A model generated the notes under the pieces. It had not been told where the DNA came from and made no database searches. It worked only from the letters and a program-made list of their open reading frames with translations. 64,000 bases of DNA, taken from positions 124,001 to 188,000 of the forward strand of contig JAAYVD010000168.1 in NCBI GenBank assembly GCA_012517355.1, read 5' to 3'. Positions 1-64,000 of this stretch are shown piece by piece (position 1 is the stretch's first letter; every line of letters begins with the position of its first letter). Source of the stretch: Candidatus Rifleibacteriota bacterium. GTDB lineage: Bacteria > Muiribacteriota > Ozemobacteria > Ozemobacterales > Ozemobacteraceae. The translations under genes and the position numbers were made by a program.

Positions 1-2460
1 GAGGGAAGAAACCGGCCAACCGCCGACGGGGACACGACCCCAACCGGGGACCATCTCATCCGCGCCTACGTGGGCTCCGCCATACCCCTCGAGGAACTGC
101 CGCAACGCCCGCGTCAACTGATCCGCGTCAACTCCGGCGCACCCCGCCACTGGTTCTACTGGCAGGCCATCGGTCCCCTCGGATTGTTCCTCCACCTCGA
201 TGACCATCCCGACTGGGCCGATCTGGCGGTGCGCCTGCGCCTGTCACGCTACCGGGAGCAAACAGGCGGAAGCCCGCTGGCGATGGGGATCTGGCGGGCG
301 GGCCTGGCCCGGCCCAGCGGGGACGTTGGCCGGGCGCTGGCGGAGTTCCAACGGACCGGGCAATCCTCGCAGATCGTGCAGGGGTCGTTGATCCAGGTCC
401 AGGGCCTGGACAGCACATCCCTCCTGTGGCTGGCCGTTCCCCTGGAGCCCCATGCCCGCCAAGGCCTAGGGGTGTTCTGGATCGATGTGCTCCTGGCCAT
501 CGCCGGGTTGGTGGTGATCCTGGGGTGGCTGCCGCGCGGGGACCCCGGCCCCCAGGACCGCGAGGTTTCCATCCGCTGGCGGCTGGCCCTGCTCTTCCTG
601 TATGCCGCCGCCCTGCCCCTCCTGTTCATGTTCCGTTGGGCCTGGGACCACCTCGAACAACGGCGGCAGGACATGGTCCGGGAGGCCCGCGAGCAGATGG
701 GGGGCCGGTTGCGCGCGATCGATGCCCGGGTCCCCCGGTGGCGGGAGCAGACCGAGCGCCGGCTGGCCGCCACCCTCCGTCGGCTGGATCTGTCGCGTTC
801 CCCGGACCGGACCCGGCTCGACCGCTTCCTGCACGGCCTGTTCGAAAGGTGCTTCGCCACGAGTTTCCAGGTGTTCGACCGGACCGGCCGCCTGGTCCTC
901 GGCCAGGGGCCCCGGCATCGCGGAGCGGCGGAGCAGGTGGCGGTCAGCCTGATCGCCCACCTGAACGGGACCGATCCCGATGTCCGGAACATGGCCAGAC
1001 AGGCGATCCTCGAGTCGGTGGGGGGCACCAACCTGATCGCCCTCCTCGCCGGCAATCTCGGCCGCATCGGGGAAGTCACCCTCGGTGGGACCCAGGGGTG
1101 GCACTTCTGGTGGCCCTTCCGCGCTCCCGATGGGCGGGTGACCCACCTCCTGTCGGCCTCCTGGGAGCGGTTCCGCATCGAGGGCCGGTTTCTGGAGCGC
1201 GAGGTCGCCCGTCTGCGACAGGGCCGGGAAGGCTGGCATCTGATGGCGGGCAGTTCGCGCCGCCAGCAGTTCTACCCGGGCAACCCCCGGCTGTGGGCTC
1301 ACCTCAACCCCTGGCTGGGCTCCCTGTCGGATGGTCGCGCCACCGTCCACACCCGGATCCGCTCGCCACGCGGATCGTTCCTGGTCACCGGCATCCAGCC
1401 CCGCGAGATCAAGGAATTCGCCCTGTTCGGCCTGACCTCCGAGGTTCCCATCGAACAGGCGATCGGTCGCCTGCACCGGCACCTGGTCCTGACCGCGATC
1501 TTCCTGCTGACCGTCAGCCTTCTCCTGGGCCGGATGCTGTCGGACCGTTTCCTGCTGCCGATCGGGGACCTGACGGGGGGCATCGCCGCGGTCGGCAACC
1601 AGACGCTCCGGCACCGGATCCGGGTCCGGACCAGGGACGAGCTCGGCGAGGTGGCCGACCTGTTCAACCGGATGCTGGAAAACCTGGAGGAGATCAGCGT
1701 CGGCCGCGAGGTGCAGCAGCGCCTCTTCCCCCACGACCTCCTGCGGGTGGGCGAGTATGTCGTCCATGGGCGGTCCCGCACCGCCAGCCGGCTGGGCGGC
1801 GATTACTACGAGTATCAGGCCATCGGCAGCCGGTGCCTGTTCGTCCTGTGTGGGGACGTGACCGGGCACGGGATCCCCGCGGCCCTGGCCATGTCGACCT
1901 GCAAGGCGCTGGTGATCGACCGGGCCCTGCGCCAGGCCGAACCCGAGGAGTTCATCGTGACCCTCAACCAGGGCCTGCGGGCCTGCTTCCGGCGAAAACT
2001 CCTCTTGTCCGCGACCATCCTGTGGTTTGACGTCGAGGCCCATACGATCAGGTTCTTCAACTGCGGCCATCCGTTCCCCTGCCGCCAGGACGTCCAGGGC
2101 CGCGTGACCTTCGTCGAAGGGAGCGGCTTTCCTCTCGGCAGTTTCCGCCAGGTTTCCCTGAAACCGACGGAGTTCGGTCTGCTTCCCGGCGAACGGCTGG
2201 TCTGCTACACTGATGGTCTTGTGGAAAGTCTCCCCACGGGCCTCGAGCGTGATCAATTCCAGATCTGGCGGCGGTTTCTGGCCGGCCGGCCGCGCCTCCC
2301 CGTCGCGGAGGCCTGCGACGACATTCTCGACCATCACCCGGTGTCCGGAGAGGCGACGACCCTGCCCGATGACTTCTCGGTGGTCGTGATCGCCAGGGAT
2401 CCCGACCCGCCCGGTCCGGTCCTGCACAACGGCGACAGCCCGGGCTCGGACCTCGCATGA
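1..2460 (+). CDS. SpoIIE/PP2C-type serine phosphatase with HAMP domain (5' end outside window)
   Basis: The frame is open from base 1 with no convincing start, so the gene begins before the window; the first in-frame GTG is at 70. Numbering from there, two hydrophobic segments lie near residues 137-155 and 170-190, an extracytoplasmic sensor-like region of about 270 residues follows, and a third membrane segment near 470-490 leads into a HAMP linker (LLPIGDLTGGI). The C-terminal 240 residues are a SpoIIE phosphatase: GGDYYEY, CGDVTGHGIPAAL, YTDGLVES and DDFSVVVI supply the metal-binding aspartates. Proteins of this kind (RsbU-like) dephosphorylate STAS anti-sigma antagonists in partner-switching circuits. 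That role is inferred; a STAS protein is encoded about 7 kb away at 9659. The stop overlaps the next start by 4 bp. Confidence 0.9.
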   Translation, partial: EGRNRPTADGDTTPTGDHLIRAYVGSAIPLEELPQRPRQLIRVNSGAPRHWFYWQAIGPLGLFLHLDDHPDWADLAVRLRLSRYREQTGGSPLAMGIWRAGLARPSGDVGRALAEFQRTGQSSQIVQGSLIQVQGLDSTSLLWLAVPLEPHARQGLGVFWIDVLLAIAGLVVILGWLPRGDPGPQDREVSIRWRLALLFLYAAALPLLFMFRWAWDHLEQRRQDMVREAREQMGGRLRAIDARVPRWREQTERRLAATLRRLDLSRSPDRTRLDRFLHGLFERCFATSFQVFDRTGRLVLGQGPRHRGAAEQVAVSLIAHLNGTDPDVRNMARQAILESVGGTNLIALLAGNLGRIGEVTLGGTQGWHFWWPFRAPDGRVTHLLSASWERFRIEGRFLEREVARLRQGREGWHLMAGSSRRQQFYPGNPRLWAHLNPWLGSLSDGRATVHTRIRSPRGSFLVTGIQPREIKEFALFGLTSEVPIEQAIGRLHRHLVLTAIFLLTVSLLLGRMLSDRFLLPIGDLTGGIAAVGNQTLRHRIRVRTRDELGEVADLFNRMLENLEEISVGREVQQRLFPHDLLRVGEYVVHGRSRTASRLGGDYYEYQAIGSRCLFVLCGDVTGHGIPAALAMSTCKALVIDRALRQAEPEEFIVTLNQGLRACFRRKLLLSATILWFDVEAHTIRFFNCGHPFPCRQDVQGRVTFVEGSGFPLGSFRQVSLKPTEFGLLPGERLVCYTDGLVESLPTGLERDQFQIWRRFLAGRPRLPVAEACDDILDHHPVSGEATTLPDDFSVVVIARDPDPPGPVLHNGDSPGSDLA

Positions 2461-4928
2461 CCCCCATCCGGGAACTGCTCCAGGATCTGGCCCTTCCGGT
2501 CCGCTCCTTCCGGCTCTTTGCCCTCGAAACCCTGCTGCGGGAAGGGAAAGGCCCGGAGGTGATCCAGGGGCTCGAATCCCATCTCCGGCGGGAAACCGAC
2601 GCGGAATGCCGGGTGGTGGCGGAGTTCGCGCTGCGGGCGGTGCAAGCCCGCACCACCCGGGGTGACACCATGCCCGCGGCTCCGGCCGCCCCCCTCGAGG
2701 CGACGGCGGCGATCGGCGAATTCGCCAGCCGGTTCCCCCACCTGACGCCCGACGCGCAGTTGGAAGCCCTCGCCGGGCTGTCGCCGGCCCTGCTGAGCGG
2801 GCTGTCCGAGGCGGCAGCGGACTGGCTTGCGGCAACCACGGAACCCATGCTCATGGCCACCCTCCTGCGGACGTTCCGCACGGTCTGGCCGCGTGACCGG
2901 CTGAAGGACCTGCCGCGGGCCCTCGGGATGCGGTCCCTCATGGTCCGGCTGGCCGCCCTCGAAACCCTGGTCACCAGGGCGCCCGAGGAACTCCGGCACC
3001 GTCTGCCCGCCCTGCTGGTCCACGAGGATCCCCGCATCCGGGCGCTGGGCGTGCGCGGGCTGGTCGCCATCGACGAATCCGAGGCGGTGGCCCACCTGAC
3101 GCGGATGCTGGCCAGTCCACAACCCGAGACGGTCCTGGCCGGCCTGCGTTGCAGCGTGTTCCTGCCGTTCGACCGGGTGCGTGGACCGATCCTCCAGGCC
3201 CTCGACGCCAGCGCCGAGCTGACCGTCCTCGATCGCCTGGCCGTCTTCCTGGCCAACAACCCCGATCCCGAGGTGCCATACCGGCTTGCCGAGATCGAGG
3301 AAAGGACGACCGGCCCCAAGCGTGATCTGGTCCGCCGCCTCTCTGACGAGGTCATGGAAAACCTCCGCCGGGCCGGCAGTCTGGGCCAGGACTGGCCAAA
3401 ATTCCAGGCCGGGTTTGCCGCCTGGCGGCACCGACGTCCGACCCGACGGCAGCTCCGCGACCTCCTTCGGCGTTGGACGGTGGGCGCGGTCACCATCGAA
3501 GAGGCGGCCGGATTTCTCGCCCTCCGCTGGAGCGATCCCGACCTCCGCGAAGCCTTGCCCGAAATCCTCGCCGAAGTCACCGATCCGGACGTGAAGCAGA
3601 CCGTCGAGGGCTGGCTGAAGGCCGGCACGATACCGGTCGCGCCGGCCGCGTCAGGGGCGCCGGCCGCCTGCCCGCCTTCCCCGACCGGGGCTGGAACACC
3701 CGCCGTGCCTCCGGCCGTCGATCCCTGCGAGGATCTCCTCGACCGGATCGCCCGCCTGACCCCCGAACGGCAGGCCGAGGCCCGCACCCTGCTTCTTCCC
3801 CTCCTCGCCAGCCCGGCCACCCTGCCGCGCCCCGTTCTGGCGGCGGTCATCCGGGCGGCTCACCGGACCCGCCTGGCCGACGCCACACCGCTGATCCGCC
3901 CGCTCCTGGAGGTCACCTCGCCGGTCACCGCAACCCCCGCCCTCGAGTTCCTGGCCGATTTCGATTTCGACCACCTGATGCCGCGACTCGGCACCTTCCT
4001 GAAGGCCGAAGCCATCCGCCTCCGCGGGGCGGCCCTGCGGGTCCTCCAGGAAAAAGATCCGAAGCGGAGTCTGTCCGCCCTGCGGGCCATGCTCGAAGAC
4101 CCGACCCCGGGTGTGCCCCGCACCGCGCTCGGGTGTCTGGCGGTGTTCGATTTCTTCCAGGTGCGCGACCTGATCGTGGCCCTGCTGAAGCGCACCCCGA
4201 ACGACCAGGTCTTCCGGGAGGCATTGCTGTTCTTCACCGCCAACCCGGAACTGGACAACCTCTATCCCCTGTACGGACTCGAAAGACTCTGGGAGTCCCG
4301 GGGCCGCCAGGATCGCTCATCGCAGGCCAGGCAGGCCCGCCGCGACAATCTCGATTTCCTGACCGCCAACGCCCTGCTCCTTCCCGGGGCCGTCGCCGAC
4401 CTGGATGCCGCGTTCGCCGATCGATGGGATCGGGAACAAGCGGCCGGCCGATCCCCCAAGCCCTACGGGGTGGACACCTTGTACCCCGACGAGAAAAGTG
4501 GCGGATCGCGGGATGGGTTGCCGACCCTGCTGACCCTGGACGGCCTGTTCCGTCTGCTGACGGCCCCAGTGGCCGCCCTGGCCGAAGGATGGCGGACCTT
4601 TCCCAAAACCACCGCGACCCTGGTGATCCTGGTCCTGGTCGCTCTGGCCGGATTCTTCCGGGAAGGCCCCCGCCCCATGAGCGGGAACCAGCCCCAGCCG
4701 GTGCCGGCACGGATCATGACCGTCGAGGGACGGGTCGAATCGGTGGCGGAAGACGCGATGATGGTCAAAGGTGACGGCGGCATGACCTACCTGCTGCAGC
4801 CGCCGGGGGGAAGGATCATGCCCAATCTGCCCATCGGCAGTCAGGTCAAGGCCACCCTGGTCCCCTTCCGCCAGGAGTCGGCCCAGATCATCCGGGCTGA
4901 ATGCCGGGAAATCCTTTTGATCGAGTGA
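2457..4928 (+). CDS. HEAT-repeat protein with C-terminal membrane anchor
   Basis: The ATG overlaps the stop of the phosphatase gene (ATGA), so the two are translationally coupled. The 823-residue product consists of alpha-helical repeats of HEAT/PBS-lyase style through residues 1-600 (recurrent pattern of leucine pairs followed by DP, for example HEDPRIRALGVRGLVAI), interrupted near 395-425 by an Ala/Pro-rich linker. One hydrophobic segment near 713-735 is followed by about 85 residues that look like a small beta domain (VEGRVESVAEDAMMVKGD, resembling an OB-type fold). HEAT solenoids are protein-interaction scaffolds. With the phosphatase next door, a scaffold for the same signalling pathway is plausible but inferred. 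Confidence 0.8.
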   Translation: MTPIRELLQDLALPVRSFRLFALETLLREGKGPEVIQGLESHLRRETDAECRVVAEFALRAVQARTTRGDTMPAAPAAPLEATAAIGEFASRFPHLTPDAQLEALAGLSPALLSGLSEAAADWLAATTEPMLMATLLRTFRTVWPRDRLKDLPRALGMRSLMVRLAALETLVTRAPEELRHRLPALLVHEDPRIRALGVRGLVAIDESEAVAHLTRMLASPQPETVLAGLRCSVFLPFDRVRGPILQALDASAELTVLDRLAVFLANNPDPEVPYRLAEIEERTTGPKRDLVRRLSDEVMENLRRAGSLGQDWPKFQAGFAAWRHRRPTRRQLRDLLRRWTVGAVTIEEAAGFLALRWSDPDLREALPEILAEVTDPDVKQTVEGWLKAGTIPVAPAASGAPAACPPSPTGAGTPAVPPAVDPCEDLLDRIARLTPERQAEARTLLLPLLASPATLPRPVLAAVIRAAHRTRLADATPLIRPLLEVTSPVTATPALEFLADFDFDHLMPRLGTFLKAEAIRLRGAALRVLQEKDPKRSLSALRAMLEDPTPGVPRTALGCLAVFDFFQVRDLIVALLKRTPNDQVFREALLFFTANPELDNLYPLYGLERLWESRGRQDRSSQARQARRDNLDFLTANALLLPGAVADLDAAFADRWDREQAAGRSPKPYGVDTLYPDEKSGGSRDGLPTLLTLDGLFRLLTAPVAALAEGWRTFPKTTATLVILVLVALAGFFREGPRPMSGNQPQPVPARIMTVEGRVESVAEDAMMVKGDGGMTYLLQPPGGRIMPNLPIGSQVKATLVPFRQESAQIIRAECREILLIE

Positions 4929-5022
4929 GAACCGGAAAAAAACATGAAAGAATCTTCGGCCCCGGAAGGTATGCCATGGTGAGCGCACCTTTCAGCCGCG
5001 GGAACCCCGTGGAGGAACGGTT

Positions 5023-5631
5023 ATGAAAAGCCTGTGGGCCCCGACCCTGGCCGGCCTTTGGCTGGGTCTTTTCGCCAGACCGGGGGAAAAGGAGACCGAC
5101 GATGTGGAACTGGTCAGGGAAGCCAAGGCCGGGCGAAGGACCGCCTTCGATGCCCTGGTGGTCCGGCATCTGCCTTCCGTGCTGGCCTATCTCCGATCCC
5201 GCGGGGCCCAGTATCCGGCCTATGAGGATCTCGCCCAGCAGACCTTCATCCGGGCGTTCCTCTACCTCAAATCCTACCAGGAGGGCCGACCTTTCGTGGC
5301 GTGGCTGCTGACGATCGCCCGGAACCAGATGTCTGATGAGTTTCGGCGGACCGCGGCCGCGACCAGGCAGGACACCTTCGTCAAGGAGGATGCGCAGACG
5401 GTGACGGGGCCCGAGGAACTGGTGGTCGGCAACCAGGGCTGGCATGACCGGCTGCGAGTCCTGCCCGAGGACCAGAAACTGCTGTTGGAACTGCGGATCC
5501 TGCAGGATGTCCCTTTCCCAGAACTGGCCGCGCTGTATGGAACCTCCGAAAACGCCCTGCGGGTCAAATTCAGCCGGATCCTCTCCCGTCTGCGGGAGAC
5601 GTCCGCGGGTGAGACGAAGGGGGAAGCATGA
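5023..5631 (+). CDS. ECF-type sigma-70 family RNA polymerase sigma factor
   Basis: The 202-residue product has the two-domain ECF layout. Region 2 is near residues 25-110 (ELVREAKAGRRTAFDALV, then YEDLAQQTFIRAFLYL and a WLLTIARNQMSDEFRR segment), and region 4 near 140-195 (ELRILQDVPFPELAALYGTSENALRVKFSRIL, a helix-turn-helix). Start chosen because GGAGG lies 7 bases upstream. The N-terminus has about 20 extra, rather hydrophobic residues before region 2. The stop overlaps the following anti-sigma gene by 4 bp, the usual arrangement of a sigma factor and its inhibitor. Its regulon is unknown; the prepilin genes immediately downstream are candidates by position. Confidence 0.9.
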   Translation: MKSLWAPTLAGLWLGLFARPGEKETDDVELVREAKAGRRTAFDALVVRHLPSVLAYLRSRGAQYPAYEDLAQQTFIRAFLYLKSYQEGRPFVAWLLTIARNQMSDEFRRTAAATRQDTFVKEDAQTVTGPEELVVGNQGWHDRLRVLPEDQKLLLELRILQDVPFPELAALYGTSENALRVKFSRILSRLRETSAGETKGEA

Positions 5632-6137
5632 ACGACCTGTGCGCCCGTTTTCTCGACCGCCTTCTCCAGGAAGGGGAACCCGAAGCCGAGGTGGCCGCGC
5701 ATCTCGCCGCCTGTCCGGCCTGCGCCGCCACCCGTGAGGCGGCCCTGGCGGTCCGCCGACAGAAGCGCCTGCTCGACCCGGCGCCCCCCGACCTGACCGG
5801 CCGGATCCTGCAAGCCATTCCATCCGCCCCGACGCCGAACGGCGGCGCGGCGAACGGCGGCGCGGGCGCCGCCTCCTTCGGCCCCGGCCTGGGCTCTGCC
5901 GTGGCGGCCGGCGCCTTCATCCTGGCCCTGGCGGCGGGCAGCCTCATCTGGGGGACCTCCCCGGGCCCGGCTCCCACCACCCCGCCGACGAGTCAGGGGA
6001 TGGGTGGTGCCACGGCCACCCCGATCCTTCCCGCCGCCATTGCCACACCGGCGACGGGCCCCCTGCCGATCGAGACGCGCCCTGCCAGCGGTCCGGGCTC
6101 CTTGTCGCTGTCCGGGCCCGACCAGCCGCCCGACTGA
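5628..6137 (+). CDS. Putative anti-sigma factor with zf-HC2-type zinc finger
   Basis: This gene is coupled to the sigma factor by an ATGA overlap. The 169-residue product begins with a short helical region carrying HLAACPACAA near residues 25-35, the H-x3-C-x2-C signature of zinc-binding anti-sigma domains. A low-complexity Gly/Ala stretch, one membrane segment near residues 88-108 and a Pro/Thr/Ala-rich extracytoplasmic tail follow. The architecture matches membrane-anchored anti-sigma factors that hold their ECF partner inactive until an envelope signal arrives. The tail has no recognisable sensor domain. Confidence 0.82.
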   Translation: MNDLCARFLDRLLQEGEPEAEVAAHLAACPACAATREAALAVRRQKRLLDPAPPDLTGRILQAIPSAPTPNGGAANGGAGAASFGPGLGSAVAAGAFILALAAGSLIWGTSPGPAPTTPPTSQGMGGATATPILPAAIATPATGPLPIETRPASGPGSLSLSGPDQPPD

Positions 6138-6138
6138 G

Positions 6139-8361
6139 ATGCCTGTGGATCGATCCACCTCCCGGGGGCGGCCGACCATGGCGACGAGGGTTCGGGGCCG
6201 CGGCATGGTTCCCTCGGCTGTGGCCCCGGGGATGGGCAGGGGGAAGGGCAGGGGCCGCCCCCCGCCAGGATTCGTGTCCCCTCTGGTCTTCCCCTTGATC
6301 CTGCTCGCTTCGATGCTGGCCCTGGCCTTCCATTTCGTGGCCCGCGAGGAACGAGGGGTTTCCCAGCGGTTCCGTCTCGGCGAGGCGGCCCGCCGGATCG
6401 CCGAGGCCGCGGCGGACGAGGCGTTCCTGTGGCTTCACCGGGAGACGGGGCGCCCGGATTCGGCCCCCTTCCGATGGGTTCTGGACGACCAGGGCACCGC
6501 GCTGCCCATTCCCCTGGTCATGGTGCCGGAGCAAGCCGCGAACCTGCTTCCCTCCGGCGAGCGCGCGGAACTCACCGCCCAGGCCCGGATCCTCGACCGC
6601 CGGCTGCAGGACAGCAAGGGACAGAACTATCGCGGAACCGCTGATGCCCACGATTCCCTGGCCACGGTCGAGATCCACGTGACCGTCACCTTGTGGTCGA
6701 ACCATGTCTTCAAGCCTGCTCCCCTGCTTACCCTCCACCTGTCACGACATCACGACGCCGGCATGTCCAGCATCGTCAGCCGGCGGCCCGCCGCGGGTGA
6801 GCGCCGGACCGCCTATTGCCAGGCCTTTCCCCTCGATTACGCCCTGCTGGTGCGAAACGGCCTGGAGGAATTCCGTCGGGCACCGGGAGTCTCCCTGAAT
6901 CCCCCGGAGACCTCCCTGGTGGTCGAGCAGAAACACCTTCCCCCCGAACGCCGGGGAAAGATCTTCTTCGGTGGAACCGATCCCGCGCGGGCGACGACGG
7001 CCGGTCCGGAGGAGACCCCGATCGAGAACCAGGTTTTCATCAACCTCTCCGAGGAATTCCAGAACCAGGTCGCGCCGTTCACCGCCGAGGTGCCGGTCGG
7101 CCAGGCCGAGGTTCTGGAACTCGTGCCCGCCCTCGAGGAACGGTTGCAGGAATTCGGCCGCCAGAACGGCATCACCGATCTCGCCTGGGAAAACCTGAAG
7201 GGTCGCTTCGTGATCGGCACGGCCCCCCTGTGCCGGGCCGCCTCTGACACCCCGGAATTGGCCTTCGAAAGGACCCTGGTTTCCTGGTTGGCCGCATCCT
7301 CCAGGGGGGCCGAAGGGGTTTGGCCGCTCCACCCGGGGCTCCGGCTCCTGGGGGACGACCCCCAGGTGGCAGCCGACCCCGCCATGGCCGCCTCGGTCCT
7401 GGAAGGAGCCATCCGCAAGCGATTCCTCTACCGGGTCGTCTGGCGATTGGATCTTTCGGGCACGAAGATTCGGGGAACCATGATGGTGGGCGGAGTTCCC
7501 CGGACGGACAGCCGCCCGGTTCCCGCGGAATTGGCGTCGGAACTGGAATCCTGGAAGAACGCCCTGCCGTGCATTCCCCTGCCGCCGGATGCGGAAGACC
7601 TGCCGCCTCTGGTCCGCACCTTCCTGACCCGGCTTCCCCAGGTGGCCGCCCGGTATCCCCAGATATCCCTCCTGTCGCGCATGGACGCCAACTTCCTCTA
7701 TGGCCGAACGACCGGGGAACCGGACCTGCGCCATCCACCCGCCGGGGAAAGTTTTCCCCAGCCGGTCTTTTTCAGTCCCGGGAATCTCCCCATCGAGGTC
7801 CGGGCAGGAACCGAGAACGGCTTCCGGCCGTATGGTCTCTACAGCCTCTGGCAGGGCAAGCAGGTGCCGGTCGAGGCCCTGGAGAAGATGGGGATCGTCA
7901 ATCCGCGCGAAGGGGTGATCACCCTCCGCGGCATCACGCATGTCCGTGGCCACCTCGAACTGGGCCCGGTGACCGGCGGTTCCTGGCGAATTCGCGGCCA
8001 GGGGGTGCTGGCGGCCGACGGCTTCACGCTGAAAGCCGGTCTCCGGGTGGATCACGCCGATCCCGAAGCCATCTGCGTCCTGATGGCCCGGCGGGGGGAC
8101 ATCCTGATCGGGACCGACCAATGGATCGAAGCCTCCTGCCTGGCCTTCAACGACCAGTGGTCAGGGACCGTCCGGGCGGTGCGCCCCCTCCACCTTCGCG
8201 GCGCGCTGGTTTGTGACCGCCTGGAACTCCCCCAGGCCTGGAGCCGGGACCGGCATCTCCTGGAGTATGACCCCCGCCTGAAGCCCGATCAATCGCTGCA
8301 CCAGATCTGGATCTCGCGCTGGGTGACCTTCCAGCGGGTGTCCGGGAACGAGGACTCCTGA
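6139..8361 (+). CDS. Large PilX/GspK-like membrane-anchored protein of the prepilin cluster
   Basis: Start is uncertain. The ATG at 6139 overlaps nothing and sits 1 base after the previous stop; in-frame ATGs at 6178, 6205 and 6232 are alternatives, and none has a strong ribosome-binding site. After a basic Arg/Gly/Pro-rich leader comes PGFVSPLVFPLILLASMLAL, a hydrophobic N-terminal helix resembling class III prepilin signals but without the Glu at position 5. About 650 residues of mixed beta/alpha sequence follow without a recognised domain. Position before two clear prepilins suggests a large minor pseudopilin of the PilX or GspK type. The stop is 1 base from the next start. Exact function unknown. 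Confidence 0.7.
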   Translation: MPVDRSTSRGRPTMATRVRGRGMVPSAVAPGMGRGKGRGRPPPGFVSPLVFPLILLASMLALAFHFVAREERGVSQRFRLGEAARRIAEAAADEAFLWLHRETGRPDSAPFRWVLDDQGTALPIPLVMVPEQAANLLPSGERAELTAQARILDRRLQDSKGQNYRGTADAHDSLATVEIHVTVTLWSNHVFKPAPLLTLHLSRHHDAGMSSIVSRRPAAGERRTAYCQAFPLDYALLVRNGLEEFRRAPGVSLNPPETSLVVEQKHLPPERRGKIFFGGTDPARATTAGPEETPIENQVFINLSEEFQNQVAPFTAEVPVGQAEVLELVPALEERLQEFGRQNGITDLAWENLKGRFVIGTAPLCRAASDTPELAFERTLVSWLAASSRGAEGVWPLHPGLRLLGDDPQVAADPAMAASVLEGAIRKRFLYRVVWRLDLSGTKIRGTMMVGGVPRTDSRPVPAELASELESWKNALPCIPLPPDAEDLPPLVRTFLTRLPQVAARYPQISLLSRMDANFLYGRTTGEPDLRHPPAGESFPQPVFFSPGNLPIEVRAGTENGFRPYGLYSLWQGKQVPVEALEKMGIVNPREGVITLRGITHVRGHLELGPVTGGSWRIRGQGVLAADGFTLKAGLRVDHADPEAICVLMARRGDILIGTDQWIEASCLAFNDQWSGTVRAVRPLHLRGALVCDRLELPQAWSRDRHLLEYDPRLKPDQSLHQIWISRWVTFQRVSGNEDS

Positions 8362-8362
8362 A

Positions 8363-8842
8363 ATGGGTCGAACCCTGTCGCCGCCGCCCACCCAACGGGG
8401 GATCACCCTCGTCGAGGTCCTCGTCGGGCTGGTCTTTTTGAGCTTCGTCATGTTCTCCCTGTTCACCTGGACCTCGATCTCCCAGCGGAGTTCGATGGAT
8501 GCCGCCTACGAGTTCCTGGCCCGGCAACTGGCCAACGAGCCGATCGAGGTGTTCCAGACCTTTGGCTACGAGTGGGCCTCGGCCTACGGCAAGACCCACT
8601 CGGTCGACGGCTTTCCCCTGGCCGCCTGGACCCCGCTCATTCCCGACGGCCGCCCGGGAAACGGCTATCCGGCAGAGGCGGCGGGATTCCGGCGACGGAT
8701 CACGCTGGTCCCGGTGGCGGGACCGCCCCGGGCCATCCGCATCCAGGTCGAAGTGGCACCGATCGAGGCTTCCCGGGCCCAGGCCTGGCTGACCCAGGAC
8801 TGGGTCCAGGCGGTGGGCCTGATCGTGGAGGGTCCCCCATGA
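8363..8842 (+). CDS. Prepilin-type N-terminal cleavage/methylation domain protein (PilV-like)
   Basis: The 159-residue product has a short basic leader and a canonical type IV prepilin motif, RGITLVEVLVGLVFLSF, with cleavage expected after the Gly and Glu at mature position 5. The rest is a small C-terminal domain. It starts 1 base after the previous stop and its own stop overlaps the next start by 4 bp. Such minor pilins or pseudopilins prime assembly of type IV pili or type II secretion pseudopili at the inner membrane. Which of these systems it serves cannot be told, because no ATPase, platform protein or secretin is in the window. Confidence 0.9.
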   Translation: MGRTLSPPPTQRGITLVEVLVGLVFLSFVMFSLFTWTSISQRSSMDAAYEFLARQLANEPIEVFQTFGYEWASAYGKTHSVDGFPLAAWTPLIPDGRPGNGYPAEAAGFRRRITLVPVAGPPRAIRIQVEVAPIEASRAQAWLTQDWVQAVGLIVEGPP

Positions 8843-9603
8843 AGCGCCGGACGCAGGGAGTCACCCTCGTCGAACTCATGCTGGCGGTCCTGCTGATGGG
8901 CCTGCTCCTGGCTCCACTCTTCCTGACCTTCCATAGTTCGACCCGCACCAGCCTGAGGGGGGTCCGCCAGATCGACCAGGTCATGGAAGGCCAGCGCCTG
9001 CTCAAGCGGTTGCGCGAAGACCTGCGGGCCGCCTGCCTGGTCCTGCCGGAGCAGACCGGCCAGGTCCGGTTCGACGACCTCGTCGAGATCGAGACCGCTA
9101 CGGACTCGGCGGCAACCTCGATCAGCTTCCTGCGGTTTCCCCTTCCCGTTCCGGTCGACAAGGCCATTTCCGCCGATCGCCGAAGCGGCCCGGCCCCCCG
9201 CCTCGCCAGCCGGGTGACCTACCGCGCCGAGCCTCTTCCCGACGGGGCAGGAGGCCTGCAACTGTCCCGACGCGAGTCCTTCCACCCGGCCCTGGGATTG
9301 GCCCCCATGGAGGCCATTCTCACCCGGAACCTCAATTTCTTCCGGGTCGCCCCGCTCACCATCACCGATTCGGCCGGCACCAGCCGGAAGTTCTTCCAGA
9401 TCACCATGCAACTGGTCTCCACCCGTGACGGTCGACCCCTGCCCGCCACTCCACCGGCGGGCACGCCTCAGCAGGAGGGTCTCCTCATCGCGGATTTCTA
9501 CGATCTGGTCTGTCCCGATTTTTTCGCCGCCCTCTGGAGGGCTCCCTGCCAGGGCCGTTCGTGGTATTCCGGGCTGGCCCGCCCTGACCCGGAAGGTCGG
9601 TGA
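8839..9603 (+). CDS. Prepilin-type cleavage/methylation domain protein (PilW/GspJ-like)
   Basis: The ATG at 8839 overlaps the preceding stop (ATGA). The 254-residue product begins MKRRTQGVTLVELMLAVLL: a basic leader, Gly cleavage site and Glu at mature position 5, followed by a hydrophobic helix. Its length and position as the last gene fit the PilW/GspJ type of minor pilin. The gene faces the minus-strand STAS gene 55 bp away. No strong terminator is visible between the convergent genes. Confidence 0.9.
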   Translation: MKRRTQGVTLVELMLAVLLMGLLLAPLFLTFHSSTRTSLRGVRQIDQVMEGQRLLKRLREDLRAACLVLPEQTGQVRFDDLVEIETATDSAATSISFLRFPLPVPVDKAISADRRSGPAPRLASRVTYRAEPLPDGAGGLQLSRRESFHPALGLAPMEAILTRNLNFFRVAPLTITDSAGTSRKFFQITMQLVSTRDGRPLPATPPAGTPQQEGLLIADFYDLVCPDFFAALWRAPCQGRSWYSGLARPDPEGR

Positions 9604-9658
9604 GGCCGGGGTCGCCCCCACCACCAGAAAATCCGGAAAGGAATCGCTGACCGGTCTT

Positions 9659-10018
9659 TCAGGCCTTGACGCCGGCCAAGGCGAGGGCCTCTTCGACGGA
9701 AGGGGCTTCCGGGGCCAGCGGCAGGATGCCGGTCATCGTCAGGAACCGCCGTTTGGGCTCGTCGAGGTTGACCAGGACGCAGGTTCCCCGGTGATCCTCC
9801 TGGGTCAGGCACAGGCATTCGAGCAGCGCGGCGACCCCGGGACTGCTGACGAGGGAACAGGCGGCGAAATCGATCAGGAGTTTCTTCCGACCCGCGGCCA
9901 GAAGGCCCTTGATACAGGCGAGAAGGGCGGTCCCGCCCTCCTTGGCCAGATACCCGGTCACCTGGATGACAGGAAGACCGGAGGCGTGATCCTGGACGGT
10001 GATGCGGCAGGGTTCCAA
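9659..10018 (-). CDS. STAS-domain anti-sigma factor antagonist
   Basis: The 119-residue product is a single STAS domain: RITVQDHASGLPVIQVTGYL at the N-terminus and DFAACSLVSSPGVAALLE in the middle, with serines at the position phosphorylated in SpoIIAA/RsbV proteins. A TTG start at 10018 is chosen because AGGAAGGA lies 7 bases upstream and a sigma-70-like promoter sits at 10049-10078. A longer reading to a TTG at 10090 would put the promoter inside the gene. Family role: binds an anti-sigma kinase when unphosphorylated and is reactivated by a SpoIIE phosphatase. The nearest candidate phosphatase is at 1-2460; the kinase is not in the window. Confidence 0.85.
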   Translation of the reverse strand: MEPCRITVQDHASGLPVIQVTGYLAKEGGTALLACIKGLLAAGRKKLLIDFAACSLVSSPGVAALLECLCLTQEDHRGTCVLVNLDEPKRRFLTMTGILPLAPEAPSVEEALALAGVKA

Positions 10019-10048
10019 AGGCAGTCCTTCCTCGAGCGAACTCCTTCC

Positions 10049-10078
10049 ACTATAGGAGGGCTGGCCGGTCACCGTCAA
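10049..10078 (-). promoter_or_regulatory. Sigma-70-like promoter of the STAS gene
   Basis: On the minus strand, TTGACG (10078-10073) and TATAGT (10054-10049) are separated by 18 bp. Transcription would start near 10042, just upstream of the AGGAAGGA ribosome-binding site. Confidence 0.65.
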
Positions 10079-10207
10079 CCGGCCAGCCAACCCGGATCAC
10101 CCCGGGGGGCGGTGCTCGAGGCTTTCATGCATCTCTCCGGGCTCCTCCTTCGCCGATCCCACGGGGGGCACGCCGTTCCTGTCGATCACCGATCGCCCCC
10201 GCCGACA

Positions 10208-10786
10208 TCACCGGCCCTTCTTGAGGGGAACGAGGTTGGTGCCGTAGAGGGTGTGGTTGCCATCTTTGACCATGACCTGGGCGTAATTGAAATGGAAGGC
10301 TTCGTTCATGGCGATGTTGTTGAATTCCATCCAGGCTTTCAGGGGAAGATGGTTCTCAGAGAACAACTGCCAACGCTCGACGAAACTGATCAGGGCATTC
10401 CAATCCTGGAACCGGAAGGTATTCGTCCACGAGTGGGGGCTGGCAAACACCCGTTCGTCGCCCAGGTTGGTCACCACGACGAGGGTCGGCTCAGCCACCC
10501 AGCGGATTTGCTTTCGGAACTGGGGGGGGACCGTCGTCGGTTGGGCATCGATGAAGACGTGGGCGATCAGGTTTCCGAAATGCTTGGTCACGACCTCGCC
10601 GAATTCGATCCGGAAGGTGATGACCTTGACACCGGCTTCCTTCTCGAACCTCCGGATCTGGGCCATGGCGGCTTCCTTCCCATCGCGGGCTTTGCTGACG
10701 AGTTTGACATACCCCGGATCGGCCTGGACGACGGTGACGGCCAACAGGAATCCAAAAAGGACGGTCATCAGGGTGGTTCGTTTCAC
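10208..10786 (-). CDS. Secreted protein of unknown function
   Basis: Start is the GTG at 10786, with GGAG 8 bases upstream; the longer frame to 10873 has no ribosome-binding site. The 192-residue product starts VKRTTLMTVLFGFLLAVTVV, a signal peptide ending near QADPG. The mature part (about 170 residues) is polar with many aromatic residues (RFQDWNALISFVERWQLFSE, then WMEFNNIAMNEAFHFNYAQV) and no cysteine. No family was recognised. Its base composition is less GC-rich than that of its neighbours. Confidence 0.7.
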   Translation of the reverse strand: MKRTTLMTVLFGFLLAVTVVQADPGYVKLVSKARDGKEAAMAQIRRFEKEAGVKVITFRIEFGEVVTKHFGNLIAHVFIDAQPTTVPPQFRKQIRWVAEPTLVVVTNLGDERVFASPHSWTNTFRFQDWNALISFVERWQLFSENHLPLKAWMEFNNIAMNEAFHFNYAQVMVKDGNHTLYGTNLVPLKKGR

Positions 10787-10924
10787 AGGGGTGTCTCCTT
10801 TTTTTCGTTCTTCGATGGTGGTTCGGGTGTTGATTTCACTTTGGATACCGCCCCCGGGTCTTTTTTCTTTCACTTTTTTTTCTACCGTCCGTTCCAGGCT
10901 AACGGACCGCGACGCAGAGCTTCC

Positions 10925-11010
10925 GCGAGGTGAACGCGACAGCGTTCACCTCGCCAGCAGAAAGGGTCCAGGGCCATCGGCCCTGGTGGGGTGAAGGGGC
11001 AACGCCCCCT
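10925..11010 (+). repeat. Three-hairpin intergenic element, divergent copy (family R1)
   Basis: The element has three successive inverted repeats: GCGAGGTGAACG/CGTTCACCTCGC (10925-10954), CCAGGGCC/GGCCCTGG (10968-10986) and GGGGC/GCCCC (10996-11008). The order, spacing and the linker AGAAAGGGTCCAGGG match the elements at 30868 and 35051, but the stem sequences differ, so base pairing is kept while sequence is not. It lies in the 364-bp gap between a secreted protein and a lipoprotein; nothing else was recognised there. Confidence 0.55.
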
Positions 11011-11150
11011 TTGGCGAGCCTTCCTGCGAATCGTGGGAAAAAAGTGGAAGGGAAGGGTCGAAGATGCGGTATACAGGATGGAGGACATCGACTCACCCTG
11101 GTTCCACACGGAGTCTGGAATCTGAACGTGCCAGAAGGGAGACCCATGAA

Positions 11151-11414
11151 ATGATCCGCAGCATGGCCAAGCGCCTCGTCTTCGCGAGTCTCGTGGTCGT
11201 TTTCGCCATCAGTGCTGGTGGATGCACGGACTTCCAACCCCAGTCGGAATACGGCGCCCTCCTCTATCACGCCCTCAAGGCACGCAGTTACACCCCGCCG
11301 CCGTCACGGACAAAGGAAAAGCGTCAACCCGACATGCCCAAGGCTTCCCGGAAGAACGCCTCGGGAAGTCTGACCATTCCAGCTCCCGACTCGGATCCGT
11401 TTTCAACCCCCTGA
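11151..11414 (+). CDS. Small lipoprotein of unknown function
   Basis: Start is the ATG at 11151, preceded by AAGGGAG at 9 bases. The 87-residue product begins MIRSMAKRLVFASLVVVFAI and continues to SAGGC, a plausible lipobox with Cys as the first mature residue. The mature peptide is short, basic and Pro/Ser-rich. No family recognised. It lies immediately upstream of the MarR promoter but is separated from it, so it is probably not part of the efflux operon. Confidence 0.65.
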   Translation: MIRSMAKRLVFASLVVVFAISAGGCTDFQPQSEYGALLYHALKARSYTPPPSRTKEKRQPDMPKASRKNASGSLTIPAPDSDPFSTP

Positions 11415-11455
11415 AGGATCCCCCCTTGCGGGCGGGACAGGCACCCGCCGATTGG

Positions 11456-11484
11456 TTGCGCTGACAACCGTTTTCCGGTATAGT
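11456..11484 (+). promoter_or_regulatory. Promoter of the MarR-RND efflux operon
   Basis: TTGCGC (11456-11461), a 17-bp spacer and TATAGT (11479-11484) form a sigma-70-like promoter 30 bp ahead of the MarR start. A perfect 10-bp palindrome, TTTCCGGAAA (11493-11502), overlaps the expected transcription start, and a second TTTCCGG lies inside the spacer. This is a reasonable site for autorepression by the MarR protein (inferred). Confidence 0.6.
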
Positions 11485-11513
11485 GCAGGCACTTTCCGGA
11501 AAGGGCTTTGCCC

Positions 11514-12092
11514 ATGACCACCACTGTCGCCGAGACCTACCTGGGCCGCTGGATCGCCCGCATCTACCGCGCCACCCAGAGCTTCATGGCCGACCGCCTC
11601 CGCGGGACGGGCATCGGCCACGGCCAGTTCCCCTTCCTCCGCTTCCTGGCCAGCCACGACGGGGTCTGTCAGGACGAGATCGCCCGGGGGCTCCATTTCG
11701 ACAAGGGAACCGCCACCCGGGCCCTCCAGAAACTCGAACAGGCCGGCCTGGTCCGCCGCCGCGACGACGACGACGACGCCCGGCGACACCTCGTGTCGCT
11801 CACCGCCCGGGGCCGCCTCCTGGCCGACCGCATTGACAGGGAGTTGGGCGCCTGGCACGGCATCATCACCCACGGTCTCCCCCGCACCGTGCAGGCCACT
11901 CTCCACAAGGGCCTGCAACGACTGGCCGCCAACGCCGAGGCCCACCTTGCCGCCGGCCGCACCCGCCCGGCCCCCACCGCTCCGGCCGCCCCGGGCCGGC
12001 CGCCTTCCCCCTCCCACCCCCGCCGCGCTTCCACCCCCGCGCCGCGACCCCACCGGCCCACCCCCCGGACCCGGGAAAGGAACACGCCATGA
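11514..12092 (+). CDS. MarR-family transcriptional regulator
   Basis: The ATG at 11514 is preferred over a TTG six bases upstream. The product is about 192 residues. A winged helix-turn-helix spans residues 40-105: LRFLASHDGVCQDEIARGL, then a recognition helix DKGTATRALQKLEQAGLVRR and a wing with an unusual run of five Asp (RRDDDDDARRHLVSLTARG). The last 45 residues are Pro/Ala/Arg-rich and probably disordered. MarR proteins are dimeric repressors released by small ligands. As first gene of an efflux operon, coupled by a 4-bp overlap to the adaptor, it is very likely the operon's own repressor. Confidence 0.9.
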   Translation: MTTTVAETYLGRWIARIYRATQSFMADRLRGTGIGHGQFPFLRFLASHDGVCQDEIARGLHFDKGTATRALQKLEQAGLVRRRDDDDDARRHLVSLTARGRLLADRIDRELGAWHGIITHGLPRTVQATLHKGLQRLAANAEAHLAAGRTRPAPTAPAAPGRPPSPSHPRRASTPAPRPHRPTPRTRERNTP

Positions 12093-13651
12093 AGAAGATC
12101 CTGTTCTACCTCGTCGTCCTGGCCGGCTGCCTCGCCCTCGCCAACCTCGCCCTCCGCCCCGGCAACGGGAAGGGCCCCGGCGCGGGCGGCGGCCGCCGCG
12201 GACCTGGGGGCCTGGCCGTCCCCGTCGAGATCGCCTCCCCGACCGTCCGCGACCTGGTGGCCGAGGGCCGGTTCACCGGCTCGCTGCTTCCCCGCGCCCA
12301 GTATACCGTGGCCAGCAAGGTGGCCGGCCGCCTCAAGCGGCTGTACGTCGACATCGGGGACCTGGTCATGAACGGCACCAGGGTGGCCGAACTCGACGAC
12401 GAGGAATACGTGCAGGCGGTGGCCCAGGCCGAGGCCGACCGCGCCATCGCCCGCGCCAACATCATCGAGAGCCAGGCCCTGCTCGACGTGGCCCGCCGCG
12501 AACTCGAGCGGGTCACCGCCATGCGCCAGCAGAAGGTCTCTTCCGACGCCGAGGTCGACAGCGCCAAGGCGCAGTTCGACAGCCGGGCGGCCCGGCACGA
12601 AGTGAACAAGGCCAGCCTCGCCCAGAAGGAGGCCGTCCTGCGCGCCGCGCAGGTGCGGCTGGGCTACACGAAACTGGAGGTCTCCTGGACCGGCGGCTCG
12701 GAACGGCGTCACATCGGGGCCCGCTTCCAGGACGAGGGGGCCTTGCTGGCCCCCAACACCCCGGTGGTGACCGTCCTCGACCTCGCCACCGTCACCGCGG
12801 TCATCGACGTCGTCGAACGTGACTATTTCCAGGTCAAGATCGGCCAGACCGCCGAAATCCGCGTAGCCGCCCAGCCAGATCGGGTCTTCCTGGGCCGGGT
12901 CGCCCGACTCGCCCCGGTGCTCGACCCGGTCACCCGCCAGGCGCGTGTCGAAATCGAGATCCCCAATCCCGACGCCCGGCTCAAGCCGGGCATGTTCGTC
13001 GAGGTCCGGCTGGCCTTCGATGCCCATGCCGGCGTGACCGTCGTCCCCTCCAGCGCCCTGGTCACCCGCAACGGCGGCCGCGGGCTCTTCCAGATCGACC
13101 TGACCAGCCGGCTCGCCCACTACCGGCCCGTCGAGGTCGGCATCGTGCAGGGGGCCTGGGCCGAGGTGGCCTCCCCCACCCTCGACGGCCCGGTGGTGGT
13201 CATGGGCCACCACCTCCTCGAGGACGGCACCACCGTCTCCCTGCCGGGCGACGCCCCCGCCCCCGAGGCCGCCGCCCGGTCGGGCCGCCCCGCAGGCGGC
13301 CAGGAAAACCGCGGCCGCGGCAAGGGTTCCGGCGACGGCGGCCCCGGCCGCGAAGAGCGCGGGAAGGGTCCCCGCGAGGGAGGCCCTGGCGGCGAAGGAC
13401 GTGGGAAAGGTCAGCCCGGCCTTGAAGGAGACCGCGGATCGGCCTCCCCTTCCGAGGCCCCCACCGCCGGCCCATCAGGCTCCATCCCACCGGCCGGCGT
13501 TCCTTCCGACACCTCCCCGGGAAATGGCCCCGGCACCACCCAGGCCCCCACCTGGACCGCCCCCGCTGGCACTCCCGCTCCTGCCCCGGCTCCGGCTCCG
13601 GTTCCGGCCCCTGCGCCCGCCCCGCAGGCCGCGACGGAGGTCACGCCGTGA
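12089..13651 (+). CDS. RND efflux periplasmic adaptor (HlyD/MFP family)
   Basis: 520 residues, starting with a membrane anchor or signal (KKILFYLVVLAGCLALANLA). The barrel-sandwich half-motif VASKVAGRLKRLYVDIGDLV near residues 72-91 is followed by a helical hairpin near 105-180 (many Ala/Glu/Gln), the second barrel-sandwich half (LGYTKLEVSW) and beta-barrel and membrane-proximal domains to about 385. The last 130 residues are a Gly/Arg- then Pro/Ala-rich tail not found in typical adaptors of about 380 residues. The adaptor bridges the inner-membrane pump to the outer-membrane channel. Overlaps both neighbours by 4 bp. Confidence 0.93.
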   Translation: MKKILFYLVVLAGCLALANLALRPGNGKGPGAGGGRRGPGGLAVPVEIASPTVRDLVAEGRFTGSLLPRAQYTVASKVAGRLKRLYVDIGDLVMNGTRVAELDDEEYVQAVAQAEADRAIARANIIESQALLDVARRELERVTAMRQQKVSSDAEVDSAKAQFDSRAARHEVNKASLAQKEAVLRAAQVRLGYTKLEVSWTGGSERRHIGARFQDEGALLAPNTPVVTVLDLATVTAVIDVVERDYFQVKIGQTAEIRVAAQPDRVFLGRVARLAPVLDPVTRQARVEIEIPNPDARLKPGMFVEVRLAFDAHAGVTVVPSSALVTRNGGRGLFQIDLTSRLAHYRPVEVGIVQGAWAEVASPTLDGPVVVMGHHLLEDGTTVSLPGDAPAPEAAARSGRPAGGQENRGRGKGSGDGGPGREERGKGPREGGPGGEGRGKGQPGLEGDRGSASPSEAPTAGPSGSIPPAGVPSDTSPGNGPGTTQAPTWTAPAGTPAPAPAPAPVPAPAPAPQAATEVTP

Positions 13652-16600
13652 ACGTCTGGACCTGGTCCGTCCGCCGCCCGATCGGCATCACCATGCTGAT
13701 GCTGATCGTGGTCATCTTCGGCGTCGTCTCGTTGCGCCACCTGCCCATCGACCTGATGCCCGACATCACCTACCCCACCATCTCGCTGTCCGCCGAATAT
13801 GCCAATGCCAGCCCGGTCGAGGTCGAGACGCTGATCACCCGCCCGATCGAGCAGTCCCTCAGCGCGGTGCCGGGAGTCGAGGAGGTCAATTCCACCAGCA
13901 GCGAAGGTCGCGCCAACGTCCGGGTCACCTTCGCCTGGGGCACCGACCTCGATGCCGCCGCCAACGACATCCGCGACCGGCTCGACCGCATCCTGGCCCG
14001 CCTGCCCGAAGGGGTCGAACGGCCCACGCTGCGCAAGTTCGACCTGGCCAACGTCCCGATCCTCGTGCTGGGCTGTTCGGGACGGTTCGACCCGGTCCAG
14101 TTGCTGAAACTGGTCGAGGACCAGGTCAAATACCGCCTGGAACGCATTCCCGGCGTGGCCACCGTCGACATCATGGGCGGCCGCAAGCGGGAGATCCACG
14201 TCAACCTGCACATCGGCCGGTTGAAGGCGCTGGGCATCCGGCCCGACCAGGTGGTCAGCCGCCTGAAGGCCGACAACCTGAGCCGGCCGGCCGGCCTCAT
14301 CGAGGTCGGCAACTACGAGTATCTCGTCCGCACCCCGGGCGAGTTCTTTGATATCGGACAACTCCGGGACGTCGTGATCCGCGAGGACGGGGCCACCCGC
14401 ATCCGGCTCGCCGAGATCGCCGACATCGAGGACCGTTGGCAGAAGAACCGGTCGGTGGTCCGGGTCAACGGGGAACCCGGCGTACGCATCAGCGTCCAGA
14501 AGCAGTCGGGGCGCAATACCGTGGAGGTCGCCGACGCGGTGCTGGCCGAGATCGAGAACATCAACCGCGACCTGCCCCAGCTGCACCTGACCCCGATCAT
14601 GGACACCTCGAAGTACATCCGCCGGTCGATCAACAATGTCAGCTCGTCGGCCCTCTTCGGCGGCCTGCTCGCCATCGTCGTGCTGATCTACTTCCTGCGC
14701 GACATCCGCAGCACCATCATCATCTCGACCTCGATCCCGTTGTCGATCATCGCCACCTTCGCGCTGATGTACTACAACGGCTTCACCCTCAACATCATGT
14801 CCCTGGGCGGCGTGGCCCTGGGCATCGGCATGCTGGTCGACAACTCGATCGTCGTGCTCGAGAACATCTTCCGCCTCCGCGAGAAGGGCATGCGGGTCGT
14901 CGATGCCGCCATCGAGGGGGCAGGCGAGGTGGCCATGCCCGTGCTGGCCTCCACCCTGACCACGGTCGTCATCTTCCTGCCCCTGCTGTTCGTGGAAGGC
15001 ATGACCGGACTGATGTTCAAGCAGCTCGCCTGGATCGTCGCCTTCTCGCTGATGTGCTCCCTGGTCGTCGCCATCACCCTGGTGCCCATGCTGAGCGCCG
15101 TGATCCTGACCGAGCGCAAGGAAGGCGCGGGGAAGTCCGCTCCCGAAGGAAAGGCCCTTCCCGGGCTCATCGGGTTCTTCCACGACCGCTACGTCGAAGT
15201 CCTGAACCTGGCCCTGCGCGGACCATGGCTCACCATCGGCCTGGTGGTCCTGGTCCTGGCCGGCTGCCTGTCCCTGGCCCGGCGCATCCCCACCGAGTTC
15301 ATGCCCCAGGCCGACGAGGGGGAGGTGCGGGTCACCGCCGAACTGGAGGTCGGCAGCCGCCTGGGCCTGACCGAGCAGGTGGCCATCGCCATCGAGAAGG
15401 TCATCGAACGCGAGGTCCCCGAGCGCACCACCATGGTCACCAGCGTCGGCGGCGGCGGCGGGCCGGGCGGAGGGGGAGGCGGGGGCAGCGGGGTCAACCG
15501 CGCCGACCTCCGCATCCCCCTCGTCCCGCGCACCGAGCGGAAGCGCTCCAGCGCCCAGGTGGCGGCCGACCTCGCCAAGGCGCTGGCCCACCTGCCGGGG
15601 GTGAAGATCCGCACCCGCGAAGGACAGGGGTTCTTCATGAACCGGCTGGGCGGCGGCGGCACCGACCGGGTGCAGATCCAGGTGCGGGGCCATACCTTCG
15701 AGGTGGCCGACGCGCTGGCGAAGAAGGTCGAGAAGATGCTTCTCGAGCGCATCGACAGCATCGCCGACGTGCGGCTCAGCCGCGAGGCGGGCGCCCCCGA
15801 GCGCCTGATCAGCATCGACCGGGCCCGGGCCGCCGACCAGAAGCTGACCGTCTCCCGGATCGCCGACTTCATCGAGACCCTCCTGTCGGGAACCCCGGCC
15901 GGCAACTTCCGCGAAGCCGGCGACGAGTACCGGATCCTGGTCAAGGCCCTCGACCCCGAGCGGCTCAGCCTCGAGGACATCCTCGACTTCACCATTCCCA
16001 ACGCGGAGCAGAAGCTGGTGGCGCTGCGCCAGGTCGCCAGCGTGATCTCGCGCTTCGGCCCGATGCAGATCGAACGCCTCGACCAGGAACGCATCGTCAA
16101 CGTCACCGCCGACCCGGGCGGCGAGGCCCTGGGCAGCGTGCTGGCCAAGGTCGCCGAAGGCTTGCGCGCCATCCCCCTGCCCAACGGGTTCGCCCTCACC
16201 CTCGGCGGCGACTACGAGGAACAGCAGAAGGCCTTCCGCGAGCTGCTGTTCAGTTTCGTGCTGGCCATCCTGCTGGTCTACATGGTCATGGCGGTCCAGT
16301 ACGAAGCGCTGCTCGACCCGCTGATCGTCATGCTCACCGTGCCGCTGTCGACGATCGGCGTCATCCTCGCCCTGCTCATCACGGGCAGCACCTTCAACGT
16401 GCAGTCGTTCATCGGTTGCATCATGCTCGGCGGCATCGTCGTCAACAACTCGATCCTGCTGGTCGACCATGCCAACGACCTGATCGGGAAAGGGACACCC
16501 CTGGTCCCCGCCCTCGTGGAGGCCGGCCGCGACCGGTTCCGGCCGGTGCTGATGACCGCCCTCACCACCATCCTCGGGCTGATCCCGCTGGCGTTGGGCC

Positions 16601-16764
16601 TGGGAGACGGCGGCGAGGTGCAGGCGCCGATGGCCCGCGTCGTCATCGGGGGCCTGATCTGCTCGACCGTGATCTCCCTGGTGGTCATTCCCGCCGTGTT
16701 CCTGCTGTTCCGGCGACTGGCCGGCAACAGGGAACCCGTTTCCGCCCCGGAGGTGAAGCCATGA
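13648..16764 (+). CDS. RND multidrug/solute efflux permease (AcrB family)
   Basis: 1038 residues, the usual length, with a GTG start overlapping the adaptor stop. The first membrane helix is SVRRPIGITMLMLIVVIFGV. Porter domains carry DLMPDITYPTISLSAEY, and helix 4 carries GIGMLVDNSIVVLENIF, where the second Asp of the E. coli pair is Asn, as in many non-enterobacterial members. The second half repeats the layout, with VQSFIGCIMLGGIVVNNSIL near the end. An 8-10 residue glycine run (VGGGGGPGGGGGGGSGV) interrupts the second porter region. Proton-driven export across both membranes with the adaptor and TolC is established for the family; the substrate is unknown. Confidence 0.95.
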   Translation: MNVWTWSVRRPIGITMLMLIVVIFGVVSLRHLPIDLMPDITYPTISLSAEYANASPVEVETLITRPIEQSLSAVPGVEEVNSTSSEGRANVRVTFAWGTDLDAAANDIRDRLDRILARLPEGVERPTLRKFDLANVPILVLGCSGRFDPVQLLKLVEDQVKYRLERIPGVATVDIMGGRKREIHVNLHIGRLKALGIRPDQVVSRLKADNLSRPAGLIEVGNYEYLVRTPGEFFDIGQLRDVVIREDGATRIRLAEIADIEDRWQKNRSVVRVNGEPGVRISVQKQSGRNTVEVADAVLAEIENINRDLPQLHLTPIMDTSKYIRRSINNVSSSALFGGLLAIVVLIYFLRDIRSTIIISTSIPLSIIATFALMYYNGFTLNIMSLGGVALGIGMLVDNSIVVLENIFRLREKGMRVVDAAIEGAGEVAMPVLASTLTTVVIFLPLLFVEGMTGLMFKQLAWIVAFSLMCSLVVAITLVPMLSAVILTERKEGAGKSAPEGKALPGLIGFFHDRYVEVLNLALRGPWLTIGLVVLVLAGCLSLARRIPTEFMPQADEGEVRVTAELEVGSRLGLTEQVAIAIEKVIEREVPERTTMVTSVGGGGGPGGGGGGGSGVNRADLRIPLVPRTERKRSSAQVAADLAKALAHLPGVKIRTREGQGFFMNRLGGGGTDRVQIQVRGHTFEVADALAKKVEKMLLERIDSIADVRLSREAGAPERLISIDRARAADQKLTVSRIADFIETLLSGTPAGNFREAGDEYRILVKALDPERLSLEDILDFTIPNAEQKLVALRQVASVISRFGPMQIERLDQERIVNVTADPGGEALGSVLAKVAEGLRAIPLPNGFALTLGGDYEEQQKAFRELLFSFVLAILLVYMVMAVQYEALLDPLIVMLTVPLSTIGVILALLITGSTFNVQSFIGCIMLGGIVVNNSILLVDHANDLIGKGTPLVPALVEAGRDRFRPVLMTALTTILGLIPLALGLGDGGEVQAPMARVVIGGLICSTVISLVVIPAVFLLFRRLAGNREPVSAPEVKP

Positions 16765-18557
16765 ACCGTCCCCCGTCCCCCCCCCTGCCGGCTGTCGGCC
16801 GTCCCGGGAACCCGGCCGCCCGTTTCGCCCCATGCCGGACCGCCGCCCTCCTCCTGGGACTGAGCCTGGCCCCGGGCGCCTTCGGCCAGACCGCGGGGGA
16901 GCCTCCCACCACGCTGCTAGACCGGCCAGCCATGGCGGACGCCTCGACCACCTCCGAACCCATTGGGACCCCCGCCTCGTCGACCTTCCCCACCGAGCAC
17001 GTCCTGGAAGCGGTTTCCTCGGCCCTCCCGGCCGGCCTGCCCCTCGACCCGGGGGCGATCTTCCCCGAGGAGGAGGTGACCCCGTTCGGCCCCCTGCCCG
17101 CCACCTGGCCTCACCTACGGTTGTCGCTCGGGGATGCCGTGGCCATGTCGCTCGTCCATCAGCACGACCTCGAAGTCAAACGGCTGGAAGTGGAGCGGCA
17201 GGGCGAGGCCGTCCAACTCGAGCAAGCCGCCTTCGACCCGACCATCAGCACCTCCTGGTCGATGACCGACCGGCTCGGCAAGCAGATCACCCAACTGGGG
17301 ACGATCAACGACAACGTCTCGAACCGCACCGAGCTCGACTCGGCCTGGACCCGCACCGCCCCTTCCGGCACCCGCACCTCGGTCTCGCTGGGCCTGACCC
17401 GCGCCCGCTCCGCCCGCGCCCCCAACCTGTTCGACAGCCGCCTCGGCCTCGACCTCACCCATCCCCTGCGCCAGGGCGCCGGCACCCGCGTCAACCTGGT
17501 CGCCGTGCGCCAGGCCGAACTCGACGTGCAGGTGGCCCGCGAGGAGGTGGAGGGCTACATCCTGGCCCTGCTGGCCCAGGTCGAGCATGCCTACTGGCAG
17601 CTGCTGCTGACCCGCCGCGAACTGGCCATCGTCCGCGAGTCGGCCCGCCTGGCCCGGCAGCAGCAGGACGAGACCTCCCGCCGCATCAACCTCGGCAGCC
17701 TGCCCGAATCGGAACTGGCGGCCGCCGCCGCCGAGGTGGCCCTGCGCGAGGAGGCGGTCATCAACGCCGAAAGCGCCGCCGAAACCGCCCGCATCAGCCT
17801 GCTGCGCCTGCTGAACCCCGACCTCGACCGCTTCTGGGAAACCAAGGTGACCCTGGCCGACCTGCCCGAGGTCCCCGACTTCGAGATCCGCGAGGTCGAT
17901 GCCCACCTGCGCCACGCCCTCGAGGCGCGGCCCGAGCTCCGCCGGGTCCGGCTGCTGCTGCAGCGTGACGAACTCGAGCTGGTGCAGACCCGCAACGGCC
18001 TCCTTCCCCGGCTCGACTTCTTCGTCGCCCTCGGCAAGACGGGTTACGCCCAGACCTTCGGCGAGACCGTCCAGGAATTCGGCATGCGGGCCTACGACCT
18101 GCAGGCCGGGCTCCGCTTCGAACTGGACCCGGGCCGCCGGGCCGCCCGCGCCCGCGACCGCCGGGCCCGCTACGCCCGCCGGCAGCGCGAGGAAGCCATC
18201 CGCAACCTGCAGCAGCTGATCCAGGAGGAGGTGCTGACCTCCGTGCTCGAGGTGCAGCGCGCCCTGCAGCAGGTCGAGGCCACCACCCAGACCGTCGCCC
18301 GCCAGCGCGAGAAGCGCCGCGCCGAGGAGATCAAGTTCTCGGTCGGCAAGACCACCGCCTTCCAGGTCGCCCAGGCCCAGCGGGACGAGGCCGCCAGCCA
18401 GATCGCCGCCATGAAGGCCCGCATCGGCGTCCTCAACGCCCTGACCGACCTCTTCCGCGCCGACGGCTCCCTGGCCGCCCGCCGGGGGGTGGTCGTGGCC
18501 GGGCGCCCCGAGGGCCCCGCCGCCCCCGGAACCGCCTCGGGAACGCCCGCCCCTTAG
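16761..18557 (+). CDS. TolC-family outer-membrane efflux channel
   Basis: The ATG at 16761 overlaps the permease stop. The 598-residue product has a long signal region ending near GAFGQTAG and then about 75 Pro/Ser/Thr-rich residues. A two-fold repeat of coiled-coil helices follows from about residue 115 (LSLGDAVAMSLVHQHDLEVK, with the conserved LxxAIxxAxxxNP-like segment) and again from about 380 (HALEARPELRRVRLLLQRDE). It ends with a Pro/Ala-rich tail. TolC trimers form the outer-membrane exit duct of RND systems. Last gene of the operon, followed by a terminator-like hairpin. Confidence 0.92.
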   Translation: MNRPPSPPLPAVGRPGNPAARFAPCRTAALLLGLSLAPGAFGQTAGEPPTTLLDRPAMADASTTSEPIGTPASSTFPTEHVLEAVSSALPAGLPLDPGAIFPEEEVTPFGPLPATWPHLRLSLGDAVAMSLVHQHDLEVKRLEVERQGEAVQLEQAAFDPTISTSWSMTDRLGKQITQLGTINDNVSNRTELDSAWTRTAPSGTRTSVSLGLTRARSARAPNLFDSRLGLDLTHPLRQGAGTRVNLVAVRQAELDVQVAREEVEGYILALLAQVEHAYWQLLLTRRELAIVRESARLARQQQDETSRRINLGSLPESELAAAAAEVALREEAVINAESAAETARISLLRLLNPDLDRFWETKVTLADLPEVPDFEIREVDAHLRHALEARPELRRVRLLLQRDELELVQTRNGLLPRLDFFVALGKTGYAQTFGETVQEFGMRAYDLQAGLRFELDPGRRAARARDRRARYARRQREEAIRNLQQLIQEEVLTSVLEVQRALQQVEATTQTVARQREKRRAEEIKFSVGKTTAFQVAQAQRDEAASQIAAMKARIGVLNALTDLFRADGSLAARRGVVVAGRPEGPAAPGTASGTPAP

Positions 18558-18577
18558 TTCTCCCCGATCCGGAGCCG

Positions 18578-18618
18578 TTTTCGGGGCGGTTCGCCGGGAG
18601 GACCGCTCCCCCCCGAAA
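18578..18618 (+). terminator. Terminator-like hairpin after the efflux operon
   Basis: TTTTCGGGGCGGT (18578-18590) pairs with ACCGCTCCCC...CGAAA (18602-18618) 21 bp after the TolC stop. There is no T tract. The rest of the gap to 18811 contains no gene that could be supported. Confidence 0.5.
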
Positions 18619-18811
18619 GCTGGACCAGATGCCCTTGCCGCCGGGGAGCGCGACGAAACGCGGATTCCTTCCGCCCTCACCCGCGTCCAGCGGCGTTCAT
18701 CCACGGCTGCCCCATTCTCGTCCGGTGCCTCATGGATCAGGATCACCGGTGCCGACGGGCGAGCCTTCAGGCCGGCCCCATCCCATTCCCGCCCAGGGGA
18801 GGAGGGAGGGC

Positions 18812-19432
18812 CTACAGGCCCATGATGCGGAGCTTCTCCTGGCGTTCCCCGGCCTTGAACGGACACTGGATGGCCTGCGCGATCAACTGGCCGATGGCGG
18901 GAAGGGCATCGGGGGAATAGACGTGGCGGGTCAGGGGGATCCGCTCGAAGGTCTTCTTGACCAGGCACAGGCAGTATTGCCAGTTCCCGGCAGCGGTCTT
19001 GCCCACCTCCTTGGCGTCGAGCTCGATCGACTTGACGTTGGTGAAGGCGGTGACCGGGGTGATCGAGCGCCAGGTGAAGAAGGTGAACACGTAGATGACC
19101 CGCTTGCCTTTCATATCGAGCACGTAGCGAGAATCGGTGTTGAACAGCATCACCAACAGGACGGCGCACGGCCCGCCGAACCCCAGCAGGAACCAGAACA
19201 GCATCCGCGAGAACCCCTTCTCGCTGTACTCGATGCCCACCGCGAAGACCAGGCAGAAGCCGACCAGCACCAACAGGGCCTGCAGCACCCCCTCCAGCCA
19301 GTTCGGATACGGCTCGAGGGGGATGAGCCCGTCGCCCTGGGCCGCCTTGGCCTGGTTGAAAGCCTGCAGACGGTCGTAGTTCTCGCCGAACTTCCAGGCG
19401 TTGCCGATCAGGAACTTCAACAGGGATTTCAT
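18812..19432 (-). CDS. Membrane protein of unknown function with two transmembrane segments
   Basis: Start ATG at 19432 has GGAAGGAGG 7 bases upstream. The 206-residue product has a soluble N-terminal 45 residues, a hydrophobic hairpin near residues 48-95 (VLQALLVLVGFCLVFAVGIE and SRMLFWFLLGFGGPCAVLLVM) and a C-terminal region rich in beta strands (YVLDMKGKRVIYVFTFFTWR, NVKSIELDAKEV). The latter is reminiscent of PH-like domains of bacterial membrane proteins; that is only a resemblance. No catalytic motif seen. Confidence 0.7.
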   Translation of the reverse strand: MKSLLKFLIGNAWKFGENYDRLQAFNQAKAAQGDGLIPLEPYPNWLEGVLQALLVLVGFCLVFAVGIEYSEKGFSRMLFWFLLGFGGPCAVLLVMLFNTDSRYVLDMKGKRVIYVFTFFTWRSITPVTAFTNVKSIELDAKEVGKTAAGNWQYCLCLVKKTFERIPLTRHVYSPDALPAIGQLIAQAIQCPFKAGERQEKLRIMGL

Positions 19433-19552
19433 GGCCCCTCCTTCCAGGCTCTCTGCGGTGGTATGCGGCGCAGATCATCCTACCATACTTCCGCGCCGGC
19501 CCCGGCGGAGGGACCAGTCGCCCCAGGTCGCAGGAATTCTCACTCATCGTGC

Positions 19553-19660
19553 CGAAGCTCTTCTGATGAACTGGGATTTCCGCAGGCATCGGCCCCATCA
19601 ACAAGTCAGACCGAAGTTGCCCGGAAAACCGCTCCGGAGAGCATAGTGGGAATTGCTGCC
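19553..19660 (-). repeat. Dispersed intergenic repeat, family R2
   Basis: Read on the minus strand, this block aligns base by base with the tandem units at 55640-55870: shared stretches include GGCAGCAATT, CGGTTTTCCGGG, GCGGAAATCCC and GTTCATCAGAA. It lies in the 492-bp gap between two divergent genes, next to an R3 element. Confidence 0.7.
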
Positions 19661-19711
19661 CGGTTCGGCGATTCCTGGCCGCCTTTTCCGAAGGCCTGTG
19701 GGGCAAACCCC

Positions 19712-19845
19712 CAGGATCCGCGATGGAGACGGACGGATGTGCCTCGGAATGACTCGCGGCGATCCTGCGTCCACCGTAGGGGCGCCCCCCCGTGCCCCCC
19801 CCTGCGAGGATGGGCTGACTCCCTCTTCCAGAACCACCGCGGATC
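19712..19845 (-). repeat. Dispersed intergenic repeat, family R3
   Basis: Read on the minus strand this 134-bp block matches 45910-46043: both begin GATCCGCGGTGGTTCTGGA, carry a G-rich/C-rich hairpin in the middle, then GGTGGACGCAGGAT, GCCATTCCGAGGC (here GTCATTCCGAGGC) and end TCTCCATCGCGGATCCTG. Confidence 0.75.
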
Positions 19846-19887
19846 TGTGGAGGCCAGGCGGGGATTCCCCTTTCCCGGGGCCTGTCG

Positions 19888-19893
19888 TATAAT
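19888..19893 (+). promoter_or_regulatory. Consensus -10 element for the 19925 gene
   Basis: A perfect TATAAT lies 32 bp before the start codon; the matching -35 position (TTCCCC at 19865-19870, 17 bp away) is poor. Confidence 0.5.
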
Positions 19894-19924
19894 GGAATGG
19901 CAGATCAACGCAGGAGGGTGCGAC

Positions 19925-21064
19925 ATGAGGAATCTTCGTCTGGCTGGATGGCTGCTCTGTGTGGTCCTGGTGGGCCTCTCCCCCGTCTTCGGGGCCGGTG
20001 CCCCCCCGGAAGGGGTGGCCGTTGGAGAGACCAGGCCCCTGTTCCCCGAGCCGTTCGAGCAGGAGATGCTCCGCATGGCCCGCCTGGAGGACCAGGTGGT
20101 CTACCTGTTCCGCGAGCGGATGACCGCCGAGCACCACCGCCGGCAGAACAAGGATGCCGTCATCAACGGCTACCTGGTCAAGGGTCTCGATCGCCTGTGG
20201 CGGGTGAAGAGCGTGGAAGCACGCCAGGCCGCCGGGCGCGGCCCCGAAGCCTTCGTCGCCTTCTTCCCGGGCTACGTCGCCAAACTGCCGGCCAAGGCTG
20301 ACCTGGCCGCCTTCTCGTTCTTCCTGTCGCAATTGCCCCAGGAACTGACCGGCCTGTCCGGGCTCGCTCCCAAGGCCCGCGAGACCGCACAGGACCTGGA
20401 GAAGGGTGAGGCCCTCGGCACCTACGTCGCCGAGGTGGCCAGGACAAAGGATTTCTTCCGGCATGCCCTCCCCTGGCAGAAATGGGGAAACGCCATCGAG
20501 GCGAAGATCGAGGGGATGCTGGCCAAGCTCCAGGAAAAGGTCTCCCTCGAGGACGCCATCCTCGCCCTGCACTGGCTGTCGGCCAACTCCTCCGGCAAGG
20601 TGGCCCAGGGCGCCGGCCGGCTGATCGGACGGCTCCAGAAGCGCATTGCCCGCGACATCGGCACGGGCCTGGAGGCTGAACTGGCCGTCGGGCTCGAACC
20701 CGACTCGGTGATGTCGCTGGAGCTGGGAGAGAACGGCCTGGTCATCAAGCAGGCCCTCTACCGGGGCCGCATCCGGGTGTTCGTCAAGGCCCTGCAGACC
20801 GTGAAGGACCGCGGCCAGCTCGACCGTTTCCTGCCCGTCTGCCGCGAGGTCAAGGGACTCCTGGCCCGCCTCGCCCCCGCCGCCCATGACGCCCGCTCCC
20901 GCGCCACCCTGGAACGCATGCAGCAGAACCTCGACCAGATCCTGACCGTCATGGGGATGCGCACCCGCACTCCCCAGGCCACCGATCAGAAGGAAGTCAC
21001 CCGCTACCGTGAGGTCGAAAGCCTTCTGGGCCGGATCGACCCCGAAGGAATCCTGCTCCAGTAA
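19925..21064 (+). CDS. Exported helical protein of unknown function
   Basis: Start ATG at 19925 has AGGAGGG 7 bases upstream. The 379-residue product begins with a signal peptide (MRNLRLAGWLLCVVLVGLSP, cleavage near VFGAGA). The mature part is almost entirely helical and charged, with no cysteine-rich motif, repeats of Leu/Ala/Lys/Arg and a coiled-coil-like stretch (ARSRATLERMQQNLDQILTV). No family recognised. It appears monocistronic, with its own -10 element and a strong hairpin 10 bp after the stop. Confidence 0.75.
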   Translation: MRNLRLAGWLLCVVLVGLSPVFGAGAPPEGVAVGETRPLFPEPFEQEMLRMARLEDQVVYLFRERMTAEHHRRQNKDAVINGYLVKGLDRLWRVKSVEARQAAGRGPEAFVAFFPGYVAKLPAKADLAAFSFFLSQLPQELTGLSGLAPKARETAQDLEKGEALGTYVAEVARTKDFFRHALPWQKWGNAIEAKIEGMLAKLQEKVSLEDAILALHWLSANSSGKVAQGAGRLIGRLQKRIARDIGTGLEAELAVGLEPDSVMSLELGENGLVIKQALYRGRIRVFVKALQTVKDRGQLDRFLPVCREVKGLLARLAPAAHDARSRATLERMQQNLDQILTVMGMRTRTPQATDQKEVTRYREVESLLGRIDPEGILLQ

Positions 21065-21074
21065 AGGGTTCCCC

Positions 21075-21118
21075 GACTCCCCGGGCCCCGCCTCCGCCGG
21101 CGGCCGGCCCGGGGAGTC
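21075..21118 (+). terminator. Rho-independent-type terminator
   Basis: A perfect 13-bp stem, GACTCCCCGGGCC (21075-21087) with GGCCCGGGGAGTC (21106-21118), is followed by TTCCTGT. It lies directly after the 19925 gene. Confidence 0.7.
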
Positions 21119-21281
21119 TTCCTGTCGGTCGCCGGCGACCTCCCCACGGGGGGCTTTTTGACAACCCCTGGCCGGGCCCGTTCCCAGGACCTTTTCGGCC
21201 AGGCCACCCCACGGCCGGTCTTGGACCTGGCCCGGGCTCACCCACCGCCGCACCGGGTTTCCCGCCGGGCGGCGGGGTCTC

Positions 21282-22937
21282 TCACCGGCCGGGAATGGTC
21301 CCGGTGGCAGCACCGCACAGGGGACACCGGGTCTCCGTGCCCACCCCCGCCGGCGACGGCCCGACCGGCCCGGCCGCGGCCGGCGGCACCCCATCGCCAG
21401 CCGGAGATCCGCCGGACCCGCCGGCCGGCGCCGGTTCCCCGTCGGAGCCGGTAACGGGGGAAGGCGTGTCAGGGCGGTCGCCTGCCACGGCCGGAGAGGC
21501 CAGGCCGGTCGGGGCCGTTCCCCCCCCGGGGGCGGGAGCAGCCGCGGAGCCGGTCCTCCCGGCACCTCCCGGGAGGCGGACGGTGGCGGAAGCGCCACCC
21601 GGGGGCGGCACCGACCCGGCGGGGCCGACCTCCACCCGGATCCCCAGGAGACGGCTCCAGGTATCGTAATACAAAACACCGATATGTACAAGACTTATGA
21701 CCAGGATCAGCCCGACCGCCCCCTGCAGAAGGCAGGAATCCCGCCGCTCGTCGCCCACGAAGGTCAGCACCTCGTCCCCCGCCTCGTCGTTGGTGACGTG
21801 GTAGGTGTCGCGCGTGATCCAGCCGGTCAGCAGGCCGATCGTCCTGACGGCCGTGCGGGCCGGCCACCGGACCGCCGCGGCCAGGCCCGAGGACAACCGC
21901 ATCAGGATCCCGGGGAACCCGGTCCGGTCGCGCTCCGCCGCTTCGGTCACCCAGTCGTCGCCCGCCACGGCCGACACCACGTCGTCACCGGGCGGACGGC
22001 GTTCCAGCAGCCGGTCCTCCAGTTCCACGCCCTGCCGCAATTGCGCCACCAGTCCTGCCGGAATGCCCGCGAACCCGAACCGGGCCCCCAGCAGGGCCCC
22101 CGCCACGGCTCCGTTGGCCGTGGCATCGCCCCCTTCCGCCACGACCGCGGCCAGGCCCTCGGGAAAGGAGGAAGCATGCTTCAAGGCGTGGAAGGCGGCG
22201 AACAGGGTCTTGCGACAGTCCTCAGCGCGGTCCGCCTCGTCCAGCGCCCAGGCGGTCAGGGGCTCGTCGATCCTCCGGGCGAAGAAATCCGCGAACGCCC
22301 CCTCGGACTTTTCGTCGGCCACCCGCAGGGCTTCGGCCACCGTGGCGCCGCCCACCAGCGCGGCGACGGCCGTGGAAACAGCCACGCAGGCCTGCACACA
22401 GACCGGATCGGCGTGGGTCACGCGGCAGGCGGCCCGGGCGTTGGCTGTGACCACCTCCGGTTGCCGGAAATCCCACAAGCCCACGACCGGGGTGCGCAGC
22501 AACGCCCCGTTGTCCGACGGCCGGTTCGCCGCCCGCTCGAACAGCACCTGGGCAGCCCGCTCCGGATCGTTGCGGAAGTTCGGAAAGGCGAACACCTTCT
22601 TCATGGCCCTCGCCCCGTCGATCCCGTACCGGTCGGCCAGCAGGGCCGCCAGCGTGGCGGGGACGACCCGGCCCTGGGCATGCATCGCGTCGAACAGGCA
22701 GAGGAGGTGCCCGGTCACCTCGGTCCAGTCTCCTCTCCGCCACCGCCGGGTGTGATCCTGCAGGACGATGCCGGCGAGATCACGCAAGCCCCCGGGGTAG
22801 GTCCGGGCGACCTCGGCCCGGGTCAGGAGCCGGGCGCCAATCCCCAGGGCATCGCCAACCGCGTGGCCGTAGAGGACCCCCTTCATCCGGTCGGCAACAT
22901 CCGTCCCGACCGGCGTCGTCCCCTCATTCCATCCCAC
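21282..22937 (-). CDS. ADP-ribosylglycohydrolase-fold protein with altered metal motifs and C-terminal membrane anchor
   Basis: The GTG at 22937 is chosen because AGGAGG lies 6 bases upstream. Residues 18-330 follow the ADP-ribosylglycohydrolase fold: LYGHAVGDALGIG at the N-terminus, RPSDNGALLRTPVVGL near 139-154, CRVTHADPVC near 171-180 and EGGDATANGAVAGALLGARF near 268-287. In active DraG/ARH enzymes the first metal motif reads (S/T)DDT and the second GGD(T/A)DT; here they read TEVT (72-75) and GGDATA, so key aspartates are replaced. A membrane segment near 410-430, about 90 low-complexity Pro/Gly residues and a final CPLC complete the 551 residues. The fold assignment is firm; hydrolase activity is doubtful. 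Confidence 0.82.
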   Translation of the reverse strand: MGWNEGTTPVGTDVADRMKGVLYGHAVGDALGIGARLLTRAEVARTYPGGLRDLAGIVLQDHTRRWRRGDWTEVTGHLLCLFDAMHAQGRVVPATLAALLADRYGIDGARAMKKVFAFPNFRNDPERAAQVLFERAANRPSDNGALLRTPVVGLWDFRQPEVVTANARAACRVTHADPVCVQACVAVSTAVAALVGGATVAEALRVADEKSEGAFADFFARRIDEPLTAWALDEADRAEDCRKTLFAAFHALKHASSFPEGLAAVVAEGGDATANGAVAGALLGARFGFAGIPAGLVAQLRQGVELEDRLLERRPPGDDVVSAVAGDDWVTEAAERDRTGFPGILMRLSSGLAAAVRWPARTAVRTIGLLTGWITRDTYHVTNDEAGDEVLTFVGDERRDSCLLQGAVGLILVISLVHIGVLYYDTWSRLLGIRVEVGPAGSVPPPGGASATVRLPGGAGRTGSAAAPAPGGGTAPTGLASPAVAGDRPDTPSPVTGSDGEPAPAGGSGGSPAGDGVPPAAAGPVGPSPAGVGTETRCPLCGAATGTIPGR

Positions 22938-22989
22938 CTGGATCCTCCTCTCCCTCCCCGTCACCACCAGTCGCCGACCCCCGGGCGGG

Positions 22990-23065
22990 GGACGAAACGG
23001 GCGTTGCGCGCCGCCATCAAAGGCGGCAAGGGGGAAGCCATTCCGACGTCGTGTCGGTCGGAACC
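22990..23065 (+). repeat. Dispersed hairpin repeat, family R4
   Basis: Contains GCCGCC-atcaaa-GGCGGC and TTCCGA/TCGGAA inverted repeats. The minus strand of 40818-40890 and the units at 50584-50775 are recognisably the same element. It fills part of the 291-bp gap upstream of the glycohydrolase homologue; nothing else was seen there. Confidence 0.6.
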
Positions 23066-23228
23066 GCCCCCTCCGCCAGCAGGGCCCGGAACCGCCAACC
23101 CACGGTCCATGACTCAAGCCCGGTCATGGACGGCCTTCGAACCCGGCAACAGGAGGCCACCGAACCCCGGTCGCACCCCGCCAGGTTCGTCTGCCGCCAG
23201 ACCCTCGGGGCGTCTCCCTGGACCCGGC

Positions 23229-27877
<4,649 letters not shown>

Positions 27878-27881
<4 letters not shown>

Positions 27882-28999
27882 GCGGGCTGCCCGGCCCCGT
27901 GGTCGTCCGCGAAGGCCGCGGCGATCCGCTTGAACTCGGGGTGGATCGACAGGAACCCCTCGACCAGGTCGGGATCGAAGTGGGTCCCCGACCCTTCCCG
28001 GATCCGCTCCACGGCCTGTTCGTGGGTCATCGGCTCCTTGTACACGCGACGGCTGATCAGGGCGTCGTAGACATCGGCCACCGCCATCAGCCGGCCGGCG
28101 ATCGGGATCCCCTCCCCCTTCAGACCGCGCGGATAGCCGGTGCCGTCCCACTTCTCCTGGTGGGTCTGGGCGATCTCGCGCGCGTAGCGCAGGAAGGAGT
28201 TGGCGTGGTCGACGCCCATCATGCGCTCGGCCTTTTCGATGGCCCGCGCCCCCAGGTCGGCGTGCTGCTTCATCAGCTCGAACTCCTCGCGGGTGAGCCG
28301 CCCGGGCTTGAGCAGGATGTGGTCGGGGATGCCGACCTTGCCGATATCGTGCAGGGCGGCCGACTTGCAGATCAGCTCGATGGCCGACGGGGTGAGCGCG
28401 GGGGCATAGCGGGGATGGAGCGCCATGCGCTCGGCCAGGGCCCGCACGTAGCGGCCGGTGCGGACGATGTGCAGCCCGGTGTCGAGGTCGCGCGTCTCGG
28501 CCAGCGCGGCCAGGCTCTGGATCGTCACCTCCTGGGTCTGGGCCAGCTCGGCGGTGCGCTCGCGCACCTTCTGCTCGAGCTGGTCGGCATGCCGCTCGAT
28601 CTCCTCGCGGGCCAGCTTCAGCTCGACGTGGGTCCGCACCCGCGCCAGCAGGATCTCGGGGATGACCGGCTTGGTCACGTAATCGACCGCTCCGACCGCG
28701 AACCCGCTCGTCTCGTCGAACACCTGGTCGCGGGCCGACAGGAAGATGACGGGAATCCGCGCGGTCGCGGGATCAGCCTTCAGCCGGCGACAGACCTCGT
28801 AGCCGTCGAGGTCGGGCATCATGACGTCGAGCACGACCAGGTCGGGCCGTTCGGGACCGTGCGCGAGGCGCAGGGCTTTCTCGCCCCCGGTGGCGATCTT
28901 CAGCCGGAATTCGGGCCCGAGGATCCCTCGCAGCACGTCGAGGATCTCGGGGGCGTCATCGACCAGCAACAGGAGGGGCTTGGCAGGAGCGTCGGCCAT
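27878..28999 (-). CDS. Response regulator with HD-GYP cyclic-di-GMP phosphodiesterase domain
   Basis: The ATG at 28999 is chosen over 29008 because GGAAAGG then sits 9 bases upstream. The 373-residue product has an N-terminal receiver domain (LLLLVDDAPEILDVLRG, phosphoacceptor in VVLDVMMPDLDGYEV, lysine in DYVTKPV) and a short coiled coil (EEIERHADQLEQKVRERTAE). The HD-GYP domain has HDIGKVGIPD and HQEKWDGTGYPRGLKGE, so the HD pair and GYP motif are intact. Family role: hydrolysis of cyclic di-GMP under control of phosphorylation. First gene of a two-gene unit with the hybrid kinase, coupled by 4 bp. Confidence 0.95.
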
Positions 29000-29031
29000 G
29001 GCAGGCATCCTTTCCGCGAACTGGCCCTGTG

Positions 29032-29061
29032 AGCATAGCGCCCCCCGACCCTTCCCGGCAA
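29032..29061 (-). promoter_or_regulatory. Probable promoter of the HD-GYP/kinase operon
   Basis: On the minus strand TTGCCG (29061-29056) and TATGCT (29037-29032) are 18 bp apart, about 33 bp before the start codon. The rest of the gap up to 29320 contains no supported gene. Confidence 0.5.
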
Positions 29062-29306
29062 GTACCACCGGAGGGGATGGGACCACCGATGGGCCCGGTG
29101 GGGGAGCCGCCGGCAGGGACGGCGACGGCCTTCTTCGGTGACGTCGCTCTTTTCCTGGCTCAAAGAGGACATCTTTGCGCCCTCCACCAGCCACCCAACC
29201 CTCTGGCCCTACGCGGGTTTCGCCTTGAAAGGAGAGGCGATCAGGGGAATCAAAGCGCTGATCGGAACAATACCATCCGGGAAACCGGTGCGACGGTCAC
29301 CTGACC

Positions 29307-29343
29307 GTGGTCATCTGTGGTCATCTGTGGTCATCTGTGTCAT
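29307..29343 (+). repeat. 10-bp tandem repeat TCATCTGTGG, three units
   Basis: Three near-perfect copies overlap the 3' end of the metallophosphoesterase gene and supply its last codons (DDTDDHR). A related degenerate run (ATCTGCGCCCATCTGCGG) lies in the 32496-32806 gap. Short repeats of this kind are common in intergenic DNA of many bacteria; no function is assigned. Confidence 0.6.
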
Positions 29344-30784
29344 CGGCGGCTCCTTTTCCCGGTTCCTCAGAGCGCAGGTCATACTGCAGCTTGAACCCGG
29401 GCCCGACGCGGAAGGCCAGCCACCGGTCGCCGACCGGCGCCACCAGGAAGGCCCCGTCCCGGCACCTCGCGCCCAGGGGGCCGGGCCCGCCCAGCCGGGA
29501 ACGGAAGCTCACCGGCAGCACTCCCTCGGCCAGGGTGGCGGAGGCCACACCGGCCACGAGACGAGCCTCCAGGCGGGCCTCGACGGCCAATCCGGCCCCG
29601 TCCGCGCCGTGCAGGGTGACCAGCGGCACCTCCCCCGGCGGGCCGTACGAGGTGTCGATCACCCACTGCTCGAACCCGCCGTCCGCGGTGCGCCGCACCA
29701 CCGGCACCTGCCCGCTCGGCGTGTGGCCGACCACCACCCGCCGGATGCCGGCCCGCCGCAACCAGTCGACCACCGGGGCGGGCGGCAGGTCGACCTTCCC
29801 TTCGGGATCGAGGGTGCGGCCGTAGACCACGCTGAACGGGTTGTACGAGATGGTTCCCCACCTCTCGACGTAGCGGATCAACGCCTCCCCGGGCCGCGGA
29901 CCCACGCCGTCCCACCGGCCGAGGCCGGCCTCCCAGGCGGCCAGCTGCTGCCGATACCAGGATTCGAGGTCGGCCATCCAGGTGTCCGGGTCCGGCGCCC
30001 GCCGGCGGCGGCCGGGCACCTTGCCCAGCGCGGCCTGCGGCAGGCCCGCGTGCACGAACAGGGTCGGCCCGCGGCGGGCCATCAGCACCGCCGCCTGCAG
30101 GTAGCGGTGGAACAGGCCGCCCGGCGAGGCGTCGGCGAGGTAGCTGGCGACCACGTCATCGCCGGAAACCGTGGCGGGATCGACCCCGCGGTCGGCGGCC
30201 AGGGCGGCGCGCCGCAGGTCGAAGGCGACGGGGGAACCCATGGTCTGCTCGAGGATCCAGCGCAGGCGGGCGGGTGCGTCGTCGGGCAGGGAGCGTTCCC
30301 CGCGCCAGGCCTCGTAGGCGTCCGGCCGCTGGTGGGGCGGGCGACGGAGGGCGGCCGGGGACAGTTCGAGGGGCAGACGCAGCTTGTTGATGTCCCGGTT
30401 CCCGGCCAGCAGGACGACCCGGTCGGGGGTTTCCGCCTTCAGCCGCAGCAGTTCCTGCAGCACGTGCCGCTCCCCCGCGAACCGGTCGGGGGCGTCGCCG
30501 CCGAAGACGAAGGCCGCACCGGGAACGAGGTGATACCGGCCGTCCTCTCCCAGGCGGAACGCCGGGTGCCGCGACAGGAACCACGTGAGCCGCCCGCGGC
30601 ACCCCTCGACATCCGACAGCAGGGCAGTCAGGGCCGCCCCCTCCCCCGTCCCTCCGCGCCTGTCCTCACGAAACATCGTTCCCTTCCCTTCCGCCGCCTG
30701 CGCGAACGCGACAGCGGCCACCCCGGAAAGCGGCACGGCCACCCCCAGCCAGAACACGATCAAGGCCTGCCTGATACTCTGCAC
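29321..30784 (-). CDS. Exported calcineurin-like metallophosphoesterase
   Basis: Start is the GTG at 30784, with GGGGGAG 7 bases upstream; upstream in-frame starts lie inside a repeat element. The 487-residue product has a signal peptide (QALIVFWLGVAVPLSGVAAV, cleavage near AFAQA). Metallophosphoesterase motifs are spread over residues 100-370: FVFGGDAPDRF, VLLAGNRDINKLRL (GNRD in place of the usual GNHD), VHAGLP and VVVGHTPSG. These bind a dinuclear metal centre. The long insert between the second and third motifs contains a Trp-rich segment (WMADLESWYRQQLAAWEAGL). The substrate is unknown; a periplasmic location is inferred. Confidence 0.8.
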   Translation of the reverse strand: MQSIRQALIVFWLGVAVPLSGVAAVAFAQAAEGKGTMFREDRRGGTGEGAALTALLSDVEGCRGRLTWFLSRHPAFRLGEDGRYHLVPGAAFVFGGDAPDRFAGERHVLQELLRLKAETPDRVVLLAGNRDINKLRLPLELSPAALRRPPHQRPDAYEAWRGERSLPDDAPARLRWILEQTMGSPVAFDLRRAALAADRGVDPATVSGDDVVASYLADASPGGLFHRYLQAAVLMARRGPTLFVHAGLPQAALGKVPGRRRRAPDPDTWMADLESWYRQQLAAWEAGLGRWDGVGPRPGEALIRYVERWGTISYNPFSVVYGRTLDPEGKVDLPPAPVVDWLRRAGIRRVVVGHTPSGQVPVVRRTADGGFEQWVIDTSYGPPGEVPLVTLHGADGAGLAVEARLEARLVAGVASATLAEGVLPVSFRSRLGGPGPLGARCRDGAFLVAPVGDRWLAFRVGPGFKLQYDLRSEEPGKGAADDTDDHR

Positions 30785-30867
30785 GTCCGACTCCCCCTCG
30801 GTTCCGGGTTCCATGGTAACACACCACCCCGGTGGCCTTGGGGCCGGCGGGCGCGATCCAGGGAGAA

Positions 30868-31066
30868 CGCCACCCTTGGAAACGCGGTCAGAGCGTGTTG
30901 AGTTCCGCTCCTCACGTCCACCCATCCTGGGGCCACAGACCCCAGGACCCCTTTTTTCTGCCTGCCGAAAGCGAAGCGTTCGGCAGGCGGGTCGCCCGCC
31001 TCGCGGGCCGCTTGGGTCGTGTGTCTCTGCGGACAATGCGGGTTTCAACCTGGCGTTTGCCCTGGG
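30868..31066 (+). repeat. R1 three-hairpin element, plus-strand copy
   Basis: About 199 bp that align without large gaps to the reverse complement of 35051-35247. The stems are CCTGGGG/CCCCAGG and GCCTGCCGAA/TTCGGCAGGC; the third stem (near 30896-30916) is partly decayed. It lies in the 388-bp gap ahead of the MgtC-like gene. Confidence 0.8.
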
Positions 31067-31172
31067 GCGCGATCGTGCCGGGTGGCGGGAAAACCCTGCC
31101 TCTGCTAGGATGCCGATGGCCTGGGCGGGAGGACCTTTCCCGCCGCCGAGACCCACCGGAGGGGATGGACAC

Positions 31173-32495
31173 ATGGAACTGTCGACCGAACTCGTGGCGC
31201 AGGGCGCCTATGCCCTCGGCATCGGCGTGCTGGTGGGGCTCGAACGCAGCGTTTTCAACGATCCCGCCGCCGATTTCGAGGCGAAGCCGCGGCCGGCCGA
31301 GGACGATCCCCGGCCGCCGGCCGGGACGGAAGAGGCCAACGGGGTGCGCACCTATGCCATGCTCTCCCTGGTCGGGTTCGCCGGGGCGGTGGCCAACGAC
31401 CTCGTCCCTTTCGCCGGGCCCGTCGTCCTGGCCGGGTTGGTCGCCCTCGTGTTGCTGCTCTACCGGCAGACCATGGCGGTGAACCCCGGGATGACGACCG
31501 AGGCCGCGGCCATCGGCACCGCCGCTCTCGGCGCCCTCTGTCACGGCCAGCCTCAACTGGCGGCCGTGCTCGGCGTGACCCTGACCGCCATCCTCAGCTC
31601 GAAGCATTTCACCCACTCCCTCGTCCGCAAGATGCGCCGCATCGAGGTCACCGACACGCTGAAGTTCCTGGTGATCGTGCTGATCGTGGTGCCGCTGCTG
31701 CCCAACCGCACCCTCGACCCGCTCGGCGCCGTCAACCCGTACAAGATCGGGTTCCTCGTCGTGCTCATCTCCGGAATCAGCTTCACCGGCTACTTCCTCA
31801 CCCGCATCCTCGGCGCCCAGAAAGGGCTCGGCCTCACCGGCGTGCTCGGCGGGCTCACCTCCTCGACCGCGGTGACCGCCGCCATGGCCGCCGAGTCGCG
31901 CGAGGCCCCCCACCTCAAGTCGATCTGCGCTTTCTCGACCGTCATCGCCAACGCCACCTCGTTCGGCCGCGTGCTGATCATGGTGACGATCCTCGACACC
32001 GCCCTCGCCGGCCGCCTCGCCTGGTCGATCGGCGCCATGGCCGTGGTGGCCGTCATCGCCGCCGCCGTACTCTGGGTCTCCGCCTCCCGCGAGCAGGTGA
32101 CCGGCACCACCGAACGCGAGGGGCAGGTCAAGCTGAAGAACCCCTTCTCGCTCGGGCCGGCCCTCAAGTTCGCCGCCTTCTTCGTCGTCATCATCGTGGT
32201 CTCGAAGGTGGCCAAGAACCGCCTCGGCGACGCCGGCCTCTACCTCGCCGCCGCCCTGTCCGGCCTGGCCGACGTCGACGCCATCACCATGTCGGTGGCC
32301 GAGCAGACCGGGGCCGCCGCCCTGGAACCGGGCGTCGGCGTGCTGGCCATCACCATCGCCGTCGTCTCCAACGCCGTGGTCAAGACCCTCATGGCCCTCA
32401 CCACCGGCAGCCGCGAATTCGGCCGCCTCGTCGCCCTTTCGCTCGGCCTGGCCGTCGCCGCCGGCCTCACCGTCGCCGCTCTCATGCCCGCCTGA
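31173..32495 (+). CDS. MgtC/SapB and DUF4010 membrane protein
   Basis: Start ATG at 31173, with GGAGGGG 8 bases upstream. The 440-residue product has about 12 hydrophobic segments. The N-terminal 150 residues match the MgtC/SapB pattern (AQGAYALGIGVLVGLERS, then NGVRTYAMLSLVGFAG), with an acidic Pro-rich insert between the two. The C-terminal half matches DUF4010 (GGLTSSTAVTAAMAAESRE, then SGLADVDAITMSVAEQ). MgtC-type proteins act on magnesium homeostasis or membrane ATPases in some bacteria; the role of the DUF4010 fusion is not established. Single gene between two copies of the R1 repeat region. Confidence 0.88.
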   Translation: MELSTELVAQGAYALGIGVLVGLERSVFNDPAADFEAKPRPAEDDPRPPAGTEEANGVRTYAMLSLVGFAGAVANDLVPFAGPVVLAGLVALVLLLYRQTMAVNPGMTTEAAAIGTAALGALCHGQPQLAAVLGVTLTAILSSKHFTHSLVRKMRRIEVTDTLKFLVIVLIVVPLLPNRTLDPLGAVNPYKIGFLVVLISGISFTGYFLTRILGAQKGLGLTGVLGGLTSSTAVTAAMAAESREAPHLKSICAFSTVIANATSFGRVLIMVTILDTALAGRLAWSIGAMAVVAVIAAAVLWVSASREQVTGTTEREGQVKLKNPFSLGPALKFAAFFVVIIVVSKVAKNRLGDAGLYLAAALSGLADVDAITMSVAEQTGAAALEPGVGVLAITIAVVSNAVVKTLMALTTGSREFGRLVALSLGLAVAAGLTVAALMPA

Positions 32496-32806
32496 CCGCT
32501 GGCGGCGGGCGGCGGGCGGCCGCCTGGGTCTTCCCGGGACCCCGTCCGGTCCCCGCAGGGCCGGCCGGAAGAAACCCCCACGGCCGGCCCGGGAATTGGC
32601 CCCCGGGCGCGTCGCGGAACGGGCGTTCCGCGAAACAGGCGTGGCGGCAATGGATTCCGGCAAAACGAGGATTCGCTCTCGGGCCCTGTCCCCGTTCCTT
32701 CCTTCTGGTCCGATCCGTGAAGATCTGCGCCCATCTGCGGCTGGGATCCGCTTTCCGTATCGCCGCCCGCGGGAAGAGGGGATGCCCGCCCTCGGGCCGG
32801 GCCCCC
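32496..32806. other. Intergenic region with perfect hairpin
   Basis: This 311-bp gap separates convergent genes. It holds a 9-bp perfect stem TCGCGGAAC/GTTCCGCGA with loop GGGC at 32612-32633, and a degenerate ATCTGCG repeat near 32726. No gene could be supported. Confidence 0.5.
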
Positions 32807-34975
32807 CTACCAGGGGTGGTTGATCAGCCGGATGTGCAGCCCCGGATTGCGGTCGAGATACTCGCGCAACCCGGCGTGGTCGATGGCATACAGGGCCACC
32901 CGGTCGCGGGCCACGAAGGTCCGCGGCTGATCGGCGGGGCCGTGGAACAGGCGGCGGACCCCGAACAAGCCCCCGCGCGACAACACCGCCAACCGCGTCC
33001 CCCCGACCATGACGTCCACCGTTCCCTCGCGGATCAGCCAGGCCTGCTGGCCGGCCTCTCCCTCCAGCGGAATCGCCTGCCCCGCCGGCACCGGCTGATC
33101 GAGGGGCTGGACGAGCCCGTGCAGCCGGGTCTGCTGCGCCGCCGTCAGGTTCCGGAAAAGGGGGTTCACCGCCAGGGTCTGTCGCACCTCGACGTTCTGG
33201 TACAGGGCGATCTGCCGCAGCAGCTGTTCGCTCTCCGTCCCCCGGATCAGGCTCAGCATCTCGGCCCGGTCGATGCACAGCACGCGGGCGGCGGTGCGCG
33301 CCACGGCGGCGGCGGTGCGGCTCTCGGCGACGAACAGGCTCTTCTCGCCAAAGTGCCCGCCCACCCCGTAGGTGGTGATCACCCGGCCGTCGAGCACGAT
33401 GTCGACCGCCCCGTTCATCACCACGAGGAAGGTGTCGCCGGGATCTCCCTTGTGGAAGAGTGCCTCGCCGGCCCGGCAGGTCCGCACCCGGGCGATCAAC
33501 AGCAGTTCCCGCGCCTTCGGCAGGGGGAGCGACTCGAACAGGTCGACGTGCGAGAAGGCATCGATGATCGCGACCGCCTCGTCGTGCCGGCCCTGGCCGT
33601 CGACCAGGGCGATGGTGTTCTGCAACCCGGTGGGAGCCAGGCGCAGGCCGCTGTCGGCCGGGATGTGGGCCGGGTTGACGTGGACGAGATACATCCGCTC
33701 GCGCACCTCCCGGGGCAGGCTGCACAGGAAGGACATCGGCGTGTGGAGCGGCGGCACGCCCGCCTCGTGGAAGATGAGGTCGCGGTCCCAAGGGAAGGCG
33801 GTCAGGAAGTCCCGGCGCTGGCGCGACAGGACGCCCTGGTCGTGCAGCCCGGCGATGAAGGCGGGATCGTTCATCGTGTCGGAACTGTAGATCATGCTCT
33901 TCCCGTGCAGGAAGGCCTGGATGCCGATGGTCGGGATGGAATGGAGCGTGTAGTGGAACTCGAAGCGGACCTCGTCGATCATCATGGTCTCGCCGATGCG
34001 CACGGGGAAGAAGGTGACCAGCTTCTGCAGCTGGCTTTCGGCCAGGCCGGTCAGGGCGGCCGACTTGCGCAGGAAACTGCGGAAGATCGTGGGCGTGGTG
34101 TAGAGGTTGACCTTCTCCTCCTGCAGGATTTTCTGCAGCGTGCCGGCGTCGTGGTCGGCGTGGCAGTGGGTCAGGATGACCTTGTCGATCCACTTGGGGC
34201 TCACCCCCAGCCGCTGCAGCGTTTCCGCCGACCCCACGGGCGGATCGACCACGATGCCGCGCCGGTTCGCCCAGATGATGATGCCCGACGTGCTGGCATC
34301 GGGATCGAACCCGTGGCCGGCCCCGAGCGTGGTGACGCCGAATCCGGGCGGCCGGAAGTCAGACCCGGGGTCGGTGGGGGCTGGGCGGGGTTCGATGAGC
34401 GGGTCGTCCTGGCGCAGCGAGGCGAGTTCCCTTCCCGCCTCGGACACTCGCAGACCGCCGTCGGCCCCGAAGCGGACCTCGTACCCGTCGAAGGCGGCCA
34501 CCCCGCCCGCGCCTGGGAGCACGAACTCGACGAGGTGGTCGAGGGTGAGGAATCCGGTCGCGGGCGGCGGCAGGCGGCGGAAAAACCCCATTTCGGCCGC
34601 CAAGTCGGGAAACCCGGGCGTGTCCGGGCCTTCCACGAACTCGTCGGCAAGGTCGATGGCCGCCGGCCCGAACAGGGCCTCCGACAGGACGGCCTCCAGG
34701 CGCGCGCGCTGGGCGGGTTCGCAGACCACCCGGGCCTTCCCCTTCCGCACGAAGAAATGGAAATAGATGGGGAACTCGATGTCGGCCACCGACACGCCGG
34801 TGGCCAGGTCGAACATCTCCCTCGGCACGATGAAGGTATGGGGAACCCCGCCCGGCCCTTTCATGGTGTCCTTGATCGTTTCTGGCGGAATGCCGAACTG
34901 GATGTTGCCCCGCGCCGTGGAGATGAGAAACCCTCCCCGCGACAGCCGGCTGAATCCGGGAGCGGTCCTGCCCAT
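32807..34975 (-). CDS. Metallo-beta-lactamase-fold hydrolase fused to two cyclic-nucleotide-binding domains
   Basis: The ATG at 34975 has GAGAGGTG close upstream. 722 residues. The first 200 are a region with no recognised domain (ISTARGNIQFGIPPETIKDT). An MBL fold spans about 205-470, with VILTHCHADHD (HxHxDH), YSSDTMND and IFHEAG for the dinuclear metal site. A cyclic-nucleotide domain near 500-600 (GEALFHKGDPGDTFLVVMNG, then GGHFGEKSLFVAESRTAAA) has the Gly-Glu and Arg expected for a phosphate-binding cassette. A second, more degenerate one lies near 620-722 (EGEAGQQAWLIREGTVDVM). MBL activity gated by a cyclic nucleotide is the obvious inference. Cytosolic; no signal peptide. Confidence 0.9.
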   Translation of the reverse strand: MGRTAPGFSRLSRGGFLISTARGNIQFGIPPETIKDTMKGPGGVPHTFIVPREMFDLATGVSVADIEFPIYFHFFVRKGKARVVCEPAQRARLEAVLSEALFGPAAIDLADEFVEGPDTPGFPDLAAEMGFFRRLPPPATGFLTLDHLVEFVLPGAGGVAAFDGYEVRFGADGGLRVSEAGRELASLRQDDPLIEPRPAPTDPGSDFRPPGFGVTTLGAGHGFDPDASTSGIIIWANRRGIVVDPPVGSAETLQRLGVSPKWIDKVILTHCHADHDAGTLQKILQEEKVNLYTTPTIFRSFLRKSAALTGLAESQLQKLVTFFPVRIGETMMIDEVRFEFHYTLHSIPTIGIQAFLHGKSMIYSSDTMNDPAFIAGLHDQGVLSRQRRDFLTAFPWDRDLIFHEAGVPPLHTPMSFLCSLPREVRERMYLVHVNPAHIPADSGLRLAPTGLQNTIALVDGQGRHDEAVAIIDAFSHVDLFESLPLPKARELLLIARVRTCRAGEALFHKGDPGDTFLVVMNGAVDIVLDGRVITTYGVGGHFGEKSLFVAESRTAAAVARTAARVLCIDRAEMLSLIRGTESEQLLRQIALYQNVEVRQTLAVNPLFRNLTAAQQTRLHGLVQPLDQPVPAGQAIPLEGEAGQQAWLIREGTVDVMVGGTRLAVLSRGGLFGVRRLFHGPADQPRTFVARDRVALYAIDHAGLREYLDRNPGLHIRLINHPW

Positions 34976-35050
34976 TCATCACCTCTCATGGCCCTGAGAA
35001 GGCCGCCCCCATGGTAAAGCCTGCCTCCCCAGTCTGACAACTTTTCTGCT

Positions 35051-35247
35051 CAGGGCAAACGCGGCCCTGAAGCCTGCATGGGCAGAAGAGACGCACGGCC
35101 TGGACGGCCCGCGAAGCGGGCGGGCGGCCTGCCGAAGGCGGGGCATTCGGCAGGCAGAGAACAGGGGTCCAGGGGCCTGTGGTCCCTGGCGAGGTGGTCG
35201 GGAGGAGCGGAGCTCCTCCCGCTCTGACCGCGAATCCAAGGTTGGCG
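35051..35247 (-). repeat. R1 three-hairpin element, minus-strand copy
   Basis: Inverted relative to the copy at 30868. Perfect stems: GCCTGCCGAA/TTCGGCAGGC around 35131-35159, CCAGGG...CCCTGG around 35168-35190, and GGGAGGAG/CTCCTCCC around 35201-35221. It fills the 376-bp gap between the MBL gene and the promoter at 35292. Confidence 0.8.
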
Positions 35248-35291
35248 TCCGCCCTGCTTTCCTGCTGCCGGACATCGGCCGTTTGTCTGTT

Positions 35292-35320
35292 TTGACAGAA
35301 CCGGAGGGGAGGGCTAGACT
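35292..35320 (+). promoter_or_regulatory. Strong sigma-70-type promoter
   Basis: TTGACA (35292-35297), 17-bp spacer, TAGACT (35315-35320), about 30 bp before the ATG at 35352. Confidence 0.75.
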
Positions 35321-35351
35321 CGGACATCTCAAACGGGAGGTCTTCGCACCC

Positions 35352-37708
35352 ATGGCCGATCCCACCACCACCGCTTCCCCGCACCAATGGCGATTCTTCC
35401 GCTACGGCGGCCTCGACCAGGTCAGCCTGGAGACGGGCGCGGATCTGGCCGCCCTCGACCAGCTCGACCCCAAGTTGTGGGCCGCCCTGAGCTGCCCCAC
35501 CAAAGGTCTCGAATTCGACCAGAAGACCCTCGAGCTGCTCGACGCCGACAAGGACGGCCGGGTGCGCGTGCCCGAGATCCTGGCCGCGGTGAAATGGCTG
35601 AAGGGGGTGCTCAAGACCCTCGACGAACTGCCCAGGCGGCCCGCCGCCCTGCCCCTCGCCTCCATCAACGAGGCCACCCCGGAAGGCAAAACCCTGCTCG
35701 AGTCCGCCAGGCAGGTGCTGGGGAACCTGGGCAAGGGGCAGGGCGCCTCCATCACGGTGGAGGACGTGGCCGACACCACCAAGATCTTCGCCGCCACGCG
35801 CTTCAACGGGGACGGGATCGTCCCGCTGGCCGCGGCGGACGACGCGATCGTGAAGAAGGTGATCGAGGAGATCATGGACTGTCTGGGGAGTGAAACCGAC
35901 CGCTCCGGACAGCCCGGCATCTCGACCGCCCTCGCCGACAAGTTCTTCGTCGAGGCCCGTGCCTTCGCCGACTGGGGGAGGAAAGCCGACGCCGAGCCGG
36001 CCGTGCTGTGCCTGAAAGACAAGACGGCCGACGCCTTCGCCCTGTTCAAAAAGCTCGAGAGCAAGATCGACGACTACTTCGCCCGCTGCCGGCTCGCCGC
36101 CTTCGACGCGCGGGCCCAGGGCCCGCTCAACCGCGCCGAGAAGGATTTCGAGGCGGTCAGCGCAAAGCTGTTGTCGCTGTCCGCCCCTGAGCTCGCCGAC
36201 TTCCCCCTGGCCCGCATCGAGGCAGGCAAAGCACTTCCCCTCGCCGAGGGCGTCAACCCCGCCTGGGCCGACCACCTGGCCGCCCTGCGCGCCCAGGTGA
36301 TCACCCCGCTGCGCGGCGACGCCACGATCCTGCCCCTCGACACCTGGCTGGCCATCAAGGACGCCTTCGCCCCCTTCGCGGCCTGGCAGGCGGCGAAGCC
36401 CGCCACCGCCGTCGAGAAGCTCGGCCTGCCGCGGATCGGGGAGATCCTGGCGGGGAAGGCCGAGACGGCGATCAAGGACCTGATCGCGCAGGACAAGGCG
36501 CTGGAGCCCCAGGCCAACGCCATCAGCCAGCTCGACCGGCTGGTGCGATACCATCGGCACCTGTTCACGCTGTTGTGCAATTTCGTGGCCTTCCGCGACT
36601 TCTACGCCCCGCAGTCGAAGGCCATCTTCCAGGCCGGAACCCTGTTCCTCGATGGCCGCAGCTGCGACCTGTGTCTGAAGGTGGACAACCCCGACCGGCA
36701 CGCAGGCATGGCCGGCATGTGCAACACCTTCCTGGCCTACTGCGACTGCAGCCGGCAGGGAACGGCCGAGAAGTTCACCATCGCCGCCGCCTTCACGGCG
36801 GGTGACGCCGAGCAGATGATCGTCGGCCGCAACGGCATTTTCGTCGACCGCCAGGGCCGCGACTGGGAGGCCACCGTGGTCAAGCTGGTGCCGCACCCGA
36901 TCAGCATCGCCGAGGCCTTCTGGTCGCCCTACCGGCGACTGGCCCAGATGGTGACCGACCAAGCCGAAAAGTTCGCCAGCTCGAAGGACAAGGCGATGCA
37001 GGACCAGATGGCCGCGGGCGTCGGGGAGGCCGCCAAGAAGGTCGAAACCGGGGCCGCCGCACCCGGCGCCCCACCGCCCGCCCCGTTCGACGTCGGCAAG
37101 TTCGCCGGCATCTTCGCCGCCATCGGCCTGGCCATCGGCGCCATCGGCACCGCCATCGCCTCGGTGCTGTCCGGCTTCCTGGCCCTGTCCTGGTGGCAGA
37201 TGCCCCTGGCGGTCGCCGGCATCCTCCTCGTCATCTCCGGCCCTTCGATGGTGATGGCCGCCCTCCGCCTGCGCAAACGCAACCTCGGCCCCCTGCTCGA
37301 CGCCAATGGCTGGGCGGTCAACACCCGCGCCACCATGAACCTGAAGTTCGCCGCCTCGCTGACCCACGAGGCCGAGCTTCCCCCCGGCAGCCGCCGCCTC
37401 CTCGACGATCCGTTCGCCGAACCGGCCAACCCCTGGCCTGCCCGCCTGCTGTGGTTCGTCATCCTGGGTTCGCTAGCCGCCCTCCTGTGGATGAACCGCG
37501 CCGAGGTGGCCCGCCTGCTGAACCCGCCCCCCGCCCCGCCCGCGGCCGAATCCGCCGCCCCGGCCAGCGGCACCGCGACAGCGCCCGCACCCGGCGCGGC
37601 CCCGGCCCCGGCTCCCGCGCCCGCGCCCGCGCCACCCCCCCCCCAGCCCCGGCACCGGCTCCTGCCCCAGCGCCCACACCCGCCCCGGCTCCAGGCTCGG
37701 GGAAATGA
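35352..37708 (+). CDS. EF-hand-like multi-span membrane protein, frame broken at a C10 tract
   Basis: The ATG at 35352 follows GGGAGGT and a strong promoter. Residues 64-75 form a canonical EF-hand loop, DADKDGRVRVPE, and a weaker one follows near 150 (NGDGIVPL). The middle (about 180-560) is helical, with a Cys-containing stretch (DGRSCDLCLKVDN, CNTFLAYCDC). Hydrophobic segments lie near 590-640 and 700-720, then a Pro/Ala tail. At 37635-37644 a run of ten C shifts the reading. One more C, or a -1 ribosomal slip, restores a natural end in PAPAPTPAPAPGSGK at 37708 (785 residues). As given, the frame instead runs on through non-protein-like sequence into the next gene. No family recognised; calcium binding is inferred from the motif. 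Confidence 0.7.
37635..37644 (+). other. C10 homopolymer: probable frameshift or slippage site
   Basis: Ten consecutive C inside the Pro/Ala-rich tail of the EF-hand-like gene. Adding one base gives the sensible C-terminus; without it the frame continues to 38942. Confidence 0.7.
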
Positions 37709-38024
37709 ACCCCACGGTAGCCGGGCCGGCGGGCACCTCCGGGACCTTTGCCGGAACCGTGCCCTGGCCACGTCCGGCGGCCCGTTCCCGGGGAGGCCGA
37801 TCGGACGGTCGCCCCCGGGCCGGCCACATCGGCGGTGCTGGACGGCCCGCCACGCCCCTGACCCCGGGGCCGTGGATCGGCGCCCTTCCCCGCCGGTCGA
37901 CGGCCCTGCGTATCCGACCGGCGGGGCTGGCCGACCCTGCCGCCCGGGCTGCCGGCGGGTGGGCTGGACCGGGGTCGTTTCCGTGGGGCCGAACCCCGTG
38001 GGGGGTACAGGAGGGAACCGGCCG

Positions 38025-38942
38025 ATGACCTTTCTCGGATCCCTGATGGCCGCCTACATCGAGTGGGTCGTCTGTGTGCTGGCCGGCGGGCTGGTCGCTT
38101 CCCTCCTGCGCCCCGCCCTGTCGGGCGCGGGAACGGCCATCGACCTGACCTTCACCCTCGCGGTGCTGCTGTTCCTGCTGCGCGATACCATGTCCGCTGG
38201 GAAGCGGGCCACGGGGCGGTGGTTCATCCACGGCCGCCCGGGCGACGAACCGGGGCCCGCCCTGGGCCTTTCCCCCGGCGCCTCGTTCCTGCGCAACCTG
38301 CCTCTGGCCGTCCTGTTTCTCGGCCTCACCGGAGTCTTTGTCCGGGCCCTGCACATCTTCCACCTGGTGTTCTTCTCGGTGGCCGGAGGGGTTCCCCTGG
38401 TCGTCGGTTTCTTCGCGGTCAAGGCCGCGCAGGGGGTGGGCAACCGCCTCGCCGGCGTGACGGTGGCCGGCGGTCCCGACTTCGGCCGGTTCGTCGGCGT
38501 GGCCCTGGTGTTCGGGCTCGTCCTGGTGGTCGCTTCCCAGGCCGACCGCTTCCTGTATGCGGATTTCGGTGGCCAGGGCGGGACCCTCGGTCTGCCCCTG
38601 TCCCCGTCCCGGAACGGCGTCGAGGAATCCATGGGCGCGTATCACCGCTGGTACGCCACCGGCCGCGTCACCGTCGCCGACCTGCTGCGGATCGCGTCGT
38701 CACGCTCCCTCGGCATCACGCGCATCCCCGCCCTCAACGGCGGGGTGCCGTCCAAGATCGAGTCCTTCCCTGCCCCCGCCTTCCCGCATCCGTACCAGAT
38801 GACCAACCACTCCGCCCTGAACAAACCCATGAGCTGGTTCTGGCGGTTCTCCTTCGGCCTCCCCCAGTTCATGTTCGGGGCTTCCGTCACCATCCACGCG
38901 GACGAGGACGGAACCATCGTCCACATCGAAGATGTCGACTGA
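38025..38942 (+). CDS. RDD-like membrane protein
   Basis: Start ATG at 38025, with AGGAGGG about 9 bases upstream. The 305-residue product has membrane segments near residues 8-30, 40-55, 85-108, 112-132 and 155-172, and the segment LLRDTMSAGKRATGRWFIHG near 55-75. That segment resembles the conserved D-x(n)-GKRxxG region of RDD proteins. The C-terminal 110 residues are soluble, with no recognised domain (HADEDGTIVHIEDVD at the end). It is in the same reading frame as the upstream gene only because no stop falls in between; the own ribosome-binding site argues for a separate gene. Confidence 0.65.
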   Translation: MTFLGSLMAAYIEWVVCVLAGGLVASLLRPALSGAGTAIDLTFTLAVLLFLLRDTMSAGKRATGRWFIHGRPGDEPGPALGLSPGASFLRNLPLAVLFLGLTGVFVRALHIFHLVFFSVAGGVPLVVGFFAVKAAQGVGNRLAGVTVAGGPDFGRFVGVALVFGLVLVVASQADRFLYADFGGQGGTLGLPLSPSRNGVEESMGAYHRWYATGRVTVADLLRIASSRSLGITRIPALNGGVPSKIESFPAPAFPHPYQMTNHSALNKPMSWFWRFSFGLPQFMFGASVTIHADEDGTIVHIEDVD

Positions 38943-38952
38943 GGAGGGAAGG

Positions 38953-39699
38953 ATGGAAGGGCCCAACCGCCGGCAGTGGCTGGCCATGGCGGTGCTGCTG
39001 CTGATCGTCCTGGGCTGGCACCTGGCCCCGCTGCCCCGCCGCCTGGCCCTGCTGGAACAGGCCCTTCCCCACGGCTGGGCCGCCTGGTACGCCCGGCGGC
39101 TGGCCGGCTACGAGACGGTTCCCCTGAGCCGATCCCTCGCCACCGCCGTCGTCCGGCAGTATCTGGAGGAGCCCCCGGACCGGCTCCGGCAGGCCGGGGA
39201 ACGGGCCCGCCACGTGCTTTTGCTCGCCCAGGGCGGCCCCGAAGCCGCCGAAGCGGTGATCTGCCGCTTCCCCGACCTGACCGGCCTGGCGGTTTTGGCC
39301 GCCTCGGTCTCCGCCACCGCCTCGGCCCCCGTCGTGGTGTTCGGGGAGAATCCCTATTGGGCCATCCCCGACAAGGGCCTCGACCTGCTCGACACCTTCG
39401 CCCTGATGCCCGACCCGCCGGTGAAGCGGCTGCTGCAGGAACTGACCTCCCCCGACCAGGCGGTCCGAACGGTGACCATCGAAAGCCTGGCCCGGATCGG
39501 CCAACGGGCGGCCGAAGCCATTCCCGCCCTGGAGACCCTGCCGGTCGGTCCCCTCTCGCCCAGGATCGAGGCGGCCCTGCTGCTCCTGCGCTCCCCTTGC
39601 ACGGCCGCCCAATCCTCCAGCATCGCCGCCACCCGCCAGCAGGAACGTTCCGACGCCATCGACCAGGCCTGGAAGCGGAACCACCCCGCCTCGCGCTGA
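38953..39699 (+). CDS. Membrane-anchored protein with HEAT-like helices
   Basis: The ATG at 38953 is preferred over 38932 because GAGGAGGG lies just upstream of it; the earlier ATG has no ribosome-binding site and would overlap the previous gene. The product is about 248 residues: one N-terminal membrane segment (LAMAVLLLIVLGWHLAPLP), then soluble alpha-helical sequence. A HEAT-like pair sits near residue 165-200 (LTSPDQAVRTVTIESLARIG). It probably forms an operon with the RDD-like gene 10 bp upstream. Function unknown. Confidence 0.7.
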   Translation: MEGPNRRQWLAMAVLLLIVLGWHLAPLPRRLALLEQALPHGWAAWYARRLAGYETVPLSRSLATAVVRQYLEEPPDRLRQAGERARHVLLLAQGGPEAAEAVICRFPDLTGLAVLAASVSATASAPVVVFGENPYWAIPDKGLDLLDTFALMPDPPVKRLLQELTSPDQAVRTVTIESLARIGQRAAEAIPALETLPVGPLSPRIEAALLLLRSPCTAAQSSSIAATRQQERSDAIDQAWKRNHPASR

Positions 39700-39734
39700 A
39701 CGACCCGGCCATTCCGAAATTCCTTTCCGGGGGC

Positions 39735-39763
39735 TTGCCAACGCCTGCCCGGTGTGGTAGGAT
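39735..39763 (+). promoter_or_regulatory. Promoter of tRNA-Leu
   Basis: TTGCCA (39735-39740), 17-bp spacer, TAGGAT (39758-39763), 28 bp before the mature 5' end of the tRNA. Confidence 0.6.
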
Positions 39764-39791
39764 ATCCCCTACCAGTTTCCTCGTGAAACCC

Positions 39792-39875
39792 GCCGGGATG
39801 GTGAAATTGGCAAACACGTAAGATTCAGGATCTTATGCCCGTTCGGGCTTGGGGGTTCAAGTCCCCCTCTCGGCA
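39792..39875 (+). tRNA. tRNA-Leu (anticodon CAG)
   Basis: The 7-bp acceptor stem GCCGGGA/TCTCGGC (one G-U) closes the cloverleaf. The anticodon stem TAAGA/TCTTA holds loop TTCAGGA with anticodon CAG at 39826-39828. A short variable arm (TGCCCGTTCGGGC) marks a class II tRNA, and the T arm is GGGGGTTCAAGTCCCCC. Discriminator A at 39875; no CCA is encoded. Confidence 0.96.
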
Positions 39876-39888
39876 CTCAAGGTGGTAG

Positions 39889-39928
39889 GAAGCGGCCTCC
39901 GCGACGACGCGGGGGCCGCTTCGGTTTT
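39889..39928 (+). terminator. Rho-independent terminator of tRNA-Leu
   Basis: GAAGCGGCC-TCCGCG pairs with CGCGGG-GGCCGCTTC around loop ACGA, followed by GGTTTT. The remaining gap to 40178 holds no supported gene. Confidence 0.88.
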
Positions 39929-40178
39929 CCCCTGGTCCTTCATTTCCCGCCCAATCGGAGGAGCGAGGCCGAGGGAGAAACCCTGACCACCTGGGTGGTT
40001 GCACGCTTCACGCGGCAGGCCAGGCGGCAGGAGCGACGAGGGCATCCCGGAGGATGGTGGCGCGGCCGCACTCCGGGCCCCCCGCCTGAAACGCGGGTGC
40101 CCGGCGGTCCTTTCGGCTTCGTGGGGGCCTGAGGAGTCATCCTGGCCGCAGCCGCCGGAGAATCACGGACCAGGACCC

Positions 40179-40226
40179 TTGACATCCCTCCCGTTCCGGC
40201 GTAGATTTTGGTTAGTTATAACTAAC
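40179..40226 (+). promoter_or_regulatory. Promoter with a perfect 16-bp palindromic operator
   Basis: TTGACA (40179-40184), 17-bp spacer and TAGATT (40202-40207) form a strong promoter. The perfect palindrome GTTAGTTATAACTAAC (40211-40226) covers the expected transcription start, so a bound dimeric protein would block initiation. The TetR-family protein encoded at 41602 is the nearest candidate; an Rrf2- or MarR-type factor elsewhere is equally possible. Confidence 0.75.
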
Positions 40227-40249
40227 TATCACGCAAAGGAGACCGCCCC

Positions 40250-40813
40250 CTGAAGCCGTCCGAACAGCTCAAGGCTGAACACGAGGCCATCCTCGTCATG
40301 CTGGCCGTCCTCGAGAAGATCTGCGGCAAGCTCGAACGCCGGGAGACCATCCCGCCCACCCACCTCCCGGACATCCTGGAATTCTTCCAGGTCTTCGCCG
40401 ACAAGTGCCACCACGCCAAGGAGGAGGAGTTCCTGTTCCCCGCCTATCAGTCCGTGGGAATCCCCAAGGAGGGGGGGCCGATCGGCTGCATGCTGGCCGA
40501 ACACCAGGAGGGACGCGAAGCCATCGCCGTTATGAAGGCCGGTCTGGCCGCCCTGGAAAAGGAAGGCCCCGCCCGGTTCGTCACCCATGCCCGTCACTAC
40601 ATGGCCCTGTTGACCGCCCACATCGACAAGGAAAATGAAATCCTGTTCCCCATGGGGGACGCCGCGCTTCCCCAGAACCGGCAGGCGGCCCTTCTCGCCG
40701 ACTTCGACCGGCTCGAGGAAACCAGGATCGGGCCGGGAAAACACGAGGCGTTCCATCGCCTGATCGAAACGCTGGAAGCCGAGCATCTGCGCCATTCCAT
40801 CAATGCCAGGTGA
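40250..40813 (+). CDS. Hemerythrin-domain protein with an apparent CTG start
   Basis: The in-frame ATG at 40298 would remove the first iron-ligand helix. An upstream CTG at 40250, 8 bases after AAAGGAG and downstream of an in-frame TAA at 40223, restores LKPSEQLKAEHEAILVMLAV, which matches the usual N-terminus of the family. The 187-residue four-helix bundle then has H in AEHEAIL, CHHAKEEEFLFP, AEHQEG, and H plus E in HYMALLTAHIDKENEILFP. A diiron site binding O2 or NO is expected. First gene after the palindromic operator; a DUF6448 and a TetR gene follow on the same strand. Confidence 0.88.
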   Translation: MKPSEQLKAEHEAILVMLAVLEKICGKLERRETIPPTHLPDILEFFQVFADKCHHAKEEEFLFPAYQSVGIPKEGGPIGCMLAEHQEGREAIAVMKAGLAALEKEGPARFVTHARHYMALLTAHIDKENEILFPMGDAALPQNRQAALLADFDRLEETRIGPGKHEAFHRLIETLEAEHLRHSINAR

Positions 40814-40817
40814 TCGC

Positions 40818-40890
40818 CTGACCCGGCCGACACGAAGGCGGGCATCCCCCTTGCCGCCTTGGATGGCGACGCGCAACCCCCGTTTTCCCC
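40818..40890 (-). repeat. Dispersed hairpin repeat, family R4
   Basis: On the minus strand GGTTGCGCGTCGCCATCCAA and GGCGGCAAGGGGGAT align with 22990-23065. It lies between the hemerythrin and DUF6448 genes, so it would be transcribed within the operon. Confidence 0.6.
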
Positions 40891-40934
40891 CAGCCCATGG
40901 GGTGACCGGATTCCTGAAACAGGAGGAGGTCCCC

Positions 40935-41582
40935 ATGTTCCGTTCCGCAGCGATCCTGAAAAATCTGGTGTTGATCCTGGCCCTGTCGTCCGCCTGGCTC
41001 TCCCCCGGGGTTCTTCTCGCCCACTGCGACACCTTTGCCGGCCCGGTCCTCATCGAGGCCCGGAAGGCCCTGGAGACCGGCGACGTGACCCCTCTTCTCA
41101 AGTGGGTGAAACCCGACCGGGAAGAGGTCATCAAGAAGGCGTTCGCCGAGGCATCGAAGAACCGCAAGACCGGTCAGAAGGAGGCCGACCACGCGTTCTT
41201 CGAGATCCTCATCCGGATCCACCGCGAGGGCGAAGGCGCTCCCTTCACCGGGATCAAGCCGGCCGGAACGGAACTGCCGCCGGCCGTCGTGGCCGCCGAC
41301 CAGGCGCTCGAGACAGGCTCGGCCAAGGCGCTCATCGACCTCCAGGCGAAGGACCTCGCCGGGAAGGTCCAGGCCCGATACGACCATGCTCTCGCCAAGA
41401 AGCGCTCCGCCGCCAGGAGCGTTGCCCAGGGCCGGGAATTTGTGGCGGCCTACGTCGAGTATGTCCACTTCGTCGAGGCGTTGTCCGGCCTCCTGGCGGG
41501 CGAGGCGGGCCCCCATCACGAGGGCGGGGAGCCGGAGACCGGCACCGGTCCCTGTTCCTCCTGCGATTCCCATGGGAAGTGA
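40935..41582 (+). CDS. DUF6448-like exported protein
   Basis: The ATG at 40935 has AGGAGGAGG 5 bases upstream. The 215-residue product has a signal peptide (ILKNLVLILALSSAWLSPGV, cleavage near LLAH). The mature part opens with AHCDTFAGPVLIEARKALET and continues with LLKWVKPDREEVIKKAFAEA, as in DUF6448 proteins, and has a His/Cys-rich tail (PHHEGGEPET, CSSCDSHGK). The His at the mature N-terminus and the His/Cys tail suggest metal binding, which is inferred only. Function of the family is not known to me. Confidence 0.75.
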   Translation: MFRSAAILKNLVLILALSSAWLSPGVLLAHCDTFAGPVLIEARKALETGDVTPLLKWVKPDREEVIKKAFAEASKNRKTGQKEADHAFFEILIRIHREGEGAPFTGIKPAGTELPPAVVAADQALETGSAKALIDLQAKDLAGKVQARYDHALAKKRSAARSVAQGREFVAAYVEYVHFVEALSGLLAGEAGPHHEGGEPETGTGPCSSCDSHGK

Positions 41583-41601
41583 CGGCCAAGGAGACAGACC
41601 C

Positions 41602-42231
41602 ATGCCACGCCAAGCCAACCCGGGCCAGGACCGCAAGACGCAGATCCTCCTCGCCGCCCGCCACCTGGTGTTCTCGGAAGGGGTCTCCAGCCTGACCATG
41701 AAACGGGTCGGGGAGGCCGTGGCCATCACCGAACCGGCGGTGTACCGTCACTTCCGCAACCGGGAGGACCTGATCCGGTCCCTGATCACCTTCATGTTCG
41801 ACGGGTGGGAGGAAAAACTCCTGGCGCTGAAAGAGAAGCCTGTCCCGGCTTCGGAAAAACTCATCCGACTCGGGAAGATCCATCTTTCCCACCTCATGGA
41901 CCACCAGTTCAACCCGGTTCTTCTCCTGTCCGAGGCCGGCAGGTCGGAACAACCCAGCATCGCGGCCGCCCTCAACGAAAAGGGGGAGCGGATCGCCGCC
42001 GTCATGGTGTCCATCCTGCGGGAGGGCATGGCGGCCGGCGAATTCGCCCCCGACCTCAACGTGAAATCGGCCACCCTCGCCCTGTTCGGGGTCCTGCAGG
42101 GCAGCCTGATCAGGTGGACCCTCTCGAAATCCGCGCGAGGGCTTTCCCCCGACCTGGAAGGCGCCCTCCGGCTCATCCTCAAAGGCCTGTCCTGCCCTGC
42201 CGCCCGGGGAAAGACCTGCCTCGACCGGTGA
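41602..42231 (+). CDS. TetR/AcrR-family transcriptional regulator
   Basis: The ATG at 41602 has AAGGAG 9 bases upstream, 19 bp after the DUF6448 stop. The 209-residue product has the TetR helix-turn-helix at residues 12-58 (TQILLAARHLVFSEGVSSLT, MKRVGEAVAITEPAVYRHF) and a ligand-binding C-terminal domain (SEAGRSEQPSIAAALNEKGE). The placement inside a five-gene run suggests it controls the run, possibly through the palindrome at 40211. Confidence 0.93.
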   Translation: MPRQANPGQDRKTQILLAARHLVFSEGVSSLTMKRVGEAVAITEPAVYRHFRNREDLIRSLITFMFDGWEEKLLALKEKPVPASEKLIRLGKIHLSHLMDHQFNPVLLLSEAGRSEQPSIAAALNEKGERIAAVMVSILREGMAAGEFAPDLNVKSATLALFGVLQGSLIRWTLSKSARGLSPDLEGALRLILKGLSCPAARGKTCLDR

Positions 42232-42297
42232 GGAGCCCCCGTTCCCCGGGTGCGGAAGATCTGCCTGATCTCCTGGCCGGAAAGAAGGTGAATGGGT

Positions 42298-42489
42298 ATG
42301 AAAGTGCATGTTGATCCGGAAATCTGCATCGGTTGCGGGCTGTGCGCCGGCATCTGCCCCGTGGTCTTCCGCATGGAGGACGGAAAAGCGGTGGTCATCG
42401 TGGAAATCGTTCCCGCCGCCTCGTGCACGGCCTGTCGCCAGGCTTCCCAGGAATGCCCGGTCCAGGCCATCGTCATCAAGGAGACCTGA
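42298..42489 (+). CDS. [4Fe-4S] ferredoxin
   Basis: The ATG at 42298 is preferred over 42292 because AAGGTG is then 7 bases upstream. The 63-residue product begins MKVHVDPEICIGCGLCAGIC and ends with ECPVQAIVIKE. Cysteines 10, 13 and 16 and the last CP cysteine are the single-cluster set; the two remaining ones fit the disulphide pair of Thermotoga/Desulfovibrio-type ferredoxins. Two extra cysteines (SCTAC) make the exact assignment uncertain. Electron carrier in anaerobic redox metabolism; lies 27 bp before the D-lactate dehydrogenase gene. Confidence 0.92.
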   Translation: MKVHVDPEICIGCGLCAGICPVVFRMEDGKAVVIVEIVPAASCTACRQASQECPVQAIVIKET

Positions 42490-42516
42490 TACACCCATCA
42501 ACAGGAGGTGATTCAC

Positions 42517-43560
42517 ATGCCGAGAATGGGGATTTTCGATGCCAAGCCGTATGACCGGGAATTCTTCGAATCGATCAACCGGGAATTCCTGTTCGATCTG
42601 AAGTTCTTCCCCGGCCACCTGAACACGGATACGGTGGAACTCGCGAAGGGGTGTGACGCCGTGTGCGTCTTCGTGAACGACCACTGCACCAGGGACGTCC
42701 TCGAGCGCCTGGTTGGCTTGGGAGTGAAGGTCATCGCCTTGCGCAGCGCCGGGTACAACAACGTCGATCTCCGGGCCGCGTACAAGATGATCCACGTCGT
42801 CCGGGTCCCCGCCTATTCTCCCAATGCGGTGGCGGAGCATGCGGTCGCCTTGATCCTGACGTTGAACCGGAAAACCCATCGGGCCTACTATCGGACCCGC
42901 GACAACAACTTTTCCATCGTCGGCCTCCTGGGTTTCGACCTGAAAGGGAAAGTGGCAGGTGTCATCGGCACGGGCAAGATCGGCCAGGCCCTGATCAGGA
43001 TCCTGAACGGGTTCGGCATGCGGATCCTGGCATACGACAAGGCTCCCGATCCGGAACTGACAAAGGAATGGAACGTTCGCTTCGTTGATCTGGACACCAT
43101 CTTCCGGGAAAGTGACATCATCTCGCTTCACTGCCCACTCACACCGGAAACCCAGCATCTGATCAACGAGAAGACCATCGCCCGGATGAAGCCGGGGGTC
43201 ATGCTCATCAACACCGGCCGGGGACGGTTGATCGACACGCAAGCCCTGATCGAAGGCCTGAAATCGAAGAAGGTCGGAGCCGCCGGCCTCGATGTGTACG
43301 AAGAGGAGAGCGAATACTTCTTCGAGGATTTCTCGGACTCGTTCATCCCCGACGATGTCCTGGCCAGGCTCCTGACGTTCAACAATGTCCTGGTGACGTC
43401 CCACCAGGGGTTCTTCACGACCGAGGCCATGACCAGCATTGCCAGGATCACCCTGGAGAACGTCAAGGAATTCTTCGATGGAAAGCCGCTGACCAACGAA
43501 ATCTGCTATCGCTGCGACAGCCCCGTGTGCACCAAGAAAACCGAGGGTCGGTGTTTCTGA
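42517..43560 (+). CDS. ldhA: D-lactate dehydrogenase (NAD-dependent 2-hydroxyacid dehydrogenase) with Cys-rich C-terminus
   Basis: The ATG at 42517 follows AGGAGGTG by 6 bases. 347 residues. The nucleotide-binding motif GVIGTGKIGQALIRIL lies near 149-164, and the catalytic Arg (NTGRGRLID), Glu (DVYEEESEYFF) and His (VTSHQGFFTTEA) are all present. The SHQGFFT form is typical of fermentative D-lactate dehydrogenases. After the usual end the chain continues with ICYRCDSPVCTKKTEGRCF, giving cysteines 330, 333, 338 and 346, a possible metal or cluster site not present in standard LdhA. Pyruvate to D-lactate is the expected reaction. Base composition is visibly less GC-rich than the surroundings, compatible with acquisition. 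Confidence 0.9.
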   Translation: MPRMGIFDAKPYDREFFESINREFLFDLKFFPGHLNTDTVELAKGCDAVCVFVNDHCTRDVLERLVGLGVKVIALRSAGYNNVDLRAAYKMIHVVRVPAYSPNAVAEHAVALILTLNRKTHRAYYRTRDNNFSIVGLLGFDLKGKVAGVIGTGKIGQALIRILNGFGMRILAYDKAPDPELTKEWNVRFVDLDTIFRESDIISLHCPLTPETQHLINEKTIARMKPGVMLINTGRGRLIDTQALIEGLKSKKVGAAGLDVYEEESEYFFEDFSDSFIPDDVLARLLTFNNVLVTSHQGFFTTEAMTSIARITLENVKEFFDGKPLTNEICYRCDSPVCTKKTEGRCF

Positions 43561-43569
43561 AGGGGACCC

Positions 43570-44499
43570 TCAGGACAGTGGTGGGACTGGAACCGGGTTG
43601 GCGTCACCACCCGCGGGGACATACTGCCGCTGCCGGACCTGGGCGAGCCGCTGCTCGTACCGCTGCTGCGCGATCTGGCGATCCCGGTTCGCGTCGGCCT
43701 GCCGGTTCTGGTCCCGCCGGTCCTGGACGATGGGATTGTCCGACCGGCTGCCGGGCCAGTTCGCGATGCCCCCCATCATGGTGCGGTGGCTGATCCGGCT
43801 CCGGTCCGACTCCGCCACCATCCGCTTCTGCTGGAGCTGGGTGATCCGCAGCACCTCGCGCAGGAGGGTGACGGTGGCCGAGCGGGTCGGCCGGTCGGGG
43901 ATCGGCACCTGGGGAACCTGCGTCCAGTCACCGTCGTTCCGGCCCATGTTCTCCTGGATCATCGTCGTGGTGTCTTGGCTCACCGCCCGGATCTCTCCGA
44001 ACAGCCGCCCCGCCTCGCGGTCGTCGGCAGGGGAAACGCGCATCCGGCTGTAGATTTCGCGGTATTTCGGATCGCCGTGGAGCCCCTTGAAATGGGGAGA
44101 GTCGCGGAAGACCGGGTAGCAGTCGAAGCCGGCCTTGACCGCTTCCGCCATGGCGGCGAGGCCGCCGGCCTGGTCCCCGAGGCCGACCAGCGCCCTGGCC
44201 TTGCCCGCGAAGGCTTCCGCCCGCGCCCACGATGGAAGGGTTCCCCCGGTCAGCAGCCGGTCATACCCGGCCACGGCCCCCGCCAGGTCATTCTTGTCGA
44301 GCAATCCGGACAGGTTCAGGAGGGACACCGTCACCTCCTGCGGGTTGGCAGGGGAACCCGCATCCAGGGGCGCGGCCCCCGCAGGTGCCGGCCCCGGCGT
44401 TGGGGCCGGAGCAGCCGTCTGAGCGGGGGGAGCGGCGGGCGGAACCGGGTCCGGGGTTCCGCCTGGGAAGCCAGTTCCCGTGCCGTCTTCCATATCCCT
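43570..44499 (-). CDS. Pro/Ala-rich and helical protein of unknown function (start uncertain)
   Basis: The gene ends 9 bp from the convergent ldhA stop. The start used here is an ATG at 44499 with GAGGG 5 bases upstream; the frame is open to 44619. The product begins with about 60 Pro/Ala/Gly residues, then a TPR-like helical region (SLLNLSGLLDKNDLAGAVAG, and EAFAGKARALVGLGDQ). A charged helical C-terminus rich in Arg/Gln/Asp follows (QNRQADANRDRQIAQQRYEQ). In another minus-strand frame the upstream stretch 44500-44640 reads as Gly/Asp/Met/Pro-rich protein-like sequence, so a frameshift near 44490 is possible. No family recognised. Confidence 0.55.
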   Translation of the reverse strand, partial: RDMEDGTGTGFPGGTPDPVPPAAPPAQTAAPAPTPGPAPAGAAPLDAGSPANPQEVTVSLLNLSGLLDKNDLAGAVAGYDRLLTGGTLPSWARAEAFAGKARALVGLGDQAGGLAAMAEAVKAGFDCYPVFRDSPHFKGLHGDPKYREIYSRMRVSPADDREAGRLFGEIRAVSQDTTTMIQENMGRNDGDWTQVPQVPIPDRPTRSATVTLLREVLRITQLQQKRMVAESDRSRISHRTMMGGIANWPGSRSDNPIVQDRRDQNRQADANRDRQIAQQRYEQRLAQVRQRQYVPAGGDANPVPVPPLS

Positions 44500-44630
44500 C
44501 ATCCATTCCCTCGTCCCCACCGGCGTCCAGGCCCGGATCGCCGACACCGGGAGGCATGCCCATGTCGGAAGGCATCCCCGGATCGGTTGGCATCCCTTCG
44601 TCAAACCCGGAATCATCACCTGGAGGCCCC

Positions 44631-44828
44631 GGCCCGGACTCGCTGATCACCAGCACGGGCCAGGACGGCCTGTGGCGCTGGCGCGTGGAGCCCAGCCGCG
44701 TCGTCCGCGACCGGCAGGTTTGCCCGCACCGGTTCGACGGCCCCATCGTTTTTTCCCCCGACCGCAAGACCCTGGGCACCGGGGCGCGCCTGCCGCTGTT
44801 CGCCCCCAGCTCCGCCCCCGGTTCCTGA
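44631..44828 (+). pseudogene. Possible WD40-repeat remnant
   Basis: The plus-strand frame ending at 44828 reads SLITSTGQDGLWRWRVEPSR and then IVFSPDRKTLGTG. These resemble the end of one WD40 blade (GxDGxxRxW) and the SPDGKTLATG start of the next. There is no start codon, ribosome-binding site or further blade. Best explained as a decayed fragment; chance resemblance is possible. Confidence 0.35.
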
Positions 44829-44972
44829 CGGTCCTGCGACCGGCTTCCCCGCCGGATGCCGGCCGACCGGGAACCTTGATTCCTCCGGGCATTCCGCGCA
44901 GAGAAGGGGCCACGCCGCGGTTCGGGGAGAAAGTGGCACCGGGGGCTTCCCAGGGTCGACCCGGCCCCTCCC

Positions 44973-45632
44973 TCAGCCGCGCGGAGGGACCTCTTCGGCG
45001 TGCGGCGCACGGATGTGCCGGACGATGGCCGGCGGGAGGTTGAGGAGCACGCGCTGCTCGACCACCTGGTGGCGGTCGAGGAACCGGTCGAGCACCTTCG
45101 ACGACCGGATGGGCCACGGGTTGCCCCGGGTCAGCATGCGCAGCCGCCCCAGCAGCGGGCGCATGCCGAGATACTCGAAGTAGGAAAGCGTGCCGTCGGG
45201 ACCGAGGAGACGTTCGATGGCCTGCAGGATGCGGCGCACGACGGCGACGGGAAAGTTGTTGAGGGGCAGCCCGGACACCGCGAAATCGAAGCCGGCGCGG
45301 GTCTCGACCTCTTCCAGGAGCGAGCAGTGGATCTCGACCTCGACGCCCTCCATGCGAGGGGCCAGGGTGGTCCGGCAAAGGGTGCGGAGGATCTCGCAGA
45401 AGGCCGGGTTGGCCTCGACCATCACGAACCGGTCGCCCGGTCGCAGGAACTCGGCGATCTTCACGGTGACGGGGCCGGTGCCCGGCCCGATCTCGAGGAC
45501 CTGCTTGCGGGCCCGACACCGGCTCATGGGCTCGGCCAGAGCCTGGGCGAGGAAACGCGAGGAGGGGATGATCGACCCGGTCAACCGCCGGTTGCGGAAG
45601 AACTCCGCCAGGAAGGAGATCGCGTGCTTCAT
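44973..45632 (-). CDS. SAM-dependent methyltransferase (phospholipid N-methyltransferase-like)
   Basis: The ATG at 45632 is the first plausible start; the ribosome-binding site is weak. 219 residues. The N-terminus FLAEFFRNRRLTGSIIPSSR matches the substrate-side segment of PmtA-type enzymes. Motif I is QVLEIGPGTGPVTVKIAEFL near 44-63, an acidic residue ends strand 2 (FVMVEANP), and motif IV region is FDFAVSGLPLNNFP. In the family these enzymes methylate phosphatidylethanolamine or related lipids, or rRNA adenine in the KsgA branch. The SIIPSS motif favours the lipid enzyme. Confidence 0.8.
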   Translation of the reverse strand: MKHAISFLAEFFRNRRLTGSIIPSSRFLAQALAEPMSRCRARKQVLEIGPGTGPVTVKIAEFLRPGDRFVMVEANPAFCEILRTLCRTTLAPRMEGVEVEIHCSLLEEVETRAGFDFAVSGLPLNNFPVAVVRRILQAIERLLGPDGTLSYFEYLGMRPLLGRLRMLTRGNPWPIRSSKVLDRFLDRHQVVEQRVLLNLPPAIVRHIRAPHAEEVPPRG

Positions 45633-45909
45633 CGGGACTGCCCATGGGGAGCCAGGAAGGGCCCCCGTGTCACCACGGTGCGGGAAGCCCAACGTCGGTT
45701 GGGCGCGGGGCAGGAGACGCAACCCACCAGGCGCGCCGACCACCCGGGCCGGTCAGGCCCAGGAGTGCCTGAGGCGGGGCATCCCTGGCGGTGGCGTTGC
45801 CCCCTCCCCTGTCGGGAAGGTGGGCCGGGCAGTGGGTTCTTGCAGGCGGTCATCGCGAAAGACGATACTCCAACACCGTCTGTGACGCAACCGGGGCCTC
45901 GGCTCCCTG

Positions 45910-46043
45910 GATCCGCGGTGGTTCTGGAGCAGGCCGGCAGGACATCCTGGCAGGGGCGGACCCGGGAGTCCGCCCCTGCGGTGGACGCAGGATGGCTGGG
46001 AGCCATTCCGAGGCTCAGCGGTCTGTCTCCATCGCGGATCCTG
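45910..46043 (+). repeat. Dispersed intergenic repeat, family R3, with perfect 12-bp hairpin
   Basis: Matches the minus strand of 19712-19845. Contains the perfect stem GCAGGGGCGGAC/GTCCGCCCCTGC (45950-45961 with 45968-45979). It lies in the 461-bp gap between divergent genes; a separate small hairpin CCCAAC/GTTGGG is at 45688-45703. Confidence 0.75.
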
Positions 46044-46093
46044 GGTTAGGTCTGGTATACTGGCCGGGGCTGCAGGCGGCCCGGGAGGAAACG

Positions 46094-46465
46094 ATGGACA
46101 CGACGAGACTGCGGGTCAGACCCCGCGCGAACCAGGAGAAGGTGAAGGAACGGATCGGCGGCATCGCGGACCGCCGGTTCCGGAAGCTCCAGAAGATGCT
46201 CATCAGGGATCTCGACGGGGCGGCCTTCCGCACCCTCGCGCTGAGCCTGTACATGCGGCTCGGCGGCTGGTCGCACACCGGCGGGTCCTACATCAACGCC
46301 ATGGCCGAGGTCCGCGGCCTCTGCCGCGAGTTGTTCGGATACGAGCTGCCCGAACGGATCGGCGCCGTCCACCTGAAGGATTTCCGCTACCGGTCGGCCG
46401 CCGGCCTCGCCCGGATCGCCCCCGCGATCAGCCGCTTCCACGAAGACCATCTGCAGAAGGCCTGA
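46094..46465 (+). CDS. Small basic helical protein of unknown function
   Basis: The ATG at 46094 has GGGAGGAA 4 bases upstream and a TATACT -10 element at 46056-46061, just after the R3 repeat. The 123-residue product is rich in Arg and helical, with a Gly/Tyr-containing middle (LYMRLGGWSHTGGSYINAMA). No signal peptide or known domain. A terminator-like hairpin follows at 46482. Confidence 0.65.
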   Translation: MDTTRLRVRPRANQEKVKERIGGIADRRFRKLQKMLIRDLDGAAFRTLALSLYMRLGGWSHTGGSYINAMAEVRGLCRELFGYELPERIGAVHLKDFRYRSAAGLARIAPAISRFHEDHLQKA

Positions 46466-46481
46466 GCCCGGCCGATGCCCC

Positions 46482-46500
46482 CCCGCCATCAGGCGGGTTT
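46482..46500 (+). terminator. Short terminator hairpin
   Basis: CCCGCC-atca-GGCGGG followed by TTT, 17 bp after the small basic protein gene. Confidence 0.5.
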
Positions 46501-46551
46501 CCGGGGGAGGCCACCCCTGTCACGAACCGACATCCACACAGGAGCCAGACG

Positions 46552-49500
46552 ATGACCCCGCCCACCCTCCGCCTGCGCCGGACGGACGGAACCTTCCTGG
46601 ACATCCCGACCCTGCCTTGCGACCTTGGCCGGGAGGCGGGGTGCCGCATCCTCCTCGACGACCGGCAGGTCAGCCGGCGACATGCCCGCCTGGAGGCGGA
46701 CCCCGACGAGCCGACCGCCCTGCGGGTCACCGACCTGGGCAGTTCGAACGGCACCTACGTGAACGGGCGTCGGATCGGCGGCACGGTCACCGTGCGGCCT
46801 GGCGACGAGCTTCGGATCGGCGGCTCGACCTGGCGGCTGGAAACGCCCGCCGCGCCGGCCTTTCCCGCCGGCCAGCCGGTTCCCCTCCCCCCGACTCCAC
46901 CATCGGGCCAGTATTCCCCAGCGGCTCCCCCGGCCGGACAACCGCCAGCCGTCGCTGCCGGCCAGGCGCGGGAAGGGACGTCCGCCCCACCATCCCCACC
47001 ACTGGCTCCTGACTCCGAAACGACCGGGCAACCAGGGTCGGTCCCCAAACCGGCCCACGCCCCGCCACGGGCAAGCCCCGTCATCCCTTCCACCACCCCC
47101 TCCCCTCCCGCCGGCACCAGGCACCATCCCGCTCCACCACTGCCGCCGCCCCCGCCACCGCCACCAGTGCCCGCCTTCATCCAGGCCACACCGCCCGCTC
47201 CCCCCTCTCCTCCTCCGCCGCCGCCGGCCCCACCAACACCGCCGCCGGTCCCCACGGCAACCCCAGCCGGATCCCCTGACGCCTCGCGCGACCTTCCCCG
47301 CCAACCGCCACCACCGGTTCCTCCCGACGCCGCAACGCCCTCAGCCCACGCGCCACCTTCCCCCGCCCCCCCGCCACCACCGCCGCCAGCGACCCCGCCC
47401 GGGCCGGACGGAACCCCATCCCCCCCCCACCGCTGGTGGATCGCCGTGGGCGCCGCCCTCCTTTTGGTCGTGGTTTCCCTGGCCTGGTCCCGATGGGCCG
47501 GGCGGCGGCCGGACAACGGCCCCCGCCCTGGGCCCATCGTCGATCTCGCCAGCCAGGCGGTGGGCGACAGCACCACCGGCCAGGTGGTGGCCTGGAACGA
47601 CCGGATCACCGTCGCCCTGCCCCCCGGCTCCGTGACCGGCAACGGCACCCTGGTCATCGGCGGCCTGACCACCCCCACCGGCCCGTTGCCGCCCGGGGCG
47701 GTGGAACTGGCCTCGGCCAGCCTGCGTCTCGACGGCCCCGCCAGCCTCACCGCCCCGGTGGCGGTGGCCTTCCGGTTCGATCCCGCCCTGGTGGAACCCG
47801 CCCCTGGAGCTTCCGCCCCGGCCGTCGTCGGCTGCTGCTGGGACGAGACCCTCGGCATGTGGCTGGCGGCACCCACCGCCTTGGATGCCACGCGCGGAGT
47901 CGCCGTGGTGATGACCCGACACTTCTCGATCTGGCGCGTGCTGTATCTGGGCAAGGGCTACCTGATCCGCGACACCACCCACTTCCGGGTGGTCCACGCC
48001 GAGAACCACGACATGATCCTGGGCAGCCGGCTGGAAGAGGCTCCCCAGGCCGCTTTCACCACCGGCACGATGCTGGAGAACGCCTGGCGGTCCTACGACC
48101 GTGCCGGCTTCACCATGCCGGGCACCTCGTGGGACCAGGCCCTGCAGAAGCTGCTCGTCGCCATCCCCAACCTCGACCTCACCCCCGGCAAGACCTGGAT
48201 CTTCCTCAACTGCCGCGACTGGTGGGTCACCAGCGAGAAGATGGATTCCACCTCCCCCTACCGCTCCGGCACGACCGGCGCCATCTATCTCAAGGGGAGC
48301 TACGACGACCTCGACGAGCTGCGCGGGGTGACCGCCCACGAGTACTTTCACGCCGTCCAGAACGAGTACATGAACATCTACTCCCTCGGCCTCCGCTATT
48401 GGTGGATCGACGCCACCGCCGACTACGCCGCCGAGAAGGTGGCCTGGGAAGGCAAGATCGCGGGCATGGGGGAAGGGATCTCCGCCACCTGGCTCGACAC
48501 CCCGCTCTGGGCGGCCGACGGGCTCAAGGAATACCGCACCGCCCATTTCATCGATTTCGTGCTGGGGCCGACCGGCGCCGGGCAGTTCCCCGCCCTGTGG
48601 CGGGCCACCATGGAAGGGGTGTGGCTGCAGAGCGTCATCACCCGGCTGGACGCCCACCTGCAACAGACCACCAGCCGCCCGCTTGGCTCCTGGTTCCGCG
48701 AGTTCGCCGCCTTCCTGCTGTTCTCGAGCGCCACCCCCTGCCGCGGCGAACGCCGCTTCCTGGGCTCCCCCACCGCCGCCCAGCGGCTCGCCGACCTGCC
48801 CGCCGACCAGGTCGCCCGGCCCCTGGCGCTGAGCACCACCTCCGGCCTCTGCGCCGCGGTGACCGGCATCCGCCCGGCGTTTCGCACAGGACAGGCCTTC
48901 CGACGCCTGCGGGTGAGCTGGCTGGAGGCCAGCCGCCCCGAGATGACCGTCGACCTCGTCCGGCTGCCCGGCAACCGGGAGGTTCCGCGGGTGCGTCCCG
49001 AACCGCTGGCCGGGGTCGGCGCCAGCGCCACCGTCACCCTGCGTCCGGGCGACGTCCTGTGGGTGCTGGCCTGCAACACCGCCCTGACCGAGGGCGGCGG
49101 GCAGGTCAGCCTCAACGTCCTCGACGAGTCGGTCGACCTGGGGCTCGAGGGAACCCCCGACCGGGCGAAGCTGACGAAGGTGACCTTCACCGCGACCGCC
49201 CGCGGCGTTCCCCCCGGGGCCGGACCCCTGACCTGCCGCTGGCGGTTCGACGACGGCGATTTCGGCCCGTCGCAGCCGGTGCCCGTCCCGACCGCCCCCG
49301 CCATGACCTGGGCCCGGGAAGAGGAGTTTCCGGCCATCACCGCGCACACCGCGGGCCTGCAGCTGCTGGCCGGCTCCGAACTGCTGGCCGAGACCGCCTG
49401 CGAGGTCAAGACCTGCTTCGTGCAGCTGGAACCCCGCACCGTCCTGGCCAGCCCCGGCCAGGAGGTCGCCTTCCGCGCCGTGGTCGCCAACCCGCCGCCG

Positions 49501-50547
49501 GATCCCCTCTTCCGATGGTCGTTCGGCGAGGGCCAGGCCGGCCAGGAGACCACCGTCCCCGAGGCCCGCCACGCCTGGCCCGCCCCCGGCGAGTTCCCCG
49601 TCCAGGTCGTCCTCCTGGCCGCCAGCCGCCGGGACGCCCCCCTCGACCGGTCGGCCGGCACGGCCCGCATCGAGGCAGGTTCCCCGCCCCCCGCCGCCCC
49701 GGCCGGGAACCTCGACCCTCCGCCCGGCTGCCTCAACCACGACTACTCCCGGCTGACCCGCCATGACGAACCAACCGACGTGTATTACACCAACGCCAGT
49801 GGAGTCCGGGAGGGCTGGGAAATTCGCTGGCACGACGAGGGCCGGTCACGCAAGGCGTTCGAAGGGTGCTGGCACGAGGGCGAGCAGCAGTGCCGGCACC
49901 GGCACTGGTATCCCGACGGCCAGCCGGAGTTCGAGGCGACCTTCGACCAGGGCGTCAACGAGGGGCCCTGCCGCCGGTGGTATGCGAACGGCCAGCTGAA
50001 CGAGGAGGCCACCTACCACCTGGGCGCGGTCAGCGGCCGGATCACCACCTGGTATGACACCGGCAAGGTCATGAGCGAGACCGATGTCGAGACCGGCCCC
50101 GAAGAGATCCAGGAGCCGGTCTTCGCCGACCGGAAGCCCCACCGGGTGCTGACCGTCATCGGCGGCAAGACCGTCAACTACTACCCGGACGGCAAGAAGA
50201 AGGAACAACGGATCACCCGCCACAACCAGTACCAGGGTCAACATTTGTACTGGAACGAAAAAGGCGTGCTGATCCGCGAGGAGAACTATCGCGACGGCAA
50301 GCTCGACGGCCCGTTCCGCACCTTCTACCCCGACTCCGGCAACCTCTGCTCCGAATACGTCTACGGGAACGGGCTTCGGCAGGGTCTGTACCGCCTCCTG
50401 CGCGACAACGGCACCGTCAAGATCAAGGGCCAGTACCGGGACAACCACATGGTCGGCGAATGGCTCCTGTTCACCCCCGACGGCAAGGTCAAGGACCGGA
50501 TGGTCGACTGGGAGGGGGAGAACCTCGACTGGGCCATGGCCCCCTGA
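46552..50547 (+). CDS. FHA-TM-HExxH metallopeptidase-PKD-MORN multidomain protein
   Basis: 1331 residues from the ATG at 46552 (GGAG 8 bases upstream). The FHA domain spans 1-97: CDLGREAGCRILLDDRQVSR, RHARLE and LGSSNGTYVNGRRIG give the phosphothreonine-binding residues. A Pro-rich linker (about 98-295) leads to a membrane span near 300-320, then a ZU5-like beta region (ITVALPPGSVTGNGTLVIGG). A peptidase-like domain has HEYFH at 596-600 and, 19 residues on, WWIDATADYAAE (Asp620, Glu628 as third-ligand candidates). Two PKD-like segments follow (about 860-1030). At least seven MORN/YwqK-type repeats fill about 1075-1320 (WYPDGQPEFEATFDQGVNEG, WYANGQLNEEATY). A cytoplasmic phospho-reader would be linked to an extracytoplasmic protease; activity is inferred. 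Confidence 0.88.
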   Translation: MTPPTLRLRRTDGTFLDIPTLPCDLGREAGCRILLDDRQVSRRHARLEADPDEPTALRVTDLGSSNGTYVNGRRIGGTVTVRPGDELRIGGSTWRLETPAAPAFPAGQPVPLPPTPPSGQYSPAAPPAGQPPAVAAGQAREGTSAPPSPPLAPDSETTGQPGSVPKPAHAPPRASPVIPSTTPSPPAGTRHHPAPPLPPPPPPPPVPAFIQATPPAPPSPPPPPPAPPTPPPVPTATPAGSPDASRDLPRQPPPPVPPDAATPSAHAPPSPAPPPPPPPATPPGPDGTPSPPHRWWIAVGAALLLVVVSLAWSRWAGRRPDNGPRPGPIVDLASQAVGDSTTGQVVAWNDRITVALPPGSVTGNGTLVIGGLTTPTGPLPPGAVELASASLRLDGPASLTAPVAVAFRFDPALVEPAPGASAPAVVGCCWDETLGMWLAAPTALDATRGVAVVMTRHFSIWRVLYLGKGYLIRDTTHFRVVHAENHDMILGSRLEEAPQAAFTTGTMLENAWRSYDRAGFTMPGTSWDQALQKLLVAIPNLDLTPGKTWIFLNCRDWWVTSEKMDSTSPYRSGTTGAIYLKGSYDDLDELRGVTAHEYFHAVQNEYMNIYSLGLRYWWIDATADYAAEKVAWEGKIAGMGEGISATWLDTPLWAADGLKEYRTAHFIDFVLGPTGAGQFPALWRATMEGVWLQSVITRLDAHLQQTTSRPLGSWFREFAAFLLFSSATPCRGERRFLGSPTAAQRLADLPADQVARPLALSTTSGLCAAVTGIRPAFRTGQAFRRLRVSWLEASRPEMTVDLVRLPGNREVPRVRPEPLAGVGASATVTLRPGDVLWVLACNTALTEGGGQVSLNVLDESVDLGLEGTPDRAKLTKVTFTATARGVPPGAGPLTCRWRFDDGDFGPSQPVPVPTAPAMTWAREEEFPAITAHTAGLQLLAGSELLAETACEVKTCFVQLEPRTVLASPGQEVAFRAVVANPPPDPLFRWSFGEGQAGQETTVPEARHAWPAPGEFPVQVVLLAASRRDAPLDRSAGTARIEAGSPPPAAPAGNLDPPPGCLNHDYSRLTRHDEPTDVYYTNASGVREGWEIRWHDEGRSRKAFEGCWHEGEQQCRHRHWYPDGQPEFEATFDQGVNEGPCRRWYANGQLNEEATYHLGAVSGRITTWYDTGKVMSETDVETGPEEIQEPVFADRKPHRVLTVIGGKTVNYYPDGKKKEQRITRHNQYQGQHLYWNEKGVLIREENYRDGKLDGPFRTFYPDSGNLCSEYVYGNGLRQGLYRLLRDNGTVKIKGQYRDNHMVGEWLLFTPDGKVKDRMVDWEGENLDWAMAP

Positions 50548-50583
50548 GGTCTGCCGCTCACGTCCGCCAGGGGACCGGAAGGG

Positions 50584-50775
50584 CCCCTGTGCCGCCATGA
50601 GTGGCAGCGCGAAACCCTCATTCGCCGCCCGGCAAAGGCGCCGACCGACACGAGGTCGACAGTGCCCCTGTGCCGCCACGGATGCCGGCGCGAAGCGCGG
50701 GCTTCGCGCATCGCCCAGGGGCCCGACCGGCCCCGCCTCGACAAGCCTCCCCTGCCGCCACGGGTGGCTGAGTGA
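50584..50775 (+). repeat. Three tandem units of repeat family R4
   Basis: Units begin at 50584, 50665 and 50749 with CCCCTGTGCCGCCA, CCCCTGTGCCGCCA and CCCCTGCCGCCA. The segment CCGACCGACACGAGG through CGCGAAGCGCGGG matches 40818-40890. Fills the gap between the FHA gene and the convergent ceramidase-like gene. Confidence 0.65.
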
Positions 50776-50825
50776 AACCCCCGCCCGCCCCCAACCAAGG
50801 CACCCTCAGCCTGGGCCCCCCGGAT

Positions 50826-51602
50826 TCACCCGGAGGTCAGCGGAGAGGCCTCTCCCACGGGAGGCGCGGCGGGAAGCGGCTGCCGGTCGCGGAGCCACAC
50901 GTAGAGGACCCAGGCGCCCAGACCCGCCAGCAGGTGTTTCAGGGAATGGCCGCTGACGAGGTTTCCGGTGGCGGCGAAGACCGCCCGGTCATGGACTTCG
51001 ACCACCTTGCCCAGGGCATACAGGCCCAGAGCCAGAAACAGCTTCCACCCCTGCGAATACCGGGCGGGGAACAGGGCCGGCACGAGCAGCAGGCAGGCCA
51101 GGGGAAAGAACTGCACCCACAGGTAGACCCGCAGGTCGTCGAACCCGTACCACCAGACCACCGACCCCAGGCCAGCGGCCAGCAACGGGGGCAGGACCAG
51201 CCGCTCGGACTCCTCCCGCCAGACGTATTCGCACAGCATCACGGCAAACAGGCCCATAAACGAGATGGTCATCGGCAGCCGGTCCCAGACCAGGGTCCAG
51301 TCCTCCGGCCGCCAGTGGTAGAACCCCGACCCGAAGGCCACCAGCAGCGACCCGCCGAACACCGCCCGCCAGGACCAGACCGCTCCGGGAGGCGGGCTCC
51401 AGCCGGCCAGGAACAGCCCCAGCAGACCGGGTACCAGGAAGGCCAGGTTGGTCAGCACGTCGGCCGCGTTGGGAATGCCGAGCCAGACACGTGCATCGGC
51501 GAACAGGTGGTAGAGCTGGTTTTGGGGAATGGGAGGAACAGACAGGACGGCCGCCAGGCTGCCGACCGCCAGGACGGCCAGCGCCAGCACCGGCCCGGTC
51601 AT
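50826..51602 (-). CDS. Alkaline ceramidase-like (CREST superfamily) membrane hydrolase
   Basis: The ATG at 51602 is chosen because the promoter at 51639-51667 would start transcription near 51632, after the alternative GTG. 258 residues with seven hydrophobic segments. The conserved CREST residues are GSGFYHWRPEDWTLVWDRLP (Ser, His, Asp, Asp) near 92-111 and VSGHSLKHLLAG (two His) near 218-229, which bind the catalytic zinc in ceramidases. Bacterial members hydrolyse amide bonds in lipids or are uncharacterised; the substrate here is unknown. Confidence 0.85.
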   Translation of the reverse strand: MTGPVLALAVLAVGSLAAVLSVPPIPQNQLYHLFADARVWLGIPNAADVLTNLAFLVPGLLGLFLAGWSPPPGAVWSWRAVFGGSLLVAFGSGFYHWRPEDWTLVWDRLPMTISFMGLFAVMLCEYVWREESERLVLPPLLAAGLGSVVWWYGFDDLRVYLWVQFFPLACLLLVPALFPARYSQGWKLFLALGLYALGKVVEVHDRAVFAATGNLVSGHSLKHLLAGLGAWVLYVWLRDRQPLPAAPPVGEASPLTSG

Positions 51603-51638
51603 CCCCTTCCGTGAGTGCGCGATGGTGCCCACCCGTCG

Positions 51639-51667
51639 AGTATGCACCGGTGACCCAGCCCCGTCAA
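51639..51667 (-). promoter_or_regulatory. Promoter of the ceramidase-like gene
   Basis: Minus strand TTGACG (51667-51662), 17-bp spacer, CATACT (51644-51639). Confidence 0.6.
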
Positions 51668-51748
51668 CGCCGGCCGCGAGGCCCCAGCACGACAACCGCG
51701 GAACGGGGGGGGAGGTCCTGCCCGCCGGCGCACCGGCGGGCCGGGCGG

Positions 51749-52822
51749 TCAGAGGTCCCCTTTGCGCAGGGGGTTCAACAACGGCTGGGCAACCTTCGCC
51801 GACTGCCCGGCGACCTGGAGGGAGAACATCGGCGAATCCAGGGGCAGCCGGAAGGTGATCTTCCCCGGCAGCCCGTCCTTGAACTCGGCCGCCTTCCGCC
51901 CCTTGGCATCGAAGATCACGGCCCCGGGAGCCACCGTCTGGTCGTCGGTGACCATCCCGGCCAGGATGTCCTGGAGGTTCTCCAGGTCGGAAGCCAGCTT
52001 GAAATCCCACAGGTTGACATTCGGGGCGATATCCAGACCCCGCAGGCTGACCAGCGCCTCGGGCTGGACATCGGGCCCGACCCCGATGGCGACGAACTTC
52101 AGGAAGTTCTTGGCCTTCCCCTTGATGAGGACCGCCAGGTTGCTCGAATAACTCTGCAGTTCCTCGAGGTCGGCGAACCGGCCGTCGGTCAGGACCACGA
52201 CCAGCGTCCGGGGAACCTCGGAAGACCGGGCCACCAGGTGCTCCACCAGGGGCAGCAGCCGCGACGACGCGCCAAAGGAAAAGGATTCACCCCCGGGAAC
52301 CGAAACCTTTCCACACTTGGCCCGGGGGATCCTCCCCAGGTCCACCCAGGTGTCACCGGGGCGGCATCCCCAGTAGACGAGGGAGGGCGCTTCGCCGTCA
52401 TCGACGCGGGCGGCCAAAAACTCCAAAAACCCTTGGACCAAGGGCTCGATGCGGTTCGGGGTCCATTTCAGAAGGCCACGCCCCACGGCATCCTGGCAGG
52501 CCTCCGCGCAGTACAGGCGCACCAACCGGCCCCCGCGGTTCTCTTCGCTGACCCAGCCCTGCTGATGATACCGTTCCTGGACGGGGAGCGGCACATCGCC
52601 GGTCAAGGCCCGCCCCCACAGAGGGCGCACGGATTCACTCGCCTCGACGGCCAGGCAGGTGCTCCACCTTTCCGTGGGGGGCAGCAGGAACCGGCATTCC
52701 ACCTCGATCTCCTTGCCCGTCTTGTGGAAGGAGACGCTTTGGAAGGGGCGCTCGAGGAGGTCGCCGGCGACCGTGACCTCCTGCCCCTCGCGGATCCCGC
52801 TGATGGAGGATTTCAGGGCCAT
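51749..52822 (-). CDS. vWA-like (TerF/TerY-type) domain protein
   Basis: The 357-residue product starts at ATG 52822, inside the end of the upstream stalk-domain gene (10-bp overlap). The N-terminal 130 residues are a beta-rich region (GQEVTVAGDLLERPFQSVSF). From about 130 a von Willebrand A-type fold follows (EPLVQGFLEFLAAR, SLVYWGCRPGDTWVDLGRIP, RTLVVVLTDGRFADLEELQS, NFLKFVAIGVG), with the order of strands seen in TerF-like proteins. The DxSxS metal site is not intact. The final 70 residues form a small beta domain (GKITFRLPLDSPMFSLQV). Role unknown; vWA proteins usually mediate protein complexes. Confidence 0.65.
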   Translation of the reverse strand: MALKSSISGIREGQEVTVAGDLLERPFQSVSFHKTGKEIEVECRFLLPPTERWSTCLAVEASESVRPLWGRALTGDVPLPVQERYHQQGWVSEENRGGRLVRLYCAEACQDAVGRGLLKWTPNRIEPLVQGFLEFLAARVDDGEAPSLVYWGCRPGDTWVDLGRIPRAKCGKVSVPGGESFSFGASSRLLPLVEHLVARSSEVPRTLVVVLTDGRFADLEELQSYSSNLAVLIKGKAKNFLKFVAIGVGPDVQPEALVSLRGLDIAPNVNLWDFKLASDLENLQDILAGMVTDDQTVAPGAVIFDAKGRKAAEFKDGLPGKITFRLPLDSPMFSLQVAGQSAKVAQPLLNPLRKGDL

Positions 52823-54549
52823 GCCGCCCGCCCTTCCCAGAGGGACGCCAGACGGATGCGGGCTTCGTGGGGAAGCCGGTCGCCGTCCAGGAGGGTGATC
52901 CGCACATTGAGGACCGTCTCCAGGGTGCGCACGGGCACGAACAGTCGCTGCCGGTGCAACATGGGGGGCGGCCGCCCTCGCAGAGGGGCCCCGTTCCAGA
53001 CCAGCCGCCCCCGGCCAGGGATGGCGGTCAGGGACTGGGATTCTCCTTTGCTGCAGACTGCGCCGGCGTCCATGCCTTTCCAGCGGACGGACCAACCATC
53101 GGCTTCCAGGACAGGCCGCAGCCCGATCAACACTCGCCCGTGACGCCGGATGACCGGAACCCCGGACAATTCGCGAGGGGGGACGGCGGCAGGAGCGGCC
53201 GCCAGGCGGATGACCACCGCCCCGGATGTCACGCCCCCATCGACCACGGTCAGACGGCCGCCCAGCACCCTGTTCAACAGGTCGACGGGCACGAACAACT
53301 GGCCGCCCAGGGTCAATACCGGCCGGCTGGAGAGAACGACCCGCTTCCCGGCGAACCGGGCCTGTTTCCTGCCGGGGACGATCTCCAGGGTTTCCCCGGT
53401 CGGGCTCTGACAGGTCACCCCCTGCCGCATCCCCGTCCAGGAAACCTTCCATCCGTCAGCCTGGAGGATTTTCCGCAGGCCAAGGTAGGTCCGGGATCCA
53501 CGACGGCGGACAGGAACACCCTGCACCTCGGAAGAGTCGGCGTAGCCGGCCCCCACCGAGAAAGCCGGCACCGGCTTCACCGGTTCGGCGGCCGCCACCT
53601 GGACAGGCGCGACGGCAGCGGGCTGGACAGGCTTCGCGGGTTTCGCGGGGACCACCTTGTTAGGCTCGACCACCGCAGGCCTGGCTGGCGTCACCGGTTC
53701 GGCGACGGCCACCTTGACAGGCTCGACGGCGGCAGGTTTGGCCTGCTTCGCGGGCTCCGCGGGGACCTCCTTGGGGGGCTCGACCGTCGCAGGTTTGGCA
53801 GGCGTCACCGGTTCGGCGACGGCCACCTTGACAGGCTCGACGGCCGCGGGCTTGACCTGATTCGCGGGCTCCGCGGGGACCACTTTGGCGGGCTCGACCA
53901 CCGCAGGACTGGCTGGCGTCACGGGGCCCGAAGCGGGGAGAGACGCCTGAACGACCTCAGACCGCGAGCCTTCGGTTCCTGGAGAAGGGCGGTAGCCCAA
54001 TGACCGGATTTCCATGGACGGGAAGGGATTTTCCCCGGACCGGTCGGCTGGCGGAGTATAGCGTTCGGGCAGGACGCGCTGCTCTGGAGGACGCTGGGCG
54101 AGCCTGAGAGCCTCGGCCGACGGTTCGATCGGCGGCAGGGCCGGGGCCGATGATGATGCCGGCCCGGCGGAGGGGACGGCCCCGATGGTCATGGCCCGAT
54201 CGGGGCCAGGGCCCGGGGTGACCACACCGTTGGCTGGAGATCCGGGTTCAGGGGGGGGAGTCCCGGGCAAGGTGATGGGGGACGAAGCCGCGGTCGCTTC
54301 TTCCATGGTGGCGGGCACTTGCTGGGATCTCTGGGAGGAAAGGAACCAGACCACCGGAATGAGCAGGCACAGGAGAACCGCCACGACCGGGAGGAGGGGA
54401 AGGGTCTTTTGGGGAGGCTGGGCGGGCACCTGGACAGGCTTGGAAACCGCAGCGGGAGGCTGGGGAGGAACGTATATCTGACCGGTCAAGATCACCGGAA
54501 TCGGTTCCTTGTTCCAGGGCTGCTCTGAACGCCGGGTCTTCTCGGCCAC
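52813..54549 (-). CDS. Single-pass membrane protein with repeat stalk and two copper-amine-oxidase N-terminal-like domains
   Basis: 578 residues from ATG 54549. A cytoplasmic N-terminus of about 45 residues is followed by a membrane segment (LPLLPVVAVLLCLLIPVVWF), a Pro/Ser-rich spacer and a Val/Glu/Pro/Lys repeat stalk (about 210-325) made of three 38-residue units. Two copies of a domain of about 85 residues follow: VPVRRRGSRTYLGLRKILQA ... LFVPVDLLNRVLGGRL, and VPVIRRHGRVLIGLRPVLEA ... LFVPVRTLETVLNVRI. These match the copper amine oxidase N1 (stalk) pattern, common in cell-surface proteins without any oxidase. Coupled by overlap to the vWA gene, suggesting a joint envelope role. Confidence 0.8.
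   Translation of the reverse strand: MAEKTRRSEQPWNKEPIPVILTGQIYVPPQPPAAVSKPVQVPAQPPQKTLPLLPVVAVLLCLLIPVVWFLSSQRSQQVPATMEEATAASSPITLPGTPPPEPGSPANGVVTPGPGPDRAMTIGAVPSAGPASSSAPALPPIEPSAEALRLAQRPPEQRVLPERYTPPADRSGENPFPSMEIRSLGYRPSPGTEGSRSEVVQASLPASGPVTPASPAVVEPAKVVPAEPANQVKPAAVEPVKVAVAEPVTPAKPATVEPPKEVPAEPAKQAKPAAVEPVKVAVAEPVTPARPAVVEPNKVVPAKPAKPVQPAAVAPVQVAAAEPVKPVPAFSVGAGYADSSEVQGVPVRRRGSRTYLGLRKILQADGWKVSWTGMRQGVTCQSPTGETLEIVPGRKQARFAGKRVVLSSRPVLTLGGQLFVPVDLLNRVLGGRLTVVDGGVTSGAVVIRLAAAPAAVPPRELSGVPVIRRHGRVLIGLRPVLEADGWSVRWKGMDAGAVCSKGESQSLTAIPGRGRLVWNGAPLRGRPPPMLHRQRLFVPVRTLETVLNVRITLLDGDRLPHEARIRLASLWEGRAAWP
53579..53920 (-). repeat. Exact-period 114-bp tandem repeat, three units, within the stalk gene
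   Basis: Units begin at 53579, 53693 and 53807 (ACCGGTTCGGCG). Each encodes 38 residues of the type EPVTPAKPATVEPPKEVPAE. The units differ by scattered substitutions but have no indels. Confidence 0.9.
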
Positions 54550-54662
54550 TTTCCAGAACCCCTTCCTTTGGCTGCCCCGGATTTTTCTCTAGGAGGGGGC
54601 AGCCGTATGTCGGAAAGATACCAGATCGATCCAACATTGACAATACGACCAAAGGGCCAATG

Positions 54663-55568
54663 TCATGCCCGGTTGCCGAAACGATTCGGAAATATCGTGA
54701 TCCCGGCGAGGAAATGTCCCACGAGGCGCTCCACCTCCGGGGGGGGACCGGATCCGGCCGGGTCATGGACGGCCTCCTCCATGGCCCGGATACAGAGGGC
54801 CGACACTCCCCAGGCGATCTCCAGGGCGGGGACGCGGACGAACTCCCCCTGGCGGACTCCCTCTTCGACCATGGTGCCGATCAGGGCCTGGAAGTCGGCC
54901 AAAAGGGTTTCGATCCCTGGGCGGCCAGGGGCATCCGGGGCGAACCCCGACCAGACCATGAGGAGAAGGCGCACCCGCCAGGGGGCGGTCCTGGCCTCTT
55001 CCACCAACCGACGGCACAGGTCGGTGAGCCGTTCCCTCGCCGCCCGGCCGGCCGGGAAGGGCTGGCGAAGAACCGCCTGGAAAGAGGCTCGGGCCCGGTC
55101 GAACAAGGCCTCGAACAAGGCCTGCTTGTTCGCAAAATAGTAATACAGCATCGGCTGGGTGACGCCGGCCGCGGCGACGATCTCGCTGACACTGGTCCCG
55201 GCGTATCCCTGGCGGGCGAACAAGGCCTGGGCGACATCCAGCAATCGGTCGCCCATCGCCCCTCCCGCCTCCGCGCCCCCCGATCCCTCCGACCGCCGGG
55301 ATCCCTTGGCCCGGCGGGGCCGCGAGGGGCCGGCGGGCGACGGCGCACCCGCCCGGGAACCGGGAAGGACCCCCGCTTCGGCCGCCTGCCCTGCAGGGGG
55401 CCCGTCCCCCGCTTCCGGAGCGCCCTCGTCTTCCCTGGGTTCATCCTGCGGCGGGGGGCTCTGGTCGGGAGACCGCGAGGGCGAGGCCGGCGGCGGCGGC
55501 GGCACCATCCGCCCTCCGGCACGCCGGCCGGGTCGCAGGACCACGAACACAGGGTTTTTCGCTGACAT
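54663..55568 (-). CDS. TetR-family regulator with a long disordered N-terminal extension
   Basis: The ATG at 55568 has GAGGAG 7 bases upstream, so the long form of 301 residues is supported. Residues 1-103 are Pro/Ala/Gly/Arg-rich, with no fold. The TetR helix-turn-helix lies at about 105-150 (LLDVAQALFARQGYAGTSVS, EIVAAAGVTQPMLYYYFANK), and the ligand-binding domain includes LLMVWSGFAPDAPGRPGIET. TetR proteins are normally about 200 residues. A palindrome just upstream suggests autoregulation. No obvious target operon adjoins it apart from the stalk/vWA genes downstream on the same strand. Confidence 0.88.
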   Translation of the reverse strand: MSAKNPVFVVLRPGRRAGGRMVPPPPPASPSRSPDQSPPPQDEPREDEGAPEAGDGPPAGQAAEAGVLPGSRAGAPSPAGPSRPRRAKGSRRSEGSGGAEAGGAMGDRLLDVAQALFARQGYAGTSVSEIVAAAGVTQPMLYYYFANKQALFEALFDRARASFQAVLRQPFPAGRAARERLTDLCRRLVEEARTAPWRVRLLLMVWSGFAPDAPGRPGIETLLADFQALIGTMVEEGVRQGEFVRVPALEIAWGVSALCIRAMEEAVHDPAGSGPPPEVERLVGHFLAGITIFPNRFGNRA

Positions 55569-55586
55569 GTTTACTCCTCGATAGTC

Positions 55587-55602
55587 TACTTATCATTAAG
55601 TA
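55587..55602. promoter_or_regulatory. Palindrome upstream of the TetR gene
   Basis: TACTTA-tcat-TAAGTA is a perfect inverted repeat 19 bp before the start codon, overlapping a TAGACT that could serve as -10. A likely operator for the TetR protein itself. Confidence 0.55.
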
Positions 55603-55639
55603 ACATGGAGGACGGCCGGGGGTCAAGGAGGCGATTCAC

Positions 55640-55905
55640 CCAATAAGCGCTGAACCCGTTTTCCGGGCTGCTCCGGCCTGCCATGTTGAGGGGGGGGAAG
55701 GCCCGCGGGGATCTCTGTTCCGCAGAAAAGCTTCGGATCCATGCGTGCATTGCCTGGGTCAAGGCAGCAATTCTCACCATGGTCGCTGAAGCGGTTCTCC
55801 GGGCTGTTTTGGTCGGGCTTGTCGATGGAGGCAAGGCCGGCGGAAATCCCTGTTCGTCAGAAAAGCTTCGCGGCGCTGGGTGAGCATTCCTGGGGTCAAG
55901 GGCAG
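55640..55905 (+). repeat. Two tandem 135-bp units of repeat family R2
   Basis: Equivalent ends (AGAAAAGCTTCG) fall at 55735 and 55870. Shared blocks are GCTGAA, TTCTCCGGGCTG/TTTTCCGGGCTG, CAGAAAAGCTTCG and CCTGGGTCAAGG/CCTGGGGTCAAGGG. One inverted copy is at 19553-19660. A separate perfect hairpin GGGCAGGC/GCCTGCCC follows at 55900-55919. The gap 55603-56105 otherwise contains no supported gene. Confidence 0.75.
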
Positions 55906-56105
55906 GCACTTGCCTGCCCCGCCAGGAGGGGTGGTATGGTAGATTTTGGGAGTCAGGAGGCCGGATTCCGACCGGGAGGTGGTCGGCCCTCCCTCTTGCT
56001 GTCACCGCCGGTGGCGAAGACCCCGCTTCATGCATCGCAAGAGGGCCAGCCCCGCGGACCCGCCCCTGATGGACCTTGCCCCATTCGACGACCACAGGAG
56101 GTTCC

Positions 56106-56807
56106 ATGAACGGATTCCGGTTGACGGTCTGGCTATGCCTTGGACTGCTCGGAGCCGGTTGGCCGGCCGGCGCGACCGCCGGCCAGGACCCGGTTCCCCC
56201 GAAGGCGCCGTTCCCCGCCGAGGTGGTCGCCCGTCTCGACCAGGCGGGGGCCCGGCAATGCCTCGAAGTCCGTGTCCACGACCCCGCCTCCATCACCGCC
56301 ACGGTCCAGGCCTGGGAACACCGGCCCACCGGCTGGGCCCCCGCCCTGGCCTCCTTCCCCGCCGTCATCGGGCGCAAGGGGCTGGCCGATCCCGGCGGCA
56401 AGCGGGAAGGCGACGGCAAATCGCCCGCCGGGGTGTTTCCCCTCGGGTTCGCCTTCGGCTACGCCCCTGCCGCCCCGACCCGCTGGCCCTATCACCCTGC
56501 CGCCCCCGACGACGTCTGGATCGACGACCCCGAGGCCCCCGACTACAACACCCTGACCAAAAAGGGCGCCACGACCGCCCGGTCCTTCGAGTTCCTGAAG
56601 CGGCCGGATGACCTGTACAAATACGGCCTGGTGGTCGAATACAACACCCGCCCGGTGGTCAAGGGTCACGGCAGCGCCATCTTCGTCCACCTCTGGAGCG
56701 GACCCCGGTCCGGAACCGCGGGGTGCGTCGCCTTCGACGAGGAGTCGATGCTCGCCCTGCTCGGCTGGCTCGATCCCACAGGCCAGGCCCACATCTTCCT
56801 CCATTGA
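56106..56807 (+). CDS. Exported L,D-transpeptidase (YkuD)-like protein
   Basis: The ATG at 56106 has AGGAGG 5 bases upstream. The 233-residue product has a signal peptide (LTVWLCLGLLGAGWPAGATA, cleavage near TAGQD). The mature region has the YkuD-like pattern GHGSAIFVHLWSGPRSGTAGCVAF near residues 188-211, with the catalytic His, Gly and Cys in order, and an upstream GKREGDGKSPAGVFPLGFAF typical of the family. Such enzymes cross-link or anchor proteins to peptidoglycan, although this sub-branch (like YbfF/ErfK-related proteins) is poorly characterised. Periplasmic. Confidence 0.85.
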   Translation: MNGFRLTVWLCLGLLGAGWPAGATAGQDPVPPKAPFPAEVVARLDQAGARQCLEVRVHDPASITATVQAWEHRPTGWAPALASFPAVIGRKGLADPGGKREGDGKSPAGVFPLGFAFGYAPAAPTRWPYHPAAPDDVWIDDPEAPDYNTLTKKGATTARSFEFLKRPDDLYKYGLVVEYNTRPVVKGHGSAIFVHLWSGPRSGTAGCVAFDEESMLALLGWLDPTGQAHIFLH

Positions 56808-56853
56808 CCCCAACCCGGCCGACGGGCGGGCGGGGGAACCCGCTCCCGTGAAA

Positions 56854-56882
56854 ACGGCCTCCCCCGCGTGGGGGGAGGCCGT
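56854..56882 (-). terminator. Terminator for the minus-strand secreted-protein gene
   Basis: Perfect 12-bp stem ACGGCCTCCCCC/GGGGGAGGCCGT; on the minus strand it is followed by TTTTC. It sits between convergent genes and may serve both. Confidence 0.82.
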
Positions 56883-56904
56883 CGGTGAGCGGGGACCGAT
56901 CAGA

Positions 56905-57417
56905 TCACTTGATCGGGTACATGTTGAGGTGAATGATGTTCCAGGCGTGCTTGACGATCGCCTGGGTCTTGTTCTGGACGGCGAAGCCGCGGACGGAACC
57001 GTAGGCGGACATGCCCTTGAAGTCAACGGTGATCATGATCTGGTTCTTGCCGTTGGCGGGATACTGCATGCCCTCGGCGGCCCCGATGATGACAAAGTCG
57101 GACATCCAGTTCTGGCGCTCGCTGGCGTCGGTGCGGCGGCACACGGCGTCGACGAGTTTCCAGTCGCCCACCCGGCCGGTGACGGTGCCGTCGGCATTGA
57201 TCTTGAAGACCAGCTTGAGGCTCTCGGGGGCCACCCGGAAGTTCCGGGTCTCGGCCAGACCGCGCCACTCACCGACCAGTTCGGCCTTGACCGGAAGCAT
57301 CTTCACCCCGTGATCGGTGACGGGCTTCTTTTCATCCCGGGGGATGGCATGGCCGACGAGGGCCGCACCGAGCACAAACGCCACGAGGGTACAAACCAGG
57401 ACCAGACGATTTCTCAT
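56905..57417 (-). CDS. Secreted protein of unknown function
   Basis: The ATG at 57417 has AAGGAG 7 bases upstream; a TATAGT -10 element is at 57462-57457. The 170-residue product has a signal peptide (RLVLVCTLVAFVLGAALVGH, cleavage near AIP). The mature part is beta-rich, with a lipocalin-like feel: VGEWRGLAETRNFRVAPESL, LVFKINADGTVTGRVGDWKL, NGKNQIMITVDFKGM. That resemblance is weak, and no family is claimed. Followed by a strong terminator, so monocistronic. Confidence 0.75.
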   Translation of the reverse strand: MRNRLVLVCTLVAFVLGAALVGHAIPRDEKKPVTDHGVKMLPVKAELVGEWRGLAETRNFRVAPESLKLVFKINADGTVTGRVGDWKLVDAVCRRTDASERQNWMSDFVIIGAAEGMQYPANGKNQIMITVDFKGMSAYGSVRGFAVQNKTQAIVKHAWNIIHLNMYPIK

Positions 57418-57501
57418 AATCCACTCCTTGCATGATGTCGGGCATCCGCCCGCGCAACTATACCACACCCCCCGGGGTACCTTTCCACTTTCTCGTGCCA
57501 A

Positions 57502-57529
57502 GAAGGTTCGGAAATTTTCCCGAACCTTC
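57502..57529. promoter_or_regulatory. 28-bp near-palindrome between divergent genes
   Basis: GAAGGTTCGG (57502-57511) and CCGAACCTTC (57520-57529) are perfect inverted repeats around an A/T-rich centre. It lies upstream of the secreted-protein promoter, in the 380-bp gap before the cNMP-ParA gene. Operator or terminator-type structure; no T tract follows. No other feature was seen in the gap. Confidence 0.55.
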
Positions 57530-57797
57530 CGGCCGATCGCCTGAACGGCTGAGAACTCGCCTCCAGCAGCAGATTTCCGACCAGGCATCCTGCTCCCCTG
57601 CCCTTTCCAGCGGGTTCCTGAGGGCCTTTGGGACGGGGCCCGACGACGTTCCTGGAACTGGGCCAAGCATGTTAACGGAGCGGTTTCGGGGAACGCCCTG
57701 GGCGAACTCCCCTGCCCCTCTCCCTGTCCCCGTCCCCACCTGAAAAGATCATGGTAAGGTATTCCCCGGAAGACCGCAGCCGCCCAGGAGGCCAGAC

Positions 57798-60700
57798 ATG
57801 CTCGAAACCCTCGAATTCTTCTCCTCACTCACCCCGTCCGAGATCCAGGAGATCGCCCGGATCGCCAAACGCATGGAATTCCGGCGCGGCGAAACCATCT
57901 TCCAGCAGGGAGACGTCTCGCGGGACCTGTACGCCATCGAGAGCGGCCTGGTCGAGATCTCCACCAAGAGCGTCCTGGCCGAGACCAAGGTCCTGGCCCA
58001 GTTGAAGAACGGTGACCTGTTTGGCGAGATGGCCCTCTTCGACGCCCATTCGGTGCGGTCGGCCTCGGCCAGGGCCCTCCAGAACTCCATCGTCATCGTC
58101 ATCCCCGGCACCGAGTTCGAACGGCTGCTGAAGGAAAAGCCCACCATCAGCTTCAAGCTCCTGGGCACCCTCAGCAAGCGCCTGAAGGACGCCAACCAGC
58201 GACCCCCAGGAGGCGCCCCCGGCGCCCCCGCCGGTCCCGGCAAGATCATCACCGTGGCCGGACCCCGCAACGGAGTGGGCAAGACCACCTTCGCCGTGAC
58301 CGCCGCCCAGATCCTCGACCAGGAGGCCGGCGCCCGCACCCTGTTCCTCGACCTCGATCTGCCCTTCGCCGATGCCACCTACGCCCTCGGGGTCCATTCC
58401 GTCCGCACCGTCATCGAGTTCTCCGGCGTCGCCCGCGGCGATTACCCCGATTTCGACGCCATCCGCAAGCACCTCACCCACGTCGGCACCAACCTGTTCT
58501 GCCTCCCCGGCCCGGTCAACATCATCGACGGGGAAAAGCTCGACCCCCAGTCCCTCGTGGTCTCCATCCGCCTGTTGCAGCGGTTCTTCGAATACATCGT
58601 GATCGACACCGACTCCCGCATCGACGAGGTGTTCCTGGCCGCCCTCGACCTCTCCGACCGCATCTATTTCGTGGTCGATGCCCAGCACCCCTATGCCATC
58701 AAGAGCAGCTCCCGCTACTTCTACGGCCTGGGCAAGCTCCACCTGGCCGAAAGCCGCATCTCCGTCCTGCTGGCGCGCTCCGCCCAACCGGCCGACCGCA
58801 AAGCCCTGGCCAACCTCCTCCGGCTGCCGGTCCAGGCCCAGCTGCCCGTCATCCCCGATCACCAGCCAGTCTACGGCAAAGGAATGCTGCCCGCCCAGGC
58901 CGGCCATCCCTTCTGCCACACCGTCCGCCAGTTGCTGCAGGACTTCTTCCCCGTCGAGTTCCGGGCCAGCCGGCAACAGGGGTTCCTCTCCCGCCTGTTC
59001 GCTCCCGACGGAGCCCCCGCGGCCGCCGCCATCGCCGACAAGACCGCCCCCCTGGCCGAGGTGGCCGAGAACCGGGTCGGCTTCCGCGACGCCAACTTCC
59101 GGGCCCTGCTCCGCTACATCCGCACCGGCCTGGTGGCCGGCCAACTGGCCGAGGCCCGCCGCGCCATCCTGCAACTGGTCGAGTTGAGCGGCACCTCGGC
59201 CCCCGTCTTCCAGACCTACGGCGAGATCCTGATGCAGGAAGGGAAGGCCTCCGAAGCCATCGATGCCTTCCACAAGGCCGTCCAGCTCGACCCCGACTGC
59301 CACCTGGCCCTCGGGTTCGCCGGCATCCTCTCCCTCGACCGCGGCCTGTTCCAGCAGGCGGTCGCCCTCCTCCAACGCAAGATCGACAAGCACCCGAACT
59401 GGCCGGACCTGCGCCGGGACCTGGGCGAACTGTTCCTGCGCAACGACCGGCCGGAGGAAGCCCTCTCCACCCTGCAGGAAGCTCTCCGCATCAACCCCCG
59501 CTACGAGGATGCCCGGGTCCGCCTGGCCGAGGCCTACTTCCGCCTCGGTCGGGGCGAGGAGGCCATCCGCGAGTTGCTGGCCATGTCCCAGAAGTCGGCT
59601 CCCGCCTATTACCTGCTCGGCCGCTGCTTCCAGTCGGTCGACCGGTTCCCGGAAGCCCTCGAAGCCCTGCGCATCGTCCAGCGCATCTGCCCGGACTACC
59701 GCGACACCAACCAGCGCATCGACGAGCTGCAGGACTACTTCGTCAAGCTGAACAACCTCATCTCCATCCACCAGAAGATCCGCCGCGAACAGCCCACCTA
59801 CCTCGACGTGCGGCTCAAGCTCGCCCAGCTCCTGGCCTCGGCCGGCCGCCGCTCAGAGGCCGAAGCCGAGTGTCGGGATGCCCTTCTGATGAAACCCGGG
59901 TTCAAGGCCGCCCAGGACCAGCTCGACCGCCTGCTGAACCTCCCCGTCTACGAGATCGACCACCCCGAAGTCCCCTCTCCCACCCGGACCTGCCGCGGGG
60001 TGGTCTGCACCGGCTTCCACATCGGACTCAACCTGGGAGACCAGGCCCTGGAACCCGCCGTTCAGGAGCGCCTGTCCAAGCACCTGTTCTGGTTCCGCAA
60101 CATCCGCACCGGCAAGACCTGGGAGTTCAAGATCCCCCCCACCCTCTCTCCCCACATCGATCTGAGTGCCACCCCCATCTGTCCGGTGACCGAAAACGAT
60201 GTCATCCTGGTCAAGCTGCTCAATCCCCAGACCGGCGAGGTGCTCTTCTCCGACGCCCACCTGATCGACACCCCACGCGAGCCCCACTGCCAGATCAAGC
60301 TCGACTTCTCCGGACCCCTGCGGCAGATCATCGACCGCCTGCCTCTCATCACCCCGGTCCGGGTCTTCCTGCTCGGCGTGCCACGCGAAACCCTCTTCCC
60401 GAAAGGGAAGGACCACGACGTCCTGACGCCGCCCCTGCTGGTCAACCCCCGCAACGGCGCCCGGGCCGAAGGCCGGGTCGATCCCGACCAGCCCGGGCAA
60501 TTCTGCTTCGTCCTGTCCGCACCCACCGAGGAAGACGTCGTCAAGATCGGAGACCTGCTGGAAGTCCACCTGGCCAAGGAACCCGGCAAGGGAACCATGG
60601 CCCTCCAGGTGCGGGTTGGCCCTGACGACCTCGTCAGCTGCTCACGACTCCTCGCCCCCGAGGAAGGGGAGAAGCCCCTGCCCTCCGAGGCGCCCTCCCC

Positions 60701-61304
60701 GACCCCCGACCGACCACCCTGGCCGGCCGGCTCCCGCGTCCCCACAACCATCCCACCCGCCACGCCACCCGCCGCCACACACCCACCCGTCCCACCGCCC
60801 GCACCCACGGCCGACAACCCCGCCCCGTCAACGACTCACCCCACCGCGCGCCCCCCGGCCACCCCACCAGCCTCTGTCGCGCCCCAGCCTCCGGCTTTCG
60901 CCGCGCCGGCACCACCAGCCACCCCACCAGTCCCTGTCGAGCCCCATCCTCCGGCCACGCCTCCGGCCCACGCCTCGCCCCAGCCTCCGGCCACGCCACC
61001 GGCTCCTCCAGCGCCCCAGCCTCCGGTCACGCCACCGGCTCCCGCAGAGCCGCCATCGCCGACCAACCCTTCCACCCCGACGGCCAGACCTCTGCCGACC
61101 ACCCCAACGCCCCCGGCCACCCCACCCGCCCCCGCCACCCCGCTGCCGCCGGCCAAGCCTTCGGCTCCCGGCAGCCCCCCACCGCCCAAGCCTCCAGCCA
61201 AGCCGACCGGCAGCCCCCCGCCGACCACGCCCCCGTCAACACCGACCGGTGGCCTCCCGCCCGCCCCCCCGCCCCGGCCGCCAACCAAGCCTCCGGCCCG
61301 CTGA
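57798..61304 (+). CDS. cNMP-binding domain / ParA-MinD-type ATPase / TPR fusion with Pro-rich tail
   Basis: 1168 residues from ATG 57798 (AGGAGG 7 bases upstream). Residues 1-135 are a cyclic-nucleotide-binding domain (GETIFQQGDVSRDLYAIESG, LFGEMALFDAHSVRSASARA with the Gly-Glu and Arg of the binding cassette). About 150-410 is a SIMIBI P-loop ATPase of CpaE/MinD type: Walker A GPRNGVGKTTFAV, LFLDLDLPFADATYALGV, and YIVIDTDSRIDEVFLAALDL. About 440-690 are TPR repeats (QTYGEILMQEGKASEAIDAF, RRDLGELFLRNDRPEEALST). Next come 250 residues of unknown beta-rich sequence with PilZ-like hints only, then a Pro/Ala/Thr tail of about 180 residues. ATPases of this class place pili or other polar machines; the prepilin cluster downstream fits that. 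cNMP control is inferred. Confidence 0.9.
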   Translation: MLETLEFFSSLTPSEIQEIARIAKRMEFRRGETIFQQGDVSRDLYAIESGLVEISTKSVLAETKVLAQLKNGDLFGEMALFDAHSVRSASARALQNSIVIVIPGTEFERLLKEKPTISFKLLGTLSKRLKDANQRPPGGAPGAPAGPGKIITVAGPRNGVGKTTFAVTAAQILDQEAGARTLFLDLDLPFADATYALGVHSVRTVIEFSGVARGDYPDFDAIRKHLTHVGTNLFCLPGPVNIIDGEKLDPQSLVVSIRLLQRFFEYIVIDTDSRIDEVFLAALDLSDRIYFVVDAQHPYAIKSSSRYFYGLGKLHLAESRISVLLARSAQPADRKALANLLRLPVQAQLPVIPDHQPVYGKGMLPAQAGHPFCHTVRQLLQDFFPVEFRASRQQGFLSRLFAPDGAPAAAAIADKTAPLAEVAENRVGFRDANFRALLRYIRTGLVAGQLAEARRAILQLVELSGTSAPVFQTYGEILMQEGKASEAIDAFHKAVQLDPDCHLALGFAGILSLDRGLFQQAVALLQRKIDKHPNWPDLRRDLGELFLRNDRPEEALSTLQEALRINPRYEDARVRLAEAYFRLGRGEEAIRELLAMSQKSAPAYYLLGRCFQSVDRFPEALEALRIVQRICPDYRDTNQRIDELQDYFVKLNNLISIHQKIRREQPTYLDVRLKLAQLLASAGRRSEAEAECRDALLMKPGFKAAQDQLDRLLNLPVYEIDHPEVPSPTRTCRGVVCTGFHIGLNLGDQALEPAVQERLSKHLFWFRNIRTGKTWEFKIPPTLSPHIDLSATPICPVTENDVILVKLLNPQTGEVLFSDAHLIDTPREPHCQIKLDFSGPLRQIIDRLPLITPVRVFLLGVPRETLFPKGKDHDVLTPPLLVNPRNGARAEGRVDPDQPGQFCFVLSAPTEEDVVKIGDLLEVHLAKEPGKGTMALQVRVGPDDLVSCSRLLAPEEGEKPLPSEAPSPTPDRPPWPAGSRVPTTIPPATPPAATHPPVPPPAPTADNPAPSTTHPTARPPATPPASVAPQPPAFAAPAPPATPPVPVEPHPPATPPAHASPQPPATPPAPPAPQPPVTPPAPAEPPSPTNPSTPTARPLPTTPTPPATPPAPATPLPPAKPSAPGSPPPPKPPAKPTGSPPPTTPPSTPTGGLPPAPPPRPPTKPPAR

Positions 61305-61468
61305 GCCACGGGACCGCCGATCAGACCTCCGACCCGCTGAGCTACGGGACGCTGATCAGACCTCCGGCTCGCAGAACCAAGGGAAGCCGACCCGCCCTCC
61401 GGCCCGCTGAGCCACGGGAAGCCGGACGACCTCCAGCCCGCGGAACCAAGGAAAGCCGGACGACCTCC
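61290..61468 (+). repeat. Degenerate 34-36-bp tandem repeat, five units
   Basis: Units begin with CCTCC at 61290, 61326, 61361, 61396 and 61430 (next trace at 61464), each containing a GCCCGCTGAGCCACGGGA-like core. The first overlaps the end of the cNMP-ParA gene. Spacing and divergence are wrong for CRISPR. The gap to the prepilin genes is otherwise empty. Confidence 0.75.
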
Positions 61469-61538
61469 GTCCTGATCCGGGGACGGAGGCGAACAAGGCG
61501 GTGGAAAGGACCGTCTTGACGACGGCGGGAAAACCCGT

Positions 61539-62213
61539 CTACAGCGGCTCGATATCGGTCGAAATGCGGAACCGGCTCTTCTCCCGCATCCGCAGGTCGG
61601 GGCGCTGCGGGTTCTGCAGCAGGAACTCGATGGTCAGCACCTGGGCGCTCTCCTCGGGATAGGCCCGGACCGATCCCTCCAGGCCGACCACGTTGGCCAG
61701 CAGTTCCTGGTGCAGGACGGTCTTGCCCCCGACCTGGATGCGGGCGTGCAGCCGGACATCGGGCCGGCTCCCGGTGAGATACCCGGTCACCACCCGGTCC
61801 TGGTAGCCCCCGCTGCCGTCGGTCTTCTGCTGGATGGCGTTGAACCGCCAGACCGGCCATTCGCCCGGCCCGTCGACATATCCCATCATCAGGTTGCCGG
61901 TCCCCCCGAACCGGATCTTGACCGGCTCGGTGGCGATGTCGGGGGTGCCCACGACCACGCCCTTGGCATCCACCGTCAGGGACTTGATCTTGCCGGTCGC
62001 GGCCGAGAAGTATTTCTGCCAGAACACCTCGTTGAGCCGGATGGCGTCGAGCGAGGACTGTTTCCACCCGGTCAGGGCCTGGGCCGAGTTCATCCACCGG
62101 GTGAACCCGAAGACGACCATCGACACCAGGCCGAACACGCCCACGGCCACCATCACCTCGACCAGGGTGACGCCGCGGCAGGACGGGAAACGAACAGCAC
62201 CGGGCCGCCTCAT
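61539..62213 (-). CDS. Prepilin-type cleavage/methylation domain protein (PilW/GspJ-like)
   Basis: The ATG at 62213 overlaps the stop of the preceding gene. The 224-residue product has the prepilin motif CRGVTLVEVMVAVGVFGLVS with Glu at mature position 5, and a soluble domain typical of GspJ/PilW size. Last gene of a four-gene coupled cluster. Confidence 0.9.
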   Translation of the reverse strand: MRRPGAVRFPSCRGVTLVEVMVAVGVFGLVSMVVFGFTRWMNSAQALTGWKQSSLDAIRLNEVFWQKYFSAATGKIKSLTVDAKGVVVGTPDIATEPVKIRFGGTGNLMMGYVDGPGEWPVWRFNAIQQKTDGSGGYQDRVVTGYLTGSRPDVRLHARIQVGGKTVLHQELLANVVGLEGSVRAYPEESAQVLTIEFLLQNPQRPDLRMREKSRFRISTDIEPL

Positions 62214-62740
62214 GACCCCTCCTTCTTGGTGATCTGGATGGTCACCTGCATCGTCACCTCGCTCTCGAGGCCGTCCTTCCCGTAGTTGGGGATGCGGCTC
62301 GCCGCCGAGGCGGTGATCCGCAGGTAATCGTCGACGTAGCCGGGCCCGAGGCCGGTGGCCTTGCGGGTGATCCCCAACCGTTCGATCGCGGTCACGCGCG
62401 CGGTCAGGGTGGCGTTCTCCCGCACCAGGCTTTCGTCGAGAACGTCGAGCCGGAGGTCGCTCAGGAAGGTCTGGTAGAGGTCGTCGGTCTTCTTCGCGCC
62501 GGTCTCGTCGTGCCGGTACCGGAAGGCGGTATACAGCTCGGTGGGATGCGCCTTGATCTTCAGCTTGGCCGCGTCGATGGCCGACAGGCACAGCAGTTCG
62601 AGCTGGGTCCGCTCCCGGGTCGCCAGCTTCTCGTAGCCCTGGCTGACCGACCGCCGCATCAGATAGGTGGCGAAGATCAGCGAGACGGTCAGGGCGACCA
62701 GCACCATGACCACCACGACGCCCCGGCGCCGCGCCCTCAT
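62210..62740 (-). CDS. PilX-like minor pilin-type protein without Glu5
   Basis: The ATG at 62740 overlaps the upstream stop. The 176-residue product begins MRARRRGVVVVMVLVALTVS, a basic leader, Gly and hydrophobic helix like those of PilX/GspK pseudopilins, which often lack Glu5. The rest is alpha/beta with no known motif (LELLCLSAIDAAKLKIKAHP). Overlaps both neighbours by 4 bp. Confidence 0.75.
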   Translation of the reverse strand: MRARRRGVVVVMVLVALTVSLIFATYLMRRSVSQGYEKLATRERTQLELLCLSAIDAAKLKIKAHPTELYTAFRYRHDETGAKKTDDLYQTFLSDLRLDVLDESLVRENATLTARVTAIERLGITRKATGLGPGYVDDYLRITASAASRIPNYGKDGLESEVTMQVTIQITKKEGS

Positions 62741-63264
62741 TCGAGGTCCGCCTTGTACATGATCAGCTTCAGCCGCTCGGGCTGCCGGTCGAGCCGCGAC
62801 GTCCAGCCGACCTCGAAATCCAGGCGCAGGAACTGCTTGTAGGCCGTCATCGAGGCGATCCGCCCGGGCTCGGGGCTGAACTCGAACCACAGGTCCTTCC
62901 GCGCCGCGTCCCGCATCACGTAGCGGATCTGCAGACGGTAGTCGAAGGTCGTGTTGTTGAGCACCTCTCGGGAGGGGACCCGCACGGTCTGGCCGGCGGT
63001 CGTGCCGAACGTGCGGTCGAGCGGGACCGGGTTGCCGATCGGGAGCTGGCTCGCCGGGAGCGCGACCAGGGTGCGCAGGAAGGACGTCCCCGCCTGCATG
63101 GCCGTCTGGTAGTCGCTGGTGACCTGCGTGGACACCGAGCCGCGGCCGAACAGCCCCATCAGGGGCATCAGGGCCATGGCGAAGATGGTGATGCCGAGAA
63201 TGACCTCGACCAGCGAGAAGCCGGTCGCGCCCCCCGCCTGCCCGGTCAGGACCCTTCCCGTCAT
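62737..63264 (-). CDS. Prepilin-type protein (PilV/GspI-like)
   Basis: The ATG at 63264 overlaps the upstream stop. The 175-residue product has GATGFSLVEVILGITIFAMA: a classical F-S-L-x-E prepilin site with Phe at mature position 1 and Glu at 5. The small C-terminal domain fits PilV/GspI. Confidence 0.92.
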   Translation of the reverse strand: MTGRVLTGQAGGATGFSLVEVILGITIFAMALMPLMGLFGRGSVSTQVTSDYQTAMQAGTSFLRTLVALPASQLPIGNPVPLDRTFGTTAGQTVRVPSREVLNNTTFDYRLQIRYVMRDAARKDLWFEFSPEPGRIASMTAYKQFLRLDFEVGWTSRLDRQPERLKLIMYKADLE

Positions 63265-64000
63265 TTCTTGCGATCGGCCTGGATGTCGGTCTCGAGGATC
63301 CGGATCTGGAACCGGCTGGGCACGATCGGGAAGTCGATCTCGAGGTCGCGGCGGTTGTTGTTCAGGTCGAGGGTCTCCAGGCGGAAGGTGTTCGACCCCG
63401 TGCTGGCGCCGGTGCCAGGATTGCGCAGGCCGGTGGCGGCATCCGCGTTCCCCACGCGGAAGATGTAGGACAGGGGGGTGCCGTCGGGATTGAGCAGCCG
63501 CAGCGGGGCGGGATCGTCGGGGTTCCTGACCACCTCGACGGCCAGTTCGTCCCGATAGGCCACCTTGCGCTCGTCGATCACGTTCTGGAGGAACTCGTAG
63601 CCGATCTTGCGGAAGGCGTGGTCGGCGACCACCCGGCCGTTGGGCGCCAGGCTGTCGTCCTGCCAGAACAGCAGGTTGTCGCGCACCGACAGGTCGAGCA
63701 CCACGACCTCGTCCTCGGCAAAGCCCGGATCCCCGGGGTTGGCCACCTGGAAGGCGGCCTTGATGTCACGGTCGCCCAGCCGGATGACCTGGTCGTCCCA
63801 TTTCGAGGTGTTGGTCTCGGTGATCGGCAGGTTGTCCCGCACCTCGTCGAGGTTCGCTTCCCGCTGGTAGACATGGCCCGGCGCGGTGAAGCGGCTGGTG
63901 AAGGCGCCCCCGGCCGCGAACACGAGATCGGGGTCGTTGTAGGGGTGCCGCCAGGCCACCAGCAGCCCGTCCTTGGCGGCCCGGGTCCGGTCTGCGAGCA
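63261..64000 (-). CDS. Large protein of the prepilin cluster, 5' end outside window
   Basis: The reading frame stays open to the last base (a GTG at 63959 is inside it), so at least 246 residues of the C-terminus are present and the N-terminus is missing. The visible part is beta-rich and Asp/Asn-rich (TETNTSKWDDQVIRLGDRDI, LDLNNNRRDLEIDFPIVPSR), with no cysteine and no known motif. The stop overlaps the PilV-like start, so it is the first visible gene of the same operon and may be a large pilus-associated or tip protein (inferred). Confidence 0.65.
   Translation of the reverse strand, partial: LADRTRAAKDGLLVAWRHPYNDPDLVFAAGGAFTSRFTAPGHVYQREANLDEVRDNLPITETNTSKWDDQVIRLGDRDIKAAFQVANPGDPGFAEDEVVVLDLSVRDNLLFWQDDSLAPNGRVVADHAFRKIGYEFLQNVIDERKVAYRDELAVEVVRNPDDPAPLRLLNPDGTPLSYIFRVGNADAATGLRNPGTGASTGSNTFRLETLDLNNNRRDLEIDFPIVPSRFQIRILETDIQADRKK

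What the first reader, a model, noticed from the sequence alone, without database searches (positions are those of the whole stretch)
46552..50547. One protein links an FHA phospho-reader to an HExxH peptidase and a MORN array across the membrane
The 1331-residue chain carries FHA, Pro-rich linker, membrane span, ZU5-like region, HEYFH with WWIDATADYAAE 19 residues later, PKD-like folds and at least seven MORN/YwqK repeats. I know of no described system with this order. It would allow a cytoplasmic phospho-signal to affect an extracytoplasmic protease, or the reverse. The third zinc ligand is unclear: Asp620 replaces the Glu expected in the WxxEG form.
Basis: partly seen in the sequence, partly recalled or inferred. 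Interest (0 to 1): 0.78.

Follow-up and report, generated by a model that had tools for sequence, protein, structure and literature searches.

The report
Self-cleaving membrane protease with phospho-reading tail
A bacterial gene encodes one long protein whose inside-the-cell part should recognise phosphorylated proteins and whose outside part is a zinc protease attached through a domain that probably cuts itself; the same outer part recurs in many unrelated bacteria with different inner parts, and I found no description of this family.

Summary
One well-formed gene (46552-50547, Riflebacteria MAG) encodes FHA, Pro-rich linker, one membrane span, ZU5 domain, HExxH peptidase, beta-sandwich, two PKD-like domains and nine MORN_2 units. 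AlphaFold2 on a 22-sequence alignment gives a confident ectodomain (pLDDT 86). Foldseek matches its first part to ankyrin ZU5 and its centre to M1-type gluzincins. HE..H is invariant in 22/22 sequences. The disputed Asp620 sits exactly where most relatives have Glu (17 Glu, 5 Asp, nothing else), 20 residues after the second His, with an invariant acid at +4, as in thermolysin's ExxxD. The protease reading therefore stands, although activity is untested. The architecture recurs: FHA-TM-ZU5-HExxH-PKD in an Acidobacteriota MAG, and zinc ribbons or GYF_2 in place of FHA in Bacillota, Chloroflexota and Acidobacteriota (one also with MORN_2). This is the self-cleavage motif of PIDD, Nup98 and GPS domains, and it lies between two strands. 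Best reading: a membrane-anchored, self-cleaving extracytoplasmic gluzincin whose inner module positions it by binding phosphoproteins. Self-cleavage and phospho-control are inferred; topology and fold have good indirect support.

The parts
46540..46544 (+). Shine-Dalgarno AGGAG, 7 nt before the ATG at 46552
   Evidence: sequence read
46552..50547 (+). whole gene, 1331 aa: FHA - Pro-rich - TM - ZU5 - gluzincin - beta-sandwich - PKD x2 - MORN_2 x9
46624..46821 (+). FHA domain, residues 25-90, with G26-R27, S41-R-R-H44 and N66-G67 present
   Evidence: PF00498 2.1e-18; residues
46852..47430 (+). Pro-rich, probably disordered cytoplasmic linker, residues 101-293
   Evidence: composition
47434..47490 (+). 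single membrane span, residues 295-313
   Evidence: hydropathy and comparison with relatives
47536..48000 (+). ZU5-like beta-sandwich, residues 329-483
   Evidence: AlphaFold2, Foldseek to ankyrin ZU5, family profile against PDB
47920..47928 (+). predicted self-cleavage motif H457-F458-S459, in the turn between two strands
   Evidence: H 21/22, F/L 22/22, S/T/C 22/22 in the alignment; strands; motif in PMC3210808
48007..48723 (+). gluzincin-type zinc peptidase domain, residues 486-724
48337..48351 (+). HEYFH zinc motif, residues 596-600
   Evidence: H596, E597, H600 invariant in 22/22
48409..48423 (+). D620 (third ligand position, D/E only) to D624 (invariant acid), thermolysin-like ExxxD spacing
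48778..49131 (+). C-terminal beta-sandwich of the peptidase unit, residues 743-860
   Evidence: AlphaFold2
49132..49677 (+). two PKD-like beta-sandwiches, residues 861-1042 (Pfam PKD 964-1020)
49810..50511 (+). nine MORN_2 (YwqK-type) units, residues about 1087-1320
   Evidence: PF07661; unit list

Best explanation
A membrane-anchored extracytoplasmic zinc peptidase of the gluzincin type that is split by its own ZU5 domain. Steps: (1) The N-terminal FHA stays in the cytoplasm and the single span anchors the chain. (2) Outside the membrane the ZU5 domain folds and cuts itself between F458 and S459, leaving an anchor piece (FHA-linker-TM-ZU5) and a protease piece (peptidase-sandwich-PKD-MORN) that stay associated without a covalent bond, as in PIDD and adhesion GPCRs. 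(3) The peptidase cuts envelope or extracellular proteins, with H596, H600 and D620 holding zinc and E597 as base; PKD and MORN units reach for or bind substrate. (4) FHA binds Thr-phosphorylated proteins made by the cell's many Ser/Thr kinases and so places or clusters the enzyme at certain sites. Supported here: anatomy, fold class, ligand conservation, recurrence. Inferred: self-cleavage (strong motif evidence), catalysis, phospho-dependent placement, any release of the protease.
For: Ectodomain model pLDDT 86, pTM 0.87; Foldseek matches ankyrin ZU5 (prob 1.00) and M1 gluzincins PfA-M1, IRAP, ERAP1. HE..H 22/22, acid at 620 22/22, acid at 624 22/22. H[FL][STC] in 21/22 with S, T and C alternating at the nucleophile position, and invariant W437; the motif lies between strands 450-455 and 460-466. 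A profile of the ZU5 region run against the whole PDB returned only five weak hits, including ankyrin ZU5 (E 0.1) and the GPS motif of adhesion GPCR F1 with HLS over HLT (E 0.48). PIDD self-cleaves at HF/S directly after ZU5, with S/T/C as nucleophile (PMC3210808); ZU5 autopeptidases are predicted in bacterial surface proteins (PMC3482391). Same layout with other cytoplasmic heads: L073 zinc ribbon+FHA, L081/L084/L085/L087/L088/L092 zinc ribbons, L077 GYF_2. Relatives' spans have positive charges on the N side, and several relatives start with signal or lipoprotein peptides. Host has 22 Pkinase and 10 FHA matches.
Against: No activity, cleavage or binding was measured. This protein's own span has more positive charge on its outer side (1 against 4), which by itself would suggest the opposite orientation. 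D for E at the third ligand may lower activity. L072 lacks the motif His, and the distant L033/L055 subfamily has HNS/HNG, so self-cleavage is not universal. The ZU5 assignment is by fold; Pfam ZU5 matches only one relative (0.0019). The GPCR and ankyrin sequence hits are not significant on their own. Genus-mates G001 and G002 lack the gene, so it is an accessory function.
Confidence: 0.57

Rival explanations
1. Same protein, but the ZU5 domain is only structural (as in ankyrin) and the chain stays intact: a tethered ectopeptidase positioned by FHA.
For: The best structural matches are ankyrin ZU5 domains, which to my knowledge do not self-cleave; L072 lacks the motif His.
Against: H, F/L and S/T/C are conserved in 21-22 of 22 across many phyla, with only nucleophile-type residues at +1, in the position where PIDD is cut.
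Confidence: 0.27
2. A pseudo-peptidase: the HExxH domain binds rather than cuts, and the protein is a phospho-regulated adhesin with PKD and MORN binding modules.
For: D instead of E at the third ligand; long adhesion-type C-terminus.
Against: H596, E597, H600 and both acids are kept in all 22; D recurs in four relatives from other phyla; paralogues in the same genome keep the full E form.
Confidence: 0.1
3. Inside-out or outside-in signalling device: phospho-binding by FHA changes protease activity conformationally across the membrane, or substrate sensing outside alters FHA clustering.
For: FHA, span and protease are on one chain; cytoplasmic heads are swapped in relatives, as in sensor families.
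Against: About 190 Pro-rich residues and one span between FHA and ectodomain make conformational coupling unlikely; clustering remains possible.
Confidence: 0.2
4. Assembly chimera joining an FHA gene to a protease gene in the low-complexity linker.
For: The genome is a MAG-like assembly of 184 contigs, and the linker is repetitive and C-rich.
Against: Open frame throughout with host-like GC3 on both sides; an independent Acidobacteriota contig has the same FHA-TM-ZU5-HExxH join.
Confidence: 0.04

Closest known systems
NCBIfam NF045524 MXAN_6640 family putative metalloprotease
   Same: HExxH ... W-x-x-E-[AG]-x-A peptidase core; 20 of 22 members match it weakly, best 1.2e-12
   Different: scores far below the curated cut-off of 140 bits (29 bits here); adds the ZU5 domain, span and cytoplasmic heads
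Pfam DUF6055 (linked to MEROPS M106 in PMC11241649)
   Same: 7 of 22 members match, best 7e-12
   Different: no match for this protein itself; described so far only as an uncharacterised domain of bacteria and fungi
ZU5-UPA autoproteolytic proteins (PIDD, NLRP1, CARD8) and GPS/GAIN domains of adhesion GPCRs
   Same: ZU5-type fold and an HF/S or HL/S-T motif at its C-terminal end
   Different: here the released or associated C-terminal part is a secreted metallopeptidase, not a death/CARD domain or GPCR; cleavage untested
Bacterial ZU5 surface proteins and polymorphic toxins (PMC3482391)
   Same: ZU5 in extracellular bacterial proteins joined to enzymes
   Different: no membrane anchor with FHA, zinc ribbon or GYF_2 head was named in the passages I read; no toxin system features here
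Membrane FHA proteins such as GltG and FhaB/FipA (NCBIfam hits)
   Same: cytoplasmic FHA joined to a larger chain
   Different: no extracytoplasmic peptidase; the matches here cover the FHA (and, for GltG, adjoining linker) only

Membership tests
Gluzincin (zinc peptidase, MA clan) | HExxH with a downstream acidic third ligand in a thermolysin/M1-like fold | tested here: met
   HE..H and D/E at 620 in 22/22; Foldseek to M1 enzymes. Ligand is D here, E in most relatives; zinc binding itself not testable.
MXAN_6640 family (NF045524) | score above the curated cut-off (140 bits) | tested here: not met
   26-32 bits
DUF6055 / MEROPS M106 | Pfam gathering score 27 bits | tested here: not met
   no match for this protein; one relative (L073) above the cut-off at 43.7 bits
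ZU5 superfamily | ZU5 beta-sandwich fold | tested here: met
   ankyrin ZU5 structures, TM-score by target 0.61-0.64, prob 1.00
ZU5 superfamily | Pfam ZU5 sequence model (PF00791) | tested here: not met
   no match for this protein; one relative at 0.0019
Autoproteolytic ZU5/GPS domains | H[FL]-[STC] at the C-terminal end, in a turn before the last strand | tested here: met
Autoproteolytic ZU5/GPS domains | actual cleavage | not testable with these tools
   needs protein chemistry
Phosphothreonine-binding FHA | FHA fold with conserved G-R, S-x-x-H and N | tested here: met
   PF00498 2.1e-18; residues
Type II (N-in) membrane protein | positive charges on the N-terminal side of the span | tested here: inconclusive
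   this protein 1 against 4; relatives clearly N-in

The most novel reading that the evidence does not exclude
An undescribed, widespread family of bacterial membrane protease-receptors: a ZU5/GPS-type self-cleaving domain separates a cytoplasmic adaptor anchor (FHA, zinc ribbon or GYF_2) from an extracytoplasmic gluzincin that can be shed or pulled off, a bacterial counterpart of adhesion-GPCR or PIDD self-cleavage, with phospho-dependent placement in the FHA forms.
Probability: 0.42. Interest if true: 0.78.

Novelty: new variant of a known kind. Interest (0 to 1): 0.63.

Why it matters
If right, many bacterial phyla share a one-chain device that ties an outside protease to an inside adaptor through a self-cutting joint of the kind best known from animal apoptosis and adhesion receptors. 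It gives a bacterial setting for studying ZU5/GPS self-cleavage, and it makes the proposal that surface proteolysis in these bacteria is placed by Ser/Thr phosphorylation directly testable.

Tried and rejected
A first PDB sequence search used the wrong reading frame, and a Pfam call failed on a frame error; both were redone. A single-sequence scan of genome contigs found nothing; a two-sequence alignment found 31 loci. The PDB has no sequence homologue of the ectodomain. Tblastn of a relative's ectodomain against plasmids and phages found nothing. Structural matches to a clostridial enterotoxin fragment and phage spike proteins were taken as generic beta-sandwich likeness, not kinship. The C-terminal model was too weak to use for the MORN part (pLDDT 60). 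The idea that D620 is a degenerate ligand was rejected on the alignment. The tree could not place this protein (no supported fork), so neither horizontal transfer nor grouping of the FHA forms is claimed.

Full report
Gene and anatomy. The ORF 46552-50547 (1331 aa) begins 7 nt after AGGAG and has host-like third-position GC over nearly its whole length. Pfam finds FHA, PKD and MORN_2; NCBIfam finds the MXAN_6640 HExxH model at 1.3e-7 on the isolated region, below its curated cut-off. I count nine MORN_2 units. The host is a 7.1 Mb, 184-contig genome. The same-family genome G005 holds the contig that GenBank names Candidatus Riflebacteria (G005:C38 and JAHISQ010000130.1, both 31,867 bp with the same 625-aa ORF), so the window is from Riflebacteria.

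How common. MXAN_6640-like HExxH proteins are abundant in this phylum: 8 matches in this genome and 43 of 57 genomes searched. The specific ectodomain here is rare. Among 40 phylum genomes only G005 has a full-length relative, a 625-aa protein without FHA, and the two genus-mates lack it. In a profile search of 382 genomes only this genome and G005 gave full-length matches. A pattern scan of 84,980 species genomes, far from exhaustive, gave 31 relatives, of which about 20 share ZU5 plus peptidase, from Vulcanimicrobiota/Eremiobacterota, Omnitrophota, Acidobacteriota, Bacillota, Chloroflexota, Planctomycetota, Pseudomonadota, Myxococcota and Riflebacteria. Partial synteny remains in genus-mate G002: downstream neighbours are kept on one contig, while the upstream 123-aa gene lies on another and no protease gene is found.

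Recurring architecture. L073 (Acidobacteriota) is zinc ribbon - FHA - Pro-rich - TM - ZU5 - HELFH - PKD. L081 (Ruminiclostridium sp. MAG) is zinc ribbons - TM - Big_5 - ZU5 - HELFH - PKD - MORN_2 (the Pfam match to MORN_2 is weak; units are visible by eye). L084, L085, L087, L088 and L092 have zinc ribbons and a span; L077 has GYF_2 and a span; L070 has a short tail and a span. L072, L075, L078 and L080 look like lipoproteins and L083 and L086 like secreted proteins. The same ectodomain therefore sits outside the cytoplasm, and the cytoplasmic head is exchangeable.

Peptidase. In the 22-sequence alignment H596, E597 and H600 are invariant. Position 620 is E in 17 and D in 5 (this protein, L070, L071, L084, L087), and position 624 is D or E in all. 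The spacing H600 to D620 (20) and the acid at +4 equal thermolysin's H146-E166-D170 (my knowledge of thermolysin). The model (pLDDT 86, pTM 0.87) matches M1 aminopeptidases and IMPa by Foldseek, and viral enhancins in the viral library. I could not read coordinates, so ligand distances are not measured.

ZU5 and self-cleavage. Model residues 8-162 (protein 329-483) match ankyrin ZU5 structures. The most conserved feature of this domain besides W437 and P357 is T-x-H-[LF]-[STC]-x-[WFY]. In PIDD, self-cleavage occurs at HF/S directly after ZU5; the nucleophile may be S, T or C, and fragments often stay associated (PMC3210808). Cleavage is needed for NLRP1 activation (PMC8081665). Zhang et al. 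2012 unite ZU5 and GPS and predict ZU5 processing in bacterial surface proteins (PMC3482391). An unbiased PDB profile search gave five weak hits, among them ankyrin ZU5 and the GPS motif of adhesion GPCR F1 with HLS over HLT. I take self-cleavage as likely but unproven.

FHA. The FHA keeps the residues I know to contact phosphothreonine, and the genome has 22 kinase-domain matches and 10 FHA matches. The long Pro-rich linker favours recruitment over conformational signalling; this is inference.

Caveats. The protein's own span flanks contradict the N-in rule; orientation rests on relatives and on FHA, PKD and peptidase context. The tree places this protein on a long, unsupported branch. Literature searches over open PMC papers found no description of this architecture, but most subscription papers are not held.

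Verdict.

Noticed in passing
L033:382-3375 (+) and L055:1-2844 (+): Riflebacterial TM-ZU5-like-HExxH proteins (about 950-1000 aa) in which the self-cleavage motif reads HNS or HNG, apparently a non-cleaving sister subfamily.
   Followed up: partly
G000:C26, L005:1-2884 (+): A chain of up to 1811 codons in the same genome joins what looks like a cyclase-type region, a Clp-N-like region, FHA and a Ser/Thr kinase; L003 joins FHA, Pro-rich linker and a cyclase-like domain; L002 joins FHA, a zinc ribbon and membrane spans. FHA plus low-complexity linker is a reused module here.
   Followed up: no
57798-61304 (+): 1168-aa protein with cNMP-binding domain, MinD-like AAA_31 domain, TPR repeats and a Pro-rich tail; 74% identical over its first 820 residues in genus-mate G002.
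   Followed up: partly
51749-54549 (-): Apparent pair: a protein that reads like a von Willebrand A domain by eye (no Pfam hit) and a membrane protein with two Cu_amine_oxidN1 domains; both conserved in G002.
   Followed up: no
32807-34975 (-): Metallo-beta-lactamase fold joined to two cNMP-binding domains in one 722-aa protein.
   Followed up: no
L071:3207-7634 (+): A gammaproteobacterial relative carries NHL repeats and a PKD-like tail around the ZU5-peptidase unit, with Asp at the third ligand.
   Followed up: no
46481-46502: Hairpin CCCGCC-ATCA-GGCGGG followed by TTT between the upstream 123-aa gene and this gene; possible terminator separating the two.
   Followed up: no

Follow-up and report, generated by a model that had tools for sequence, protein, structure and literature searches.

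A cyclic-nucleotide-binding domain joined to a MinD/CpaE-type ATPase and a TPR arm in Candidatus Rifleibacteriota: a possible second-messenger-gated spatial regulator

CpaE/TadZ proteins have a role in pilus positioning, and positioning ATPases take inputs both from partner proteins and of the phosphorylation type. In the available text of PMC11588486, the Haloferax proteins MinD2 and MinD4 are described as influencing the placement of chemosensory arrays and archaella. The 64,000-nucleotide window analyzed here, from a genome of Candidatus Rifleibacteriota, carries a gene (57798..61304, + strand) in which a MinD/CpaE-type ATPase follows a putative cyclic-nucleotide sensor. The encoded protein has 1168 residues and consists of a cyclic-nucleotide-binding (CNB) domain, the ATPase, a motif resembling a membrane-targeting sequence (MTS), a TPR array, two tandem C-terminal domains, and a Pro-rich tail. 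The codon-position GC of the open reading frame is like that of coding DNA. Its start codon and full reading are backed by orthologues, which are 74% (L001) and 76% (L002, over the part present) identical. The first-pass annotation had placed the CNB domain, the ATPase, and the TPRs in one reading frame. The HMM search with Pfam confirmed this predicted architecture, a CNB sensor joined to an ATPase and a TPR arm. That annotation had no mention of the tandem C-terminal domains, of the MinD-like motif, or of the richness in proline of the last ~210 residues.

The N-terminal domain (residues 26-113; 57873..58136, +) was identified by Pfam as a CNB domain (PF00027, E 4.9e-22, 78.2 bits against a cut-off of 27.5). 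A phmmer search of the PDB with this part gave a Crp-family regulator as the top match (E 5.9e-15), and the nearest solved structures by sequence are Crp-family and PKG/PKA receptors. Within the domain lies a phosphate-binding cassette (residues 76-89; 58023..58064, +) with the motif G-E...R-[S/T], represented by G76, E77, R87, and S88. The E-R spacing of 10 is that of E. coli CRP. A cassette that is non-functional in all homologues had been named as counting against second-messenger control. What was found is a whole motif in 23 of the 23 aligned TPR-clade members, the window protein included, and the putative cyclic-nucleotide pocket of the window protein keeps its binding motif intact. It is quite unlikely that the CNB domain is a structural, ligand-free element like that of some Crp/Fnr-type regulators. 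Among 21 CNB-ATPases outside the TPR clade, six have lost the cassette arginine, which would agree with such a role, and the other 15 have kept it. (Outside the clade there are 24 rows, from which two receiver-CpaE proteins and one CNB protein without an ATPase were set aside.) The complete motif of the TPR clade argues against it, as do the 82 matches to class III cyclases (PF00211) in the source genome, all of which are above the family cut-off. The conserved pocket motif and the many cyclases together make a cyclic-nucleotide-gated, membrane-associated spatial regulator plausible.

The ATPase domain (residues 149-390; 58242..58967, +) is of the MinD/CpaE type by Pfam and PDB matches and has the Walker A sequence PRNGVGKTT. 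AAA_31 was matched at residues 149-302 (E 2.1e-7, 31.5 bits against a cut-off of 27), and a CbiA match of 22.8 bits fell slightly under its cut-off of 25.4. Its PDB matches include MinD (1ion, E 1.7e-8) and a ParA-family protein (3ea0, E 2.7e-8). The P-loop lysine and the conserved aspartates are intact. The deviant Walker A with a signature lysine, a feature of MinD and ParA, was not found in the window protein, which has R157 at the lysine position; across the TPR clade this residue is R, K, Q, or G. Because of this variable residue, the dimer chemistry may differ from that of MinD.

Immediately after the ATPase is a putative MinD-like membrane-targeting motif, QQGFLSRLF (residues 391-402; 58968..59003, +), which was aligned to the C-terminal KKGFLKRLFGG of E. 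coli K-12 MinD, with FLSRLF facing FLKRLF. The stretch is internal, and its hydrophobic moment, at rank 120 among 1158 windows, is not exceptional. The motif is missing or weak in some members of the TPR clade (L050, L051, and L036). Many short paralogues have comparable motifs at their C-termini, for example KKTWLGNLFGG. These C-termini, and the aligned motif in the window protein, favor membrane association over a soluble scaffold or signaling adaptor, regulated by a cyclic nucleotide, that would work in partner-switching or kinase networks and use its P-loop as a nucleotide switch only, with no spatial positioning. Such an adaptor appears doubtful, with several findings in its favor. The signature lysine is not conserved. 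A STAS gene lies immediately upstream of two short paralogues (L041 and L044), one of which (L041) also adjoins a gene for a SpoIIE-type phosphatase. A protein kinase gene is found at four of four loci of the C96 type (L043, L053, L058, and L071), and that at L043 could be read in the same way.

The TPR array (residues 429-712; 59082..59933, +) was found with Pfam TPR families, TPR_19 giving an E of 9.9e-26. AlphaFold predicted helical hairpins with a pLDDT of about 60-89 over most of the array. The inputs held two to three sequences, and with a mean pLDDT of 54.8 for the C-terminal part and 43.4 for residues 1-713, the usable model is that of the TPR part only. Two tandem, mutually related domains follow (residues 735-946; 60000..60635, +). 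Their internal duplication was not detected with two sequences and was found with 12. The two halves of the 12-row alignment (A5) matched each other in hhalign with a probability of 91% (E 1.1e-6), and 30 column-shuffled alignments used as a control gave at most 1.9%. There was no Pfam match to these domains, and a PDB search gave no match below E 0.43. The Pro-rich tail (60663..61301, +) is variable; it is mostly missing in the L001 orthologue, with 6% identity and gaps at 176 of 213 positions.

Taken at face value, these features suggest that the window protein may be a second-messenger-gated ATPase of the MinD/CpaE family that is associated with the membrane and regulates spatial order or assembly there, a reading that we consider about evenly balanced. 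One of the many cyclases would produce a cyclic nucleotide, either cAMP or cGMP, that binds to the N-terminal domain. Binding would alter the ATP-driven cycle in which the ATPase forms dimers and attaches to the membrane. A client would be kept where the ATPase sits on the membrane by the TPR arm together with the C-terminal domains, and each paralogous group would probably have its own client.

The predicted CNB-ATPase fusion is a phylum-wide family. A profile built from a 20-row CNB-ATPase alignment matched 37 of 39 genomes of the phylum at E 1e-25, and in at least 29 of the 39 a match spans both CNB and ATPase. The source genome has nine genes with CNB and ATPase, of which four (C71, C69, C2, and C10) have a TPR part. 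Pfam showed this part in C71 and C10 and, for C69, in the second half; in C2 it is indicated by a match spanning residues 1-956. In a quick tree of 40 rows with SH-aLRT support, the TPR clade received 99 and the grouping of the window gene with L001 and L002 received 100. The next sister of the window group is L031, which is weakly placed (81). TPRs are also present in L039, outside the TPR clade. No relative was found in the viral contigs, and of 357 plasmid records with matches to parts, none covers 80% of CNB plus ATPase. A Bacteroidales match (L003), limited to the TPR part, was dropped. Among the literature titles and opening parts of abstracts listed, none names the fusion or a CpaE with a cyclic-nucleotide-binding domain; its absence from print is unproven.

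L001 comes from Candidatus Ozemobacteraceae and L002 from Candidatus Ozemobacter sibiricus, the closest relatives with a name, and there are two orthologues in the same genus. The second is split between two contigs of one genome, those of L002 and L026, and its C-terminal half is on L026. Identity to L001 is 83% in the CNB domain, 77% in the ATPase, 79% in the TPR part, and 71% in the C-terminus. A gene for an L,D-transpeptidase (YkuD; PF03734, E 2.8e-10) lies upstream of the window gene (56076..56807, +), and such a gene is upstream of both orthologues as well (3/3). The gap between the two genes is 113 bp in L001, 112 bp in L002, and 990 bp in the window, where an opposite-strand open reading frame sits inside it. 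Downstream of both orthologues (L001 and L026) are a VWA gene and a pyruvate kinase gene, the latter recognized by eye from the sequence. For the window gene the best-supported client area is the cell envelope, of which this conserved partner gene is the one indication. The link is a genetic one, and the wide gap in the window weighs against it, as does the place of action of the L,D-transpeptidase family, which works outside the cytoplasm.

A prepilin operon had been noted on the opposite strand about 230 bp away, and the distance from the end of the window gene to the stop of this convergent operon was found to be 234 bp. The operon includes a prepilin-type gene in the GspJ position (61539..62213, -; PF07963, N_methyl, E 1e-5 on the longer frame 61539-62591), a GspK-like gene (62210..62740, -; a weak NCBIfam T2SS_GspK match, E 1.6e-4, on the frame 62210-62890), and a GspI-like prepilin gene (62737..63264, -; PF07963 E 0.0058, below the cut-off, with weak GspI/XpsI matches). 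It is headed by a protein of at least 1328 residues (L025:1261-5247, -), which runs to the contig end and of which the window contains the final part (63261..64000, -). It is unlikely that the window protein positions or controls this adjacent pilus or pseudopilus. The convergent operon itself, the general role of CpaE/TadZ proteins, a paralogous group beside DNA-uptake genes (joined by pilus-assembly genes in three genomes), and the related but distinct L031, which comes after a GspD-N0 gene, would all be in keeping with pilus control. Against it, no prepilins were found in the stretches beside the two same-genus orthologues (L001 and L026), so the tie to the neighboring prepilins that the first-pass annotation had drawn is missing there. 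In addition, the source genome has 137 prepilin-type matches (PF07963 at E 0.01 or better) in 90 clusters. If placement is uniform across 7.11 Mb, a random 3.5-kb gene has a 2.9% chance of lying within 850 bp of such a match, and for the nine family genes the chance of one or more such cases is 23%, which makes the adjacency weak evidence. The other eight family genes of the source genome have no prepilin match within 8 kb on their own contigs. Thus, adjacency to prepilins was rejected as functional evidence for the window gene, and the operon is most likely a chance neighbor.

Other paralogues have conserved neighbors of their own. In one paralogous group (group B, a clade with support of 86 that is drawn open), genes of the ComEC, ComEA, MBL, or DHH type adjoin nine of nine loci. 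ComEC is present in eight, and the ninth (L030) has ComEA, MBL, and DHH without ComEC. On the other side, T2SSE, T2SSF, or prepilin genes were found in three of the seven loci with a flank there (in G005 by L038, in G026 by L061, and in G028 by L047). Synteny with pilin or pilus-assembly genes is present at these three loci, and the two orthologues of the window gene lack the prepilins. With DNA-uptake genes at all nine loci, the pilus idea fits a cousin of the window gene and is unproven for the window gene itself. The copy of this group in G000 has an in-frame TAG and for that reason may be broken. The conserved DNA-uptake neighborhood gives a concrete, testable client. FloA comes after the C10 gene. 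YtfJ adjoins six of seven C160-type genes (L040, L060, L062, L064, L072, and L074) and was not found at the seventh locus, L059. HemW-like genes, recognized by eye, adjoin two deep relatives (L054 and L057). These group-specific conserved neighbors argue for different clients in different groups.

A broader proposal can be offered tentatively, as something possible rather than probable. Riflebacteria/Ozemobacteria may possess lineage-specific, cyclic-nucleotide-gated organizers of the MinD type, in which each paralogue would place or assemble another envelope machine. The TPRs and the tandem C-terminal domains would serve as adaptors for the clients, and the inputs would come from dozens of nucleotidyl cyclases. 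The envelope machines envisaged for the paralogues are the DNA-uptake pseudopilus, wall enzymes, and flotillin domains. If true, a family in which the ATPase is wired straight to a receptor for cyclic nucleotides, present in a genome that has this number of cyclase matches, would represent a new kind of input for cell organization. The earlier suggestion that a pilus or secretion machine is positioned under second-messenger control agrees in part with the present findings: the architecture, the pocket motif, and the abundant cyclases speak for the second-messenger portion, and the pilus link is not supported for the window gene.

When compared with known systems, the window protein shares with MinD a P-loop ATPase and has a motif resembling its membrane-targeting sequence; in alignment A3, the segment from the window protein and E. 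coli K-12 MinD have 29% identity. It differs from MinD in its N-terminal CNB domain, its internal rather than terminal motif, its TPRs and tandem C-terminal domains, and the R at the signature-lysine position. Like CpaE/TadZ, it has an N-terminal sensory domain before a MinD-type ATPase, and the two-domain part is similar in length. Unlike CpaE/TadZ, it has a CNB domain and no N-terminal receiver-like domain, and it lies outside any Tad operon. The description of the CNB domain as standing where a receiver domain would stand proved to be a fair comparison, with the receiver-CpaE genes of the phylum sitting separately in Tad operons. These were found by Pfam at L057 (G037), where the Tad operon with its own receiver-CpaE is followed by a CNB-ATPase, and by eye at L068 and L069 (G014 and G016). 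The window gene was rejected as the Tad CpaE on this basis. The Tad/pilus assembly genes T2SSE, T2SSF, and Flp were not found beside it; the genes there are of the minor-pilin type and are not conserved in the orthologues. Crp-type receptors share with it a CNB domain with a conserved cassette. No DNA-binding domain was found in the window protein, in contrast to these receptors, and its output would be an ATPase and a scaffold. Proteins of the FlhG/MinD4 type belong to the ParA/MinD superfamily and place motility or chemosensory machines, with no mention of CNB domains or TPRs in the available text of PMC11588486. The predicted protein is akin to the MinD/CpaE/FlhG positioning ATPases in its mode but, by the features compared here, is a member of neither MinD nor CpaE.

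A CNB-MinD-TPR gene, in which a cyclic-nucleotide-binding domain (CNB) is joined to a MinD-type ATPase and TPRs, is surrounded by genes for ComEC, a ComEA-like protein, T2SSE, two copies of T2SSF, and a prepilin. This gene set was found at loci L047 (genome G028), L061 (G026), and L037/L038 (G005), and it appears to be a DNA-uptake island. The pilin-like gene set of the window's own genome is very large. There are 137 matches to the prepilin-type N_methyl domain in the whole genome, in approximately 90 clusters.

Across the same genome there are 82 matches to PF00211, the family of class III nucleotidyl cyclases. Many of these are within reading frames of more than 1000 aa, and some are paired on one contig, in frames of equal length. 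Another cyclic-nucleotide receptor, 722 aa long, is encoded in the window at 32807-34975 (minus strand); it combines two cNMP_binding stretches with a metallo-beta-lactamase domain. A further protein of the window, of 1331 aa, is encoded at 46552-50547 (plus strand); it carries FHA, PKD, and MORN repeats, as well as a long stretch rich in proline.

Other CNB-ATPase genes have different neighbors. A protein kinase gene adjoins the CNB-ATPase in L043 (9032-14092), L053, L058, and L071. The first three also possess a second MinD-type ATPase, whose N-terminus is FHA-like by eye. At L029 (7685-11010, minus strand), a flotillin-like FloA gene directly follows the CNB-ATPase-TPR gene. STAS, CNB-ATPase, ODP, and SpoIIE are encoded consecutively at L041 (9105-12528, plus strand). 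This row resembles a partner-switching operon.
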